DNA of 64,000 nt, from contig MTKO01000102.1 in the NCBI GenBank assembly GCA_004028505.1, forward strand, positions 1 through 64,000, in the 5' to 3' direction. Shown here in pieces: positions 1 through 64,000 of this stretch; the first letter of the stretch is position 1; each line of letters starts with the position of its first letter. This DNA is from Candidatus Electrothrix aarhusensis. Its GTDB lineage: Bacteria; Desulfobacterota; Desulfobulbia; Desulfobulbales; Desulfobulbaceae. The notes under the pieces were generated by a model. It made no database searches. It was given only the letters and a program-made list of their open reading frames with translations, and was not told where the DNA came from. The position numbers and the translations under genes were made by a program.

Positions 1-533
1 CGAAAAGAAAGGGCATGGGGCGGGATATCAACCTGGATAAAGCCGCCCGGCTGAAAATCCATTTCCTCTCCCTCGGGCAGCTTGAGCACCAGTTCCTTGA
101 TAAAGGTGGCGATATTTTCGTTGGACACCACGGTGCATTGCCATTTCCGGGTCTCCAGCATCTCCGGCGGCACTTCGATGTTCATGTCCCGCTTAACCTG
201 GACCTGACAGGCCAGCCGCATACCCTGCTTGGCCTCCCGCCGGGAGATATAACCCCGCTCGGTGGGCAGAATACTGCCTCCGCCTTCCTTGACCGTGACC
301 CGGCATTGTCCGCAGCTGCCGCCGCCGCCGCAGGCTGAGGAGATAAAAATCTCTTCATTGGCTAGGGTGGTGAGCAGGCGGCCACCGGGTTTGACCTGGA
401 GCTCTTTTTTTTCGTTGATCTCGATGGTGACTTCCCCGTCTGGCAGGAGCTTTTTCTTCGCCAGCACAATCAGGGTGACCAGCAGAAATTGAAGAGCGAG
501 AAAGGTAAGAACAGCGGCGATAATTTCCAGCAT
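1..533 (-). CDS. nqrF: Na+-translocating NADH:quinone reductase subunit F (5' part, cut by window edge)
   Basis: NqrF is the NADH-oxidising subunit of the sodium pump. It passes electrons from NADH through FAD and a [2Fe-2S] centre to the membrane subunits. Only the first ~177 residues lie in the window. An N-terminal membrane anchor (about residues 3-25) is followed by a plant-type ferredoxin domain whose cysteines are visible as [10 protein letters not shown] (C68, C74, C77) plus C109, the spacing expected of NqrF. The start of the FAD-binding domain follows (GGFIQVDIP). The FAD/NADH part lies beyond position 1. The start ATG is 13 bases after the nqrE stop, which fits the last gene of an nqrABCDEF operon. 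Confidence 0.95.
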
Positions 534-546
534 GCTATGATCTCTT

Positions 547-1153
547 TTAAAAGGATATTCCGGCCAGGCCCATAAAGGCGAGAGCCATCAGCCCGGCAGT
601 GATAAAGGTCAGGCCGAGACCCCGTAAGCCAGCAGGCGGATCAGCATATTCCAATTTTTCCCGAATCCCGGCCAGCAACCACGGCCAGCAGAAAGCCGCC
701 GCCAGACCCGATGCCGTAGAACACGCTTTCTCCGAAGGTGTATTCCCGTTCCACCATAAAGAGGGTGCCTCCCAGGATGGCGCAGTTGACCGTGAGCAGG
801 GGCAAAAAAATACCCAGGGTGTTGTAGAGGGCCGGAAGGAAGCGATCAAGGACCATTTCCAGGATCTGGACCACAGCGGCGATAACTCCGATATAGATCA
901 GCAGGCCGAGAAAGGTCAGATCCAGACCGGGAAAACCGGCCCAAGCCAGGGCGTCCGGCTTGAGCAGGTGATGATAGATCAGGTTATTGATGGGAACAGT
1001 GACGACCTGAATGAGCAGAACCGCACAACCCAGACCGGCAGCCGCGTTGATCTGCTTGGAGATCGCTAGGAAGGTACACATCCCCAGAAAAAAGGAGAGC
1101 ACCATGTTCTCCATAAACAGGGAGGTAAACAGTATTTCAAAATAATGGAGCAT
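547..1153 (-). CDS. nqrE: Na+-NQR subunit E, with an internal frameshift
   Basis: NqrE is a small six-helix membrane subunit of the sodium pump. About 155 residues read in one frame, including a hydrophobic start ([15 protein letters not shown]) typical of NqrE. Near 676 the frame changes, and the C-terminal part ([10 protein letters not shown]...[16 protein letters not shown]) continues in another frame. Restoring it needs one base removed or two added. The joined product is about 201 residues, the usual size. The ATG at 1153 overlaps the nqrD stop (TGATG) and follows an AGGAGAGAG ribosome-binding site. Either a sequencing error or true inactivation could explain the shift. Confidence 0.9.
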
Positions 1154-1775
1154 CAATCTCTCTCCTGTTGGCCGGGATACATCGTGCGTAAGGCCCAGAT
1201 AACCAGGGCGATAAGGAAAAAAGCCCCGGCTGGCAGGAGCATCAGGCCGTTGCTCTGATACCAGCCCCCGTCGGTGACCAGGGGCAGAACCTCATGGCCG
1301 AAGACGGTGCCGCTGCCCAGCAGCTCCCGAAAAAAGGACACGCTCATCAGGATAAAGCCGTAGCCCATCCCGTTGCCCAAGCCGTCGATAAAGGCTTTCC
1401 CCGGCGTGTGGCTCATGGCAAAGCCTTCGGCCCGGCCCATAACAATACAGTTGGTGATGATCAGGCCCACATAGACCGAGAGCTGTTTGGCAGATCATAG
1501 AAAAAGGCCTTGAGCAGCTGATCCACCAGGATCACTAGGGTGGCGATCACGGTGATCTGGATACCGATGCGTACCGTATTGGGGATCTGCTGGCGGATCA
1601 GGCTGATGATCAGGCTGGAAAAGGCCACCACCAGGGAAAGGCAGACTGACATGACCAGGGCCGTGGCCATATTACCGGTTACGGCCAAGGCCGAGCAGAT
1701 CCCCAGCACCAGCAGGGCAATGGGGTTGCGTTGGAAAAACGGGTTGAGGAGCAGTTCTTTTTTCTGTTCAGGCAT
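1153..1775 (-). CDS. nqrD: Na+-NQR subunit D, with an internal frameshift
   Basis: NqrD is a hydrophobic subunit homologous to NqrE; together they form the pseudo-symmetric membrane core with an iron centre. The N-terminal half reads [20 protein letters not shown]. After KAFFYDL, near 1490, the frame breaks and the expected [18 protein letters not shown] continues in the next frame; one missing base in a CC run restores [11 protein letters not shown]. The joined length is ~207 residues, normal for NqrD. The ATG at 1775 is chosen because it begins [14 protein letters not shown] and has AAGGGAT upstream. A 406-base gap filled with palindromic repeats separates it from nqrC, where these genes are normally adjacent. 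Confidence 0.9.
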
Positions 1776-1823
1776 CGTTGTTGATCCCTTTTTTTTTAAT
1801 ATCTGACCCGTTTTCCGGGCGTC

Positions 1824-2185
1824 GTAGGGGCGACCGGCGGTCGCCCTTTCTTTGATGATCGGCGTGATGAAGGGCGGATACGGCATGCCGTATCCCTACA
1901 TAATGTCGACACCACCATGCCCCAACGGGGCTATATCTAACCAGCCCAGGGTAACACCCTGGGTATATAACGATGCGGAACGCATCCAGTTTGGTTACTC
2001 GGGGTGTTACCCCGAGCTGGATAAATATAACCCCTTCGGGGTATGTGACCCTCATTGACCTGCCGTAGGGGCGACCGGCGGTCGCCCTTGTATCCTTGTA
2101 TATCGGGCGTCGTAGGGGCAGACCTATGTGTCTGCCCTTTTTTGATCGGCGGCATGAAGGGCGGACACGCAGGTCCCGCCCCTAC
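1824..2185. repeat. Array of composite palindromic repeats in the nqrC-nqrD gap
   Basis: Two composite elements of similar size, 1824-1899 (76 bases) and 2112-2185 (74 bases), each start with GTAGGGGC and end with CCCTAC. Each holds a left hairpin, a shared core (TTTGAT..CGGCG..ATGAAGGGCGGA) and a right hairpin. A half copy lies at 2065-2089; it repeats 1824-1848 exactly. Between them sit further perfect hairpins: 1945-1963 (CCCAGGGTAACACCCTGGG), 1972-1986 (GATGCG-GAA-CGCATC), 1998-2016 (CTCGGGGTGTTACCCCGAG) and 2031-2041. There is no credible gene here. The arrangement resembles REP/BIME-type repeat clusters. The last element runs into nqrC, whose TAG stop is part of the repeat end. Confidence 0.85.
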
Positions 2186-2973
2186 ATTTTGCCAGATTCC
2201 TTATAGCGTTGCAAAAATGGGCCAAATCCATGCTCCCCAAACCAGAATTGCATCAGGTTACTGACCCCATTCATAGTCAGGGTAGCACCAGAAACCCCAT
2301 CCACCTGATGCGGGCCTTGTCCTTGGCCCTTCACAACCTGAATGGCAGGCTGTCCGTTTTGACCATCTTGGCTCTTTGGGTCATAGAGCTGTTTCCCCTG
2401 CCACCCAGCCTGCCAATCAGGATTATCTATCTCACCGCCCAAACCGGGGGTTTCGCCGTGTTCATAAAAGGTGATGCCGCTGATGGTGTTGAGGTCAGCG
2501 GACAGGGCCACGTAGCCGTACAGGGTGGACCAGAGGCCCTTGCCGCGAATGGGGAGGATGATTTTATCCAGCTGTTCCCCTTTACCCTCTTTATTGACCA
2601 AGTAGATCAAAGAGAATTTTTCCTGGCGACTGAGCCCGGCTTTATCCTCTTCTCTACTTAGCTTTCTGCCGGTTTCATCGTTAAGAGCAGATTGGAGCTG
2701 ATCAAACTCGGCAGGGTTCAGCGTTTCCGGCGGGACAAAATCACCGTCTGCCAGTCGGATGATCTTGGCTTCCACCTGCTGAAATAGAGTTTCCACATCA
2801 CCTTTGCCCTGATAGAGCCCAGCAGCCCGGAGGATGTTTTTCTTCTGATCCAGCTTGCGGTTGGCCTCCTGTCTCGGTCGGAGTCCTACTGCGGCTCCGG
2901 CAACGAGAAGAGAGCAGATGAAGGCTAGAACCATGACCGCAGTAAAGGCACCAGCTGGTGTTTCCTTATCCAT
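2182..2973 (-). CDS. nqrC: Na+-NQR subunit C (covalent FMN carrier)
   Basis: NqrC carries a covalently bound FMN on the outer face of the membrane. The product is 263 residues and intact: a single N-terminal helix (about residues 8-28, [20 protein letters not shown]) and an exported FMN-binding domain with the flavinylation motif DGVSGATLT near residue 231, the site ApbE modifies. The start at 2973 ([10 protein letters not shown]) is chosen over an upstream ATG in the same frame because it begins just before the helix; it overlaps the nqrB end by 8 bases. The stop codon TAG lies inside a palindromic repeat, so the last residues may have been altered by repeat insertion. Confidence 0.93.
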
Positions 2974-4180
2974 GCCGGAGCCTCCTTTGCCGGATATTGG
3001 CCTGAATGACCGGATAATCAAAGAGTGGGGAAAAGACATTACCCAGCAGGATGGCCAGCATCACTCCTTCAGGGTAAGCCGGGTTGATCACCCGGATCAG
3101 GATGGACAAGGCCCCGATAAAAAAGCCGTAGCACCATCTACCGATATTGGTATGCGGGGCCGTGACTGGGTCGGTGGCCATGAAGATGAGGCCGAAGGCG
3201 AAACCGCCTAGGACCGGGTGCCAGTAAAAGGGCAGGTTGATCAGGCATTGGTTGGCGAGGCGATAAGTTGGAAGACCAACCCCAGACCCAGCCCGCCCAG
3301 GAGCATAGCAAGCATGATCCGCCAGGAGGCAATGCCGCAGATCAGCAGGAAGATCGCCCCGAGCAGGCAGGCCACCACCGAGGTCTCGCCCATCGAACCG
3401 GGGATAGTGCCGAGAAAGGCGTCTGCCCAGCTGAAGTTGAGCCCGGAAAGGGGGGCATCAGCAGGGGCTGCTGCCACCTTGGCTAAGGCTGTGGCACTGG
3501 ACAGGCCGTCCACGCCCACCCAGACTGCGTCACCGCTCATCCTGCTCGGGTAGGCGAAAAAGAGAAAGGCTCGGGCAACCAGAGCCGGGTTCATGAAATT
3601 ACGGCCCACTCCGCCGAAGGCTTCCTTAGCAAAGATGATGCCGAAGCTGATTCCGAGAGCCACCTGCCAGAGAGGGTACGGTCGGGGGCAGGGTCAGGGG
3701 AAAGAGGAGGCTGGTGACCAGAAAGGCCTCAGACATCTCATGGCCTCGGCCAAGGTTGAAGATCACCTCCCAGAGTCCGCCTGCTATCAGAGAAACCAGA
3801 TAGATCGGGAGGAAAAAGAGGCTGCCGTGGATGAGATTGGCCAGTGGATCATCCGGTGTACAGGATACTTGCAGCGCTGCCATGATGGTGCCGCGCCAGC
3901 CCGCAGGGCTTGTCAGGCCCAGCCCTTGCAGAGCCAGATTGGCCTGATAGCCGGTGTTCCACATGGCCATGAACACGCAGGGGATAAGGGCCATGACTAC
4001 CAGGATCATGATCCGCTTCAGGTCCATAGCATCCCGGACATGGGGCGCAGAGTCGGTGGTGTGGCGGCTCCCCATGAGAAAGGAGTCCAGCGCGTCAAAG
4101 GCTGGGTACCAGGCCTCGAAGCGTCCTCCCTTGTTGAAGAGGGGGGCGGTTTTTTGTAGGAGGGTGTTGAGGAATTTCAT
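2966..4180 (-). CDS. nqrB: Na+-NQR subunit B, two internal frameshifts
   Basis: NqrB is the largest membrane subunit, with a covalent FMN and the quinone/sodium path. Three reading-frame pieces join into one ~404-residue protein of normal length: 4180 to ~3673 ([10 protein letters not shown]...LPPTVP), ~3673 to ~3240 ([29 protein letters not shown]) and ~3240 to 2966 ([24 protein letters not shown]). The first join needs one base removed, the second one base added. The flavinylation motif reads DGLSSATAL, with Ser where the family normally has Gly (SGAT). No clear Shine-Dalgarno precedes the ATG. An unrelated HNH-like gene now lies upstream, where nqrA would normally be directly adjacent. Confidence 0.9.
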
Positions 4181-4234
4181 GTAAAAAACAGTCAAGCTGA
4201 TTGTGAGCGATTTTTCGGCTCCGGGGAGGGGAAG

Positions 4235-4337
4235 AACCTATAGTCGGGTAGAACCTTTCCTTTGGTATGCTTCAGGGTATCAGCGGATAGGTAAAACCTA
4301 TTGCTCGGTATGGTTCGACCTATCGCGGGATAGAAAA
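4235..4337. repeat. Short degenerate repeats upstream of nqrB
   Basis: Three imperfect units of the form RACCTAT-N(3-4)-CGGGWTA occur at about 4235-4255, 4295-4316 and 4316-4337. The last is itself nearly palindromic (CTATCGCGGGATAG), and TATCAGCGGATA at ~4279-4290 is a related half. They fill the 179-base gap between the HNH-like gene and nqrB, upstream of nqrB on the minus strand. They could be operator sites for nqrB, or a decayed mobile-element end. Confidence 0.4.
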
Positions 4338-4359
4338 ATCCCAAAAAGTCATTTGATTG

Positions 4360-5181
4360 TCAACCCCACAATGTTTTTCTCATCTTTTTTAAATTGACAA
4401 CTTGTTCATGAGTTCCATTCTGTTCAGCGTCTTTTACTAGCTGATCATGTTCTTCAAGAGACGGTGCATCAAATTCACCAAAATACAGACAGGAGCTATC
4501 AGCTACCCAAGATGCACCAACGCAAGACGGTATTTCATGGGCATAAAAAAACCAAATTCTCAACCAACTAACATTAATGCACCAAGTGTACCTTTCCATA
4601 GTGCCTTGACTTCTTGAATTGACTTGATATAAATTGCCAATCCCCAAAAAAGATTCAAAGTATTCTGGAAAAGTGTACGAAACTCTATTGATAGAAAAAC
4701 ATATCCTTAGCTTAGTTAAAAAATATTCTTTATCTAGTAAATCAACCAAATCATCTGGAACGGAGGTTTCAGCACTTGCCAGTCGGCAACCAAAAGCTTT
4801 AACAAAATATTTAAAGAGATTTAGACTTTGACACCACCAGGCATCCTCACCATATACAAACTCCAATGGAGCAAATCGTTTTGCATATATTAGGTCCGAA
4901 TTATCAAATACCCATCGTTCAAAAATTTTATATGCATTGTCCCAAGGTTGAGACCTGTTATTATTGCAATGTGAGCATATCACAGGATGATACGAAAGTA
5001 TATTAGACTTAGGACCTTGAACAGGCCTAGGCCGCCCATCCTTAGAATGAAGCATTCCGCCAACATTTTCAAAAGAACCTTTTCCGTATCGCCTTGTGAT
5101 ATCACTTTTTTTGAATTTGTGTTCCCGACTATCTGATGGATTTCCGCAAATCCAACAAGGCTTTTTGGGGTTACTGTTCAT
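4360..5181 (-). CDS. HNH-nuclease-like zinc-finger protein inserted between nqrA and nqrB
   Basis: This 273-residue protein is not part of any Nqr operon I know. Its N-terminus reads CWICGNPSDSREHKFKK, followed ~45 residues later by CSHCNNNRS. The CxxC-EH-CxxCNN pattern is that of HNH/McrA-like zinc-finger nuclease domains. The C-terminal ~190 residues are rich in Trp, Tyr and Phe (WWCQSLNLFKYF, WLRIWFFYAHEIP) and I recognise no domain there. The gene is much more AT-rich than the nqr genes on either side, and a long inverted repeat lies just upstream of its start; both suggest horizontal acquisition. Nuclease activity is inferred only from the Cys/His pattern. Phage, restriction or HNH-only mobile genes are all possible relatives. 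Confidence 0.6.
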   Translation of the reverse strand: MNSNPKKPCWICGNPSDSREHKFKKSDITRRYGKGSFENVGGMLHSKDGRPRPVQGPKSNILSYHPVICSHCNNNRSQPWDNAYKIFERWVFDNSDLIYAKRFAPLEFVYGEDAWWCQSLNLFKYFVKAFGCRLASAETSVPDDLVDLLDKEYFLTKLRICFSINRVSYTFPEYFESFLGIGNLYQVNSRSQGTMERYTWCINVSWLRIWFFYAHEIPSCVGASWVADSSCLYFGEFDAPSLEEHDQLVKDAEQNGTHEQVVNLKKMRKTLWG

Positions 5182-5209
5182 TTTGTATTAATTATTAAAA
5201 GATCCAGTT

Positions 5210-5297
5210 CGTAGGTCTAATTGAGTGCAACGAAATCAGACAATTCAGGATTCGGGAAATCAACTGTCCGCTTTCGTTCCACTCAAGCGGACCTACG
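5210..5297. repeat. Long inverted repeat, 33-base arms, upstream of the HNH-like gene
   Basis: Left arm 5210-5242 begins CGTAGGTCTAATTGAGTGCA. Right arm 5265-5297, read on the other strand, begins CGTAGGTCCGCTTGAGTGGA and ends AACGAAAGCGGACA. The arms match over 33 bases with about five mismatches, around a 22-base spacer. A third copy of the arm occurs at 59376-59407. This looks like a paired REP/BIME or a MITE-like element, and it fills most of the 172-base gap between nqrA and the HNH-like gene. Confidence 0.8.
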
Positions 5298-5353
5298 CGA
5301 CTGTGGAATATTTTTTCTTTTCATCTTATGTAAAAGGTTGATTGCTATTCTGG

Positions 5354-6709
5354 TCATCCATCCTCTTCTATTTTCGTTAATACATCACGCAACATAGGCC
5401 CAAAATTATTCTTCCCTGGGCAAACAAAACTGCACAGGGCTAGATCCTCCTCAATTAGTTCCAGGCACCCCAGCGCCGCAGCCTTTTCCGTGTTGCCGGT
5501 GGCAATGCTCTTGAGCAGGGACGTGGCGATCAGGTTCAGCGGCAGGACCTTTTCATAGGTGCCCATAGGCAGGATAGCTCGTTCTCCTCCCCAGCTCGCT
5601 GTGCTCAGAGGAAATTTGGTCCCGGCTTTTTTTGTGAAGGCGGACAGGAAGATGGGTAGGGAGGAATAGCGGTCGCCTCCCGGACGCAACCAGTTCAACA
5701 GGCCGGAGCCGTCTTTTTCCGGCAGGGCGCAGATCTGCTGCTGGTAGCGACCTAGATAACCGTGGACGTTTTCCTCGCCCATCCGATGCCCGCTCAGGAC
5801 CGAGCCTGCAATCAGGCGGGCCTGGGGATCAGCGATCTCGTTTTGACAAAGCTCTGGGACAGAGGCCCCGGCCAAGGTTTTTATTAAACGCGGACGCTGC
5901 ATGGACGGCCCTGTTAGGGCGACAACCCGCTCTTCCCAGAGCTTGCCGGTACGGAAGAGATGACCGATTGCAATCACATCCTGATACCCGATATGCCAGA
6001 CTTCCTTGCCGGAATGAACCGGATCGAGAAGATGGATATGGGTAGAGGCCAGTCCGGCAGGGTGGGGACCGGAAAAATAAGCCACCTCGATATTCGGGAG
6101 GTCGGACCTTCGTAGAGTTATGTCCTGGGAGCAACAGAGAAAGGTTTTGGCTGTCAGGGATTGGAGAGCGTTCAGCCCTAAGATAAAATCACCCCGGTAC
6201 TCGTTGATAATGACTGCCGGATTAGCTGCTAAGGGCTGAGTATCGATAGCCGTAATAAAGAGGGATGCCGCTTCCGCCTCGGGGGAGGGTACCTTGCCAA
6301 AGGGTCGCGTTCTGAGGGCGGCCCATTGCCCGGATGCAATCAGGATTTCCTTGATGGCGGCGGTATCTGGTAAATCTTTTGAAGCAGGGCAGGGCGAGGT
6401 AAAGGAGAGTCGTTCCTCTCCTTCCAGCTCAATCACCAGGGATTCAAAGCGGCGGCGTGGTCCTCGGTGAATAGCAGTAACCTTGCCCGGAGCAGGGGCG
6501 GTAAAGCGGACACCGGGATTTTTTTTATCCGTAAACAGGAGCTGTCCTGTTGCCACCTGATCATCGACCCTAACCTTCATGGTCGGTTTGAGGTCGACAT
6601 AATCAAAGCCGAGAAGAGCCACCTCAGTGACTGGATTACCCGTTTGAATACTCTGTTCCGGTGTGCCGCTGATAGGGATATCAAGTCCCTTGGTGATGGT
6701 GAAATCCAT
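5354..6709 (-). CDS. nqrA: Na+-NQR subunit A
   Basis: NqrA is the cytoplasmic peripheral subunit of the sodium pump. The product is 451 residues and intact. It begins MDFTITKGLDIPISGTPEQ, matching the usual KKGLDLPIxGxPxQ start of the family, with a biotinyl-lipoyl-like half-barrel near residues 40-75 (VRVDDQVATGQLLFTDKKNP). The start at 6709 is chosen by this homology; in-frame ATGs at 6724 and 6736 are possible because no start has a strong ribosome-binding site. It lies 16 bases after the apbE stop, so the two are probably cotranscribed. The rest of the operon downstream is displaced by the HNH-like gene. Confidence 0.95.
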   Translation of the reverse strand: MDFTITKGLDIPISGTPEQSIQTGNPVTEVALLGFDYVDLKPTMKVRVDDQVATGQLLFTDKKNPGVRFTAPAPGKVTAIHRGPRRRFESLVIELEGEERLSFTSPCPASKDLPDTAAIKEILIASGQWAALRTRPFGKVPSPEAEAASLFITAIDTQPLAANPAVIINEYRGDFILGLNALQSLTAKTFLCCSQDITLRRSDLPNIEVAYFSGPHPAGLASTHIHLLDPVHSGKEVWHIGYQDVIAIGHLFRTGKLWEERVVALTGPSMQRPRLIKTLAGASVPELCQNEIADPQARLIAGSVLSGHRMGEENVHGYLGRYQQQICALPEKDGSGLLNWLRPGGDRYSSLPIFLSAFTKKAGTKFPLSTASWGGERAILPMGTYEKVLPLNLIATSLLKSIATGNTEKAAALGCLELIEEDLALCSFVCPGKNNFGPMLRDVLTKIEEDG

Positions 6710-6725
6710 AAGAGTGGAACCCATT

Positions 6726-7799
6726 TCAGCTAGCAAAGCCGTCAGTTTTCTGGACCTTCAGATCCTTCCCTATGAACAGCCCTTCACAACCCGGCATGCC
6801 TGCCAGTAAGTCTACGCTGTCTGCTTTGCCCAGAACCATGCAGCCGGTAGCCAGGGCATCAGCCAAGGCGGCATTAGGAGCGGTAATGGTGCAGCTTGCC
6901 AGCTCGGGTGGGGAAAAACCGGTCTTGGGATTGATGATATGGTGCGAAAGCAGATCCGGGCTGAAAGGCTGAAAATAATCACCGGAGGTGGCTACAGCCA
7001 TATCATCACCGCTGACCGTGAGTAACGCGCCTGGCATCTCAGGACGCGGTTTTCTTATGCCGATTCGCCAAGGTGCTCCTTGGGGCTTGCTGCCGCTGAC
7101 CAGCAGGTCGCCGCCCGCTTCTACCAACACCTGCTGAAAACCAAAAGATTTTAGGGTGGCAACGCCTTGATCTACGATATAGCCCTTGCCGATACCGTCC
7201 AATGTTATGCCGAGGTTGCCTGCATTCCCTACTGTGTCCTCTACGTTCTTTGCCGTCCCTTTACTATCTAAGCGAACCTGAGAGGAGGTGAGATGAAGCT
7301 GTTCCTGACCGATATTGCGGACAAGACTCTGGATAAGAGCTGGTTGACTGCGGAGTTGTTCTTTGTGTTGCTGGTACAGAGTCAGGAGCGGCAGAACCGT
7401 GATATCAAAGGCACCGGCAGTTTGTCGGTGGATCGTATCTGCCAGCTCAAGAACAGTACGCAGTTCTTGGCTCGGTCGGTCCAGCGAGCCGGTCCGGTTG
7501 AGGGTCGCGACCTCGCTTGTCTGCTGATGACGAGAGAGCTTTCCCTCAAGGCCCTGCATGCGAGAAATCATGGCCGTGATTGCGGCCTCGGCCTGATCCC
7601 GGTCCTGGCTGTACACCGTGAGATTGAGCTGGGTCCCCATAAGAGGAAAGGATTTCCTGACCGTCAGGAGCCGGGGAGCATTAGGAGAAAAAGGAAAAAA
7701 TCGGGTAGCTCCGGCGGCACTGACAAGACCAGCAAGGGCTACAATATGGAGGAAGGATCGACGGGTCAGAGCGCTTCGCGGGTTTATTGAGTTGTTCAT
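6726..7799 (-). CDS. apbE: FAD:protein FMN transferase (ApbE), Tat-exported
   Basis: ApbE attaches FMN covalently to Thr in NqrB and NqrC, so its place at the head of the nqr operon is functional. The 357-residue product begins with a twin-arginine signal (TRRSFLHIVALAGLVSAAGA, about residues 12-31) and then the catalytic domain: FPLMGTQLNLTVYS, GAFDITVLPLL, LDGIGKGYIVDQ and VEAGGDLLVSG, the last two being the FAD and Mg2+ regions of the family. The start at 7799 is chosen because it places the Tat motif near the N-terminus; the frame is open up to 7946. A TGTCAA (minus-strand TTGACA) at 7953-7958 is a possible -35, but no good -10 follows. Confidence 0.93.
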   Translation of the reverse strand: MNNSINPRSALTRRSFLHIVALAGLVSAAGATRFFPFSPNAPRLLTVRKSFPLMGTQLNLTVYSQDRDQAEAAITAMISRMQGLEGKLSRHQQTSEVATLNRTGSLDRPSQELRTVLELADTIHRQTAGAFDITVLPLLTLYQQHKEQLRSQPALIQSLVRNIGQEQLHLTSSQVRLDSKGTAKNVEDTVGNAGNLGITLDGIGKGYIVDQGVATLKSFGFQQVLVEAGGDLLVSGSKPQGAPWRIGIRKPRPEMPGALLTVSGDDMAVATSGDYFQPFSPDLLSHHIINPKTGFSPPELASCTITAPNAALADALATGCMVLGKADSVDLLAGMPGCEGLFIGKDLKVQKTDGFAS

Positions 7800-8085
7800 G
7801 GTAAGAGGAAGTTTTTTTGTTCTCTCACAAGGCTTAAAGGGAACGTTAAGAGGGGTCAATAAACAGGGGGCAACAAACGAAAAATACTCCATAAGGTGCG
7901 ACATAACCAAAAGTAACCAAAGAATTACACTCCTACTCCTTTCCATTTATTCTGTCAAGGTAGATTTGATGATGATTCCGGCAAAAGCTTGGGCACGGTA
8001 GACCTTCAATCTCTCAATTTCTGTATGCAAGCTCTTGTCTGTGCAAGGAGGGTGCTGGTGGGTGCTGGTCGAGTTGGCTTATATA

Positions 8086-8113
8086 TTGCTCAACGTTGAT
8101 TGCTCAATGTTGT
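8086..8113. promoter_or_regulatory. Tandem 14-base repeat with a perfect palindrome upstream of aprBA
   Basis: TTGCTCAACGTTGA (8086-8099) is followed directly by TTGCTCAATGTTGT (8100-8113). The first contains TCAACGTTGA, a perfect 10-base palindrome; the second is the same with two changes. This is the form of a pair of repressor operators. It lies ~150 bases upstream of the candidate apr promoter, in the 705-base divergent gap between apbE and aprB, where I see no gene. Which operon it might control, and by which protein, cannot be told. Confidence 0.35.
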
Positions 8114-8261
8114 TCAAGGTCGCTCAAGAGCGCCTGACTCACCGATCTCTTTTAAGATTAGCCCTTGATGAAGTATTATTGATGGTTTGTTGATGGAATG
8201 CATGAGTTTTTTTGATAAGAAGCATAACAGGCACTTGCAGTACCCCATGGTAGATTTTTCC

Positions 8262-8290
8262 TTGACATTCCTCAAACAACAAATTATTAA
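8262..8290 (+). promoter_or_regulatory. Candidate sigma-70 promoter of aprBA
   Basis: A perfect -35 TTGACA (8262-8267) is followed after exactly 17 bases by TATTAA (8285-8290), 4 of 6 to the -10 consensus. Transcription from here would give a leader of about 205 bases before aprB. A small hairpin, CTCTCAA...TTGAGAG (about 8301-8330), would lie at the beginning of that leader. Confidence 0.6.
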
Positions 8291-8504
8291 GTGACACACT
8301 CTCAAAATAAACTGATGATTATTGAGAGGGCGATAATGAAATTTTTAGGACGAAATACAAAGATAGCAGCCGAAAAAAGTTGATCTGCTCAAGCAGGGAT
8401 ACTGATTGCGTGCTACTCATTTTTGAAATTAATTTTAGTGGTAGATCTTAATGTGATGGCGGATGAACGCTGTCATAATGAAAATCCTTTGAGGAGGTAG
8501 TTAA

Positions 8505-8930
8505 ATGCCAAGTTACGTAGATCCAGCAAAATGTGATGGTTGCAAGGGGGGGGATAAAACCGCTTGTATGTACATCTGCCCCAACGACCTGATGGTGTTG
8601 AACACCGAAGAGATGAAGGCGTACAACCAAGAGCCAGATGCATGCTGGGAGTGTTACTCCTGTGTTAAGATCTGTCCGCAGGGCGCTATCGCTGTTCGTG
8701 GTTATGATGACTTTGTACCCATGGGTGGACAGGTACATCCCATGCGTTCTTCTGATTCCATTATGTGGACCATCAAATTTCGTAACGGCAATATCAAGCG
8801 TTTCAAGTTCCCGATTCGGACAACCGCTGAGGGTTCCGCCAATGCATATTCTGATGAGAAAGGCGCAAACCTTGATGATGAGTGTCTGACACTTGAAGGC
8901 GAGCTGAAGAAACCCACCATGCTTGCGTAG
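8505..8930 (+). CDS. aprB: Adenylylsulfate (APS) reductase beta subunit
   Basis: AprB is the iron-sulfur subunit of APS reductase, which reduces APS to sulfite and AMP (or runs in reverse) in the cytoplasm. The 141-residue product has two [4Fe-4S] cysteine sets: C10, C13, C21, C25 (CDGCKGGDKTACMYIC) and C47, C50, C53, C57 (CWECYSCVKIC). The C-terminal tail, which wraps around AprA in known structures, is present. A strong GAGGAGG site sits 10 bases before the ATG. aprA follows after 51 bases with its own AAGGAG site. Unlike many sulfate reducers there is no sat gene just upstream. Confidence 0.97.
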   Translation: MPSYVDPAKCDGCKGGDKTACMYICPNDLMVLNTEEMKAYNQEPDACWECYSCVKICPQGAIAVRGYDDFVPMGGQVHPMRSSDSIMWTIKFRNGNIKRFKFPIRTTAEGSANAYSDEKGANLDDECLTLEGELKKPTMLA

Positions 8931-8981
8931 TGCTGAGTAAACATAATATTTTTACTATTTGATATATAAGGAGATTCGAAT

Positions 8982-10997
8982 ATGGCGTTACCAAATAAGC
9001 CGAAAGGTGAGTTGCCTGCTATTGCCAACCCGGAGATTGTAGAGCATGAAACTGACGTACTGATCGTCGGCGGTGGTATGGGAGCTTGCGGTGCAGCTTT
9101 TGAGATCAAAAAATGGGCACCTGCCGACCTGAGAATTCAGTTGGTTGATAAGGCTGCTATGGAGCGTTCCGGAGCGGTTGCTCAGGGTCTGTCCGCTATC
9201 AATACCTATATCGGCGAGAACGAGATTGAGAATTACGTCAAGATGGTTCGTAATGACCTGATGGGCGTTGTTCGTGAAGATCTTATCTACGATCTCGGTC
9301 GTCACGTTGATGAGTCTGTTAAGTTGTTCGAAGAATGGGGACTGCCCATCTGGAAGAAAGCTGAAGACGGAACCAACCTGGACGGTGCCAAGCCTGCTGC
9401 TTCACTGCGTGAAGGCGGTACACCGGTACGTACCGGTAAATGGCAGATCATGATTAACGGTGAGTCCTATAAGTGCATCGTTGCCGAAGCTGCTAAAAAA
9501 GCTTTGGGCGAAGAAAATATCATGGAGCGTATTTTCATCGTTAAGATGCTGCTGGACAAAAACAAAGAAAACCACATTGCTGGCGCAGTTGGTTTCTCTA
9601 CCCGTGAAAACAAAGTACACGTTTTCAAATGTAAGACCGCTATGGTAGCTTGTGGTGGTGCGGTAAATATTTTCCGTCCCCGTTCTACAGGTGAAGGTAA
9701 AGGTCGTGCATGGTACCCAGTATGGAATGCTGGTTCCACCTACACCATGTGTGCTCAGGTTGGTGCTACGCTGACCATGATGGAAAATCGTTTCACCCCG
9801 GCCCGTTTTAAAGACGGTTACGGTCCTGTTGGCGCATGGTTCTTGCTGTTCAAGGCCAAAGTATCCAACGGTAACGGTGAGTTCTACGCCATGGGCGATG
9901 CTGCCAAAGAAGAACTGAAAAACTTCATGCCTTACGGTGCGTCTGCTGTAACCCCGACTTGTCTGCGTAACCATCTGATGGTTAACGAGTTCAAGGAAGG
10001 ACGTGGACCGGTATACATGGCTACCGATGTAGCTCTGAATTCCTTCCTCGATGAAGCTCGCGAAGCTGGTAAGAACGAGAAAGAAGTTAAAAAAATCTGG
10101 AAACATCTTGAGTCTGAAGCTTGGGAAGATTTCTTGGATATGTCCATCGGACAGGCTGGTCTCTGGGCTGGTATGAACATTGAGCCTGAAAAAGTAGGTT
10201 CTGAGATCATGCCGACCGAACCCTACATGCTGGGATCGCATTCCGGTTGTTGTGGTATCTGGACTTCAGGTCCGGATGAAGATTGGGTTCCAGATGTTGA
10301 CGGTCCGCGTTCGCACAAGTACAAGTGGGGCTACAACCGTATGACCACTGTTGACGGTCTGTTCACAGCTGGCGATGGTGTTGGTGCTTCTGGTCATAAG
10401 TTCTCCTCTGGTTCGCATGCCGAAGGTCGTATTTGTGGTAAGCAGATGGTTAAGTATTGTCGCGACAATGCTGACTTCCAGCCTGAGTTGTCTCAGACTG
10501 CTGAGGAATTGGCTGCTGAGATCTACGCCCCGGTAACTCGTTACCTGGAGTATGTTGGTGCAACCACCCATCAGGATGTTAATCCTAACTACTGCAAACC
10601 AACCGGTATCATGATGCGCCTGATGAAGGCCACTGATGAGTACGGTGGTGGTGTTGCTACGTACTACATGACCTCTGGCAAGCTGCTTAATATTTGTCTG
10701 GATCTTCTGCGCATGCTGCGTGAAGATGCTGCAAAGATGGCTGCTGGCGATCTGCATGAGCTGATGCGTGCTTGGGAAAACTATCATCGTATCTGGTGTG
10801 TTGAGACCCATATCCGTCACATTGAGTTCCGTAAAGAGTCCCGCTACCCCGGATTCTACTACCGCTCTGATTTCCCCACCGTTGATGACGAAAACTGGAA
10901 GGCTTTCGTTAACTCCACCTTCGATCCGAAGACTCAGGAGTGGATGTGTGAGAAAGTTGAGTGTATCAACATCGTAGAAACCGAACCTTGGATCTAA
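8982..10997 (+). CDS. aprA: Adenylylsulfate (APS) reductase alpha subunit
   Basis: AprA is the FAD subunit that carries out the APS/sulfite reaction. The 671-residue product is full length and unbroken. The Rossmann FAD motif DVLIVGGGMGACGAAFE is at residues ~25-41, and a second FAD region (TAGDGVGASGHKFSSGSHAE) is at ~460. It belongs to the fumarate-reductase/succinate-dehydrogenase flavoprotein family. It is preceded by AAGGAGATT and followed ~100 bases later by an intrinsic terminator, so aprBA looks like a separate transcript from qmoABC. Whether the enzyme runs reductively (sulfate reduction) or oxidatively (disproportionation, sulfide oxidation) cannot be read from this sequence. Confidence 0.98.
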   Translation: MALPNKPKGELPAIANPEIVEHETDVLIVGGGMGACGAAFEIKKWAPADLRIQLVDKAAMERSGAVAQGLSAINTYIGENEIENYVKMVRNDLMGVVREDLIYDLGRHVDESVKLFEEWGLPIWKKAEDGTNLDGAKPAASLREGGTPVRTGKWQIMINGESYKCIVAEAAKKALGEENIMERIFIVKMLLDKNKENHIAGAVGFSTRENKVHVFKCKTAMVACGGAVNIFRPRSTGEGKGRAWYPVWNAGSTYTMCAQVGATLTMMENRFTPARFKDGYGPVGAWFLLFKAKVSNGNGEFYAMGDAAKEELKNFMPYGASAVTPTCLRNHLMVNEFKEGRGPVYMATDVALNSFLDEAREAGKNEKEVKKIWKHLESEAWEDFLDMSIGQAGLWAGMNIEPEKVGSEIMPTEPYMLGSHSGCCGIWTSGPDEDWVPDVDGPRSHKYKWGYNRMTTVDGLFTAGDGVGASGHKFSSGSHAEGRICGKQMVKYCRDNADFQPELSQTAEELAAEIYAPVTRYLEYVGATTHQDVNPNYCKPTGIMMRLMKATDEYGGGVATYYMTSGKLLNICLDLLRMLREDAAKMAAGDLHELMRAWENYHRIWCVETHIRHIEFRKESRYPGFYYRSDFPTVDDENWKAFVNSTFDPKTQEWMCEKVECINIVETEPWI

Positions 10998-11096
10998 GGA
11001 TACAGGGGCGGTAATATGACGGGCAGGGGAAGCTTTTCCTCTGTCCGGTTAAGCTGTACATACTTGTATTGCTTGACCGTCACCGTCAGATTGAAT

Positions 11097-11130
11097 CTCC
11101 AGGCCCCGTTTACGAGGTCTGGAGTTTTTT
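11097..11130 (+). terminator. Intrinsic terminator after aprBA
   Basis: CTCCAGGCC (11097-11105) and GGTCTGGAG (11116-11124) form a nine-pair stem with one mismatch-type pair and a 10-base loop, followed by six T. The rest of the 269-base gap to qmoA holds no gene that I can see. Confidence 0.85.
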
Positions 11131-11266
11131 ATGTCCTGTGAAAAAATGTGAAGGTTATAAGCGGTTGTTTTTGTTTGAATTGAGCAGCATGCTGTTTCGG
11201 CTTGCTTTTCACTTGAACCAGAAATAACCAATTTATCAATACCAGCAGTTTTTATGGAGGTTTGGC

Positions 11267-12520
11267 ATGAGTGATGCTACGAAAACTGGTGCGGTACTGG
11301 TTGTTGGCGGCGGTATCAGCGGTTTGACCGCTGCGCTGGAAGCTGCGGAAGTTGGTAATGAAGTTTACATTATCGAGAAAAATCCGTACTTCGGCGGCCG
11401 TGTGGCCCAGCTGAATCAGTATTTCCCGAAACTTTGTCCCCCCACTTGCGGATTAGAAATTAATTTCAAGCGGGTAAAGAATAACCGGAAAATTCGTCCG
11501 TACACCATGACCACGGTCAAATCGGTGTCTGGCGGTCCGGGTAATTACGAGGTGGAGCTGGAGACCGCACCCCGTTATGTCAACTCCAATTGCACAGCCT
11601 GCGGTGATTGCGCCGAAGCCTGTACCGATGAGATTGATAATGCCTTTAACTTTGGCATGAACAAGAGCAAGGCAATTTATCTGCCCCATGAGATGGCTTT
11701 TCCGCGTCGCTATGTGCTGGATAAGGATGCCTGTTCCGCTGATTGTCTGGAGGCTGTTAAAGGTGCCTGTAAGTACAATGCCATTGATACCGAGATGGCG
11801 GCTGAGACCTTTACCGTGAATGTTAGCTCCATTGTCTGGGCAACCGGTTGGAATCCCTATGACAGAAAAAAACTGGACAACCTGAAACCGGAATCCTCGC
11901 CAGCCATTATCAGTAATATGATGATGGAGCGGATGGCCGCGCCTAATGGACCTACCGGCGGTAAGATTCTCCGTCCCGGCGATGATAAAGAGATTGAGTC
12001 TATCGCTTTTGTTCAGTGTGCAGGTTCCCGTGATGAAAATCATCTGGAGTATTGCTCCTATATCTGCTGCATGGCGACCTTTAAGCAGATGACCTATATA
12101 CGTGAGCGTTACCCTGAAGCCAAGATCTATGTCTTCTACATTGATCTGCGGACACCGGGTAAATATGAGCATTTTCGTGAAAAACTGAGAACCGATGCTA
12201 ACTCTTCCTTTATTAAGGGAAAAGTTGCTGACATCATTGCTGAGGACGATGGCGGTGTAACCGTTGTTGCTGAAGATGCAGTCGGTGGTGGTAAAGTGCA
12301 GCAAAAGGTAGACATGTGTGTCTTGGCGACAGGGATGAAGCCTGCACTCGGTGAGCAGGGCAAGGCTCTTGGGCTGAAGATGGACGGCAATGGTTTTGTT
12401 GTTTCTGAGCCGGAGAAAGGGATGATCGCCGCCGGTTGCGCCAAGTCAGCTTCTGACGTGTACACCTGTACGCAGTCTGCTACTGCCGCAGCTCTCAAAG
12501 CAATCCAGAACGCACAGTAG
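11267..12520 (+). CDS. qmoA: Quinone-interacting membrane-bound oxidoreductase subunit A
   Basis: QmoA is a soluble HdrA-like flavoprotein of the complex that links APS reductase to the menaquinone pool. The 417-residue product starts with a Rossmann FAD motif (AVLVVGGGISGLTAALEAA, residues ~9-27) followed by EKNPYFGGRVAQLNQYFP. A cysteine-rich stretch, NCTACGDCAEACTDE, is at ~105-119, with a further cysteine cluster at ~260-280 (EYCSYICCMATFKQM). GGAGG lies 7 bases before the ATG. It is the first gene of qmoABC, 10 bases before qmoB. Confidence 0.95.
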   Translation: MSDATKTGAVLVVGGGISGLTAALEAAEVGNEVYIIEKNPYFGGRVAQLNQYFPKLCPPTCGLEINFKRVKNNRKIRPYTMTTVKSVSGGPGNYEVELETAPRYVNSNCTACGDCAEACTDEIDNAFNFGMNKSKAIYLPHEMAFPRRYVLDKDACSADCLEAVKGACKYNAIDTEMAAETFTVNVSSIVWATGWNPYDRKKLDNLKPESSPAIISNMMMERMAAPNGPTGGKILRPGDDKEIESIAFVQCAGSRDENHLEYCSYICCMATFKQMTYIRERYPEAKIYVFYIDLRTPGKYEHFREKLRTDANSSFIKGKVADIIAEDDGGVTVVAEDAVGGGKVQQKVDMCVLATGMKPALGEQGKALGLKMDGNGFVVSEPEKGMIAAGCAKSASDVYTCTQSATAAALKAIQNAQ

Positions 12521-12530
12521 GGGGAAATCA

Positions 12531-14810
12531 ATGGATAAAGTATATGGTGCGTATCTTTGCACAGGGTGCAGTATCGGTGACGTTCTTGATGTTGACGCTC
12601 TGAAAGAGGCTGCCTCTGAAACCGGTATGGAGATGCAGGATCATGCCTGTCTCTGCGGTGCAGAAGGTCAGGCTCTGATCAAGAAAGATATCGAAGAAAA
12701 AGGCGTTAATACCGTGGTTGTCTGTGCCTGTTCACCCCGCGTGATGCAGGACACTTTCAACTATGGCGACGGCACGATCACTATTCGCGGTAATTTGCGT
12801 GAACATGTGGCGTGGACCGCACAGCCTGATGAGGCTGGTGAAGAGAATCAGGCGGAGCAGTCCTCTGACGAGGTCGATGAGTTTCTTCAGGAAATGGGTG
12901 AGGACTATGTCCGCATGGCTGTAACCCGTGCTCAGAAGAGCGAAGTGCCCGAGCCCTATAAAATGGAGCAGATCACCAAGAAAATTTTGGTGATGGGCGG
13001 CGGTATTGCCGGTATCACAGCGGCCACTGAGGCTGCTAAGGCCGGATATGAAGTAACCATCGTTGAAAAGACTGATAAGCTGGGCGGCAAGGCTCTTGGT
13101 TGGCGTAAGATGTTCCCGACCGCTTATCCCTACAGTGAGCTTGAGCAGCCCAATATCGAGCAGATGATCGCTGAGGTGACCGGCAACGACAAAATTTCCA
13201 TCAAGACGGAAACCGAAGTTGCCCGTATCGCCGGTGCTCCAGGTGAATTCGGGGTGACCCTGAAAGATGCTGGTGCCGAAAGCGAATGGGATGCTCCGGC
13301 TAAGGTTGGTGTTGACGAGCGTGATAAGATCGAGAAAGGGGAGATGGAAGACCCCAATACCGGTTTGAAGGTCTATACAGAGGCCAATCCCGACGCGGAG
13401 CTGTTCGGTGCGGTTGTTCTGGCCACTGGCTGGCGGCCCGCTGATGTCTCCGAGTACGAACATCTCGGTCACGGTACCCTGAACAATGTTGTAACCAATG
13501 CCGAGTTTGAAAGACTGGCCAAGCAGGGTAAGGTACCTGCCAAGGTTGCCTTTATTCAGAGCCCAGGCAGCACAGACAACGACCGTGATTTTCCGTACTG
13601 TAACTCTGTTACCTCTATGGTTGCTTTGAAGCAGGCTCAGTATGTCTGTGATGATAACGGTGAAAATGCTCAGGCATATATTCTGTATCAGCATATGCGG
13701 ACACCGGGTAACACCGAGCTCTTCTATAAAGGAATGCAGCAGCGTGACGGCGTGTTCATGACCAAAGCCACGGTTACCAAGGTGGAAGAGGCTGATAGCG
13801 GCTTAAAGGTGAGCGCAGAGAAGACTCTCCTTGGTGATGATCTGGAACTCGTTGTTGATATGGTCGTACTGGCAGCTGGTATGGTTCCAACCACAGTGGA
13901 TGAGCCGACTATTAACTTGGCCTATCGTCAGGGACCGGGTTTTCTGGACCTAGATATCTCTGATGGCTATGCTGATTCTCACTTCATCTGTTTCCCTTAC
14001 GAGACCCGTCGTACCGGTGTTTACACCTGCGGTGGTGTGCGCAAAGCGGAAACAATGGAAGAGACCATTGATGATGCTACCGGTGCAGCGCTGAAGGCCA
14101 TTCAGTGTATTGAGTCTGCTGATCGCGGTGTGTCTGTTCATCCGCGTTCCGGCGATCAGACCTATCCAGATTTCTTTTTTCAGCGTTGTACCCAGTGTAA
14201 GCGTTGTACTGAGGAATGTCCTTTTGGTGCTCTGGATGATGATGAGAAGGGAACCCCATTGCCCAATCCAACCCGTTGTCGCCGTTGCGGCACCTGTATG
14301 GGAGCCTGTCCTGAGCGCATTATCGGTTTTGCCGATTATAATGTGGATATGATCGGTTCCATGGTCAAGTGCATTGAGGTGCCGGACGATGATGAGGATA
14401 AGCTCCGGATCGCAGTCTTTGTCTGTGAGAACGATGCCTATCCGGCAATCGATATGTCCGGTATGCGTCGGAACAAGATGAATCCCTTAGTTCGTTTTAT
14501 TCCGGTCCGCTGTCTTGGTTCTGTCAATATGGTTTGGATCAAGGATGCCATGTCTTCCGGTATGGACGGTGTGCTCCTCCTCGGTTGCCGTTACGGTGAT
14601 GACTATCAGTGCCATTTTGTTAAAGGTTCTGAAATTGCCAGCAAGCGTATGGAAAATATCGGTGAAACCCTGGGTACCTTGGGACTTGAGCCGGAACGCT
14701 GCGGTGTTGAGCAGATAGCTATCTCTGATTACGACAAGATTCCTGGAATCATCGACGAGTTTGTTGAGTCGGTCATTGAGATGGGGCCGAACCCGTTCAA
14801 GGGCTTCTAA
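12531..14810 (+). CDS. qmoB: Quinone-interacting membrane-bound oxidoreductase subunit B
   Basis: QmoB is the second HdrA-like subunit and the likely point of electron branching in the Qmo complex. The 759-residue product has an N-terminal cysteine segment (YLCTGCSIGDVLD), a Rossmann FAD motif at ~150 (ILVMGGGIAGITAATEAAK) and two ferredoxin-type clusters at ~550-595 (CTQCKRCTEECPFGAL and CRRCGTCMGACPERI). The C-terminal ~140 residues (IAVFVCENDAYPAIDMSG..., GVLLLGCRYGDDYQCHFVKG) are an MvhD-like [2Fe-2S] domain, the usual QmoB layout. It is intact, with a GGGGG site before the ATG. A strong hairpin separates it from qmoC. Confidence 0.96.
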   Translation: MDKVYGAYLCTGCSIGDVLDVDALKEAASETGMEMQDHACLCGAEGQALIKKDIEEKGVNTVVVCACSPRVMQDTFNYGDGTITIRGNLREHVAWTAQPDEAGEENQAEQSSDEVDEFLQEMGEDYVRMAVTRAQKSEVPEPYKMEQITKKILVMGGGIAGITAATEAAKAGYEVTIVEKTDKLGGKALGWRKMFPTAYPYSELEQPNIEQMIAEVTGNDKISIKTETEVARIAGAPGEFGVTLKDAGAESEWDAPAKVGVDERDKIEKGEMEDPNTGLKVYTEANPDAELFGAVVLATGWRPADVSEYEHLGHGTLNNVVTNAEFERLAKQGKVPAKVAFIQSPGSTDNDRDFPYCNSVTSMVALKQAQYVCDDNGENAQAYILYQHMRTPGNTELFYKGMQQRDGVFMTKATVTKVEEADSGLKVSAEKTLLGDDLELVVDMVVLAAGMVPTTVDEPTINLAYRQGPGFLDLDISDGYADSHFICFPYETRRTGVYTCGGVRKAETMEETIDDATGAALKAIQCIESADRGVSVHPRSGDQTYPDFFFQRCTQCKRCTEECPFGALDDDEKGTPLPNPTRCRRCGTCMGACPERIIGFADYNVDMIGSMVKCIEVPDDDEDKLRIAVFVCENDAYPAIDMSGMRRNKMNPLVRFIPVRCLGSVNMVWIKDAMSSGMDGVLLLGCRYGDDYQCHFVKGSEIASKRMENIGETLGTLGLEPERCGVEQIAISDYDKIPGIIDEFVESVIEMGPNPFKGF

Positions 14811-14827
14811 CCTCTCTGTTGTGTCGA

Positions 14828-14875
14828 ATTCGTATTCGTCAGAATGTGCTTGCATTGATTCTGGCGAATACGAAT
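14828..14875 (+). promoter_or_regulatory. 18-pair hairpin between qmoB and qmoC
   Basis: ATTCGTATTCGTCAGAAT (14828-14845) pairs with ATTCTGGCGAATACGAAT (14858-14875) along all 18 positions (one G-U in RNA) around a 12-base loop. No T run follows, so it is not an ordinary terminator. It sits in the only sizeable gap of qmoABC (126 bases). An RNA-processing or stability element that sets QmoC levels apart from QmoAB is a reasonable guess. Confidence 0.7.
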
Positions 14876-14936
14876 CATATGTTAAAAAATCATTGTTTCG
14901 ACATCTTGAAAAAGCTTTCAGGACAGGAGAAAGAAA

Positions 14937-16160
14937 ATGTCTATGAACGTACAACCGGATATCCATTTTATTAGGGACATGAAGGAGGCCGGGGGTGATA
15001 CCCTGAAGAAATGCTTCCAATGCGCCACCTGCTCAGTAGTCTGTCCTCTTTCCACCGATGAAAATCCTTTTCCCCGTCAGCAGATGATTTATTCGCAATG
15101 GGGGCTCAAAGATAAATTGATCGGTGATCCGAATATGCTGCTCTGTCACCATTGCGGTGATTGTACAGCCTATTGCCCTCGCGGTGCCAAGCCCGGCGAT
15201 GTTATGGGCGCGATTCGTGCCTATGCCTATAAATTTTACGGATGGCCAACGCCGCTGGCTAACTTGGCATCATCAGGGAAAAATTTACCCTTTCTTGTTG
15301 CGATACCTGCCTTAGTTGTTTTTCTGGTGTGGCTGATTTCTGGATCAAATGTTCTTCCCCATGAAGAATTTCTCCATGACGGTTTCAGTAACTTCTTCGG
15401 TGAAGGATATGTTACTCTTTTTGGTATTAAGCTGTTGAGTAGAAATGTATTTTTTATCAACTCCTTCATGATTCCCACAGCAGCCTTGGCTTCCTTTGCC
15501 GCATTTAAAGGGGTGACAGCCCTGTGGCGGAAAATGTCTGAGAATGCCGGGGTGGGCGAAGCTTTGTACCGTCCTTCAGTTCCTCAGTTTGTGAAGGAAT
15601 TCCTGTGGCCTTCTCTTGTTGAGATTGTCCAGCATGATCGTTTTAAAAAGTGCGAGACTAATCAGGAGCGTACTCGCGGCCATCAGCCACTGATGTGGTC
15701 CTTTATCGGGCTGTTTTTTGTCACGACCTACTCCTTTGTTTCTCAGGATATTCTTGGCTACTTTATTCCGTCCTTGCATGGACCTATGTCTATGTTGAAT
15801 CCTGTCAAGATGGTCGCCAATATTGCAGCGATTGCTCTGCTTGTCGGGATTGTCATTCTTTGGAAAAACCGGAATGAGATGGTTGAGAAGAAGCAAGCCA
15901 GCAATACTTTTTATGACTGGTTTCTGATTTGGATGATTGCCGGAGTCGGTGTAACAGGCTTGGGAGCGGAGATCTTGCGTCTTGTCGGTGTGCTTAAGCT
16001 GGGGTACTTGGTATATTATCTGCATCTGGTTTCTGTTATGATGCTTTTCCTCTATATGCCGTACACCAAATTTGCCCACTTGGTTTACAGAACCTGTGCC
16101 ATGACTTTTGAACGGTACAGAGACTCTGCTTATGTAAAGAACCCGGTCAATAACGGATAA
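14937..16160 (+). CDS. qmoC: Quinone-interacting membrane-bound oxidoreductase subunit C
   Basis: QmoC joins an HdrC-like ferredoxin part to an HdrE-like membrane cytochrome b part and is the menaquinone-reactive subunit. In the 407 residues, two [4Fe-4S] motifs appear first: CFQCATCSVVCPLS (~22-35) and CHHCGDCTAYCPRGAKPG (~66-83). Membrane helices follow (e.g. FLVAIPALVVFLVWLISG ~119-136, and several between 255 and 385). The ATG is preceded by AGGAGAAAG; a second ATG two codons later is possible. An intrinsic terminator follows, ending the operon. Confidence 0.95.
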   Translation: MSMNVQPDIHFIRDMKEAGGDTLKKCFQCATCSVVCPLSTDENPFPRQQMIYSQWGLKDKLIGDPNMLLCHHCGDCTAYCPRGAKPGDVMGAIRAYAYKFYGWPTPLANLASSGKNLPFLVAIPALVVFLVWLISGSNVLPHEEFLHDGFSNFFGEGYVTLFGIKLLSRNVFFINSFMIPTAALASFAAFKGVTALWRKMSENAGVGEALYRPSVPQFVKEFLWPSLVEIVQHDRFKKCETNQERTRGHQPLMWSFIGLFFVTTYSFVSQDILGYFIPSLHGPMSMLNPVKMVANIAAIALLVGIVILWKNRNEMVEKKQASNTFYDWFLIWMIAGVGVTGLGAEILRLVGVLKLGYLVYYLHLVSVMMLFLYMPYTKFAHLVYRTCAMTFERYRDSAYVKNPVNNG

Positions 16161-16197
16161 CTCTCTGCATAACCCCTTGTTTCAAGGTGGCGTTTTG

Positions 16198-16227
16198 AAA
16201 ACCAGACTTTTAAAGTCTGGTTTTTTT
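16198..16227 (+). terminator. Intrinsic terminator after qmoC
   Basis: AAACCAGACTT and AAGTCTGGTTT form a near-perfect palindrome centred at 16210, followed by a T run. It separates the qmo transcript from the tRNA-tuf transcript that starts just downstream. Confidence 0.9.
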
Positions 16228-16248
16228 ATTTGAGCGGGAAAAAAAAGC

Positions 16249-16277
16249 TTGCAAAGGGATTGTAGGTGTTGTATAAT
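16249..16277 (+). promoter_or_regulatory. Promoter of the tRNA-tuf operon
   Basis: TTGCAA (16249-16254), a 17-base spacer and a perfect TATAAT (16272-16277) lie 20 bases before the first tRNA. This would drive tRNA-Thr, Tyr, Gly, Thr and tuf. Confidence 0.8.
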
Positions 16278-16296
16278 TCGCTCCACAAATCGTAGC

Positions 16297-16372
<76 letters not shown>

Positions 16373-16439
16373 GCGTTCGAAAGTCGATAAAGAGATGCCA
16401 AACTTGAGATTTGGCGGCTCTTTATTGTTTTTCGAGTTT

Positions 16440-16523
16440 GGAGGGGTTCCCGAGTGGTCAAAGGGAACAGACTGTAAATCTGTCGGCAGCGCTTCGGAGG
16501 TTCAAATCCTCCCCCCTCCACCA
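16440..16523 (+). tRNA. tRNA-Tyr (anticodon GTA)
   Basis: The class II tRNA has acceptor GGAGGGG/CCCCTCC, anticodon GTA in the loop between AGACT and AATCT, a long variable arm (GTCGGCAGCGCTTCGG region), T-arm GTTCAAATC and an encoded CCA. Confidence 0.95.
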
Positions 16524-16582
16524 TTTTGCACGTAACGGGCATGCGCATGAACTGTGCTGCCTGTTCTTTTTTTTGTGCATGT

Positions 16583-16658
16583 GCGGGAATAGCTCAATTG
16601 GTAGAGCATCAGCCTTCCAAGCTGAGGGTTGCGAGTTCGAGTCTCGTTTCCCGCTCCA
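16583..16658 (+). tRNA. tRNA-Gly (anticodon TCC)
   Basis: Acceptor GCGGGAA/TTCCCGC, anticodon stem CAGCC/GGCTG-type pairing around a CTTCCAA loop (TCC), T-arm GTTCGAGTC and an encoded CCA. Confidence 0.95.
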
Positions 16659-16684
16659 TGTATATCTTTAGTTTGCGTTTTTGT

Positions 16685-16759
16685 GCCCACGTAACTCAGT
16701 GGTAGAGTACCTCCTTGGTAAGGAGGAAGTCACCGGTTCAAGTCCGGTCGTGGGCTCCA
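16685..16759 (+). tRNA. tRNA-Thr (anticodon GGT)
   Basis: Acceptor GCCCACG/CGTGGGC, anticodon stem CCTCC/GGAGG with GGT in the loop, T-arm GTTCAAGTC and an encoded CCA. It lies 64 bases before tuf. Confidence 0.95.
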
Positions 16760-16822
16760 GGTTTGCCGATCCAGAAGTGATAGTCGGTAGAGAGAAGAAA
16801 AATTGTCTGGGGAGACATAGTA

Positions 16823-18013
16823 ATGGCAAAAGAGAAGTTTGAGCGGACAAAGCCGCATGTCAACGTTGGAACCATCGGTCATGTTGATCATGGTAAGACT
16901 ACCCTGACAGCGGCTATCACACGGGTGTTGTCAACAAAGGGTCAGGCTGATTTTACAGATTTCAGCGAGATTGACAAGGCTCCGGAAGAGAAAGAGCGCG
17001 GAATTACCATTGCCACCGCTCACGTTGAGTATGAGAGTGTAGGGCGTCATTACGCTCATGTAGACTGTCCCGGTCATGCTGATTATATTAAAAATATGAT
17101 CACTGGTGCTGCTCAGATGGACGGCGCGATCCTTGTTGTTGCTGCTACTGACGGTCCTATGCCGCAGACCCGTGAGCATATTCTGCTGGCGCGTCAGGTC
17201 GGTGTTCCGGCTATGGTTGTTTTTCTGAACAAGTGTGATCAGGTTGATGACGAAGAGCTTATTGAACTGGTTGAGATGGAACTTCGTGAGCTGTTGGATA
17301 ATTACGAATTCTCGGGTGACGACACACCGATTATTCAGGGATCCGCTCTTTTGGCTCTGGAAAATCCAGAAGATGAGGCCAAGACGAAATGTATCTGGGA
17401 CCTGATTGATGCTGTTGACTCTTGGGTGCCGGAACCTCAGCGTGATGTTGATAAGCCTTTTCTGATGCCTGTTGAGGATGTTTTCTCTATCTCTGGTCGT
17501 GGTACAGTTGCTACCGGTCGTATTGAGAGCGGCGTGATTCACATTGGTGATGAGATTGAGATCGTTGGTATTCGCGATACGCAGAAGACCACGATTACCG
17601 GTGTTGAGATGTTCCGTAAAATTCTTGATGAAGGTCAGGCAGGTGATAACGTTGGTGCGCTGTTGCGTGGAACCAAGCGTGAAGAAATCGTTCGTGGGCA
17701 GGTCTTGGCTAAGCCAGGCTCTATCACTCCCCATAAGAAGTTCAAAGCTGAGTGCTATATCCTGACAAAGGAAGAAGGCGGACGACATACTCCGTTTTTT
17801 AACGGCTATCGGCCTCAGTTTTATTTCCGTACCACTGACGTGACAGGGATTTGTACGCTTGAGGATGGTGTGGAAATGGTTATGCCCGGAGATAATATCC
17901 ATATCACGGGAGAGCTGATCACACCTATCGCTATGCAGGAAGGGCTTCGCTTTGCTATTCGTGAAGGTGGTCGGACCGTAGGTGCTGGCGTAATTAGTGA
18001 AGTTATAGAGTAA
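16823..18013 (+). CDS. tuf: Elongation factor Tu, copy 1
   Basis: EF-Tu delivers aminoacyl-tRNA to the ribosome. The 396 residues are complete: P-loop [11 protein letters not shown] (~18-28), switch [14 protein letters not shown] (~81-92), NKCD (~136-139) and the usual domain 2 and 3 sequences. GGGGAG lies ahead of the ATG. This is the tRNA-linked copy (tufB position). It differs from the second copy at 33333 by 11 residues, by my count, and at many silent sites. Two hairpins follow before rpmG. Confidence 0.98.
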
Positions 18014-18015
18014 AT

Positions 18016-18094
18016 TTTTCATCAGGATGTTGATCCTGATGAAAAGGATACTTGAAGAACGTGACTCCGGTTTGGCCTTCTGGTCGCCGGAGTC
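18016..18094 (+). promoter_or_regulatory. Two hairpins between tuf and rpmG
   Basis: TTTTCATCAGGAT (18016-18028) pairs perfectly with ATCCTGATGAAAA (18033-18045) around a four-base loop. GACTCCGG (18063-18070) pairs with CCGGAGTC (18087-18094). Neither is followed by a clean T run. They probably act as processing sites or partial terminators that lower read-through from tuf into rpmG-secE-nusG. Confidence 0.55.
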
Positions 18095-18115
18095 TATATA
18101 TCAGGGGGTTGCGGT

Positions 18116-18265
18116 ATGAGAGATATAATCACGCTTGCCTGCATGGAATGCAAGCAAAGGAATTATACGACGACAAAAAACAAAAGAACAATACCTCATA
18201 AGCTTGAGCTGAAAAAATACTGTCCTTTTTGCAGAACACATACTGTACACAAGGAAACAAAGTAG
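18116..18265 (+). CDS. rpmG: 50S ribosomal protein L33
   Basis: This 49-residue protein begins [20 protein letters not shown] and ends [17 protein letters not shown]. It is the zinc-binding form of L33, with two CxxC pairs (CMEC and CPFC). AGGGGG lies upstream. It sits in its usual place between tuf and tRNA-Trp/secE. Confidence 0.95.
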
Positions 18266-18324
18266 TTTTTACAGCGAGTAGTAAAAGGTAGTTACGCAGG
18301 TAAAATTCGTAGCGAATGTTGTGC

Positions 18325-18401
18325 AGGCCAGTAGCTCTAATTGGTAGAGCATCGGACTCCAAATCCGAGTGCTGGGGGTTCGAGTCCCTCCTGGCCTGCC
18401 A
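18325..18401 (+). tRNA. tRNA-Trp (anticodon CCA)
   Basis: Acceptor AGGCCAG/CTGGCCT, anticodon stem CGGAC-type/ATCCG with CCA in the loop, T-arm GTTCGAGTC and an encoded terminal CCA. The tuf-rpmG-tRNA-Trp-secE order is common in bacteria. Confidence 0.95.
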
Positions 18402-18428
18402 TTTTTTTCTGCTGGGTGCTGAAAGGAA

Positions 18429-18686
18429 ATGTCAAATAAAAAAAAGAAAAGTACTGCAAAGAGTGGTTCCGGGGATGATAATGCATCGTCCTTTTTCCTT
18501 GCTCCGGGAAACATTCGTCGTTTTTATCATGAAGTAGTTGTTGAATTTAAAAAAATTGTCTGGCCTGACCGGAAGGTGACCTTTGGTTTGTCGGGTTTTG
18601 TCATTTTATTGACTGTGCTACTTTCCGTATATCTGGGAGCTGTAGATTTGATTCTCGGGAAGTTGGTAGGGCTAGTTCTACAATAG
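18429..18686 (+). CDS. secE: Preprotein translocase subunit SecE
   Basis: SecE stabilises SecY in the translocon. The 85-residue product has a polar, Lys/Ser-rich start (~1-25), the conserved amphipathic segment EFKKIVWPDRKVT (~39-51) and one membrane helix (~53-80). That is the short single-helix form. AAAGGAA precedes the ATG. nusG begins 14 bases after the stop. Confidence 0.95.
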   Translation: MSNKKKKSTAKSGSGDDNASSFFLAPGNIRRFYHEVVVEFKKIVWPDRKVTFGLSGFVILLTVLLSVYLGAVDLILGKLVGLVLQ

Positions 18687-18700
18687 GCATTAGGCATATC

Positions 18701-19267
18701 ATGGCAAAGAAATGGTATATAGTTCACACTCATACCGGTTTTGAGGTGAAGGTTAAAGCAACGCTTGAAGATAATATCAGGCAAGCTGGCCAAGGGGAAA
18801 TTTTTGGTGATGTTTTAGTTCCCACCGAACAGGTAGTCGAGATGGTTAAGGGAGAGCGAAAAACTTCAGAGCGTAAGTTTTTTCCCGGCTATATACTTGT
18901 GCAAATGGAAATGAATGAACATTCCTGGCACACGGTTATGGAAACCCAACGCGTTACCGGTTTTGTCGGTGTGAACAGTGGTCAGGGAGCAGCTGCCGGT
19001 GGTCAAGTTTACAAGTTGATTCCTTCGCTAACAGAGCAGGAAGCGAATAAAATTATCATGCGCATAGAAGAAGGCGCTGAGAAACCCATACCCAAGGTTA
19101 TTTTTGAGGTGGGTGATATTGTTCGGGTGACTGAAGGTCCTTTTGCGAATTTTGAAGGAACGGTAGACGAGGTTTTTCCTGATAAAGGGAGAGTTCGAGT
19201 GATGGTCTCTATCTTCGGGCGTTCAACCCCGGTTGAGCTAGAGTATATGCAGGTAAGCAATAATTAA
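18701..19267 (+). CDS. nusG: Transcription termination/antitermination factor NusG
   Basis: NusG binds RNA polymerase and couples it to Rho or the ribosome. The 188 residues comprise the NGN domain ([20 protein letters not shown], then [11 protein letters not shown] and [11 protein letters not shown]) and a C-terminal KOW domain ([20 protein letters not shown], ~131-150). It is cotranscribed with secE and followed 31 bases later by rplK. Confidence 0.97.
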
Positions 19268-19298
19268 AAACTCCAGATGGTCCGTGGAGGAGTGAATC

Positions 19299-19724
19299 AT
19301 GGCAAAGAAAATTCAATCATACATAAAGTTGCAAATACCGGCTGGAAAGGCAAATCCGTCTCCCCCGGTAGGGCCAGCTTTGGGTCAGCACGGTGTAAAC
19401 ATCATGGACTTCTGCAAGGCCTTCAATGCGAAGACCCAGTCAGAAGGTGATATGATCATTCCTGTTGTTATTTCAGTTTATAATGATCGTTCATTTAGTT
19501 TTATTACAAAGACGCCGCCCGCATCTGTGCTTCTTTTTAAAGCTGCTGGCCTGCAAAAAGGATCCAGTAACCCGAAAAAAGAACGCGTTGCTGAGATCGG
19601 AAGAGATAAAATTAAAGAGATTGCTGAACTCAAGATGCCTGATCTGAACGCATACAGTGTTGAGCAGGCAATGAAAATTGTAGAAGGAACTGCTCGGAGT
19701 TGCGGAATCACCGTCGTTGATTGA
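19299..19724 (+). CDS. rplK: 50S ribosomal protein L11
   Basis: L11 forms part of the GTPase-associated centre. The 141 residues begin [20 protein letters not shown] and include the [18 protein letters not shown] motif of the family, then the C-terminal rRNA-binding domain ([10 protein letters not shown] end). A GTGGAGG site precedes it. Confidence 0.98.
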
Positions 19725-19804
19725 GTCAGTTTATAGCAGATTTATTTTTCGTTCGTACCACGTCTGTTTATTGAGAGGATGTGGGAGACAAATAGAGGTT
19801 GATT

Positions 19805-20512
19805 ATGCCGAAACATGGTAAGCAGTACCGAAAAGCAGCTGAAGGGATTGAGAGAGGCGTTCTGTACTCTTTGGAAGATGCCGTCAACCTTTTGCTTGCA
19901 AACAACTGCGCAAAATTTGATGAATCAATTGATGTTGCCGTTCGTCTGGGAATTGATCCTCGGCACGCAGATCAAATGGTTCGCGCTTCCGTTATCCTGC
20001 CGAATGGTACAGGTAAGGACGTACGCGTCCTCGTTTTTGCTAAAGGTGAGAAAGAGGCAGAGGCCTTGGCGGCAGGTGCTGATTATGCTGGCTCTGAGGA
20101 GTTGGTGAAGAAAATTAAAGAAGGTTGGCTAGAGTTTGATAAAACAATAGCAACTCCTGACATGATGGGCGAGGTGGGTAAGATCGGTCGCGTTTTAGGT
20201 CCGAGAAATTTGATGCCCAATGCTAAGCTCGGTTCTGTTACCTTTGATATTGAGCGCGTTGTTCAGGAAACAAAAAAGGGAAAAGTAGATTTTAAGTCTG
20301 ATAAGGCAGGGATCATCCACGCGTTGATCGGTAAACGTTCCTTTGGACCTGAAAAGCTGGTAGCAAATATTGCTCATTTTGTTGATAAATTGATACAGCT
20401 GAAGCCCTCGACAAGCAAGGGTGTATATCTGCGATCAATAAGCCTGTCGAGTACTATGGGGCCTAGTGTTAAGATTGACACAATGCAGATTCGTGCCTTA
20501 ATCAAGGCCTGA
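19805..20512 (+). CDS. rplA: 50S ribosomal protein L1
   Basis: L1 forms the mobile L1 stalk. The 235-residue product starts MPKHGKQYRKAAEG; the ATG at 19805 has AGAGG six bases upstream and is preferred to the in-frame TTG two codons earlier. The family motif VGKIGRVLGPRNLMPNAK is at ~123-140. It is in the standard rplKA pair, and L1 is known to repress that pair in other bacteria. Confidence 0.97.
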   Translation: MPKHGKQYRKAAEGIERGVLYSLEDAVNLLLANNCAKFDESIDVAVRLGIDPRHADQMVRASVILPNGTGKDVRVLVFAKGEKEAEALAAGADYAGSEELVKKIKEGWLEFDKTIATPDMMGEVGKIGRVLGPRNLMPNAKLGSVTFDIERVVQETKKGKVDFKSDKAGIIHALIGKRSFGPEKLVANIAHFVDKLIQLKPSTSKGVYLRSISLSSTMGPSVKIDTMQIRALIKA

Positions 20513-20519
20513 TTTATTC

Positions 20520-20808
20520 TTCACTCGTCTCTTTATGAAAAATGAGGAGACCGAGTGAAATTTTGTATGTTTCGAAAAGAAGAAGTTATTTCGTTACAAG
20601 AGTTGAGAGTAACGTTGTTTTTATAGCTTGGGACGGTCAAAGATAGCAGGTACAGTTCTGTTTAATAATCATTAGGTTGCCAGCCGAGACCAGTGAATTC
20701 CTTTCAAACGTATTATGTTCGCTTGCTGCGTTTGGAAAGAATTAATAACACATTTCATTCCTGTTGTTCTGCGACAATCCCGTGCCTAATTTCTAGGAGG
20801 TGTAACAG
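20520..20808 (+). promoter_or_regulatory. rplA-rplJ gap: hairpin and probable L10 leader
   Basis: The gap begins with a hairpin (TTCACTCG 20520-20527 with CGAGTGAA 20552-20559, inner GTCTC/GAGAC pairing) followed by ATTTT, a possible partial terminator. From about 20640 the sequence AGATAGCAGGTAC...TTAGGTTGCCAGCCGAGACC resembles the L10(L12)-binding leader that autoregulates rplJL in many bacteria. Near 20700-20742 a further stem pairs CTTTC.AAACG with CGTTTGGAAAG. Position and partial motif support the call; the fold was not computed. Confidence 0.5.
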
Positions 20809-21327
20809 TTGAATCGCGAAAGTAAGGCGAAAAAGGTAGATGAGCTCAAAGATACCTTTGCCAATGCCAAGTTCGCAGTAGTAGCTGATTACCGCGGATT
20901 AAAAGTAACTGAATTTGAGCAACTTCGTGTTTCTCTGCGTGAGCAGGGAGGGCAGATTCAGGTTGCCAAGAATACCCTTCTTAAACTGGCTGTACAGGGT
21001 ACAGAGTTTGAGGGGTTAACGCAGGACTTCACTGGTACGACAGCAGTCGCGGTGAGTTTTGACGAGCCTGTGGGAGCAGCTAAAGCCTTAGCTGATTTTT
21101 CAAAGGAAAATGAAGCACTGGTTGTGCGCTCAGCAATGTTTGAAGGAAAAATGTTGAGTGCTGATGACATGGTTGCTCTGTCAAAACTGCCGAGCAAAGA
21201 GCAGCTGCTTGGTCAGTTGTGTGGCGTGCTTGCCGCAGTACCGACAAAACTTGTCCGTACATTGAATGCTGCGCCCAGTAATTTGGTCTATGCGCTGCAG
21301 GCGATAAAAGATCAGAAAGAAAATTAA
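20809..21327 (+). CDS. rplJ: 50S ribosomal protein L10
   Basis: L10 anchors the L7/L12 stalk. The 172 residues begin with a TTG start (TTG AAT CGC GAA, NRESKAKKVDELKD) placed 9 bases after AGGAGG. No ATG is in a suitable place, so TTG is well supported. The N-terminal domain carries FAVVADYRGLKVTEFEQLR, and the C-terminal helix that binds L12 dimers is present (AAPSNLVYALQAIKDQKE). Confidence 0.96.
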   Translation: MNRESKAKKVDELKDTFANAKFAVVADYRGLKVTEFEQLRVSLREQGGQIQVAKNTLLKLAVQGTEFEGLTQDFTGTTAVAVSFDEPVGAAKALADFSKENEALVVRSAMFEGKMLSADDMVALSKLPSKEQLLGQLCGVLAAVPTKLVRTLNAAPSNLVYALQAIKDQKEN

Positions 21328-21357
21328 GCTATTTTTTTATATCCGGAGGAATGAAAG

Positions 21358-21734
21358 ATGTCTGAAGCTATTGAGCAGGTAGTAGAACTTGTAGAGAAAA
21401 TGACCCTTCTTGAGGTTGCTGAACTGGTTACAGCCTTGGAAGATAAGTTTGGTGTTTCCGCAGCTGCCCCCGTTGCTATGGCTGCAATGCCTGGTGATGC
21501 TGGCGGAGCTGCTGCTGCCGAGCAGACAGAGTTTGACGCTGTTCTGACAGTTACCGGTGATCAGAAGATCAAGGTCATTAAAGAGGTACGTGGTATTACC
21601 GCTCTCGGTCTCAAAGAGGCAAAAGCCTGGTAGAAAGTGTACCTGCTCCTATCAAAGAAGGAGTTACCAAGGAAGAAGCCGAAGAGATCAAAGGAAAGAT
21701 TGAAGCCGTAGGTGGTACTGTAGAAATTAAGTAA
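21358..21734 (+). CDS. rplL: 50S ribosomal protein L7/L12, frameshifted near its end
   Basis: L7/L12 is the multicopy stalk protein that recruits translation GTPases. The first 90 residues read normally: dimerisation domain, Ala-rich hinge [20 protein letters not shown] and [21 protein letters not shown]. At ~21627 the frame then hits TGG TAG. Adding one base (GCC-TGG to GCC-CTG-G) restores [18 protein letters not shown] and a normal end [10 protein letters not shown] at 21734, total ~125 residues. Because this C-terminal domain is essential, the missing C in a CC(C) run is very probably a sequence error. Confidence 0.93.
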
Positions 21735-21788
21735 CCGGGCAGCTTCAGCTGTTTGTGGCTGAGAGTATTTGTCAGTCAGGATGTTTTT

Positions 21789-21901
21789 AGTAACGCTATG
21801 GGGGAGTCTCCCTCGTGGCGTTACTGCGTTTGTGGACCGGCCAACGAGTTACATTGTATCCAAGGATGGTGAGAAGACTCATGGATAGGATTCAACTCGT
21901 T
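21789..21901 (+). promoter_or_regulatory. Hairpins in the rplL-rpoB gap
   Basis: AGTAACGC (21789-21796) pairs with GCGTTACT (21818-21825), with an inner GGGGAG/CTCCC stem. A second, longer fold pairs AACGAGTT (21843-21850) with AACTCGTT (21894-21901) and TATCC (21857-21861) with GGATA (21883-21887), ending 40 bases before the rpoB start. By analogy with E. coli the first may be an RNase III-type processing site between rplL and rpoB. Function is inferred. Confidence 0.5.
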
Positions 21902-21941
21902 GTTAAAGCTGAATTTTGCAGATAGTATACAAGAGGGGATC

Positions 21942-24900
21942 ATGAAAAGAGTACGCAAGGGATTTGCCAAAACACGCAAGCTTGTAGAACCACCGCATCT
22001 TATTGCTATGCAGCGGCACTCCTATGACCGTTTTCTGCAGATGAATGTTGATCCGTCTCAGCGAGAAGATGTCGGTCTGCAGGCAATTTTTAGCAACATT
22101 TTCCCGATAAGCGATTTTAACGGACTCTGTACTCTGGAGTTTGTGAATTATTCATTCGGAGAACATAAATATACTGTTTCCGAATGTATCGAACGAGGGA
22201 TGACCTATGAGGTCCCTGTCAAAATAACAGTCCGCCTAATTACCTTTGAGATTGATGAGGAGACGGGTGTGCAGACCGTCCGCGACATTAAGGAGCAGGA
22301 AGTCTTTCTTGGTTCGCTCCCTCTGATGACCGATGACGGTGTCTTTATAATAAACGGAACAGAGCGAGTTATTGTTAATCAACTTCAGCGCTCTCCGGGA
22401 CTTTTTTACACCCATGATAACGGTAAATCCCATGTTTCGAATAAACGTCTTTATTCCGCACGAATTATTCCGGTGCGCGGTTCCTGGCTTGATTTTGAGT
22501 TTGACATAAAAGATGTTCTCCATGTCCGTATCGACAGAAGGCGTAAGCTTCCGGTAACGACCCTGCTCAGAGCTCTCGGTTACACCGATGAGGAGTTGCT
22601 GCGAGAATTTTATCCTGTAGATACTGTCCAGGTACTGGAAAACAGTTTCAGAATTCTTTTTCAGCCAGAAACTTTTATCGGCCAGCGTCTGTCCACAGAT
22701 CTGGTGAATCCGGCAGACGGAGAAGTGCTCGCGAAAAAAGGAAGAAAAATTTCCAAGGCCTTGGCAAAAAGAATTGCAAAGGCCGGTATAGAGTCTATAG
22801 AGTTCTCTGATGAAGAACTCCTTGATCGGGTGCTAGTAATCGATCTGCTCCATCCTGAAACCGGAGAAGTACTGGCTAAATGCAATGACCGGTTGACCGA
22901 GGAACTGATTGAAACCATACGGGCGAATAATATAGCCAGCTTTGAAGTCCTCTATATAGACAATGTGAATATTTCTGAATCATTCAGAAAAACCTTGTCT
23001 GTTGATAAAGTTAAGGACGGCGATCAGGCTTTGATCGAGATCTATCGACGACTCAGGCCCTCCAGCCCTCCTACTGTTGAAATTGCTCAGGAGTTTTTTA
23101 ATAAACTCTTTTACGATCCCGCCACCTATGATCTTTCTGTTGTAGGGCGTTACAAGATTAACTCTAAGCTTGGTCTTGATACGCCGATAGAGCATCGCAC
23201 TCTGACCAAGGAAGATATTGTTCTCGGCGTGAAGCATCTGGTTCGACTGAAGGATGAGCTACGCGAGGGTGATGATATTGATCATCTCGGTAATCGTCGG
23301 GTACGTACAGTTGGTGAGCTCTGCGAAAACCAGTACAGGATGGGTCTTGTTCGTATGGAACGGGCGATTAAGGAGCGGATGAACCTTCAGGAAGTTGAAA
23401 CCCTGATGCCCCATGATCTGGTGAATCCTAAGCCTGTGACTTCAGCTGTGAAAGAATTTTTTGCTACCTCACAGCTCTCGCAGTTTATGGATCAGACCAA
23501 CCCTCTTTCCGAGGTGACCCATAAGCGGCGCCTGTCGGCATTAGGACCGGGCGGTCTGACCAGAGAGCGAGCTGGCTTTGAGGTACGCGATGTTCATCCT
23601 ACGCATTACGGTCGTATTTGTCCGGTTGAAACACCTGAGGGGCCGAACATCGGACTTATCGTGTCGTTAGCAACCTATGCAAAGGTGAATGCCTACGGTT
23701 TTATAGAGTCTCCCTACCGTGTGGTTAAGGATCGTAAGGTCACAAATGAAATTAAAGATTATACCGCTCTTCAGGAACAGGGCAATGTAGTTGCTCCGGC
23801 CAACATCTATGTGGGTGAGGACGGAATGATTATTGATGATACATTGATTGCCCGTATGGACGGTGAGGTTGTTACGGTTCCTTCTGATGAAGTAACGGCG
23901 ATGGATATTGCGCCGAATCAGCTGGTTTCCGTTGCGGCTTCCTTGATTCCTTTCCTGGAAAACGATGATGCTAACCGGGCCTTGATGGGATCCAACATGC
24001 AGCGTCAGGCTGTACCGCTTCTTAAACCGGCGTCTCCTCTTGTCGGAACAGGGGTTGAGAAGAACTTGGCTCAGGATTCAGGGGCCTGTCTGTTGGCTGG
24101 TGGTGATGGTGTGGTGGAAGAGGTTGACGCCAATCGAGTGGTGATTCGCTACGATGAGCCGGGTACAGATAATTTTGATACCGGAATTGGTGTCTACCGT
24201 CTTTCAAAGTATAAGAAGACAAACCAGAATACCTGTTTTAATCAGAAGCCGTTGATCCTGCCCGGTACACGAGTAAAAAAAGGGGATGTACTGGCAGATG
24301 GCCCCTCCACCGAGATGGGCGAGCTTGCTCTGGGGAAAAATGTAACCATCGCTTTTATGCCTTGGCGTGGATACAACTTTGAAGACTCCATTCTGATTAA
24401 TGAGCGTCTCCTGAAAGAGGATACCTTTACCTCGGTTCACATTGAGATATTTGATGTGGTGGCCCGTGATACAAAGTTGGGTAAGGAAGAGATTACCCGT
24501 GATATTCCTAATATAGGTGATGAAGCTCTGCGCAATCTTGACGACTCTGGAATTATCCAGATCGGTGCGGAGATTCATGCTGGCGATATGCTGGTCGGCA
24601 AGGTAACTCCGAAAGGAGAGACCATGTTGTCGCCTGAGGAAAAACTTCTGCGAGCCATTTTTGGGGAGAAAGCAGGCGATGTAAAGGATACTTCACTGAG
24701 AGTACCTCCTGGTGTAGAGGGTGTGGTTATCGACGCAAAGGTCTTTTCCCGGAAAGGCGTGGACAAAGATGAGCGCAGCTTGGTCATTGAGGAACAGGAA
24801 CTCAGTCGCCTTAATCGAGATAAGGAAGATGAACTCCACAGTCTGAAAAACGGGGTTCGTAGAAGGTTATGCGACCTGATAGTGAATCGGACGACCAAAA

Positions 24901-26030
24901 AGGACATCCTTGATGCAGACGGTAATCTGATTCTTCCTCTTGGCAAAAAACTCACTGAAGAAAGTCTTGATGCCGTGGAGTTTGATCAGCTGCGTGCCCT
25001 TGATTTTTCAGAACGGGCCAAGTACGAGGATGATCTGGAGGATGTTTTTAATAACTACTCCCGTCAGGCTCAGGTTGTTCGTGAGCGCTATGAAGGTATT
25101 GTCGCCAGTATGGAAAAAGGTGATGACTTGCCTCCGGGCGTGGTCAAAATGGTGAAGATCTATGTCGCCACCAAGCGTAAGTTGGCTGTGGGCGATAAAA
25201 TGGCTGGGCGACATGGAAACAAGGGTGTTGTTTCTCGGTTGCTGCCGGAAGAGGATATGCCGTTTTTTGCTGATGGAACCACAGTTGATGTGGTTTTGAA
25301 TCCTCTGGGTGTTCCCTCGCGTATGAATGTCGGTCAGGTGCTTGAGTGTCATCTGGGATTTGCTGCCAAACGTCTGGGAGAGCAGGTCCAGAAACTGGCT
25401 CTTGCTTACGAGGTTGAGCAGGTCAAGGATCGCCTCCAGACAATTTATTCTGAGGAAGAGTATACCGCAATCACCAGTGGCCTCTCAGATGATGAGCTGA
25501 TTGATAAGATACGAAAGTACGGCCACGGCATCCATATGGCCACACCGGTCTTTGATGGTGCTACCGAGGCGGAGATTCGTAATATGCTCATAGAAGCCGG
25601 AGTGGATGAGGTAGGACAATCCACTTTGTATGATGGGCTTACCGGAGATAAGTTTGATAATAAGGTGACAGTCGGTGTTATGTATATGCTCAAACTGCAT
25701 CATTTGGTAGATAATAAGATTCATGCTCGCTCCACAGGACCGTACTCTTTGGTCACGCAGCAGCCTTTGGGTGGAAAGGCCCAATTCGGCGGGCAGCGAC
25801 TCGGAGAGATGGAAGTCTGGGCTATGGAGTCGTACGGCGCCGCTTATACCTTGAAAGAATTTCTTACCGTCAAATCTGATGATGTTGAAGGAAGAACCTC
25901 AATGTATGAAAAGATTGTCAAGGGCAATAATTTCCTTGATGCTGGGTTGCCCGAGTCCTTTCATGTTCTGGTGAAAGAACTGAAAGGGCTGTGTCTGAAT
26001 GTTGAACTGTTATCGACGGATGATAAATAA
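21942..26030 (+). CDS. rpoB: DNA-directed RNA polymerase beta subunit
   Basis: RpoB is the second-largest RNA polymerase subunit. The gene is 1362 codons and intact. The start ATG at 21942 ([20 protein letters not shown]) has AGAGGGG ahead; an in-frame TTG at 21900 would add 14 unfamiliar residues and is less likely. The rifampicin region reads [20 protein letters not shown] with the wild-type-looking [20 protein letters not shown]. Near the C-terminus [13 protein letters not shown] and [18 protein letters not shown] are as expected. Confidence 0.98.
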
Positions 26031-26131
26031 CAGAACGCACAGGCAATAACGTAGCAACCGAGCATTTATAGATTATGATTTTGAAAGCAGCAGATATATT
26101 GCTGCGGCATTAACAGGGGAGGGTAATCTTC

Positions 26132-29100
26132 GTGGAAGAACTGTTCAGCTTTTTTAACAAGCCGAAAGGACCGCTTGTTTTTGACAAGGTTAAAATTTCC
26201 CTTGCGTCACCGGCAAAGATACTTGAGTGGTCCCATGGTGAAGTGAAAAAGCCTGAGACCATTAACTACCGTACCTTCAAGCCGGAACGGGACGGATTAT
26301 TCTGCGCCAAGATATTCGGGCCTGTTAAGGATTACGAGTGTAATTGCGGAAAGTATAAACGCATGAAGCATAGGGGAGTGGTCTGTGAAAAATGCGGTGT
26401 TGAGGTTATTCAGTCCAAAGTTCGGCGAGAACGCCTCGGACATATTAAATTAGCCGCTCCTGTTGCACATATCTGGTTTCTCAAATCATTGCCCACGAAA
26501 ATTGGGTCAATACTGGATATGACCCTCAAAGAGATGGAGCGGATACTGTACTTTGAGTCCTACGCAGTTGTTCGTTCTGGGGTGGAGAGCATCCCACCTG
26601 GAACTTTGCTGAATGAGGAACAGTATCAGGAGGCACTGGAGCAATTTCCTGGGGAATTTGAAGTCGGTATCGGTGCTGAAGCGATTCGCGATATGCTGAA
26701 GGAACTGGATCTTGTTGAACTGTCCACACAGTTGCGCAGGGAGATGAAGGAAACCGGTTCTGTTACCAAACGTACTAAGCTTGGCAAGCGCTTGAATGTT
26801 GCTGAAGCATTTCGTGATTCCGGTAATCGTCCTGAATGGATGATTTTGGAAGTTGTCCCTGTTCTGCCCCCGGACTTACGTCCTCTCGTGCCGCTGGAAG
26901 GCGGTCGTTTTGCAACCTCTGATTTGAACGATTTATATCGTCGGGTCATTAACCGCAATAACCGTCTGAAGCGCCTGTTGGAGCTGGATGCGCCGGATAT
27001 TATTATTCGGAACGAAAAACGGATGCTGCAAGAAGCAGTTGACGTTCTTTTTGATAATGGACGGCGAGGTCGTACCATCACCGGACCGAATAAACGTCCG
27101 CTCAAGTCGTTGTCCGACATGCTCAAAGGAAAGCAGGGGCGTTTTCGCCAGAACCTGTTGGGTAAGCGTGTTGACTACTCCGGTCGTTCGGTTATTGTGG
27201 TTGGTCCTCATCTCCGTCTGCATCAATGCGGTCTGCCCAAGAAAATGGCTCAGGAGCTTTTTAAGCCTTTTATTTATAATAAGCTTGAAACATTAGGCTA
27301 TGTAACGACCATTAAGAGTGCCCGCAAGATGGTGGAAAAGGGTGCCAAAGAGGTATGGGATGTCCTTGATGATATCGTCCGCGAGTACCCTGTTATTCTA
27401 AACCGTGCACCAACGCTGCATAGGCTTGGTATGCAGGCCTTTGAGGTTGTTCTCATAGAGGGTAAGGCTATTCAGCTCCACCCCTTGGTCTGTTCTGCCT
27501 TTAATGCCGACTTTGACGGCGACCAGATGGCAGTGCATCTTCCCTTGTCGGTGGAAGCCCAGGTTGAAGCTAGGGTTCTGATGATGTCCACTAATAATAT
27601 TCTGTCTCCGGCCAGCGGTAGCCCGGTCATTATACCAAGCCAGGATATTGTCCTCGGTTTGTATTATATGACCAGAGAGCGCTACGCCGTTGCCGGTGAA
27701 GGAATGATTTTCAGCTGTCCTGCTGAAGCTCGGATGGCCTATGATCATGGTGCGGCGCATCTCCAGGCAAGGGTCAAGGTTCGCCTGAAGGGTGAATTGG
27801 TTGCAACAACGATTGGAAGAATTATCGTTGGTGAGCTTCTGCCCGAGACCGTTCCTTTTGCCGTCGTCAATAAGGAACTTTCTAAGAAAGAGCTGGGTTT
27901 TCTGGTGGATTACACCTACCGCCATGCCGGAACAAAGGATACGGTTATTCTTGCGGATCGTCTGAAGGATCTAGGCTATGAGCAGGCCACACAGGCGGGG
28001 ATTTCCATCTGCATTAATGACATGAAGATTCCGGTCAACAAAGAGGAATTTGTTGAAGAGTCTGAGCGTAAGGCGGCGGAAGTTGACGAGCAGTATTCGG
28101 ACGGTCTGATCACTGATGGTGAGAAATATAATAAGATCGTTGATATTTGGTCAAAAGCAACGGATAAAATTACGCAGGAAATGATGGAAGAGATGTCTGT
28201 GGATTATGTCCCGGACGGAAAAGGGAATGTGCAGGAACTCAAGAGCTTTAACTCGGTCTATATCATGGCCGACTCCGGTGCTCGTGGTTCGAAGGATCAG
28301 ATCAGGCAGCTGGCCGGTATGCGTGGCTTGATGGCGAAACCTTCCGGTGCTATTATTGAAACGCCGATTAAGGCAAACTTCCGCGAAGGCCTATCCGTTC
28401 TTGAGTATTTTATTTCCACGCATGGTGCTCGTAAAGGTCTTGCAGATACAGCTTTGAAGACAGCAAACTCCGGGTATCTGACAAGACGATTAGTTGACGT
28501 TGCCCAGGATTCCACGATTGTAGAGAAGGACTGTAGTACAATGCGCTACACGGTTGCCGAGCCTCTTCTGGATGGTGGCGAAGTTATTGTTCGTATTGGT
28601 GAGCGGATTCTTGGTCGAGTGGCAAGTGATGATATTGTTGACCCGGAATCTGGTGAAATCATCGTTGAGATGGATGAAGAAATCACTGAGGAAAAGGTTG
28701 AAGCCATTGAAGCCGCTGCAATTGATAGGGTAAGAATTCGTTCGGTACTGACCTGTGAATCACGGCGTGGTGTTTGTGCCAAGTGCTATGGTCGTGACCT
28801 CGGACGCGGTCATATGGTGAATATCGGTGAAGCGGTCGGTATTATCGCTGCCCAGTCCATTGGTGAACCAGGCACCCAGCTGACCATGCGTACCTTTCAT
28901 ATTGGTGGTACTGCAAGTCGATCCGTTGAACAGGCTGAAATTCGCAGCCAGCGCAGCGGTATTGTGCGCTACAAGGGATTGCATTCGGTAACCAATTCTA
29001 TCGGGTTCGAGGTGGTTATGAACCGTAATGCAGAAATTACCGTTGTTGACGACCAGGATGTGAACAGAGAGCGTTTTGCTGTTCCTTACGGTGCTGAAGT

Positions 29101-30187
29101 ACGGGTTGCTGACGGCGCAAGAGTTGAGCCTGGGACTGTGATTGCTGATTGGGACGCCTTTGCTATTCCTATTGTTGCTGAGGCACCGGGTCGGATTAAG
29201 TACGGCGATATCATTGAGGGTGATACCATGCAGGAGCGTGTTGATCAGGTTACCGGAAAGGTCTCTAGGGTCATTATTCACGCCACAACGGCTAAGCACT
29301 CCAGCCCGAGAATTTCTTTGAAGGACGGTCGCGGTCGTACTATTAAGTTGCATGATGCTGAGCACGAGGCCCGTTATCCGTTACCGGTTGGCTCAATTAT
29401 ATCGGTAGATGAGGGGGCAGAGGTTACGGCAGGTACCGTGGTGGCAAAGATTCCACGCGAAACCACCAAGACGAAGGATATTACAGGTGGTTTGCCACGA
29501 GTTGCAGAGCTTTTTGAGGTGCGTAAACCCAAGGAGCTGGCCATTGTTACAGAAATTGACGGTCGGATCAGCTTTGGCAAGGAGCTGAAAGGCAAGCGGC
29601 GGGTTGTGGTAACACCGGAAACCGGTGAGCAGAGAGAATATTTGGTGCCAAAGGCGAAGCATGTCACGGTTCATGAGGGAGATTATGTCAAGGCCGGTGA
29701 TGCGCTGATGGACGGATCCATTCTTCCTAACGACATCCTGCGGATCAAGGGTGAGGAAGAGCTGGCGCAATTCCTTGTTGATGAGATCCAGGAAGTTTAC
29801 CGCCTCCAAGGTGTTAAAATAAACGACAAGCATATTGAAACCATTGTTCGCCAGATGTTGAAGCGGGTAAGGATTACCGACCCAGGCGATACCAAATTTA
29901 TGCTTGATCAGCTTACGGAAAAATGGATGTTTTACGATGAGAACAAGCGGGTGATGGATGCGGGGCTACAACCAGCCTCTGCTGAACCTCAGTTGTTGGG
30001 GGTAACAAAGGCCTCATTATCTACTGACTCATTTATTTCAGCTGCTTCCTTCCAGGAAACAACCAAGGTTTTGACCAATGCGGCAATGGCCGGAAGAGTC
30101 GATACGCTGGACGGCTTAAAGGAAAACGTTATCATGGGTCGCTTGATTTCAGCTGGAACTGGATTGTCGAGATACAAAATTAATTGA
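26132..30187 (+). CDS. rpoC: DNA-directed RNA polymerase beta' subunit
   Basis: RpoC carries the catalytic Mg2+ site. 1351 residues, unbroken, starting at a GTG ([20 protein letters not shown]) after GGGGAGGG. The N-terminal zinc site is [19 protein letters not shown]; the active-site loop [16 protein letters not shown] is at ~455-470; the second zinc site ([16 protein letters not shown]) is at ~875-890, followed by the [20 protein letters not shown] bridge/trigger region. It is followed by a promoter-like sequence for the str genes. Confidence 0.98.
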
Positions 30188-30205
30188 CATGTCGATTGTT
30201 TTTGC

Positions 30206-30234
30206 TTGACTCTTAATGTTGGAAATGATATGGT
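30206..30234 (+). promoter_or_regulatory. Candidate promoter of rpsL-rpsG-fusA-tuf
   Basis: TTGACT (30206-30211), a 17-base spacer and TATGGT (30229-30234) lie 61 bases before rpsL, in the only gap between rpoC and rpsL. The -10 is weak (4 of 6). Confidence 0.5.
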
Positions 30235-30295
30235 ACCGACCTGTTGCTTTTTGCGCAGGTAGAGAGTGTATATTTTATTGAAAAGGTAAGGGAAG

Positions 30296-30667
30296 ATGCC
30301 CACTATTAATCAGCTCGTTAGAAAAAGAAGGAAGAAGCAGGTTAAGCGTTCAGATACGCCCGCGCTGCAGAATTGTCCGCAGAAGCGTGGTGTCTGTGTT
30401 CGTGTGTATACAACGACCCCTAAGAAGCCGAACTCTGCGTTGCGTAAAGTTGCAAGGGTGAGGTTGACAAACGGAATTGAAGTTACCTCTTATATACCTG
30501 GCATAGGTCATAATTTGCAGGAGCATTCCGTTGTCTTGATTCGCGGAGGTCGTGTAAAAGATCTGCCCGGTGTTCGTTATCACGTTGTTCGTGGTACGTT
30601 GGATGCTTTAGGGGTAAATGATAGGAAGCAGGGGCGGTCTAAATATGGCGCAAAGCGTCCTAAATAG
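30296..30667 (+). CDS. rpsL: 30S ribosomal protein S12
   Basis: S12 is the decoding-centre protein. 123 residues, with [15 protein letters not shown] at the start, [15 protein letters not shown] (the streptomycin-region Lys at PKKPNS is wild type) and [25 protein letters not shown]. First gene of the str series. Confidence 0.98.
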
Positions 30668-30699
30668 CTATATTGTAAGATTTATCGGAGTGTAAAGGT

Positions 30700-31173
30700 A
30701 TGCCGAGAAAGAAGTTACAGAACAAGCGCGCTGTTGAGGCCGATCCGAAATATAACTCTGTTTTGGTTTCCAGGTTTACTAACGGTCTGATGCTGGATGG
30801 GAAAAAGTCACTAGCTCGGCGTATGTTTTATGATGCGATGGCTGTTGTGGAAGAGAAGCTTTCTGAAGAGGAGCCTCTCGTTGTTTTCGAGACAGCTATG
30901 GAGCATGTTCGTCCGAGAGTAGAAGTGAAGAGCCGTCGAGTTGGTGGTGCAACCTATCAGGTGCCTGTTGAGGTTCGTCCTGATCGTCGTAATGCGCTTG
31001 CTATTCGTTGGGTTATTAGTTTTGCCAAGAGTCGTTCCGGGCGTTCTATGGCTGATAAACTCGCCGCCGAGCTGATTGATGCCTATAATAATAGGGGATC
31101 TTCAGTGAAGAAGCGTGATGATACGCATAAGATGGCTGAGGCAAATAAAGCCTTTGCTCATTATCGCTGGTAG
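30700..31173 (+). CDS. rpsG: 30S ribosomal protein S7
   Basis: S7 nucleates assembly of the 30S head. 157 residues with [20 protein letters not shown] at the start and [19 protein letters not shown] in the middle, ending [10 protein letters not shown]. It lies between rpsL and fusA as usual. Confidence 0.98.
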
Positions 31174-31230
31174 TATCTGTTTCTCTTTTGGCTAGGCAGG
31201 TAAAGCTAAAAAAAACATGTAGGGTGACCG

Positions 31231-33309
31231 GTGGCTGATAATGGAGCGTTATCCCGTGTTCGCAATATTGGGATAATGGCCCATATTGACGCGGGCAAGA
31301 CAACGACAACGGAGCGGATCCTTTTTTATACTGGTCGCTCCCATAAGATAGGTGAGGTTCATGATGGCACTGCTGTTATGGACTGGATGGAGCAAGAGCA
31401 GGAGCGCGGGATAACTATTACTTCCGCTGCGACGACTTGCGAGTGGGCTGGCTTTCGGGTTAACATTATTGATACTCCGGGCCATGTAGATTTTACCGTT
31501 GAGGTTGAGCGGTGCCTGCGTGTTTTAGATGGCGTAGTGGCGGTTTTTTGTGCGGTCGGTGGCGTTGAACCTCAATCTGAGACAGTTTGGCGTCAGGCTG
31601 ATCGTTATCACATCCCACGTATCGCCTTTATAAATAAAATGGACCGTGTCGGTGCTGATTTCGATAGGGTTGTTGGAGAGATAGAAGAATCTCTTGCAGC
31701 TAGTCCTGTTGTTTTGACCTTGCCGTACGGTAGTGAAGAGACTTTTTCAGGGACCATTGATCTCATAGAGCAGAAGCTGTATCGCTATGATGAAAGTGAT
31801 AAGGGTGGTACGGTCCATGAAGAAGAGATTCCTGATGATATAAAAAGCAAATCATCGGCCGCCCGTATGATGCTCCTCGAGAAGTTGGCCGACTTCGATG
31901 AGGGCATCATGGAAAAATATCTGGATGATCAAGAGATCTCTCCCGGTGAGATTCGTAAGGCTCTGCGAGATGCAACGTTAGCCTTACGGCTGGTACCTGT
32001 GCTGTGTGGTTCCGCCTTTAAAAATAAAGGTGTGCAACCTTTACTTGATGCAGTAATCAGGTATCTGCCCTCACCCGTAGATGTCCCCCAAGTTGAGGGG
32101 GAGGACAAGGACGGTGCGCCGCTTGTCCTCAAACTGGCGAGGAGTGAAAAGTTTTGCGGCTTGGTTTTCAAGCTGCAATCTGACCCCTTCATTGGCAATT
32201 TAGCTTTCATTAGGGTGTATTCTGGTGAGCTGAAGGTTGGTGATAAGGTCTTTAATCCGCTGAAGCGGAAACAAGAAAAGATCGCAAAATTAATTAAGCT
32301 TCATGCGAATAAGCGTGAGGAAGTTCAAGCTATAGGTGCCGGAGACATTGGTGCTGTTGTCGGGTTGAAATTTACGATGACAGGCGATACTCTCTGTGAG
32401 GCCGGTGGCTATATTGTTTTAGATACAATGGACTTCCCCGAGCCTGTTATTGGCATCGCTATTGAGGCGAGAAGTAAGGCTGACGAAGTAAAGCTCACTG
32501 AAACACTGGCGAAGATTGCCTGTGAAGATCCGAGCTTTCGGGTAAGCTTGAACGAAGATACTGGCCAGCAGATTATTTCTGGAATGGGTGAACTCCACCT
32601 GGAGATAATAGTTGATCGGTTAATCAAAGAGTTTAAGGTCTCTGCTAATGTGGGTACGCCACAGGTAGCCTATAAAGAGACTATTACCAGTCTAGCATCT
32701 GGTGAAGGACGTTTTGAGACCCAAGGTGGGGCAAAAGAACAGTACGGACATGTTGTTCTTGAGCTGAAACCTGCTGAGCGCGGCACTGGATTACAGTTCG
32801 TTTCTCAAGTGGACAATAAACAGATTCCATCGGAATTTCTTGCTGCTATTGAAAAGGGCGTTCGCGATAGTTTTGATTCCGGTCCTTTGATTGGCTACCC
32901 CCTGATTGATGTAGAGGTGGAGCTAGTTGATGGGTCGTATGATGAAGAAAACTCAACAGAGATGGCCTTTGGTGTTGCAACTGCACTGGCATGCAGGGAG
33001 GCAGTTACTAAGGCAGGCCCCATTCTTCTGGAGCCGATAATGGCTGTTGAAATCGTGACCCCGGATGAGTACTTGGGCGATGTGATAAATGATTTGAATA
33101 AAAAAGGTGCCCAAGTCGACGGCGTTGCGGCGGAAAGAAATGTGCAGGTGGTGAAAGCTGGCGTGCCGCTTTCAAAGATGTTTGGGTATTCGACCTCGCT
33201 CCGCTCCGCAACCCAAGGAAGGGCAACCTTTACCATGCAGTTTAAGGCATTTTTAGAGGTTCCGGCAAAACAGGCCGAAGCCATTATACATAAGATTCGA
33301 GGCGTTTGA
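31231..33309 (+). CDS. fusA: Elongation factor G
   Basis: EF-G drives translocation. 692 residues starting at GTG ([20 protein letters not shown]); no ATG fits. The G1 motif [19 protein letters not shown] is at ~16-34, G3 [17 protein letters not shown] at ~82-98 and NKMD at ~136-139. Domains III-V follow, ending in IIHKIRGV. The sequence is complete and unbroken. Confidence 0.98.
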
Positions 33310-33332
33310 TTTAAGAGCAAGAGGTAAGGCAG

Positions 33333-34523
33333 ATGGCGAAAGAAAAATTTGAGCGGACAAAACCGCATGTCAATGTTGGAACCATCGGTCATGTTGATCA
33401 TGGAAAAACGACTCTGACAGCGGCTATCACACGGGTGTTGTCAACAAAGGGTCAGGCTGACTTTACAGATTTCAGTGACATTGACAAGGCTCCTGAAGAG
33501 AAAGAGCGCGGAATTACGATTGCCACCGCTCACGTTGAGTATGAGAGTGAAGAGCGTCATTACGCTCATGTGGATTGTCCGGGTCATGCTGACTATATCA
33601 AGAATATGATTACCGGTGCTGCCCAGATGGACGGCGCGATTCTTGTTGTGGCTGCTACCGATGGTCCTATGCCCCAGACCCGTGAGCATATCCTGCTGGC
33701 GCGTCAGGTCGGTGTTCCAGCTATGGTTGTTTTTCTGAACAAGTGTGATCAGGTTGATGACGAAGAGCTGATAGAGCTGGTCGAGATGGAGCTTCGTGAA
33801 TTGCTTGATAATTATGAATTCTCGGGTGACGATACGCCGATTATTCAGGGGTCTGCCCTGCAGGCTCTTGAGAATCCGGAAGATGAGGCTAAGGCAAAAT
33901 GTATCTGGGATCTGATTGAGTCTGTTGATTCTTGGGTTCCAGAACCTCAGCGCGATGTTGATAAGCCTTTCCTGATGCCGGTTGAGGATGTTTTCTCTAT
34001 CTCCGGCCGTGGTACAGTTGCTACCGGTCGTATTGAGAGCGGTATCATTCATATAGGTGATGAGATTGAGATCGTCGGTATTCGCGAAACACAGAAGACC
34101 ACGATCACCGGTGTTGAGATGTTCCGCAAGATTCTTGACGAAGGACAGGCCGGTGATAATGTCGGCGCTTTGCTGCGCGGAACCAAGCGTGAAGAGATCG
34201 TCCGTGGGCAGGTGTTGGCTAAGCCGGGCTCTATCACTCCGCATAAGAAGTTCAAGGCCGAGTGCTATATTTTAACAAAGGAAGAAGGTGGGCGACACAC
34301 ACCGTTTTTTAACGGCTACCGGCCTCAGTTTTATTTCCGTACCACTGATGTGACAGGGATCTGTACACTTGAGGACGGTGTGGAAATGGTTATGCCCGGA
34401 GATAATATCCATATCACGGGAGAGCTGATCACACCTATCGCTATGCAGGATGGCCTTCGTTTCGCTATCCGTGAAGGTGGTCGTACTGTAGGTGCTGGCG
34501 TAATCAGCGAAATTATTGAGTAA
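33333..34523 (+). CDS. tuf: Elongation factor Tu, copy 2
   Basis: Second tuf gene, in the str position (tufA), 396 residues with all GTPase motifs intact. Compared with the copy at 16823 I count 11 amino-acid changes (for example VGRHY/EERHY, LLALE/LQALE, DAVD/ESVD) plus many silent ones, unevenly spread among long identical tracts. AGAGGTAAGG lies upstream. rpsJ starts 9 bases after the stop. Confidence 0.98.
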
Positions 34524-34532
34524 GAGGAAAAA

Positions 34533-34847
34533 ATGATCCCCACAGATAAAATTCGCATCAGGCTGAAAGCGTATGATTATAAATTACTTGATCAGTCGAC
34601 TCGTGAAATAGTTGAGACAGCCAGAAGAACCGGTGCAACAGTTGCCGGTCCGATTCCGTTGCCTACAAGCATCAATAAGTATACGGTATTACGATCACCG
34701 CATGTGGACAAGAAGTCACGTGAGCAGTTTGAGATGCGAACTCACCGGCGGTTGCTTGATATTCTTGAGCCAACCCAGCAGACAATTGATTCATTAATGA
34801 AGCTTCAGCTGTCAGCCGGTGTTGATGTGGAGATCAAGCTGCCGTAG
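34533..34847 (+). CDS. rpsJ: 30S ribosomal protein S10
   Basis: S10 (NusE) also acts in antitermination. 104 residues with [20 protein letters not shown] and [20 protein letters not shown]. It opens the S10 series but follows tuf by only 9 bases, so str and S10 are likely one transcript here. AGAGGAA precedes the ATG. Confidence 0.97.
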
Positions 34848-34923
34848 CCGCTCTTTGTTACAACGTGCCAAAGATCAGATGAGCGTGAATCGCTTTGAAT
34901 AGAGTTAGCATACAGGTAAACAA

Positions 34924-35555
34924 ATGCCGAATACAAATGGAATACTGGGGCGGAAAGTAGGAATGACCCGAGTCTATAATGAAATGGGAAGGTCTATTTC
35001 TGTTACCGTGATCGAAGCTGGCCCCTGTAAGGTATTGCAGAAAAAAACTGTAGGTAAGGAAGCTACAACGCCATCCAAGTCGGTTTTTTGGAAAAAAAAG
35101 AGTCCAGATTGAACAAACCCGAAGCTGGACATTTTAAGCGATCAGGTGGAACCGGATACTATCACGTCCGAGAATTTCGGGTAACAGAGCCGGAAATTTA
35201 TGAAATTGGTCAGGATATCACTTTGGCTGAGGTTGTAAAAATCGGGGACCAGGTAGATATTACCGGAAAAACAAAGGGTCGTGGATTTCAAGGTGTTATG
35301 AAACGACATGGCTTTGGAGGTGGTAAGGCCTCTCATGGTTCCGGTTTTCATAGGGCGCCCGGTTCAATCGGTTGTAGCGCATATCCCGGACGAGTGGTTA
35401 AGGGAAAGAAGATGCCGGGACACATGGGGACTGATAAACAAACAGTGAAGAACCTCACGGTTGTCGATGTTCGTGAAGATGAGAACATCCTTCTGGTTCA
35501 GGGTGCGGTCCCCGGCGCTAAAAACGGTTTGGTCAGCATTTATACCAAGGCCTAA
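34924..35555 (+). CDS. rplC: 50S ribosomal protein L3, frameshifted
   Basis: L3 is an early assembly protein near the peptidyl-transferase centre. The N-terminal ~45 residues ([20 protein letters not shown]...[14 protein letters not shown]) read in one frame; the rest ([39 protein letters not shown]) in another. Adding one G at ~35061 (GAAGC to GAAGGC) gives [11 protein letters not shown], the family sequence. Product ~210 residues, the usual size. Confidence 0.93.
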
Positions 35556-35584
35556 GTGCTTAAGGTGTCTGCAAGGAGATACTC

Positions 35585-36211
35585 ATGTCAGTTTGTGATG
35601 TAGTGAATACCTCGGCTGAAAAGGTCGCGGAAATTGAAGTAAATGATAATTTGTTCGGTGTCGAGGTCGATACAGGAATACTGCATGAAGTAGTCTGTAT
35701 GCAGCGTGCCAATAGACGCCAAGGAACCGCTTCTACAAAGACAAGAGGCGAGGTTCGCGGCGGTGGTGCTAAGCCGTGGCGACAGAAAGGAACAGGTAGA
35801 GCCAGAGCGGGAAGTAATTCTTCACCGATATGGCGTGGTGGTGGTACGACCTTCGGGCCTAAGCCGAGAGATTATAGCTACTCATTGCCGAAAAAAGTTC
35901 GCAGGCTGGCTTTGCGGATGGCTCTTTCAGCCCGTATGAGTGAAGGCAACGTGGTTATTCTTGATCAGTTTGCAATGGATGCACCAAAGACAAAGGAATT
36001 TGTTGATGTGATGAAGTCCTTTGACTTTGATCGTTGTCTCATTGTGACTGAAAATGGGAATACAGCAAATCTTCAGCTTTCTGTGCGTAATGCAGTAGGC
36101 TTCAAGCTGCTGCCTGTTGCTGGACTGAATGTGTACGATATTTTGAAATATCCGAAATTGATGGTAATCCAGTCAAGTCTGGAACAGCTTGAAACGAGGC
36201 TGATGGTATGA
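35585..36211 (+). CDS. rplD: 50S ribosomal protein L4
   Basis: 208 residues with the family core RQGTASTKTRGEVRGGGAKP and WRQKGTGRARAGSNSSPIWR. L4 of many bacteria also represses the S10 operon. GGAG precedes the ATG; the stop overlaps the rplW start (ATGA). Confidence 0.97.
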   Translation: MSVCDVVNTSAEKVAEIEVNDNLFGVEVDTGILHEVVCMQRANRRQGTASTKTRGEVRGGGAKPWRQKGTGRARAGSNSSPIWRGGGTTFGPKPRDYSYSLPKKVRRLALRMALSARMSEGNVVILDQFAMDAPKTKEFVDVMKSFDFDRCLIVTENGNTANLQLSVRNAVGFKLLPVAGLNVYDILKYPKLMVIQSSLEQLETRLMV

Positions 36212-36498
36212 AAGTACTCCATAATATTGTTAAGAGCCCTTGCCTGACTGAGAAGGCCAGTCGCCTGCAAGAAGCTCACGGTGCGATTGTCTTTAGGGTC
36301 GATCCGAGAGCAAACAAAATAGAGATTGGTCAGGCTGTTGAGCAATTATTTGATGTAAAAGTTGCAGCAGTCAGAACCACTATGGTGCGTGGTAAGAAAA
36401 AAAGAGTCGGGCTTAAATCTGTCGGACGAACCAGTGACTGGAAAAAGGCTTATATCACTTTGTCTGAAGGCGAGATTGATTTTCTTGCCGAGCTGTAG
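36208..36498 (+). CDS. rplW: 50S ribosomal protein L23
   Basis: 96 residues, docking site for trigger factor and SRP at the exit tunnel. It starts MKVLHNIVKSPCLTEKASRL and has FRVDPRANKIEIGQAVEQLF. Four-base overlap with rplD indicates translational coupling. Confidence 0.97.
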   Translation: MKVLHNIVKSPCLTEKASRLQEAHGAIVFRVDPRANKIEIGQAVEQLFDVKVAAVRTTMVRGKKKRVGLKSVGRTSDWKKAYITLSEGEIDFLAEL

Positions 36499-36563
36499 AC
36501 CATAGCGATTCCTTTTTATTTTGGACGAGTAAGAGTGTAAAGCTTTAGATAACGGAAAGAAAA

Positions 36564-37385
36564 ATGGCAATCAAGACCCATAAACCGACATCACCGGGCA
36601 AAAGGCATCACGTATCGATTCTTCAGTCCGATCTCTCTGATAAAGGTCCGGAAAAAAGTCTTCTTGCGCCTTTGAAAAAAACAGGCGGAAGAAATAATTA
36701 TGGACGAATCACCTCAAGACATAGAGGTGGCGGCCATAAGCGACGGTACCGTATCATTGACTGGAAAAGAAATAAGACCGATATACCTGCTAAGGTTACA
36801 GCAATTGAATATGATCCGAATAGATCTGCAAATATTGCACTTTTAACCTATACGGACGGTGAAAAGTCGTATATATTGGCTCCAGCCGGGATTCAGGTCG
36901 GAGACTTTTTAATGGCTGGCAGTGATGCAGATATCAAGCCTGGTAACTGCATGGCAATGAGCAATATCCCATTAGGTACCATTATTCATAATGTCGAGAT
37001 GAAAATCGGCAAAGGTGCTCAGATGGTACGTTCTGCCGGTGCTTCAGCTCAGCTCATGGCAAAAGAAGGTGAGTATGTTCTTGTAAAATTACCTTCTGGT
37101 GAAGTACGAAAATTTAACAAGCAATGCCGAGCCTGCATCGGTTCTGTAGGAAACTCAGAGCACGGAAGTCAAAAACTTGGTAAAGCTGGACGTTCTCGAT
37201 GGAAAGGACGGCGGCCTTCAGTTCGCGGCGTGGCAATGAACCCGATTGATCATCCTATGGGCGGTGGTGAAGGAAAGAGTTCCGGTGGACGACATCCATG
37301 TACCCCGTGGGGTATGCCGACCAAGGGTTTTAAGACTCGTAAGCGTAAAGGTTCTGATCGAGATATCGTGACCAAACGCAAGTAA
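36564..37385 (+). CDS. rplB: 50S ribosomal protein L2
   Basis: 273 residues; contains [20 protein letters not shown] and the conserved C-terminal [20 protein letters not shown] with the functionally important His. Complete. Confidence 0.98.
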
Positions 37386-37402
37386 ATCAGGAGAATTTCA
37401 CA

Positions 37403-37681
37403 ATGTCACGTTCAATTAAGAAAGGTCCTTTTATTGATGGCCACCTGATGAAAAAGGTGGAGAATGCACAGGAGTCCGGGTCTCGTAAGGTCATTAAAAC
37501 CTGGTCTAGGCGCTCTGACATCATTCCGGATATGGTGGGACTCACCTTTGCTGTACATAACGGAAGAAAATTTATTCCGGTGTATATTTCGGAGAATATG
37601 GTCGGCCATAAGCTGGGCGAATTTTCCCCTACCAGAACCTATTACGGTCATGCAGCAGATAGGAAAGGCAAACGCAAATAG
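37403..37681 (+). CDS. rpsS: 30S ribosomal protein S19
   Basis: 92 residues beginning [19 protein letters not shown], with [20 protein letters not shown] and [26 protein letters not shown] precedes the ATG. Confidence 0.98.
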
Positions 37682-37730
37682 TAGCCTGTACTTATCAGCT
37701 CCAAACTAGATTACGATCAGGAGTACGACG

Positions 37731-38063
37731 ATGGAAACGAGAGCCGTCGCTAAATATATACGAATATCTCCGCAAAAGGCGAGGCTTGTTGCTGATGTTG
37801 TGCGGGGCAAAGATGTAGATACTGCGCTCACTACCCTGAGATTTATGCCCAAAAAGGCAGCAAAAATCATACGCAAGGTTTTGGAATCAGCAGTTGCGAA
37901 TGCCGAACAAACAGAAACCATTGATGTTGATACTCTGTATGTGAAAGAGATTCAGATCAATGGGGGACCGATGCTTAAAAGGTTTCGACCCCGTGCTATG
38001 GGAAGGGCCACTAGAATATTGAAACGGACCAGCCACATTACGGTGGTTGTTGATGAGGCCTAA
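37731..38063 (+). CDS. rplV: 50S ribosomal protein L22
   Basis: 110 residues, starting [20 protein letters not shown]; the loop that lines the exit tunnel appears as [20 protein letters not shown]. Complete, in the usual rpsS-rplV-rpsC order. Confidence 0.97.
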
Positions 38064-38119
38064 TTTAGGGTCACTCTTGAGTCTTTGAGATTAACTGTAT
38101 AGGGAAACGGAGGGATACC

Positions 38120-38767
38120 TTGGGACAGAAAGTCAATCCCATAGGACTGCGGCTCAATATTACCAGAACATGGGATTCGATCTGGTACGCTGATAAAGAT
38201 TATGCCGCCAACCTGTATCAGGATCAGCAGATACGCAAGTATTTGAAGAAAAAATTGTATCATGCCGGAATTGCGCGCATTGTTATTGAACGCACCGGTG
38301 AGAAGGTACGGGTTAAGCTGCATACGGCACGTCCGGGTATAGTCATCGGCAAGAAAGGTGCTGAGATTGAAAATCTGAAGCGCGATCTTGAGCAGAAGTT
38401 TGGTCGAGAGTGCATGATAGATATTCAAGAAGTACGACGTCCTGAAGCTGACGCTCAGCTTGTTGCAGAAAGTATTGCTACCCAGCTCGAACGCCGTATC
38501 GCTTTTAGAAGGGCGATGAAAAAAGCTATCAGCTCGGCCCTTCGTTTTGGAGTGAAAGGAATTAAGATTTCTTGCGCTGGTCGTCTTGGCGGAGCTGAAA
38601 TGTCCAGAACAGAGTGGTTCAAGGAAGGACGTGTACCTTTGCACACACTTCGTGCGGATATTGATTACGGTACGGCGGAAGCCAGTACAACGTATGGAAT
38701 AATCGGTGTAAAAGTGTGGATCTTTAAAGGCGAAGTATTAGCAGATAGTGAAATATCTCAGGACTGA
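38120..38767 (+). CDS. rpsC: 30S ribosomal protein S3
   Basis: 215 residues starting at TTG ([19 protein letters not shown]) after GGAGGG; the homology begins right at this codon, so TTG is the start. The KH domain reads [20 protein letters not shown], and the C-terminal domain [20 protein letters not shown]. Confidence 0.97.
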
Positions 38768-38805
38768 TTAGGGTTCAGAGATAATATCTAACAGGTGTTA
38801 TAAAA

Positions 38806-39222
38806 ATGTTAAGTCCACGCAAGGTAAAACATAGAAAACAGCATAAAGGGAGAATGCGGGGAGAGGCTCAGCGCGGGTCTCAGATAGCATTTGGCGATTA
38901 TGCTTTGAAGGCTGTAGGTTGTGGTCGCATGACTGCTCAGCAGATAGAGGCCGCACGTATTGCGATTAACAGAAAGGTTAAACGTGGCGGCAAGATGTGG
39001 ATTAGAGTTTTTCCAGCAAAATCCGTTACGAAGAAACCGGCTGAAACCCGTATGGGTAAGGGGAAAGGTTCTCCTGACTCTTGGGTATGTGTTATTCGTC
39101 CTGGAAAAATTCTTTATGAGCTGAAAGGCGTACCTGAGGAAGTTGCGAAAGAAGCTCTCAGGCTGGCTGCTTATAAGCTGCCGTTTCCGACGAAGGTTAT
39201 TATGAGGAGGGACAGCATATGA
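38806..39222 (+). CDS. rplP: 50S ribosomal protein L16
   Basis: 138 residues starting [20 protein letters not shown], with [20 protein letters not shown] near the functional loop. The stop overlaps rpmC (ATGA). Confidence 0.98.
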
Positions 39223-39410
39223 AGGCGAGTGAATTGCGTCAGCTGAGTGATGAAGAGCTGAGAAAAAAAGAGCTCGAACTGAGAGAAGATCTCTTTAAGC
39301 TTCACTTTCAGCATAAGATCAGATCGTTGGAAAATCCAGCCCGTTTGCGTGAGATTCGTAAGGATATAGCAAGGGTACATACCGTCTTGACTGAGCAGGC
39401 ACAGGCGTGA
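39219..39410 (+). CDS. rpmC: 50S ribosomal protein L29
   Basis: 63 residues: [20 protein letters not shown] and the two-helix hairpin ending [28 protein letters not shown] lies just upstream within rplP. Confidence 0.97.
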
Positions 39411-39447
39411 ATAGCCTGTCAGAATAAATACAGCATTGGATCATAAG

Positions 39448-39708
39448 ATGACTGAAGAGCACAGGCCTAAAAAGACACAATTAGGTTATGTAAAAAGTAA
39501 CAGCATGGATAAAACGGTCGTCGTTCTTGTAGAGCGAAAGATCCGTCATAAACTGTATGGGAAATATATTCGCCGTCATGTGAAATATATGGCTCATGAT
39601 GCAGTTAATGAATGTCAAGTTGGAGATACTGTACTTATAGAAGAATGTCGTCCGCTTTCAAAGAATAAGCGTTGGTTTGTTAAAACGATAATTCAACGTG
39701 CTGTCTGA
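39448..39708 (+). CDS. rpsQ: 30S ribosomal protein S17
   Basis: 86 residues: [20 protein letters not shown], then [20 protein letters not shown]. The ATG at 39448 is preferred; an in-frame TTG at 39436 is possible, and neither has a strong ribosome-binding site. Confidence 0.95.
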
Positions 39709-39752
39709 TTGGCAGACCCACTTTGACAGGAACGATTTAATCAGGTGATACC

Positions 39753-40121
39753 ATGATTCAGACAGAAACACTGCTGAATGTCGCAGACAACTCCGGAGCC
39801 AAGAAGGTTCTCTGTATTAGAGTTCTTGGAGGGAGTAAGCGTCGCTATGCGAGTATCGGCGATGTCATAGTAGTAACAGTAAAGGAAGCCATACCGCATG
39901 CCAAGGTCAAGAAAGGCGACGTGCTTGACGCAGTCGTTGTGCGGACATCCAAGGCGATCAGTCGTCCTGAAGATACCACTGTTCGTTTTGATGATAATGC
40001 GGCAGTTTTACTTTCAGGAAACGGTGAACCGATAGGAACACGTATTTTCGGCCCGGTTGCCCGTGAATTGCGGTCACTTGGATTTATGAAGATTATATCT
40101 CTTGCACCGGAAGTACTGTAG
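39753..40121 (+). CDS. rplN: 50S ribosomal protein L14
   Basis: 122 residues with [20 protein letters not shown] and [20 protein letters not shown]. First gene after the S17 gene, with AGGTGA ahead. Confidence 0.98.
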
Positions 40122-40163
40122 AGAAAACGCTTACTGATGCAGGTTACGACACGAGGTAGGAAG

Positions 40164-40502
40164 ATGCGGCAGGGACGGACAAGTTTACTGATAAATGACC
40201 AGGTAGAGGTAATTACCGGTAAAGATAAAGGGCGGGTTGGTAAGATACTGAGACTCGACAGAGCAGCTAATCGAGCGTTTGTTGAACGCATCAATATGAT
40301 CAAGAAGCATCAAAAGCCCGTTGATGCTCAGCAACCCGGCGAGATCATTGAGCGTGAAGCTTCAATTCATATTTCAAATCTTATGCTTGTCTGCCCTGAA
40401 TGCGCCAAAACAGTGCGAATCGGTAAAAAGATACTTGAGGATGGAGTTAAGGTGCGGATGTGCAAGAGCTGTGGTGCTACCCTGGAAAAATCCAAGAAGT
40501 AA
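40164..40502 (+). CDS. rplX: 50S ribosomal protein L24, with C-terminal zinc ribbon
   Basis: 112 residues from the ATG at 40164 ([20 protein letters not shown]), which has GAGGTAGG upstream; an earlier in-frame ATG at 40137 would add nine residues. The KOW motif [19 protein letters not shown] is normal. The C-terminus has two CxxC pairs (CPEC...CKSC), the zinc-binding form seen in part of the L24 family. Confidence 0.95.
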
Positions 40503-40538
40503 GTAATCTGCTGCTGGTTACGGAACGGAGAAAATGAT

Positions 40539-41099
40539 ATGGGGACAATGAAAGAACTGTATGAGAGTGAGTGTAAACCACAGCTCCAGGAAAAGTTCGG
40601 TTATTCAAATAAGCATGAAATACCTAAGATTGAAAAGATAGTTCTTAACATGGGGTTGGGTGAAGCTGTACAGAATCCAAAAATTGTTGAGAAAGCTGCT
40701 AACGAGTTGACATTAATCGCCGGGCAGAAGGCGGTTGTCACGAGAGCCAGGAAATCTATCGCTACCTTCAAATTGCGTGAAGGTATGCCGATCGGAGCTC
40801 GTGTAACCCTGCGGCGTGAAAAAATGTACGATTTTCTGTCCAAGCTTATAAACATTGCTCTTCCCCGGGTACGAGATTTTCGTGGAATATCTCCCAAGGG
40901 TTTTGATGGCAATGGTAATTTTTCCATGGGAATTCAAGAGCACATTATTTTTCCTGAGGTTGATTATGATAAGATTGACAAAATCAGAGGCTTGAACATT
41001 TCTTTTGTTACTGATGCCAAGACTGATGAAGAGGGACGTACCTTGCTGAAGATGCTTGGTATGCCGTTTAAAGAACATAAAAAAAGCACTGACCAATAA
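40539..41099 (+). CDS. rplE: 50S ribosomal protein L5
   Basis: 186 residues with [20 protein letters not shown] and [20 protein letters not shown]; binds 5S rRNA. Complete. Two ATGs (MGTM) lie at the start; the first has ACGGAG ahead. Confidence 0.98.
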
Positions 41100-41125
41100 G
41101 GGTTATACACAGCAGGGAGCATTCA

Positions 41126-41311
41126 ATGGCAAAAAAATCACTGATTGCCAAAGCGGGCCGTAAACCGAAATTTAAGGTGCGCTCATATAATCGATGTCCA
41201 ATGTGCGGGCGCCCACGGGCTTACCTGAGAAAATTCGGGTGTTGCAGGTTATGTTTTCGTAAACTTGCGTCTGAAGGAAAGATAACCGGTGTAACGAAAT
41301 CAAGTTGGTAA
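41126..41311 (+). CDS. rpsN: 30S ribosomal protein S14, zinc type
   Basis: 61 residues, the short zinc-binding form: CPMC and CRLC pairs are visible ([20 protein letters not shown]). It lies in the usual rplE-rpsN-rpsH order. Confidence 0.97.
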
Positions 41312-41361
41312 TTCGGTCAATTAAAGTCTCACAATCGACTATTTAATAGAGGTGTATATAG

Positions 41362-41760
41362 ATGTCTATGAGTGATCCGTTGGCGGATTTTCTAACTCGT
41401 ATTAGAAATGGTATTCAAGCCAACTTTACATCGGTTGATATTCCCTTGTCCAAGCTGAAGGTCAGAGTAGCTGATGTCCTTAAAAAAGAAGGATATATTG
41501 CTGATTATCATGTTGATGAGCAGGGTGTACAAGGTACCTTGACGATAGATCTGAAATACGGCCCGAATAATGAAAAGGTAATAACCGGTATTCGCAGGGT
41601 TTCCAAACCGGGTCTTCGTCAATATAAAAAGAGCGATGCAATTCCCAAGGTCATGAGTGGTCTTGGTGTAGCTGTTTTGTCGACATCTCACGGAGTGATC
41701 TCGGATCGTGAAGCAAAAAAGCTGAACGTGGGTGGTGAACTTCTCTGTGAAGTCTGGTAA
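41362..41760 (+). CDS. rpsH: 30S ribosomal protein S8
   Basis: 132 residues: SMSDPLADFLTRIRNGIQAN and the C-terminal VAVLSTSHGVISDREAKKLN, the 16S-binding signature. AGAGGTG precedes the ATG. Confidence 0.98.
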   Translation: MSMSDPLADFLTRIRNGIQANFTSVDIPLSKLKVRVADVLKKEGYIADYHVDEQGVQGTLTIDLKYGPNNEKVITGIRRVSKPGLRQYKKSDAIPKVMSGLGVAVLSTSHGVISDREAKKLNVGGELLCEVW

Positions 41761-41786
41761 CTGCTCTTGTTCAGGAGGAACAACTA

Positions 41787-42326
41787 ATGTCACGAATTGG
41801 AAAAGAGCCAATCACACTCCCCAGTGGAGTTAAGGTTGAAATCGAGGGAACGCGCGTGAAAATTTCAGGCGCAAAGGGTGCTCTTGAGCGAGATTGTCGA
41901 CCGGAAATTGAGATAGAGCAGAAAGAAGGCCAGATTTTTTTCAAACCCAAAGGAAACAGCAAGCGTATTCGTTCATTCTGGGGTATGACACGTACCCTGG
42001 TAAAGAATATGGTTCTGGGCGTTAATGAAGGCTTTGAGAAAAAACTGGTTGTTGAAGGTGTGGGATATCGTGCTAACATGTCCGGTAAGACCCTTACCTT
42101 GAGCGTCGGCTATTCTAACCCGGTGGATTTTTTGCTTCCAGAGGGTATCTCTGCTGATGTTGATAAAAATAATCAGATTACTGTTGCCGGTATAGATAAA
42201 GAGCTGGTTGGCCAGACAGCCGCCAAGATCAGAGATATACGGAAGCCTGAGCCCTATAAAGGCAAAGGTATACGCTATATTGATGAGCATATCGTGCGCA
42301 AGGTCGGTAAATCTGGAACAAAATAG
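41787..42326 (+). CDS. rplF: 50S ribosomal protein L6
   Basis: 179 residues: SRIGKEPITLPSGVKVEIEG at the start and the C-terminal signature RKPEPYKGKGIRYIDEHIVR. AGGAGG precedes the ATG. Confidence 0.98.
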   Translation: MSRIGKEPITLPSGVKVEIEGTRVKISGAKGALERDCRPEIEIEQKEGQIFFKPKGNSKRIRSFWGMTRTLVKNMVLGVNEGFEKKLVVEGVGYRANMSGKTLTLSVGYSNPVDFLLPEGISADVDKNNQITVAGIDKELVGQTAAKIRDIRKPEPYKGKGIRYIDEHIVRKVGKSGTK

Positions 42327-42354
42327 TTTTTAAGGATCAGGTGAAATAACCATC

Positions 42355-42720
42355 ATGGCAAAACAAAGTGATAAGTTATCAGCTCGCTCAAAACGTATCC
42401 GGAAAATTCGTAAGAAGGTCACCGGTACTCCTGAGCGCCCGAGAATGCGTGTTTTTCGCAGTAATCGACATATTTATGTGCAGATAATTGATGATACCAT
42501 GCAGAAAACTTTGGTATCAATGTCATCGGATGATAAGTCTTTTGACGGATCTGACGTAAAGGGCAAAAAAGAAAAAGCTGCCAAGGTCGGAGAGATTGTT
42601 GCACAACGGGCTATTGAAGCTGGGATTAATAAGGTTGTTTTTGATCGTGGTGGTAATTTATATCACGGTCGAGTGAAGGCCCTCTCAGAAGGGGCACGCA
42701 AGGGCGGTTTGGTACTTTAA
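42355..42720 (+). CDS. rplR: 50S ribosomal protein L18
   Basis: 121 residues: [37 protein letters not shown] and a C-terminal [20 protein letters not shown]. Binds 5S rRNA. Complete. Confidence 0.98.
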
Positions 42721-42789
42721 CCTGCCGGGTGTATTTACATATATTGTTTTAAATATTTCAGGTAATGGAAATTCCATTGGGGGTGCTAC

Positions 42790-43302
42790 TTGGCTGATTA
42801 TAAGCGTGCCAAAGAAGGCAATCAGGACGAACTCATTGAGAAGATAGTCTATATTAACCGCGTTGCTAAAGTAGTAAAAGGTGGACGTCGGTTCAGCTTC
42901 AGTGCTATAGTTGTTGTCGGTGACGGACAGGGTAAGGTCGGTTACGGGCTGGGCAAGGCAAATCAGGTTCCTGAGGCTATTCGTAAAGGTGTTGAGAAGG
43001 CACGTAAGGATATGCAGAGAGTATCATTGACAGATGTGTCCATTCCGCATCACATAGACGGGAAATTCAAATCCGGTAAAGTTATGCTGAAACCGGCTTC
43101 TGATGGTACCGGGGTTATTGCAGGTGGTGCTGTACGTGCCGTTCTTGAGGCTGCCGGAGTGCAGAATATCTTGACAAAATGTTTGGGCTCAAATAACCCT
43201 CACAATCTGGTGAAGGCAACGCTGAACGGTTTGAGAAGATTACGCTCTGCTGACGAAGTTGCTGCATTACGTGGTCTGGCCGTTGACGAGGTTGTCAGCT
43301 AA
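42790..43302 (+). CDS. rpsE: 30S ribosomal protein S5
   Basis: 170 residues starting at a TTG ([20 protein letters not shown]) after GGGGGTG. The S5 double-stranded RNA motif reads [20 protein letters not shown], followed by [20 protein letters not shown]. No ATG occurs before the conserved region. Confidence 0.96.
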
Positions 43303-43380
43303 AGATGATGGTATGTTGATGTGTACGTTGTCTTACATCAATAATGACTCAAAAGAGTTTAGACAAACGTTGGTTGAATT

Positions 43381-43560
43381 ATGAGTGATACAGTGATAAT
43401 AACCCAAGTAAAGAGCGGTATTGGGAGCACCAAAAAAATCCGCGCAACTTTGGTCGGCTTGGGTCTGACAAAAATGCATAAGACTATCAGCAGGAAAGAC
43501 ACTCCTGAAATCAGGGGAATGATTCGTAAAGTTCAACACCTGATAAAGGTTGAGGAGTAG
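43381..43560 (+). CDS. rpmD: 50S ribosomal protein L30
   Basis: 59 residues, starting [20 protein letters not shown] and ending [15 protein letters not shown], with the L30 core [20 protein letters not shown]. The ribosome-binding site is weak. Small, but its place between rpsE and rplO and its sequence leave little doubt. Confidence 0.96.
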
Positions 43561-43563
43561 AAA

Positions 43564-44004
43564 ATGCTGACCCTGAATAATCTTTCTCCGAATAAGGGTG
43601 CCCGAAAAGCAAAGAAAAGAGTTGGCCGTGGCCCTGGAAGCGGTCTCGGTAAAACTGCTGGTCGTGGCCATAAGGGTGCTCGTTCTCGATCTGGATATAC
43701 CGCAAAACCAGGTTTTGAAGGTGGCCAGATGCCCCTTCATAGGCGTTTGCCGAAACGTGGCTTTACCAATATCTTTAAAACCACCTATAAGATTATTTCC
43801 TTATCTGATCTTGATACATTTGAAGATGGTACCACTGTTGACAGGCAGGCTTTGCTGGATGCGGGGCTTGTCACGGAACGTGATACCATGATTAAGATTC
43901 TTGCTAACGGTGAGATCTCAAAAAAAGTTCAGGTCGAAGTTGATAAAGTCAGCCGGGGAGCCCAAGAAAAGATCATTGCGGCGGGCGGCACAGTAAAGGA
44001 ATAA
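43564..44004 (+). CDS. rplO: 50S ribosomal protein L15
   Basis: 146 residues: [40 protein letters not shown] and [20 protein letters not shown]. Three bases separate it from rpmD and secY. Confidence 0.98.
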
Positions 44005-44007
44005 GAT

Positions 44008-45310
44008 ATGAGCGGTCTTGCCAGTGCAGCAAATATACCAGAGCTCCGTAAAAGAATAGTTTTTACTCTTTTAATGCTTTTGGTATATCGTATGGGCGTT
44101 CAGATACCGACACCAGGTATCAATGGAGATGCTCTTGCGGCTTTTTTTGAGCAATATTCCGGTACCCTGTTCGGCATGTTTAACATGTTCTCCGGTGGTG
44201 CGCTGGAAAATTTTTCCATTTTTGCTTTGGGCATTATGCCTATATTTCAGCCTCGATTATTATCCAGCTTCTGACAGTTGTTATACCACAGTTGGAACAG
44301 CTGAACAAAGAGGGTGAGGCTGGACGTCGCAAGATCACCCAGTATACACGTTACGGTACTGTAGGCCTGGCTCTGATTCAAGGTTTTTTATTGCCTCCGG
44401 TTTGGAGGCAATGACCGGTCCTTCAGGCGTACCGATTGTTCTGGTAACTGGTCTCCAGTTTAAACTGATGACAGTACTGACTTTGACAGCTGGTACTTCT
44501 TTTATTATGTGGCTCGGCGAGCAGATGACTGAGCGCGGCATAGGGAACGGTATTTCTCTTATTATCTATGCAGGTATTATCGCAAGGATGCCCGCAGCTG
44601 TTGGTAAATCAGTGCAGATGGTGAGTTCCGGCGACATCCCTATTATTATTATTCCGGTAATGCTTGCTATGATGTTCGGAGTCATCGCCGTGATTGTCTA
44701 TTTTGAGACAGCCCAGCGAAGAATTCCTATTCAATATGCAAAACGAGTTGTGGGAAGAAAGGTTTATGGTGGTCAGGCATCCCATCTACCCCTGAAAATT
44801 AATATCGCAGGAGTTATTCCACCTATCTTTGCCTCCTCTATCATGATGTTTCCCGCAACTATCGGGACGTTTATTCAGGTAGATTGGGTACAGAAGGCAG
44901 CAGCTTCCCTTTCTCCAGGTACAGTCTTTTATTATATGCTCTATGTCGTTATGATTGTCTTCTTCTGCTTTTTCTATACAGCAGTTACCTTTAATCCTGA
45001 TGAGGTAGCTGAGAATCTGAAGAAGAATGGTGGTTTTGTCCCTGGTATCAGGCCGGGTAAAAAATCAGCAGAGTTCATTGATAAAGTTCTCACTCGAATA
45101 ACTGTTGTAGGAGCAATTTACTTAGCAGTCGTCTGTGTATTGCCGACGATTTTGGTCAGTAACTTTAATGTGCCCTTTTATTTTGGGGGAACTGCGCTTC
45201 TGATCGTTGTCGGTGTGGCCATTGATACGATTTCTAAAATTGAATCCCATCTCGTTATGCGTAATTACGAGGGCTTTATGAAAGCTGGCAAGATTAAAGG
45301 CAGGCATTGA
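44008..45310 (+). CDS. secY: Preprotein translocase subunit SecY, two internal frameshifts
   Basis: SecY forms the protein-conducting channel. Three frames join into a ~434-residue protein: 44008 to ~44240 ([40 protein letters not shown]), ~44240 to ~44389 ([37 protein letters not shown]) and ~44389 to 45310 ([17 protein letters not shown] through [20 protein letters not shown]). Each join needs one added base: CCTAT to CCTTAT, and a run of six T to seven. Both lie in homopolymers and the gene is essential, so sequence error is by far the likeliest cause. Confidence 0.93.
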
Positions 45311-46098
45311 GGCTTGTGGTAGCTGATAACGAGAAAAATATTATAGTTAAAACCTCAGGTGAAATTGAGGTGATGCGTCAAGCGAACAGTATAGTCGCGG
45401 ACGTTTTGGAAATGCTGCAACAAGAAATGCGTCCAGGCCTGACCACTCGTCAATTGGATCGTTGGGCGCATGATTGTTGCCAAGATCATGGGGGGCAACC
45501 TGCCTTTCTCGGGTATAGAGGTTTTCCGGCAAGCCTTTGTGTTTCCATTAACGAACAAATTGTCCACGGGATTCCCTCGAAAAAGGTTAAAGTTCGAGAG
45601 GGAGATATAGTTTCTGTTGATTTCGGCGTGATTTATAACGGTTTTTACGGCGATTCGGCAGTGACCATACCTGTGGGTAAGTTGACTACTCGCAAGGAAC
45701 GCCTTCTTCAAGTGACGCAGGAAGCGTTGGAGCGGGGAATTAGGCAGGTTAAGATCGGGAACAGAATTTCTGATGTTTCGGCTGCTGTTCAGGAACATGC
45801 TGAGAACAACGGGTTTTCTGTTGTTCGTCAGTTTGTCGGGCACGGAATAGGCTCCAGTCTTCATGAAGCACCTGAAGTGCCAAATTACATTCAGGATCAG
45901 CCTTCACCGAGGATTCTTGAAGGAATGGTTATTGCCATTGAACCTATGGTTAATATTGGTACTGCCAAGGTTAAGGTCCTGAAGGATGGTTGGACAGTGA
46001 TTACAGCTGATAAAAAACCCTCAGCTCATTTTGAGCATTCCGTTGCTGCAACAGCAGAAGGGCCACTTGTTTTGAGTAGAAGAAAAGAAGAACTCTAA
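45307..46098 (+). CDS. map: Methionine aminopeptidase, type I
   Basis: Removes the initiator Met from nascent proteins. 263 residues; metal ligands are visible in [38 protein letters not shown] and [16 protein letters not shown]. The TTG at 45307 overlaps the secY stop (TTGA); a GTG at 45316 is an alternative. It follows secY as in many bacteria and is followed by a terminator. Confidence 0.95.
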
Positions 46099-46126
46099 TC
46101 TTTCGATAATATTGTGGAGTTGACGT

Positions 46127-46150
46127 GAACCCCTACGGGTTCTTTTTTTT
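46127..46150 (+). terminator. Intrinsic terminator after map
   Basis: GAACCC, loop CTAC, GGGTTC and then eight T. It ends the spc-type transcript; a new promoter for infA lies just downstream. Confidence 0.9.
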
Positions 46151-46172
46151 ATGCAAATCAAGTTAAAACTGG

Positions 46173-46201
46173 TTGTAAAAAAAAACTTTTTTATATATAA
46201 T
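46173..46201 (+). promoter_or_regulatory. Promoter of infA-rpmJ-rpsMKD-rpoA-rplQ
   Basis: TTGTAA (46173-46178), a 17-base spacer made almost only of A and T, and a perfect TATAAT (46196-46201). Placed between the map terminator and infA. Confidence 0.75.
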
Positions 46202-46242
46202 AACCTTTTTTTATTTTTTGAAAATAAAACTGGATGGGAACT

Positions 46243-46482
46243 ATGGCCAAAGAAGAAGCCATTGAAGTTGAAGGAACTATAATTGAGCCTTTACCCAACG
46301 CGATGTTTCGTGTTGAACTTGATAACGGGCATAAGGTTCTGGCGCATATTTCCGGTAAGATGCGCATGCATTATATTAAAATTCTGCCAGGTGATAGAGT
46401 GACGGTCGAGTTGTCGCCTTATGACCTGACAAGAGGGCGTGTCACTTTCCGCTCAAAAGGCGGCGGTAAAGGGAAGCGCTGA
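46243..46482 (+). CDS. infA: Translation initiation factor IF-1
   Basis: 79 residues from the ATG at 46243 ([20 protein letters not shown]), with GGATGGG as ribosome-binding site; an ATG three codons earlier is in frame. S1-like OB fold: [20 protein letters not shown] and [20 protein letters not shown]. Confidence 0.97.
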
Positions 46483-46511
46483 ACCAAACAAGTCAGCAAG
46501 GAAACAGAGAC

Positions 46512-46625
46512 ATGAAAGTACGAGCATCTGTTAAAAAAATGTGCAGCGACTGTAAGATCCTTAAGCGAAAGGGTGTGGTTCGGGTAAACTGCAAAAATTC
46601 AAAGCATAAGCAGCGTCAGGGTTAA
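46512..46625 (+). CDS. rpmJ: 50S ribosomal protein L36
   Basis: 37 residues: [20 protein letters not shown] followed by [17 protein letters not shown]. The zinc ligands C11, C14, C27 and H32 are in place. Between infA and rpsM as usual. Confidence 0.96.
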
Positions 46626-46662
46626 CCTGCATAATGTAGCTTTTTTTTAAAGGAGTAAAGTT

Positions 46663-47031
46663 TTGGCACGATTATCAGGTGTAGATTTACCGCGCAATAA
46701 GCATATGGACAGGGCGCTTACCTATATTTACGGTATAGGGCTCACGACTGCACGCGCTATTTTGGACAAGGCTGATCTGCCGTATCAGATGAATTCCGAT
46801 GATCTGAGCGGTGATGATGTTACACGTATCAGGAAGATCATTGAGGCAGATTATGTCGTTGAAGGTGATCGCCGGCGTGAAGTGGCTATGGATATCAAAC
46901 GTCACATCGATCTCGGTACCTACCGGGGACGACGTCATCGTATGAGTCTTCCTTGTCGCGGACAACGGACAAAGACCAATGCTAGGACACGTAAGGGTCC
47001 TAAGCGTGGCGCAGCAGTACGTAAAAAATAA
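46663..47031 (+). CDS. rpsM: 30S ribosomal protein S13
   Basis: 122 residues starting at TTG (ARLSGVDLPRNKHMDRALTY) after AAAGGAG. C-terminal signature GRRHRMSLPCRGQRTKTNAR. The homology begins right at the TTG. Confidence 0.97.
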   Translation: MARLSGVDLPRNKHMDRALTYIYGIGLTTARAILDKADLPYQMNSDDLSGDDVTRIRKIIEADYVVEGDRRREVAMDIKRHIDLGTYRGRRHRMSLPCRGQRTKTNARTRKGPKRGAAVRKK

Positions 47032-47096
47032 GATTGTCAACACGCTTTTACTGCCGGTGAAAGTACTATTCATAGAGGAAGCTATACGGAGCTGAT

Positions 47097-47495
47097 ATGG
47101 CGAAAGGGAAAAAAGGCGCGGTACGAACAAAGCGTCGTGAAAAGAAAAATGTTCCTGATGGAATTATTTTTATCTACTCAACGTTTAATAATACGTTAAT
47201 AACCATTTCGGATAAGCTAGGCAATGTTGTCTCTTGGTCTAGTGCCGGAGTTATCGGCTTTAAGGGGTCACGAAAATCAACTCCTTTTGCAGCTCAGAAT
47301 GCCTTGAGTGATGCTGTTGCTAAAGCAAAAGAAAACGGTCTTCGCAGAGTTGAGATTCGTGTGAAAGGACCAGGGCCTGGTCGTGAAGCTGCCCTTCGTG
47401 CCTTAACCGGAACAGATCTGGAAGTCTCAAAGATTGTTGACGTGACTCCGATACCGCATAATGGTTGTAAACCCCCCAAACGCAGGCGGGTTTGA
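47097..47495 (+). CDS. rpsK: 30S ribosomal protein S11
   Basis: 132 residues: [40 protein letters not shown] and the C-terminal [18 protein letters not shown]. Complete. Confidence 0.98.
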
Positions 47496-47580
47496 GCAGT
47501 TTTAGTTTTCTGTACGGTCGCTGCCAGTATTAAGGCTGACCGCAGCGTAAAACCGATACCAATAATTGATGGAGGAATAA

Positions 47581-48210
47581 GTGGCTAGATATACAGGAGC
47601 TTCCTGCCGGACATGCAGGCGGGAAAATCTTAAATTGTTTTTGAAAGGCGAGAGATGCTACTCGGATAAGTGCTCATTTGAGCGGCGCACCTATGCGCCC
47701 GGACAGCACGGCCAGAATCGTTTTCGTAAGGTTTCCGACTATGCATTGCAGCTGCGGGAGAAGCAGAAAGTTAAGCATATGTATGGAATGCTTGAGAGTC
47801 AGTTTCGTCGCTACTTTTATCTAGCAGACCGCGCCAAAGGTGTTACCGGTCTGAATCTTCTGTCAATGTTGGAACGCCGCTTAGATAATGTTGTCTATCG
47901 CATGGGCTTTGCTGGCTCCAGAGATCAGGCACGCCAATTTGTCCGCCATAATCATTTTCAGGTTAACGGTAGAAAAGCAGATATACCCTCTTTTCAGGTA
48001 AAGCCTGGTGATGTTGTCACCCTGAAGGAGAAAAGCCGCAAGAATGCTTTTATCGTTGAGAGTCTTGAGGCTGTTGCTCGCCGTGGTGTGCCCAGCTGGA
48101 TGGAGCTGGATAAAGGTAATTTTCAGGGAACAGTGAAGGCTATGCCTAATCGGGAAGAAATAACCATGCCGATTAATGAACAGCTTATAGTCGAGCTGTA
48201 CTCCAAGTAA
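47581..48210 (+). CDS. rpsD: 30S ribosomal protein S4
   Basis: 209 residues from a GTG ([20 protein letters not shown]) after GGAGG. The N-terminus has a Cys cluster (C9, C12, C26, C31), the zinc-type S4. The S4 RNA-binding domain reads [20 protein letters not shown] and [20 protein letters not shown]. Confidence 0.97.
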
Positions 48211-48228
48211 TACAAGGTCAGGTATTTC

Positions 48229-49319
48229 ATGGAACAGGATATTCGGGATGATAATCCCTTTTACAGGAACTGGTATGACCTTGTTAGCCCGGAACGTCTG
48301 GAGGTTACCAGGGAGAGCCATACAAACAGGTATGGTAAATTTATCTGCCAGCCTTTAGAACGCGGTTTTGCAGCGACAATAGGGAATTCCTTACGCAGGA
48401 TACTTCTTTCCTCTATCAGAGGAGCTGCGATTACTTCCGTTCGAATTGAGGGAGCTGATCATGAGTTTACCACAATTGACGGAGTGCAGGAAGACGTCGC
48501 TGATATTATACTGAACCTGAAGCAGGTTCAGTTGAAGCTCAACGCTCCTGAGACCAGAACTGTTGTCATAGAAAAAAGTGAGACTGGCTTGATCACTGCT
48601 GGTGATATTGATGGCGGTGACAAGGTTGAAGTTATGAATCCGGAACAGCGATTTGCACGGTGACTGGAGCCAACACTACTTTCCGGGCTGAACTTGAGGT
48701 TCAGTGGGGCAAGGGCTATGTTCCAGCGGATTGGAATAAAAAAGAAAATCGTCCCTTGGGCGTGATTCCTATTGATGCTGCTTTTTCACCGATACTTCGT
48801 ATTCAGTATGTGGTGAGTCAGGCCCGTGTTGGGCAACGGACAGACTATGACCGCCTCACGATAGAAATTGAAACTGACGGGTCTGTGCTCCCGGAGAATG
48901 CTCTTGCCTATGCTGCTAAGATTCTCAAGGAACAAATGACGATCTTTATCAATTTTAATGAGCAAGAGGCGATAGCTCCTGAGAGAGGGGATGGTGATGG
49001 TGATGGTCAGGACTTTCCTGATTTTCTCGATAAAAATGTCGAGGATCTTGAGCTTTCAGTTCGTTCCGCAAACTGTCTGAAGAATGCCAACATACAGTAT
49101 ATTGGTCAATTGGTGCAAAAAACAGACGCTGAAATGCTGAAAACGAAAAATTTTGGTCGTAAATCACTGAATGAGATTAAAGCTCTCCTCTCGCAGCATG
49201 ACTTGACCCTTAATATGTCCCACGAGGCTGGGTGTTACCCTGTGAACGAGAGGACGCTGACATCGAAGGTTAATCTAGAGCAATCTAGAGTATGCCTTCA
49301 GATTGATCGGCTAACGTGA
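48229..49319 (+). CDS. rpoA: DNA-directed RNA polymerase alpha subunit, frameshifted
   Basis: Alpha forms the assembly scaffold (NTD) and contacts promoters and activators (CTD). The NTD starts normally (LERGFAATIGNSLRRILLSS) to residue ~141; near 48650 one base is missing (CAGCGATTTGC; adding one gives QRICTVTGANTTFRAELEVQ), after which the rest follows. The CTD has SANCLKNANIQYIGQLVQKT and LKTKNFGRKSLNEIKALLSQ. The last ~35 codons to 49319 look unlike alpha and use rare codons. One base added at ~49221 would instead give an end RGWVLPCEREDADIEG with stop at 49271-49273, so a second shift is likely and the true end may be 49273. Confidence 0.92.
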
Positions 49320-49343
49320 TTTACCGATTTTGAGGATAGAATA

Positions 49344-49727
49344 ATGAGACATAGAAAAACCGGTAGAAAACTGAACAGGAGTGCCTCTCATCGTTTAGCA
49401 ATGATGCGGAATATCGTAACTTCGCTTCTTGAGCATGAGAGAATTTCCACAACTGTGCCCAAGGCCAAAGAGGCTCGGCGTGTAGCAGAAAAAATGATCA
49501 CCTTGGGAAAACGTGGTGATTTACACGCTCGGCGGCAGGCCATGGCTTATATCCGTTCAAAGGATATTGTGGCAAAACTTTTTGATAAGATTAGTGAGCA
49601 GTATACTGACCGTCAGGGTGGGTATACGCGGATTGTTCGTACTGGAGTTCGTTCCGGCGATGCTGCTCCTATGGCCATCATTGAGCTGGTTGGCTATGAG
49701 GAATCAGCTGTGCAGGAAGCAGAATAG
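49344..49727 (+). CDS. rplQ: 50S ribosomal protein L17
   Basis: 127 residues: [20 protein letters not shown] and [21 protein letters not shown]-terminal [20 protein letters not shown]. Last gene of the ribosomal supercluster, followed by a strong terminator. Confidence 0.98.
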
Positions 49728-49811
49728 AAGAAGCTGTGTACTGATTACCCCCGTTGAAAGAGGTACAGAGTAACCTTTTCTGTAGCTCTCCTGAAACGGA
49801 AGGATGTATTG

Positions 49812-49848
49812 AGCCGGTTTGATGATCATCATCAAACCGGCTTTTTTT
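49812..49848 (+). terminator. Strong intrinsic terminator after rplQ
   Basis: AGCCGGTTTGATGAT pairs with ATCATCAAACCGGCT, then seven T. It closes the 33-kb expression cluster. Confidence 0.95.
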
Positions 49849-49861
49849 ATGGAGAATGGTT

Positions 49862-50641
49862 ATGAGTAGTGAAGTGACTACAGAAACAGGACCTGATGCA
49901 CAAACAATTCCTTTGCAGCAAAGGGACTTCTTCCAGTTTCGTTGCCACCCTGGGGTCAGTTGTTATCTGACCTGTTGTCATAAATTAGAGTTACGACTTT
50001 ATCCTTATGATATTATTTCTTTAAAAGATAAACTGTCGTGTAGTTCAACAGAGTTCCTGGAGTGTTATACCCGTTTAGGGGCAGGCGTACACCCGTATTT
50101 CCCAGCAGTCATGTTGAATATGGTGGTGAGTGAGGAAGCGCCGTGTCCGTTTCTCACTGAAGCGGGTTGCTCTGTTTATGCAGATCGCCCTTCAGCTTGT
50201 CGAACATACCCTTTGGAGAGAGGGGTTGAAAAAGAGGGGATAGGGGCAAGGCTGAAAAGCCATTACTCTGTTGTCCGTCATGCTTACTGCAAGGGCCATG
50301 ATGAAGAGAACAGCTACACCGTTCGCCAATGGAAACGTGAGCAGCGCCTGGATTCCTTTAACCTGATGAACGATCTCTGGGCCGAGGTTGATGCCTTGTT
50401 TGCCAGCGACCCCTGGCAGGGCGAAGGACATGCTGGCCCTCGGCAGCAATTAGCCTTTATGGTTTGCTATAATATTGATGCCTTTCGTGCCTACAGCATT
50501 GAGAACAAGCTGACAGCCCGGTATAGGTTAGATCGTGACCAACGGAGGCGTATTGAACGAGATGATGCCGAGCTGCTCAAATTCGGATTTAATTGGCTCT
50601 TGCATGTCCTTGGTAACAAAAGAACATTACGTCCCCGGTAG
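49862..50641 (+). CDS. YkgJ-like cysteine-cluster protein
   Basis: 259 residues. The pattern FFQFRCHPGVSCYLTCCHKL (three to four Cys), then CPFLTEAGCSVYADRPSACR TYPL, is that of the YkgJ/CxxCxxCC family (putative zinc or iron chelating). The C-terminal half (~120-259) is basic and helical and has no motif I know. The ATG at 49862 has GGAG seven bases upstream; an ATG two codons earlier would be too close. It sits just after the rplQ terminator; its stop overlaps by one base the GTG of the transporter gene, so the two are cotranscribed. The biochemical role of the family is unknown. Confidence 0.8.
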   Translation: MSSEVTTETGPDAQTIPLQQRDFFQFRCHPGVSCYLTCCHKLELRLYPYDIISLKDKLSCSSTEFLECYTRLGAGVHPYFPAVMLNMVVSEEAPCPFLTEAGCSVYADRPSACRTYPLERGVEKEGIGARLKSHYSVVRHAYCKGHDEENSYTVRQWKREQRLDSFNLMNDLWAEVDALFASDPWQGEGHAGPRQQLAFMVCYNIDAFRAYSIENKLTARYRLDRDQRRRIERDDAELLKFGFNWLLHVLGNKRTLRPR

Positions 50642-51845
50642 TGCGATCTACTGAGAGCAGGATCAGCTCTCCTCCTGGTTGGTATATCCTCGGTGTCCTC
50701 AGCCTGCTTATGGGCTTTGGTTCAATCTCCACCGACCTCTACCTCCCAGCCATGCCCTCTATGGGTCGCGCTTTGGGCGCAAATGCTGGCATGATAGAGC
50801 TGACCATTTCGGGTTATCTGATCGGGTTCAGCCTGGGACAGCTCTTTTGGGGACCAATCAGTGATCGATATGGTCGCCGACCCTCAGTGTCTGCTGGCTT
50901 GATTCTCTTTGTCATCGGTTCAGGAGGATGTGCTCTTGCTGGGAGCGCACCCGCGCTTATCGGTTGGCGGATTGTCCAGGCAATCGGGGCCTGTGCCGGT
51001 GTTGCCTTGGCACGGGCAATGGTTCGTGATCTTTATGTGGGTAATCGGGCCGCGCAGATGCTCTCAAGCCTGATGACTATCATGACCATTGCGCCGCTTC
51101 TCGGTCCCTTGCTGGGTGGGCAGATCGTGGCGTTGGCTGGCTGGCGTGCTGTTTTTGGGTTCCTAGTGGTGGTGGGCTTATTCACCCTTATTCTTCTGTG
51201 GACTATCCCTGAAACCTTGCCTGCCAGCCGCCGGAATACTGAGTCCTTCCGAGGTGCCCTGCGCTATTACGGCGAATTGCTCCGCCATCGCCGGATCCTT
51301 GGGTATGCAAGTACCGGCGGTTTCCTTTATGCCGGTTTGTTTGCCTATGTGGCCGGGACCCCCTTTATCTATATTAATTATTACCATGTCTCTGAGCAGG
51401 GATACGGTTTTTTCTGGGGGATTGTCATTGTCGGTGCCACAGCGGCAAATTTCCTCAATGCCCGTTTGGTTATCCGGCATGGTTATGATCGAATCCTGAT
51501 CATCGGCACCGTGGTGATGGCCCTTGCAGCTTTTACTACTGCCTGGACAGCCGGAACCGGCTGGGGCGGGCTGTGGGGCTTGGTCTTACCCCTGTTTGTG
51601 TTTATTTCCAGTGTGGGACTCATCGTGGCCAACTCGGTTGCCGGAGCCATGACTTGTTTTCCTGAACGGGCCGGGGCTGTGTCCGCCTTGGTCGGGGCAA
51701 TCCATTACGGCAGCGGGATTATCGGATCTGCCTGGTCGGCCTCCTTGCCGATGGTACGCCTTGGCCTATGGGCTTGATTATCGGTATGACTGGAGTGGGT
51801 TGCCTCCTCTCAACTTTTTTCTTGTTAAAGGCTCCCGAGAAATAA
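50641..51845 (+). CDS. Bcr/CflA-type drug-resistance transporter (MFS), frameshifted near its end
   Basis: A 12-helix major facilitator. The DHA1 signature reads FGSISTDLYLPAMPSMGRAL (~21-40), typical of Bcr/CflA, with the loop motif GPISDRYGRRPSVSAG (~77-92) and GWRIVQAIGACAGVALARAM. The frame ends early at 51777 (SAWSASLPMVRLGLWA). Adding one C at ~51731 (GCCTGG to GCCCTGG) restores SALVGLLADGTPWPMGLIIG and the last helix, with a stop at 51845, total ~400 residues as normal for the family. GTG start, overlapping the previous gene. The substrate cannot be told. Confidence 0.85.
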
Positions 51846-51862
51846 TTGTTCCAGGAACAATT
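51844..51862 (+). repeat. Palindrome at the end of the transporter gene
   Basis: AATTGTTCC-A-GGAACAATT, a perfect 9-base palindrome overlapping the transporter stop. No T run follows. The rest of the ~250-base gap to the next gene holds nothing else that I can support. Confidence 0.5.
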
Positions 51863-52096
51863 CCTCTGTAACCCCCGTCTCTTTTCGCTGCATTTCAGCA
51901 GATCTTAAGCAGTTGTCCCGTCATCAACTTTATCCTCTCGATTTGGATGAATTTTTTCTTTACTCGTTTCCTGTTCCATGCTACTTGTTGTATTTGTTTG
52001 ATAAGAGGGAGAATACAGGTGAGCTTTTGATGGGCATATCTGAATGAAACGAAAGGAAGTCTCCTTTACCGGTAACTATTAACACAAGAGTTGAAA

Positions 52097-52495
52097 ATGA
52101 AAGGTATTATGAGAATAGCAGCAGTAATAGTTGTGTCGCTCTTGTTGCTTACAACCGACCTCATGGCGGAAGAGAGCAAGGTAGAAAATATTACGCCGGA
52201 TATTGTCGGAAAAACATATCTGTTTGATTATGGTGAGTATGCGTATGACATAACAATAACGTCTGACAAGTCGTTACATTGGAAGCTGGCTAAAGGAAGC
52301 TTTGAAGGGCCGAGCACAGGAGATAATCCGTATCTGTCCAGTAAAATTGCTGATGGTGTTGTCTTCATATCCTGGAAAGAAAAAAGCGGGTATCAGTTTT
52401 ATAATGTTATGGATTTGAATACCGGGAAGTTAACAACCCATGCTAATGCGGACGGGTTGTCTATAAATATGGGAAAGGTTACGTTGAAGAAGTGA
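52097..52495 (+). CDS. Exported small protein, MoaF-like fold
   Basis: 132 residues with a clear signal peptide (RIAAVIVVSLLLLTTDLMAE, ~5-24, cleavage after MAE or nearby). The mature part, DIVGKTYLFDYGEYAYDITI then SSKIADGVVFISWKEKSGYQ and FYNVMDLNTGKLTTHANADG, looks like the small beta-barrel MoaF-like proteins (lipocalin-type strands). The family has no agreed function. ATG at 52097 chosen; an ATG at 52109 is also possible. Stands alone, with its own weak ribosome-binding site. Confidence 0.6.
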   Translation: MKGIMRIAAVIVVSLLLLTTDLMAEESKVENITPDIVGKTYLFDYGEYAYDITITSDKSLHWKLAKGSFEGPSTGDNPYLSSKIADGVVFISWKEKSGYQFYNVMDLNTGKLTTHANADGLSINMGKVTLKK

Positions 52496-52653
52496 TGTGT
52501 GGCTGAGTGGGGTAGTTTGGGTAAGGAAAACGGAGCATTGCCTCCGCCTTGCTGCAACAGGTTGTATCTGTTGAGGTTATTGCCAAGGCTACTACGGGGT
52601 TGTTGGTGGGTGAGCTTGAAGAAATGCGGGGGCGGGAAAGGGAGGTGCAATAG

Positions 52654-52683
52654 TTGACGTTACCCATTCGCTGATCATAGTAT
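52654..52683 (+). promoter_or_regulatory. Candidate promoter of the MNT gene
   Basis: TTGACG (52654-52659), an 18-base spacer and TAGTAT (52678-52683), about 55 bases before the nucleotidyltransferase gene. The 243-base gap before this gene also has a ~43-codon open stretch (52530-52653) with no recognisable product. Confidence 0.45.
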
Positions 52684-52738
52684 ACTGGTGATACATGTTG
52701 GGTTATGATCTTGATAATAGAGAAAAGAGGCGGAACGC

Positions 52739-53056
52739 ATGATTATGACATATCTGGATGATATCGTTTGTGAATTCAAACAGGCGGTTGCCGCGAAATA
52801 TACCGTGAGTGACATGAGGCTCTTCGGTTCAAATGCGCGGGAAGACGCGACAGAAGAGTCTGACATTGACATTTTTATTCAGATTCCCGATCTGACGACG
52901 GATATTGAGCAGGATGTGTACAATATGGCTTATGATTTAGAGTTGAAGTATGACTGTTTAGTTGATGTTATCCTGCTCTCTGATTCTGACATCGGTACCC
53001 ATGCGGATTGCCTACCGATCTACCGCAATATTCTGCGGGAAGGGGTGCGCCTGTGA
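52739..53056 (+). CDS. MNT-type minimal nucleotidyltransferase
   Basis: 105 residues. The nucleotidyltransferase signature is complete: LFGSNAREDATEESDIDIFI with G30, S31, D42 and D44, and the third acid D76 in LVDVILL. Stand-alone proteins like this are usually the antitoxin half of MNT-HEPN pairs; well-studied members AMPylate the HEPN toxin. AGAGG lies ahead of the ATG. Its stop overlaps a GTG for the next, apparently decayed, reading frame. Confidence 0.85.
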   Translation: MIMTYLDDIVCEFKQAVAAKYTVSDMRLFGSNAREDATEESDIDIFIQIPDLTTDIEQDVYNMAYDLELKYDCLVDVILLSDSDIGTHADCLPIYRNILREGVRL

Positions 53057-53209
53057 TACCTGAAGATCGTCGGACGATCATGACCTATAGCTTGGAACGC
53101 TCGGCTGTTACGCGAAAACGGGATGCTCATCCCGGCCATGAATCTTGTCAATATCATGGAAAGTTTCCATTTATTAATATTGTGCTGTGGGGAGGATGAT
53201 TCGACATGA
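53053..53209 (+). pseudogene. Probable remnant of a HEPN partner gene
   Basis: A GTG overlapping the MNT stop opens IPEDRRTIMTYSLERSAVTR, resembling the start of HEPN toxins (YxLERAxxTLxDAxxL). The frame then loses likeness; in the next frame NGMLIPAMNLVNIMESFHLL resembles the A-NxxYYAxFHAL helix of HEPN, but the RX4-6H catalytic motif and the remaining ~70 residues are gone, ending by 53209. This is best read as a truncated, frameshifted HEPN gene. The similarity is short, so the identity is uncertain. Confidence 0.4.
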
Positions 53210-53547
53210 GTGAAGTGCCCAAAGAATCCCAAGCTTTTGCTAGGGCGAAGATGCAGGAGATATTAGATTAAGCTGTTGATGCTGGTGCTGATGCGGTCAC
53301 AATTGAGTTCGCCAAAGAAGGCGGTCTGGAGGTACTCTTTGTGTTCGGGAATACAGGTATCGGGGATATCTTTATTCAGCAGAACCTTGAGGAAGATGTT
53401 ATGACTCTGATTTATGAACAATCAGGGCTGGAGGGAAAGTCCTGCGGTGTACTGCATTGGGAATGCCACGGGCAGAATCTGGAGATCAATGTAGAGGAGT
53501 ATGAAAGCTTCGGTGAAATTGCATATACATTGACATTTCTGAAATGA
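53206..53547 (+). pseudogene. Small hypothetical gene with an in-frame stop
   Basis: A good GGAGG site and ATG at 53206 begin SEVPKESQAFARAKMQEILD, then TAA at 53269-53271 (codon 22) interrupts. Without the stop the frame runs on to 53547 (AVDAGADAVTIEFAKEGGLE, then GNTGIGDIFIQQNLEED, EYESFGEIAYTLTFLK), total 113 residues. The second part alone could be translated from an internal ATG at 53401 but has no obvious start site. I do not recognise the family. Nonsense mutation and base-call error are both possible. Confidence 0.55.
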
Positions 53548-53693
53548 CATCAACAAAACACAGAGCAAGTCAGTTAAGGTGACAGTCAGGCCCGAGCAGT
53601 TTTTGGAAATGTTGAGTAATTGAATAGTTAAGGAAAAGAGAAAATGGGCTCTGACCCCGATTTTCTGTCTGATTGAGCAGTCCATATTTTAAG

Positions 53694-53712
53694 CCACCGG
53701 CTTGGCCGGTGG
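53694..53712. repeat. Short palindrome between convergent genes
   Basis: CCACCGG (53694-53700), loop CTTGG, CCGGTGG (53706-53712). It resembles the foot hairpins of IS200/IS605-type or REP elements. Just before it (53645-53665) is GGGCTCTGACCCCGATTTTC, a fragment that also suggests an old mobile-element end. No transposase gene is nearby. Confidence 0.45.
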
Positions 53713-53725
53713 ATACTTACTCGCA

Positions 53726-55630
53726 TTATTCATAATCCCCAATTACTGCTTTGATAGCCGGAATTCCTTCAGTTGTCAGTGTTGCACCCGTTTTTAAGGC
53801 GTTCATCCCAAGCGTGAACAGAGAGGACTTGTCTGCGGGAGCACATGGCTTTAATGTACCTAACGTGTTAATCTGCGAATCAAGCTTGCGGGTAGCACTC
53901 TCCAGAATTTTCCGCCTCTCGTGGGAATCAAGATCAATGCCCAGTACGAAAAAGTTCGATGCAAAATTCATGAGGGTCCATTCTATATTGCCCAGGATTT
54001 CTCCTTCTTTTTGAGTGAAGCAATTCCAGTTTTCATAACGTTGCTTCAAGAGTGTGTCCGCTGTAATACGCATTCTTAAGGCGACACCTCGGGCAAGGGC
54101 ATCAGAAGAAGTATTACCGAACTGTTTTGCACCGGCAGTGGAAAGGGCTGCTGCCTTTTTGATAACCGCCTTGTTTTCGGTGAAAATCGCTGACCCGAGT
54201 TTTACCCCTTCCATGCCCGCTGCAAAAAACGTTTCATAGGCAAGTGCCTCGTTTTCCAAGAGAGCGGTAATGCGTTTGATAGCAGTATCAACCCTTGCGA
54301 TCAATTTCCCGTCGTGTCCGGGATCAATATCCAAGCCGAACACGGCAAAGTTCGAATTAAAATTGGTCAAGGTGAACTCAAGGTTTTCCAGTTGATACTT
54401 CTCCTTTTTCGTTAAGGTATCCCCGTTATTGTAACGGTATTTGAGCAAGAGGGAGGCCATATTGCGAAATTCTAATCCCATCTTCCTGCTGAGATTATAA
54501 CCTTCTGGATTTGGATAGTTATAATCGTCAAAGTTTATCTCTTCTTTCAGGATGTTCCGGATAGCCTGCACGTCCTCTCCTGTAAGGGCGGCACCCAGGT
54601 TTAACACCCGGTTGCCCAGCTCTATAATCCGGTTGTAGGAGTCAATGGTATTTTCAGCTACCTGGGATATTGCTGTTATAAAATTCCTGCTTTTAACAAG
54701 AACCTGCTCCATGATCTCCTTTGTCTGCCCCTTGCCCAGTGTAATTCCCAAGCCTCCGAAATTTGAATTATAGTTAAGGAGGATACTCTCTATATTTTGG
54801 AGAGTGCTCCGCTGAGATGAGTCAAGGTGCTCCCAGTTCAGGTAATGAAATCTGAGCATCAGGTCGGATACCCTGCTGAAATTAAAACCGATTGATCGAG
54901 CAACTGCGGGATCTGCCATACTCGTGGACGCATTGTGTTCAGGAGACGCATCATGGCTGTTAACCAAGGAGCTGAGCTGGTCATGGTTGTTGCTTGATAT
55001 GGCTGCCCCGAACTTTAACGCCCATGCGCCAAGCTTCGTTATCTGAGCGGTATCTTCCTGTCGGGAATCGACAGCGGACCGGATATGTTTGCAGACCTTT
55101 TCGATCTTGTCAGTAATCCGGTAATAGAGAGATGTTGCATCTTTCGAGTAAAGGGAGATGCCCGCGTTTGCACAATCGGTGCAGTAATTAATAAGGGACC
55201 ATTCAATATTTTCGATATAATACTGTTCGTTGTCGTTCAGGTTGGTCCAATTCCTGTGGCGATAACGTACAAGAAGGTCTGAGAGTTTTCTGAAATTGAG
55301 ACCGATCTGGCGCGACTGATCCCGAGTGAGGTAGTTTGACTTCGGTTTCGGCAGATCAGGTGATTTCTTGCTGTAGGAGACAAATCCGGTATTGAATGCT
55401 ATGAACGATGTGTACAGTTCATGGTCCGCCCTGCCTTGAAAAAGTGTATACCATCCATCAGTCGGTCTGTAGGGTTCGTTGTGCTGATTATGGGAACCCC
55501 AAATAAAAATAAAACATTTCGTTTTTTGTTCAACTGTTGAGAAAATGGCCTTGCAGGAAATCTTTGCCTCTGCTGTCTGACTGGAGTTATCGGACAATAA
55601 TTTCGAATTAACGGTTGTAACTTTATCCAT
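53726..55630 (-). CDS. 634-residue protein with four tandem ~135-residue repeats, family unknown
   Basis: I cannot assign this protein to a known family. After a ~95-residue N-terminal part (KCFIFIWGSHNQHNEPYRPT) come four divergent copies of one unit at about 105-225, 242-362, 379-499 and 510-632. Each has IG(L/F)xF-x5-DLLxRYRxxNWxxL, then E-x4-NIEWxLxNxxSNFxxxGIxL ~25 residues on, and LGxxxLKLGAA near its end. Examples are NYNSNFGGLGITL, NFNSNFAVFGLDI and NFASNFFVLGIDL. The units look mainly helical. There is no signal peptide, membrane helix or catalytic motif that I see, so it is probably cytoplasmic and possibly a scaffold or binding protein. AGGAGG lies 3-8 bases before the ATG. It stands alone, convergent with the broken small genes. 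Confidence 0.85.
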   Translation of the reverse strand: MDKVTTVNSKLLSDNSSQTAEAKISCKAIFSTVEQKTKCFIFIWGSHNQHNEPYRPTDGWYTLFQGRADHELYTSFIAFNTGFVSYSKKSPDLPKPKSNYLTRDQSRQIGLNFRKLSDLLVRYRHRNWTNLNDNEQYYIENIEWSLINYCTDCANAGISLYSKDATSLYYRITDKIEKVCKHIRSAVDSRQEDTAQITKLGAWALKFGAAISSNNHDQLSSLVNSHDASPEHNASTSMADPAVARSIGFNFSRVSDLMLRFHYLNWEHLDSSQRSTLQNIESILLNYNSNFGGLGITLGKGQTKEIMEQVLVKSRNFITAISQVAENTIDSYNRIIELGNRVLNLGAALTGEDVQAIRNILKEEINFDDYNYPNPEGYNLSRKMGLEFRNMASLLLKYRYNNGDTLTKKEKYQLENLEFTLTNFNSNFAVFGLDIDPGHDGKLIARVDTAIKRITALLENEALAYETFFAAGMEGVKLGSAIFTENKAVIKKAAALSTAGAKQFGNTSSDALARGVALRMRITADTLLKQRYENWNCFTQKEGEILGNIEWTLMNFASNFFVLGIDLDSHERRKILESATRKLDSQINTLGTLKPCAPADKSSLFTLGMNALKTGATLTTEGIPAIKAVIGDYE

Positions 55631-55805
55631 GACTCCTCCTTTTTGAAATATCGGACAACGTCCCCATTCGAAACACCTTGCATCAAGTGAATAACTTGTT
55701 CATTTTTTTCTGTCTGCTTTTGCCTTGCTGTTATCAAGGACTCTGTTTTTAACGAACAGTTTTTTGTTTAAAATTTAGTACCACTTTGTAGGTGGCGTTA
55801 AGTTT

Positions 55806-55835
55806 TTTATATGTCATTTTGTAATGATTTTTCAA
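55806..55835 (-). promoter_or_regulatory. Candidate promoter of the four-repeat protein
   Basis: On the minus strand TTGAAA (55835-55830), an 18-base spacer and TATAAA (55811-55806), each 5 of 6 to consensus, ~175 bases before the start. Confidence 0.5.
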
Positions 55836-55859
55836 GTGTTATTTAATATTGATTATTGT

Positions 55860-55944
55860 TTGACAACAAGAATGGTTAAGGTGAGATAATTACTACTTAA
55901 AAAGAAAGGGAGTGCTTATTTTTGCCGAGAAATAAAAAACACTC
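55860..55944 (+). promoter_or_regulatory. Divergent promoter candidate and hairpin
   Basis: TTGACA (55860-55865) with GATAAT at 55885-55890 (19-base spacer, slightly long). It is followed by a hairpin with GAGTG (55910-55914) and CACTC (55940-55944) outside and TTATTT/AAATAA inside. It would transcribe the acidic protein at 56100. The AT-rich 469-base gap (55631-56099) holds no other gene I can support. Confidence 0.35.
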
Positions 55945-56099
55945 TTTTCTCTTGAATTTCCCGAGAAAATGCGATAGTTATCTGTATTTTTCTGCGAGAA
56001 GATGAGAACCATCCGCTGAGGAATGGATGATGGTCGGTACGGCTCTGGAAACCGAGATCACCCTGAATAATCAGGAGCGCGAGGAAACACGGAAGCGTT

Positions 56100-56693
56100 A
56101 TGGCAAAGGATGATGAAAAAGACAGAAAGGCCCGGATTGAGAACCTACAGAGAAAGATTGAAGAAATGACGGGAGAGAAACCCATTTCATTCGGCTCCGG
56201 GAGATGTTCGCCAGAACTGAAAGAAAAATTCTGGGAGTATGTGCTCGCTTTTGAGGAGGGACAGCACTCCCCGCTCTTTGATACACTGGTCAATGGCGGT
56301 CTGAGTTTGCCAACACCCGATGAGTTAGCTGATCAAGATCTCGAAAAAAAGTTATGGGAAATTATTTATGCCTTGGCATTGCTCGGAGTTTTTTTGCATA
56401 ACACAGATCATCTCAATGATCGCGAACTCTATGAGGACTTATGGCAGGATGTTTTACGGGAAGACTATTTTATTCAACCGGCTAACAAGGATTATGCCTG
56501 TCATCTTGACATGATCGGCAGTGGGAGTGAAGAAGATCTCCTCATTTTTCTGCAATATTACGCAGACGAAGGAGAGCGGGAATGGTGGAAGAACGAGTAT
56601 CCGCAAGATGATTTTCCGGCTCCTGAGCCAACGCCCTATGATCGTGACCGTCATTTACCCAAACGAGAAGAATGGGAAGAAGGCCAGTGTTAG
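56100..56693 (+). CDS. Acidic hypothetical protein upstream of mscS
   Basis: 197 residues, not recognised. It begins with a charged helix (MAKDDEKDRKARIENLQRKI), then FGSGRCSPELKEKFWEYVLA, a central segment LWEIIYALALLGVFLHNTDH that is hydrophobic but broken by His/Asn, and an acidic, proline-rich end (FPAPEPTPYDRDRHLPKREE). No signal peptide. Its last 22 bases overlap the next gene, so it is cotranscribed with the BON-MscS channel and may act with it. Start chosen at the first ATG of the homogenous frame; AGGAAACACGG lies upstream. Confidence 0.7.
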   Translation: MAKDDEKDRKARIENLQRKIEEMTGEKPISFGSGRCSPELKEKFWEYVLAFEEGQHSPLFDTLVNGGLSLPTPDELADQDLEKKLWEIIYALALLGVFLHNTDHLNDRELYEDLWQDVLREDYFIQPANKDYACHLDMIGSGSEEDLLIFLQYYADEGEREWWKNEYPQDDFPAPEPTPYDRDRHLPKREEWEEGQC

Positions 56694-58129
56694 AAAAAAA
56701 GAGAAAGCAAAAAATTTCTGTAACCGTTTCTCGCCGTCTCCTCCTGCAATGGCTTTTGATCGTGCTGTTTCTCGTTGGGAGCGTCTTTTCAGCAGCAGCC
56801 GAAGAAGGCTTGTCCGCTGCGGAAGAGGTCAAGGAAACGTCCGTTATTGAGACCGTCAGCAAAAAGGGTGACGATGATAAAATCAAACAGCGGGCCGAGG
56901 CGATTTTTGCGGAGATTCCCGGCTTGGAGAAAGTGGTTGTGTCGGTTTCAGAAGGGGTTGTGACGCTTTCCGGACCGGTTGCCAACGAGGAGGCAGCCCA
57001 GCGTGCCTTTAATTTGGCCAACCGCCTTTCAAGTGTTGTGATTGTTCAGGACAAGATTGAGCGCACCCTGAATCTTCAGGACAATCTCAAGCCAAAGGCA
57101 GCCGAGTACGCAGACAAAGCCAACCGTTTTGTCAAATCGCTTCCTTTGATCCTGACCGCCCTTGGCATTTCTGGGTTGATTATGCTCGCAGGTTTCCTCA
57201 TCGCACGATTTTCCCTTTTGTGGGAGAAAATAACTCCGAATCAGTTCCTTGCGGAAATTGTGGCCCAAATCATTCGGATAGTTTTTATTTGCGGCGCAGT
57301 GCTGACAGCCATGCATTTACTGGGGGCAAGCCGGATGATCGGCACGCTGCTGGGTGGGGCCGGGGTTGTCGGCTTTGCTGTGGGTTTTGCCGTAAAAGAT
57401 ACCATCGAGAATTATATCGCAAGTGTCATGCTGAGTCTCCGACAGCCCTTTCGCCCCAAGGATTTTGTCTCCATCGACAACCACGAAGGCGTGGTTATTC
57501 GGTTGACCTCCAGGGCTACTATCCTGATGACAAGCGACGGTAATCATTTACGAATACCGAACGCCGTGGTGTTCAAGGCGATTATTCTTAATTACACCAC
57601 CAATCCCGAGCGGCGCTTTGATTTTACCTTGGGGGTAGGCGTCAATGATGACCCGGTTGCAGCAACCGAGGCCGGTGTTGAGGCCATCGCTAGCCTGCCC
57701 TTTATCCTGGACTCGCCCCGGCCCGGTTCTTTTGTTGAAATGATGGGAGATTCGAATATTGTCATTCGCTTTATGGGGTGGATCAACCAGCAGGAAACAG
57801 ACTTTCTCAAGGCGAGGAGCTATGCCATGCAGAAGGCAAGAGAAGTGCTTGCAGAGCAAGGTTTCTCACTGCCCGTGCCGAGGTATAACCTGCGTTTTGA
57901 TGATGGGCTGCTGCCCTTTCAGACGTTGAAGCCGAGGCTGGAGGCAGAGGCGGATAAGGAACAACCCGCACCAAGGGGACATGTTGCAGCTGTTGAAAAT
58001 ATCGAAGATGTGGAAGACGTCGAAGAAATGGACGTGAGCCCTGAACAGCACCTTCAGGAAAAGGTGGAGGATGAGCGGCAGGCAACACAGGAAGAGGATT
58101 TGCTCAATGAGGATAGCCCTAAAGAGTAG
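56672..58129 (+). CDS. Mechanosensitive ion channel (MscS family) with N-terminal BON domain
   Basis: 485 residues: a signal/anchor helix (~22-43, LLLQWLLIVLFLVGSVFSAA), a BON domain (~69-131, AEAIFAEIPGLEKVVVSVSE and GVVTLSGPVANEEAAQR), two helices (~158-180 and ~197-217), and the MscS pore helix with its Gly/Ala ridge (GTLLGGAGVVGFAVGFAVKD, ~224-243) leading into the beta domain (RQPFRPKDFVSIDNHEGVVI). The last ~60 residues are very acidic (ENIEDVEDVEEMDVSPEQ). BON domains bind membranes or outer-membrane parts; the fusion suggests an envelope-stress channel. It overlaps the preceding gene. Confidence 0.9.
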   Translation: MGRRPVLEKKRKQKISVTVSRRLLLQWLLIVLFLVGSVFSAAAEEGLSAAEEVKETSVIETVSKKGDDDKIKQRAEAIFAEIPGLEKVVVSVSEGVVTLSGPVANEEAAQRAFNLANRLSSVVIVQDKIERTLNLQDNLKPKAAEYADKANRFVKSLPLILTALGISGLIMLAGFLIARFSLLWEKITPNQFLAEIVAQIIRIVFICGAVLTAMHLLGASRMIGTLLGGAGVVGFAVGFAVKDTIENYIASVMLSLRQPFRPKDFVSIDNHEGVVIRLTSRATILMTSDGNHLRIPNAVVFKAIILNYTTNPERRFDFTLGVGVNDDPVAATEAGVEAIASLPFILDSPRPGSFVEMMGDSNIVIRFMGWINQQETDFLKARSYAMQKAREVLAEQGFSLPVPRYNLRFDDGLLPFQTLKPRLEAEADKEQPAPRGHVAAVENIEDVEDVEEMDVSPEQHLQEKVEDERQATQEEDLLNEDSPKE

Positions 58130-58209
58130 AGGGCGAGCAGGGCAGCAGCTTGAAGTAATTATGAAAATAATTTTAGATCGTTTTGAAAACGACTTGATAA
58201 CGAGGCAGT

Positions 58210-59379
58210 ATGGGTGCATTAAATTTTTCTCCACAAAAAGCGAAACTCAAGGTAACTGGTTGTCTCTTTCTCTTCTTGATATTGTTCTCCGCCAGTGCCT
58301 GTGACAAGCCCGCTTACGGAACGATTGACGGCAGTGCTGGTTCAAAGCTCCTCCCCGAGAGCTTTGGAACCTTTCATGAGCCCTGGGCCATGACCTTTCT
58401 CCCGGATGGGAACCTCCTGATAACTGAAAAATCAGGAACCTTGGTCCTCTTTCGCATGGATGATCGTTCCAAGATACCGATTGAGGGCGTACCCAAGGTA
58501 GCTTACGGAGGACAGGGTGGTTTGGGTGATGTAATTCTGCATCCTCACTACAAGGAGAACAACTTGATATATCTCTCGTATGCTGAGGAGGATACATCTG
58601 GAAACAGAGGGGCTGCGGTTGCTCGGGCTCGATTTCTCCCGACATCAAGCAATCCCAAACTGGAAAATTTTGAGGTTATCTGGCGGCAACAGCCCAAAGT
58701 ATCAGGCAAGGGGCATTACGCACATCGATTGGCATTCAGCCCAGATGGCAAGCTCTTTATCACTTCCGGTGACCGACAAAAGCAGAAGCCAGCGCAGAGC
58801 TGGACGCAAAATCTTGGCAAGGTGATCAGGATCAATGCAGACGGATCAGTGCCACCTGATAATCCGTTTCAGGATACAGGGGAACTTGCCAAAACGTTTT
58901 GGACTCTCGGGCATCGCAATCTTCTTGGTATTGCGTTCGACAAACAGGGGCAACTGTGGACCCATGAAATGGGGCCCAGGCACGGTGATGAATTTAACCT
59001 GATTATTGCTGGCGATAATTACGGCTGGCCTCTTGTCTCATGGGGTGATCAATACTCTGGTTTTTCTATTCCTGATCATGATACGCGTCCGGAATTCCAT
59101 GCACCTGAGGTTTACTGGGTACCAACCGTTGCGCCTTCGGGTCTGATAATATACTCGGGCTCTCTGTTTCCACAGTGGCGGGGTAACGCTTTTCTTGGCG
59201 GGTTGCGATCGAAATCACTGGTACGAATCAAGATTGAAGGTGATCAGGCAAAGGAGGTCGAGCGTTTTGATATGGGAGAGCGGATCCGAGAGGTTGAGCA
59301 GGGACCAGACGGGGCAATATGGGTTTTGGAGGATGGAAAAGGGGGGCGTTTGCTTCGGTTGAGCCCTGGCTCCAAGTAG
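58210..59379 (+). CDS. PQQ-type sugar dehydrogenase (GSDH family), probable lipoprotein
   Basis: 389 residues with an N-terminal export signal ([19 protein letters not shown]) that ends in a likely lipoprotein cysteine at ~31. The beta-propeller of the soluble glucose/aldose dehydrogenase family is clear: [80 protein letters not shown] and [14 protein letters not shown]. The substrate is probably a sugar in the periplasm; PQQ would have to be made or acquired. Its TAG stop is formed by the first bases of an interspersed repeat, so the original end may have been longer. Confidence 0.88.
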
Positions 59380-59472
59380 ATCTGCTTGAGTGCAACGAAA
59401 GCGGACAACGTGTTATAGGTCTCCCGGTGAAACTGTTTGTCTCTGCTAATAGCCCGGTGATTTATCACCGGG
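59376..59472. repeat. Repeat arm and hairpin after the sugar dehydrogenase
   Basis: 59376-59407 (GTAGATCTGCTTGAGTGCAA then CGAAAGCGGACA) is a single copy of the arm that forms the inverted repeat at 5210-5297. At 59453-59472 CCCGGTGA-TTTA-TCACCGGG is a perfect hairpin. No gene is seen in 59380-59722. TTGACT at 59534-59539 is a possible -35 for rpsB, but no convincing -10 follows. Confidence 0.7.
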
Positions 59473-59722
59473 TAAGTTTACACCGTCATTCCAACCCACC
59501 TTTTTTACCCTTCCAACCGTATTTTCCCCTAGATTGACTTGCTGTAATGTATTGTATGTGGTATTAAGAAAAATTTGTCTCTTATCATGCTGTGGGGCGA
59601 AGTCCCTCAGCAAAACTACACACACTCCGATATATGTCCTTTGGTGTTTCTGATCAAGTACTCAGGTACTGACAGGGATCGGCAGCAGGAGTGGAGGTAT
59701 AACCAAAAACGTGGAGAAGAAA

Positions 59723-60505
59723 ATGGCACCAAAAGTAACTATGCGGGAAATGCTTGAGGCAGGTCTGCATTTCGGACACCAGACAAGACGCTGGAATCCG
59801 AAAATGAAACCGTATATCTACGGACCGCGTAACGGCATCTACATCATCAACCTTGATGCGACCATGAAGATGTTCCGTACAGCATACAGCTATATTCAAA
59901 ATGCTGTTGCTGATGGCGGAAGCATTATGTTTGTCGGAACAAAGCGTCAGGCCCAGGCCATCATGAAAGAGCAGGCTGTTCGTTGTGGGATGTACTATGT
60001 CAATCATCGTTGGCTCGGTGGTATGATGACCAACTTTCAGACCGTGAAGAATTCCGTGGATCGTCTGAAAGCTATTGAGGCCATGCAGGAAGACGGCAGC
60101 ATCAATCGTTTTCCGAAAAAAGAAATCCTCAAGATGGAAAAAGAGCGTATTAAGCTTGAGCGCAATGTCGGTGGAATCAAGAACATGCGCAAACTGCCTG
60201 ACGTCCTTTTTGTTATTGATCCCCGCAAGGAAGAGATTGCTATTAGCGAGGCGCAAAAACTGAATATTCCGGTTGTAGCCCTTACGGATACCAACTGTAG
60301 CCCTGACGGTATTCAGCATCTTATTCCTGGTAATGATGATGCGATCCGTGCGATCCGCCTGATTACCACGCAGATTGCCAATGCAGTTCTGGAAGGAAAA
60401 GGCGATGCAGGCGAAGAGGTCGGTGATCTTGATGCTATGGAAGCTGCAATGACCGGTGAGCAGGCTGCTGAAGGTACCGCTGCTGAGCAGGTTCAGCAGG
60501 CATAA
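59723..60505 (+). CDS. rpsB: 30S ribosomal protein S2
   Basis: 260 residues: [20 protein letters not shown] and [20 protein letters not shown], with [20 protein letters not shown] further on. The C-terminal tail is Ala/Glu-rich ([17 protein letters not shown]). GTGGAG lies six bases before the ATG at 59723; the in-frame GTG at 59711 is part of that site. Confidence 0.97.
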
Positions 60506-60586
60506 CATCTGAGCGTCCGCAGGTAAACAACCGTTCATCGTTGTTTTGAAATACAAGATGTTGATATGATGTGGATGCAATGTGAA

Positions 60587-60614
60587 AAAGAAGGGGCTGA
60601 GAAGCCCCTTCTTT
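60587..60614 (+). promoter_or_regulatory. 12-pair hairpin between rpsB and tsf
   Basis: AAAGAAGGGGCT (60587-60598), loop GAGA and AGCCCCTTCTTT (60603-60614) form a perfect, GC-rich stem ending in TTTCG. It could be a partial terminator (attenuator) that gives more S2 than EF-Ts, as known in principle for rpsB-tsf in other bacteria. Confidence 0.65.
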
Positions 60615-60737
60615 CGTCCTGAACCAGCGTCCACACCAGTGCAGTGCGCGGGGATCATCGGGAGAGATTACGTTGATAAAAATATATTGCCGGGAAAAAA
60701 TCCTGGAAGAAAACCGTTGTAGCTAAAGGAGAAGACA

Positions 60738-61330
60738 GTGAAAATTACCAGCCAGATGGTCAAAGAATTACGGCAAAAGACCAATGCAGGATGATGGACT
60801 GCAAGCGGGCCTTAGAAGAGACAGAAGGTGACATGGAAAAATCCGTGGATCTTCTGCGCCAGAAGGGGCTTGCTGTTGCAGCAAAACGCGCGGATCGAGC
60901 CACCTCTGAAGGGACTGTTGAGACGTATATCCATGCGGGCGGCAAGCTCGGTGTTATGGTTGAGGTTGGTTGCGAGACTGATTTCGTTGCCAAGACCGAT
61001 GATTTCTTAACTTTTGCCAAGGACGTTGCCATGCACATCGCCGCTGCTGGCCCTTTGTCCGTTACCCGTGACGAAGTGCCCCAGGATCTGATTGATCGCG
61101 AGCGCGATATCTATGTTAATCAGGCCAAGGAAGCCGGTAAACCCGATAATATTATTGATAAGATTGTTACCGGCAAGGTTGATAAATATGTTGCCGAGAA
61201 CTGTCTGATGGAGCAGAAGTTCATCAAGAACCCGGATCTGACGGTTCAGGATATGCTCAATGAGCTGATCGCCAAAATGGGCGAGAACATCTCTGTGAAG
61301 CGGTTTGCTCGTTACCAGCTCGGCGCATAA
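60738..61330 (+). CDS. tsf: Elongation factor Ts, frameshifted near the start
   Basis: EF-Ts recycles EF-Tu-GDP. A GTG start with AAAGGAG opens KITSQMVKELRQKTNAG, then TGA. Adding one base at ~60790 (GCAGGATGATG) gives NAGxMMDCKRALEETEGDME, the family sequence, and the rest (LRQKGLAVAAKRADRATSEG, EVGCETDFVAKTDDF) reads to 61330. ~197 residues, the short form of EF-Ts. Essential gene, so sequence error is likely. Confidence 0.93.
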
Positions 61331-61349
61331 TTTGTATTATTTGCAAAGG

Positions 61350-61407
61350 TTGCATTTGCATTTGCATTTGCATTTGCATTTGCATTTGCATTTGCATTTG
61401 CATTTGC
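61350..61407. repeat. Hexanucleotide microsatellite (TTTGCA)n between tsf and pyrH
   Basis: Nearly ten perfect copies of a six-base unit (TTTGCA) without interruption. It lies in the tsf-pyrH intergenic region, ~165 bases before pyrH. The unit length is a multiple of three, but no reading frame that I can support crosses it. Confidence 0.95.
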
Positions 61408-61420
61408 GACGCTGAGTTTT

Positions 61421-61451
61421 CGGTTGCCGGACAAAGGGGTACCGGCAACCG
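61421..61451 (+). promoter_or_regulatory. Hairpin before pyrH
   Basis: CGGTTGCCGG (61421-61430) pairs perfectly with CCGGCAACCG (61442-61451) around 11 bases. No T run follows. It sits between the TTTGCA repeat and pyrH. Confidence 0.6.
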
Positions 61452-61571
61452 TTCGGGTCTGCGGACTCGATTTCCCCTCCACCCTGTTTCCAAGCCGCAG
61501 TGTTATGGAATATCTGGAATATCCGACCCTGCCGCTCAATGCATAAATTTCCTGCCAGCGGAGGCGTATCC

Positions 61572-62279
61572 ATGCAGTTTCGAAGAATTCTCCTTAAAAT
61601 AAGCGGTGAGGCCCTGATGGGCGATGGTGCCTACGGTATCAGCCCGGACATGATTACTTTTGTGGCCCTGGAAATTAAAAAAATTCAGGAGCAGGGGGCA
61701 CAGGTCGGCTTGGTGATCGGAGCCGGTAATATTTTTCGCGGAGTGGCTGGTGCTGCTGGCGGAATGAATAGAGCTGCTGCCGATAATATGGGAATGTTAG
61801 CCACGGTCTTAAACGCCCTTGCTATGCAGGATGGTCTGGAGCAAATAGGTGTCGCCTGTCGGGTGATGTCGGCCATTACCATGCGCAATGTCTGTGAACC
61901 CTATGTTCGCCTTCAGGCTATTGAGCATCTGGAGAAGGGCAGGGTGGTTATCTTTGCTGCTGGCACGGGGAACCCCTATTTTACCACAGATACCGGTGGC
62001 GTGCTCCGGGCCTTGGAGATTGAGGCCGATGTGATGATGAAGGCCACCCGAGTAGACGGGGTTTATGACCGTGATCCAGAAAAAGACAGCAACGCGGTCC
62101 GCTTTGATCGCCTGACCTACACCAAGGTTCTGCAAAATGAACTGCGGGTTATGGATGCAGCTGGTATTTCTCTTGCTCGGGATAATAACTTGCCTGTCCT
62201 GGTTTTTAATATGAAGCAGGAAGGTAATATTGTCCGGGCCGCCGCAGGGGAAGATGTGGGCACCCTGATTACTGCCTGA
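61572..62279 (+). CDS. pyrH: UMP kinase
   Basis: Phosphorylates UMP to UDP. 235 residues: MQFRRILLKISGEALMGDGA, GLVIGAGNIFRGVAGAAGGM, TGNPYFTTDTGGVLRALEIE and DVMMKATRVDGVYDRDPEKD. The ATG at 61572 has GGAGG eight bases upstream; an upstream in-frame ATG at 61500 would add foreign residues. rpsB-tsf-pyrH is a common bacterial order; frr is not next here, as a convergent gene intervenes. Confidence 0.97.
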   Translation: MQFRRILLKISGEALMGDGAYGISPDMITFVALEIKKIQEQGAQVGLVIGAGNIFRGVAGAAGGMNRAAADNMGMLATVLNALAMQDGLEQIGVACRVMSAITMRNVCEPYVRLQAIEHLEKGRVVIFAAGTGNPYFTTDTGGVLRALEIEADVMMKATRVDGVYDRDPEKDSNAVRFDRLTYTKVLQNELRVMDAAGISLARDNNLPVLVFNMKQEGNIVRAAAGEDVGTLITA

Positions 62280-62280
62280 T

Positions 62281-63173
62281 TCAGTCGTTGTTGTAGTAGG
62301 GGGCACGGCATGCCGTGCCCTTACCTGCCTCACCCCTATTCCGCAAGACAATCCGCGATTGTACTTCCCATCTCTCCCCGCTCTTTGTTGGTTTCCCCCA
62401 TTGTAATAAACCGTCCAGGCTGATCCTGGCGGGCCAGTTCCAGCTGAAGGCCGGGTCAAGATGGCCGATTTCCTGACGAACCTGGGCCGTGACCAGATCA
62501 GGATGATTATTGGTCTCACTGAGATGGGCCAGCACCACATGTTGTACCTCTTGAACCTCTGTTGTACAGAGTTCAGCAAGAAAAGCAGTGGCCTCGTTAT
62601 TGGCCAGATGTCCTTGGTTGGAGCGGACCCGTTGCTTGATATACATGGGATAGGGGCCGTTCAGGAGCATGTCCGGGTCATAATTAGATTCCAAGATCAG
62701 GGCCTGACACTGAAAAAGTCGCTGGCGAATTAATGTGGTGATTTTGCCCGTATCAGTGCAGTAGGCCACGGAATGGGTACCGTCTGAGACCAGAAAACCC
62801 ACCGGATCTGCCGTGTCGTGCGAGATGCGGAAGGGGTGGATGTGTAGATCATCCAGAGCAAAGCCGGTGCCGGTTTCAAATTCACATCCTTGATGCAGCT
62901 TTTTCACTCGTGCTTCTGCTGCTTGATGGGTCGCAGGATTGGCATAAACCGGCAGATCGTAACGCCGGGACAGCACACCGACCCCGCAACATGATCGCCG
63001 TGCTCATGGGTGATCAGAACAGCGTTCAGATCCTGGGGGGAGCGGTCGATCAGAGCCATGCGGCGGCTGATCTCCTTGCCTGAGAAGCCAGCGTCGATAA
63101 GGATACGGGTCGAGCCGGACTCAATAAGGGTGCAGTTCCCCTTTGAGCCTGAACCGAGAACACAGAATTTCAT
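62281..63173 (-). CDS. MBL-fold metallohydrolase of the WalJ/YycJ type, frameshifted
   Basis: Beta-lactamase-fold hydrolase, possibly a nuclease or cell-wall related. The N-terminus FCVLGSGSKGNCTLIESGST and the metal motif LITHEHGDHVAG are typical. Near 62983 one base is missing from a G run (minus strand GGGGTC; five G expected), after which GVLSRRYDLPVYANPATHQA continues in the second frame to ALILESNYDPDMLLNGPYPM and VVLAHLSETNNHPD. The last ~15 residues (GKGTACRAPYYNND) are translated from a palindromic repeat, making it ~297 instead of ~265 residues. Tail to tail with pyrH, one base apart. Confidence 0.85.
62296..62324. repeat. REP-like palindrome in the 3' end of the MBL gene
   Basis: GGGCACGGCATGCCGTGCCC (62301-62320) is a perfect 20-base palindrome, flanked by GTAG and TTAC. 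It is the same type as the right hairpin at 1876-1899 (GGATACGGCATGCCGTATCC) in the nqr repeat array. Confidence 0.8.
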
Positions 63174-63234
63174 GGGTAGATCAGAGCTGGGAAGGATTGT
63201 TTTATAGATAACGTATCTTGACGCATCAATTCTC

Positions 63235-63264
63235 TTGACAGTAAAACCGTTTTTGCGGTATTAA
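63235..63264 (+). promoter_or_regulatory. Promoter of tRNA-Leu
   Basis: Perfect TTGACA (63235-63240), an 18-base spacer and TATTAA (63259-63264), 14 bases before the tRNA. Confidence 0.7.
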
Positions 63265-63277
63265 TAGCAGCACTTCA

Positions 63278-63365
63278 GCCGGAGTGGTGAAACTGGTAGA
63301 CGCACTGGACTCAAAATCCAGCGGGCCTTGCGCCCGTGTCGGTTCGATTCCGACCTCCGGCACCA
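63278..63365 (+). tRNA. tRNA-Leu (anticodon CAA)
   Basis: Class II tRNA: acceptor GCCGGAG/CTCCGGC, anticodon stem CTGGA/TCCAG around a CTCAAAA loop (CAA), long variable arm (GCGGGCCTTGCGCCCGT), T-arm GGTTCGATTCC, encoded CCA. Confidence 0.95.
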
Positions 63366-63402
63366 TAGTATATTCCATCCACTTTCGTGGATGTTCGATA
63401 AA

Positions 63403-63435
63403 GCCCGCAACCTGCAAAGGTGTGCGGGTTTTTCT
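63403..63435 (+). terminator. Terminator after tRNA-Leu
   Basis: GCCCGCA.ACC pairs with GGT.GTGCGGG, followed by TTTTTCTTT. Confidence 0.75.
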
Positions 63436-63739
63436 TTGTCTTCTCTTCCATATTTGTCCACATTATCTTTCGTTAGATTTACTGCATGAAGTGGGTACAA
63501 AAGCGGGTACAGTGCGATGGGATACATGTACCCGCGTGTCCGTCCCGTTTTTAGTGAGATTGCAGGAATAGCGAAACCTACTGCAATTCAACTCCGCAAG
63601 GCAAGATGAAAAATGGGTTGGGCACTGTCACGAGCAAAAGCACGGAGCGCCTGCGCTTCTACGGAATTTGCTGCGGCTCACCTATTTCCTCTCGCAGCTT
63701 GACATTATGCAGGAAAGATAATAATCTACCTCTATATTT

Positions 63740-63761
63740 GGTCATAATGACTATAATGACC
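63740..63761. promoter_or_regulatory. Inverted repeat ahead of the PIN remnant
   Basis: GGTCAT-N10-ATGACC with partial inner symmetry, the form of a toxin-antitoxin operator. A perfect TTGACA (63699-63704) lies ~35 bases upstream. Between the tRNA-Leu terminator and here (63436-63739) I see no supported gene. Confidence 0.3.
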
Positions 63762-63786
63762 AACTCGTACAGGGAGAGTCCATAGA

Positions 63787-63897
63787 AAAATCCTCCTCGA
63801 AAAGCTTGCCGGTCTTCCGAGAACCAAACAGTATATCTCCACGATCACGGTTTCAGAGATAGTGTACGGGGTGATTAAAAGTAAACACCCGGAATAA
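63787..63897 (+). pseudogene. PIN-domain (VapC-like) remnant
   Basis: The frame reads KILLEKLAGLPRTKQYISTI followed by TVSEIVYGVIKSKHPE and a stop. This is like the second helix and strand of VapC-type PIN domains (ISTITxAELxYG, with the conserved Glu in SEIVYG). The N-terminal DTN-type start and all of the protein after ~37 residues are missing, and the frame is closed by a stop at 63757-63759, so it is a fragment. Confidence 0.45.
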
Positions 63898-64000
63898 CAA
63901 CTTTTATTGTTTTCTTGAAATTGTCAGGCTGGATTTTATCTCCCTTATTGGTTTCCGCTTCTACTGGACTGATCCGTCGGTAATGACCTAGAGAGCTGTA

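Follow-up and report, generated by a model that had tools for sequence, protein, structure and literature searches.

A four-unit, predicted all-helical repeat protein of an undescribed family in Candidatus Electrothrix aarhusensis and its single-unit relatives beside lipoprotein genes

A gene of Candidatus Electrothrix aarhusensis encodes a 634-residue protein in which an N-terminal stretch is followed by four copies of a unit of 122-138 residues, and it is well supported that these four units define an undescribed protein family with a fusion history. The gene lies in the window, i.e. the whole 64,000-nucleotide stretch of contig MTKO01000102.1 that was analysed. Its features, together with the segment in which it is found, are as follows.

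53726..55630, reverse strand: four-unit gene for a 634-residue protein, running from an ATG to a TAA; the reading frame is exact and intact, and the relative in Desulfobacter vibrioformis is 44% identical over the aligned protein
55635..55640, reverse strand: ribosome-binding site AGGAGG, 4 nt 5' of the ATG, read directly from the sequence
55316..55630, reverse strand: N-terminal stretch, residues 1-105, which neither resembles the units nor contains a lipobox; the Desulfobacter relative begins differently, and residues 1-98 are modelled with a pLDDT below 50
54902..55315, reverse strand: unit 1, residues 106-243 (138 residues), from the unit alignment; tree partner Desulfobacter unit 1
54491..54901, reverse strand: unit 2, residues 244-380 (137 residues), from the unit alignment; tree partner Desulfobacter unit 2 (support 85/86)
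54095..54490, reverse strand: unit 3, residues 381-512 (132 residues), from the unit alignment; tree partner Desulfobacter unit 3; the model of this unit is a bundle of five helices (pLDDT 83, pTM 0.77)
53729..54094, reverse strand: unit 4, residues 513-634 (122 residues), from the unit alignment; tree partner Desulfobacter unit 4
52508..56097, no strand assigned: variable segment containing the gene; unrelated DNA takes its place in a genome of the same genus, G060 (L041:5530-9816), between flanks that are 87-93% identical

The repeat architecture is confirmed. When the 634-residue frame is split at the recurring (S/A)R that begins each repeat, all six pairs of units align over nearly their full length with 24-35% identity and scores of 130-158, against means of 26-30 (standard deviation of about 5) for shuffled sequence, which corresponds to z values of 19-27, and none of 500 shuffles reaches the score of any pair. 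An earlier note, made from the sequence alone, had proposed four units with shared motifs; the motifs that it named are present and the homology of the units is borne out. Six residues (R2, N36, E38, L41, N43 and G103) are invariant across eight units, four from the window protein and four from its Desulfobacter relative, while the N-terminal 105 residues show no resemblance to the units in the self-comparison. In the nucleotide sequence of the window gene no repeat can be seen, so the duplications are old.

Profiles from Pfam, NCBIfam, PHROGs and PADLOC gave nothing above cut-off with the window protein (best E 0.02-0.1), and PDB sequences, searched by single sequence and by profile, gave no match, so the suggestion that the family was an unrecognised one holds for all of these collections. 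The weak Pfam matches (MCPVI, Exonuc_X-T_C, Laminin, OapB, VpsR and spanin) were far below cut-off and were rejected. A viral origin was rejected as well, since viral contigs, phage records and viral folds contained no relative. The four-unit gene was not found on plasmids, and searches of the literature returned nothing relevant.

When one genome per species was scanned by pattern, a single relative emerged, which belongs to Desulfobacter vibrioformis DSM 8776 (L006:4848-6572). The corresponding protein, P0002, has 574 residues and the same four units in the same order, with the window motifs kept as well as those of the Desulfobacter copy. In a tree of the units, 1 pairs with 1, 2 with 2, 3 with 3 and 4 with 4, which places the quadruplication before the split of the two genes and upholds the antiquity that the earlier note had read into the divergence of the units. 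The two proteins differ in that the Desulfobacter one begins with a signal peptide carrying a lipobox (MRNVLIGFILLCLTTTTGC, PROSITE pattern), whereas the window protein has neither, and both the N-termini and the neighbouring genes are different. Elsewhere in the D. vibrioformis genome the last unit occurs a second time, as a broken fragment (L014:1507-1695).

The presence of the gene is patchy. Searches with the protein and with the unit profile found it in 1 of 74 genomes of the window's family, namely the window's own. In the D. vibrioformis family it is present in 1 of 86 genomes, the 85 others having been searched to no avail. This pattern fits the location of the window gene, since positions 52508-56097 are an insertion spot that swaps cargo: the replacement DNA in G060 includes a gene for an AAA_21 ATPase (AbiEii-like by its Pfam description), near which there are genes that look transposase-like on reading their sequences. 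The same segment of the window also holds a small nucleotidyltransferase gene (PF01909, 52739-53056), a possible toxin-antitoxin component. Both in the window (48229-55630) and in the more distant genome G187 (L028), discussed below, rplQ is followed about 4-5 kb downstream by a unit gene on the other strand, with different intervening genes, which is either a coincidence or the trace of an old shared site.

The coding frame has the best codon statistics in each segment of positions 53726-55630, and the intact frame and strong ribosome-binding site on which the earlier note had based its case for expression are both there; the promoter that it also invoked is not supported, as the four promoter-like sites found compare with 3.4 expected and are thus at chance level. 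The claim of a distinct N-terminal part likewise stands in one respect, this part being unlike the units, but the Desulfobacter relative does not share it, and its structure prediction carries very low confidence. No match to the PROSITE lipobox pattern was found in the window protein (P0001), nor was a lipoprotein signal seen in the other frames of the gene. Two conserved genes nearby look frameshifted: rpoA is apparently split over two frames (48229-48663 and 48660-49319, window 48229-49319) and the MFS transporter gene at 50641-51777 ends in a frame that differs from that of its 407-residue relative in G060. These breaks are probably small indel errors in the assembly and, with such frameshifts nearby, sequence errors could also touch the N-terminus of the window gene. 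Further along, at about 61380-61470, a short in-phase hexanucleotide repeat separates tsf-like and pyrH-like genes and translates as repeated QM, NA or CK, depending on which of three frames is read.

Modelling of unit 3, with the eight units as alignment, gave a five-helix bundle (helices 2-21, 28-51, 57-79, 85-104 and 107-118) with a pLDDT of 83 and a pTM of 0.77. In this model R2 is at the start of helix 1, N36, E38 and N43 are on helix 2, and the conserved Y..NW turn joins the two helices, suggesting that the polar residues of helices 1 and 2 either form a network that holds the fold together or present a face for binding. No active site was recognised in the unit. The full-length model is poor (pLDDT 55, pTM 0.36). 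The helical scaffold or solenoid envisaged in the earlier note agrees with the prediction in being all-helical, but since the unit is predicted to be a self-contained closed bundle, a string of separate beads is as probable as one continuous solenoid. Searches of PDB and viral folds with the unit returned nothing convincing (best Foldseek E 0.097 and 0.45), which does not by itself make the fold a new one. Weak look-alikes include the pore domain of colicin A and the CAMP factors, with Foldseek E-values no better than 0.4 and a Z of about 6.

An idea of the origin of the four-unit proteins comes from more remote homologues. The four-unit profile detected a single-unit protein of 137 residues in G187 (L007/L028), a more distant member of the order, with an E-value of 2.5e-9, the gene for which is directly downstream of one for a 293-residue lipoprotein. 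Searches with this lipoprotein gave matches in six genomes of the order (G187, G089, G090, G166, G239 and G242), in G556 of the same phylum and on plasmids from Novosphingobium, Burkholderia and Caballeronia. At all 10 lipoprotein loci a gene for a protein of 127-148 residues follows directly, and 7 of 8 partner lipoproteins have a lipobox by the PROSITE pattern. The pair consists of an undescribed lipoprotein of about 280 residues and a single-unit protein of about 137, between which profile-profile comparison detected no homology. A weak lipoprotein match in G443, which has no partner gene, was set aside as YbgF-like, beside TolB-like and Pal-like genes (names read from the sequences).

The small proteins are tied to the unit with graded strength; E-values of sequences already inside a profile follow by construction and are excluded as evidence. 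The unit profile matches the small proteins of G089, G090 and G166, with E-values scaled to a small set of ORFs, and their own profile matches the four-unit profile with 95% probability (E 2.7e-8, 114 columns). Those of G239, G242 and G556 are linked through this group (86% in profile-profile comparison), and for the plasmid-borne ones the tie is gene order and length, the profile comparison not being significant. Directly beside the pair, two unrelated lineages, Novosphingobium and G556, carry alpha/beta-hydrolase-like genes (the loci being L045:4515-6029 and L015:6528-7622), with weak Pfam support in Novosphingobium but not in G556; these two cases hint at an enzyme partner that might be a third member. 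The partner lipoprotein is absent from the genomes of the window and of D. vibrioformis.

Because the single-unit genes are paired with a lipoprotein that is missing from the four-unit genomes, the four-unit proteins look like the small partner fused fourfold, fusion being a simpler reading than break-up. The best overall explanation, to which we give an even chance, is that four five-helix modules from an envelope pair have been fused into a multivalent binding scaffold, binding being favoured by the four linked copies and the lack of a recognisable active site. At the cell envelope, a free unit would act together with the lipoprotein encoded next to it; the module would then have been fused into one four-unit chain and the separate lipoprotein dropped, with the Desulfobacter chain presumably anchored through its own lipid anchor signal, so that four linked modules could bind a partner at the envelope as a multivalent scaffold. 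In the window copy, where a signal-less stretch replaces the lipoprotein signal, the protein may work in the cytoplasm or be starting to decay. Several points weigh against this explanation: the single-unit proteins have no signal peptide, so unit and lipoprotein may be on different sides of the membrane, the plasmid-borne small proteins are tied to the family through gene order and length, and the window copy has no export signal.

That the window copy is a non-functional remnant on its way to decay, kept merely through recent arrival, is unlikely. Its missing lipoprotein signal and divergent N-terminus would be expected of a remnant, and the broken second copy in D. vibrioformis shows that copies do decay, but a frame that is intact over 634 codons, with the best codon statistics throughout, a good ribosome-binding site and motifs kept as in the Desulfobacter copy, speaks against it. 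Nor is it probable that the units are membrane-active bundles inserting hydrophobic C-terminal helices in the manner of helical pore-forming proteins, with the lipoprotein as receptor or protector, a reading that we consider decidedly unlikely. The last helices of the single-unit relatives are indeed hydrophobic (best 19-residue mean hydropathy 1.4 to 2.0) and pore-forming proteins figure among the weak fold look-alikes; however, the window protein has no 19-residue stretch above 1.05, and these fold matches are not significant and score below designed repeats.

The remaining alternative concerns what the genes are for, namely that the pair and its fused form are conflict cargo serving phage defence or bacterial competition, e.g. 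with the hydrolase as third gene. It draws on the patchy presence of the gene, the AAA_21 ATPase and transposase-like genes at the same spot in the relative, the hydrolase-like neighbours in Novosphingobium and G556 and the pairs on plasmids, but there is no PADLOC match and no phage or viral relative, and most pairs are without common neighbours, leaving it rather unlikely. There is also a broader scenario, which we likewise hold to be somewhat improbable, in which an undescribed two-gene envelope system (lipoprotein and five-helix partner), thinly spread over several lineages and plasmids, became one four-module chain in two lineages, possibly with a hydrolase as an additional component and a part to play in conflicts involving phages or competitors.

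What is new here is a protein domain that had not been described and, along with it, a likewise undescribed gene pair of lipoprotein and partner, which can be traced through genomes. Without a function this is a modest find, because all-helical repeat proteins are common. The nearest fold look-alikes of the unit are designed helical repeat proteins such as 8tlp, likewise all-helical (Z 9.4 over 119 residues at 3.3 A), to which there is no sequence relation and for which the Z value is within the tool's range for common helical arrangements. Among natural proteins, besides the Desulfobacter relative, a close comparison is with the single-unit proteins (L028, L026, L025 and L027), whose unit is homologous (profile-profile probability 95-97%). 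They consist of one unit, have no signal peptide and adjoin a separate lipoprotein gene, whereas the four-unit genomes are without that lipoprotein, and the one-copy and four-copy forms offer a natural test of what happens when a small module is joined up into a multivalent chain.
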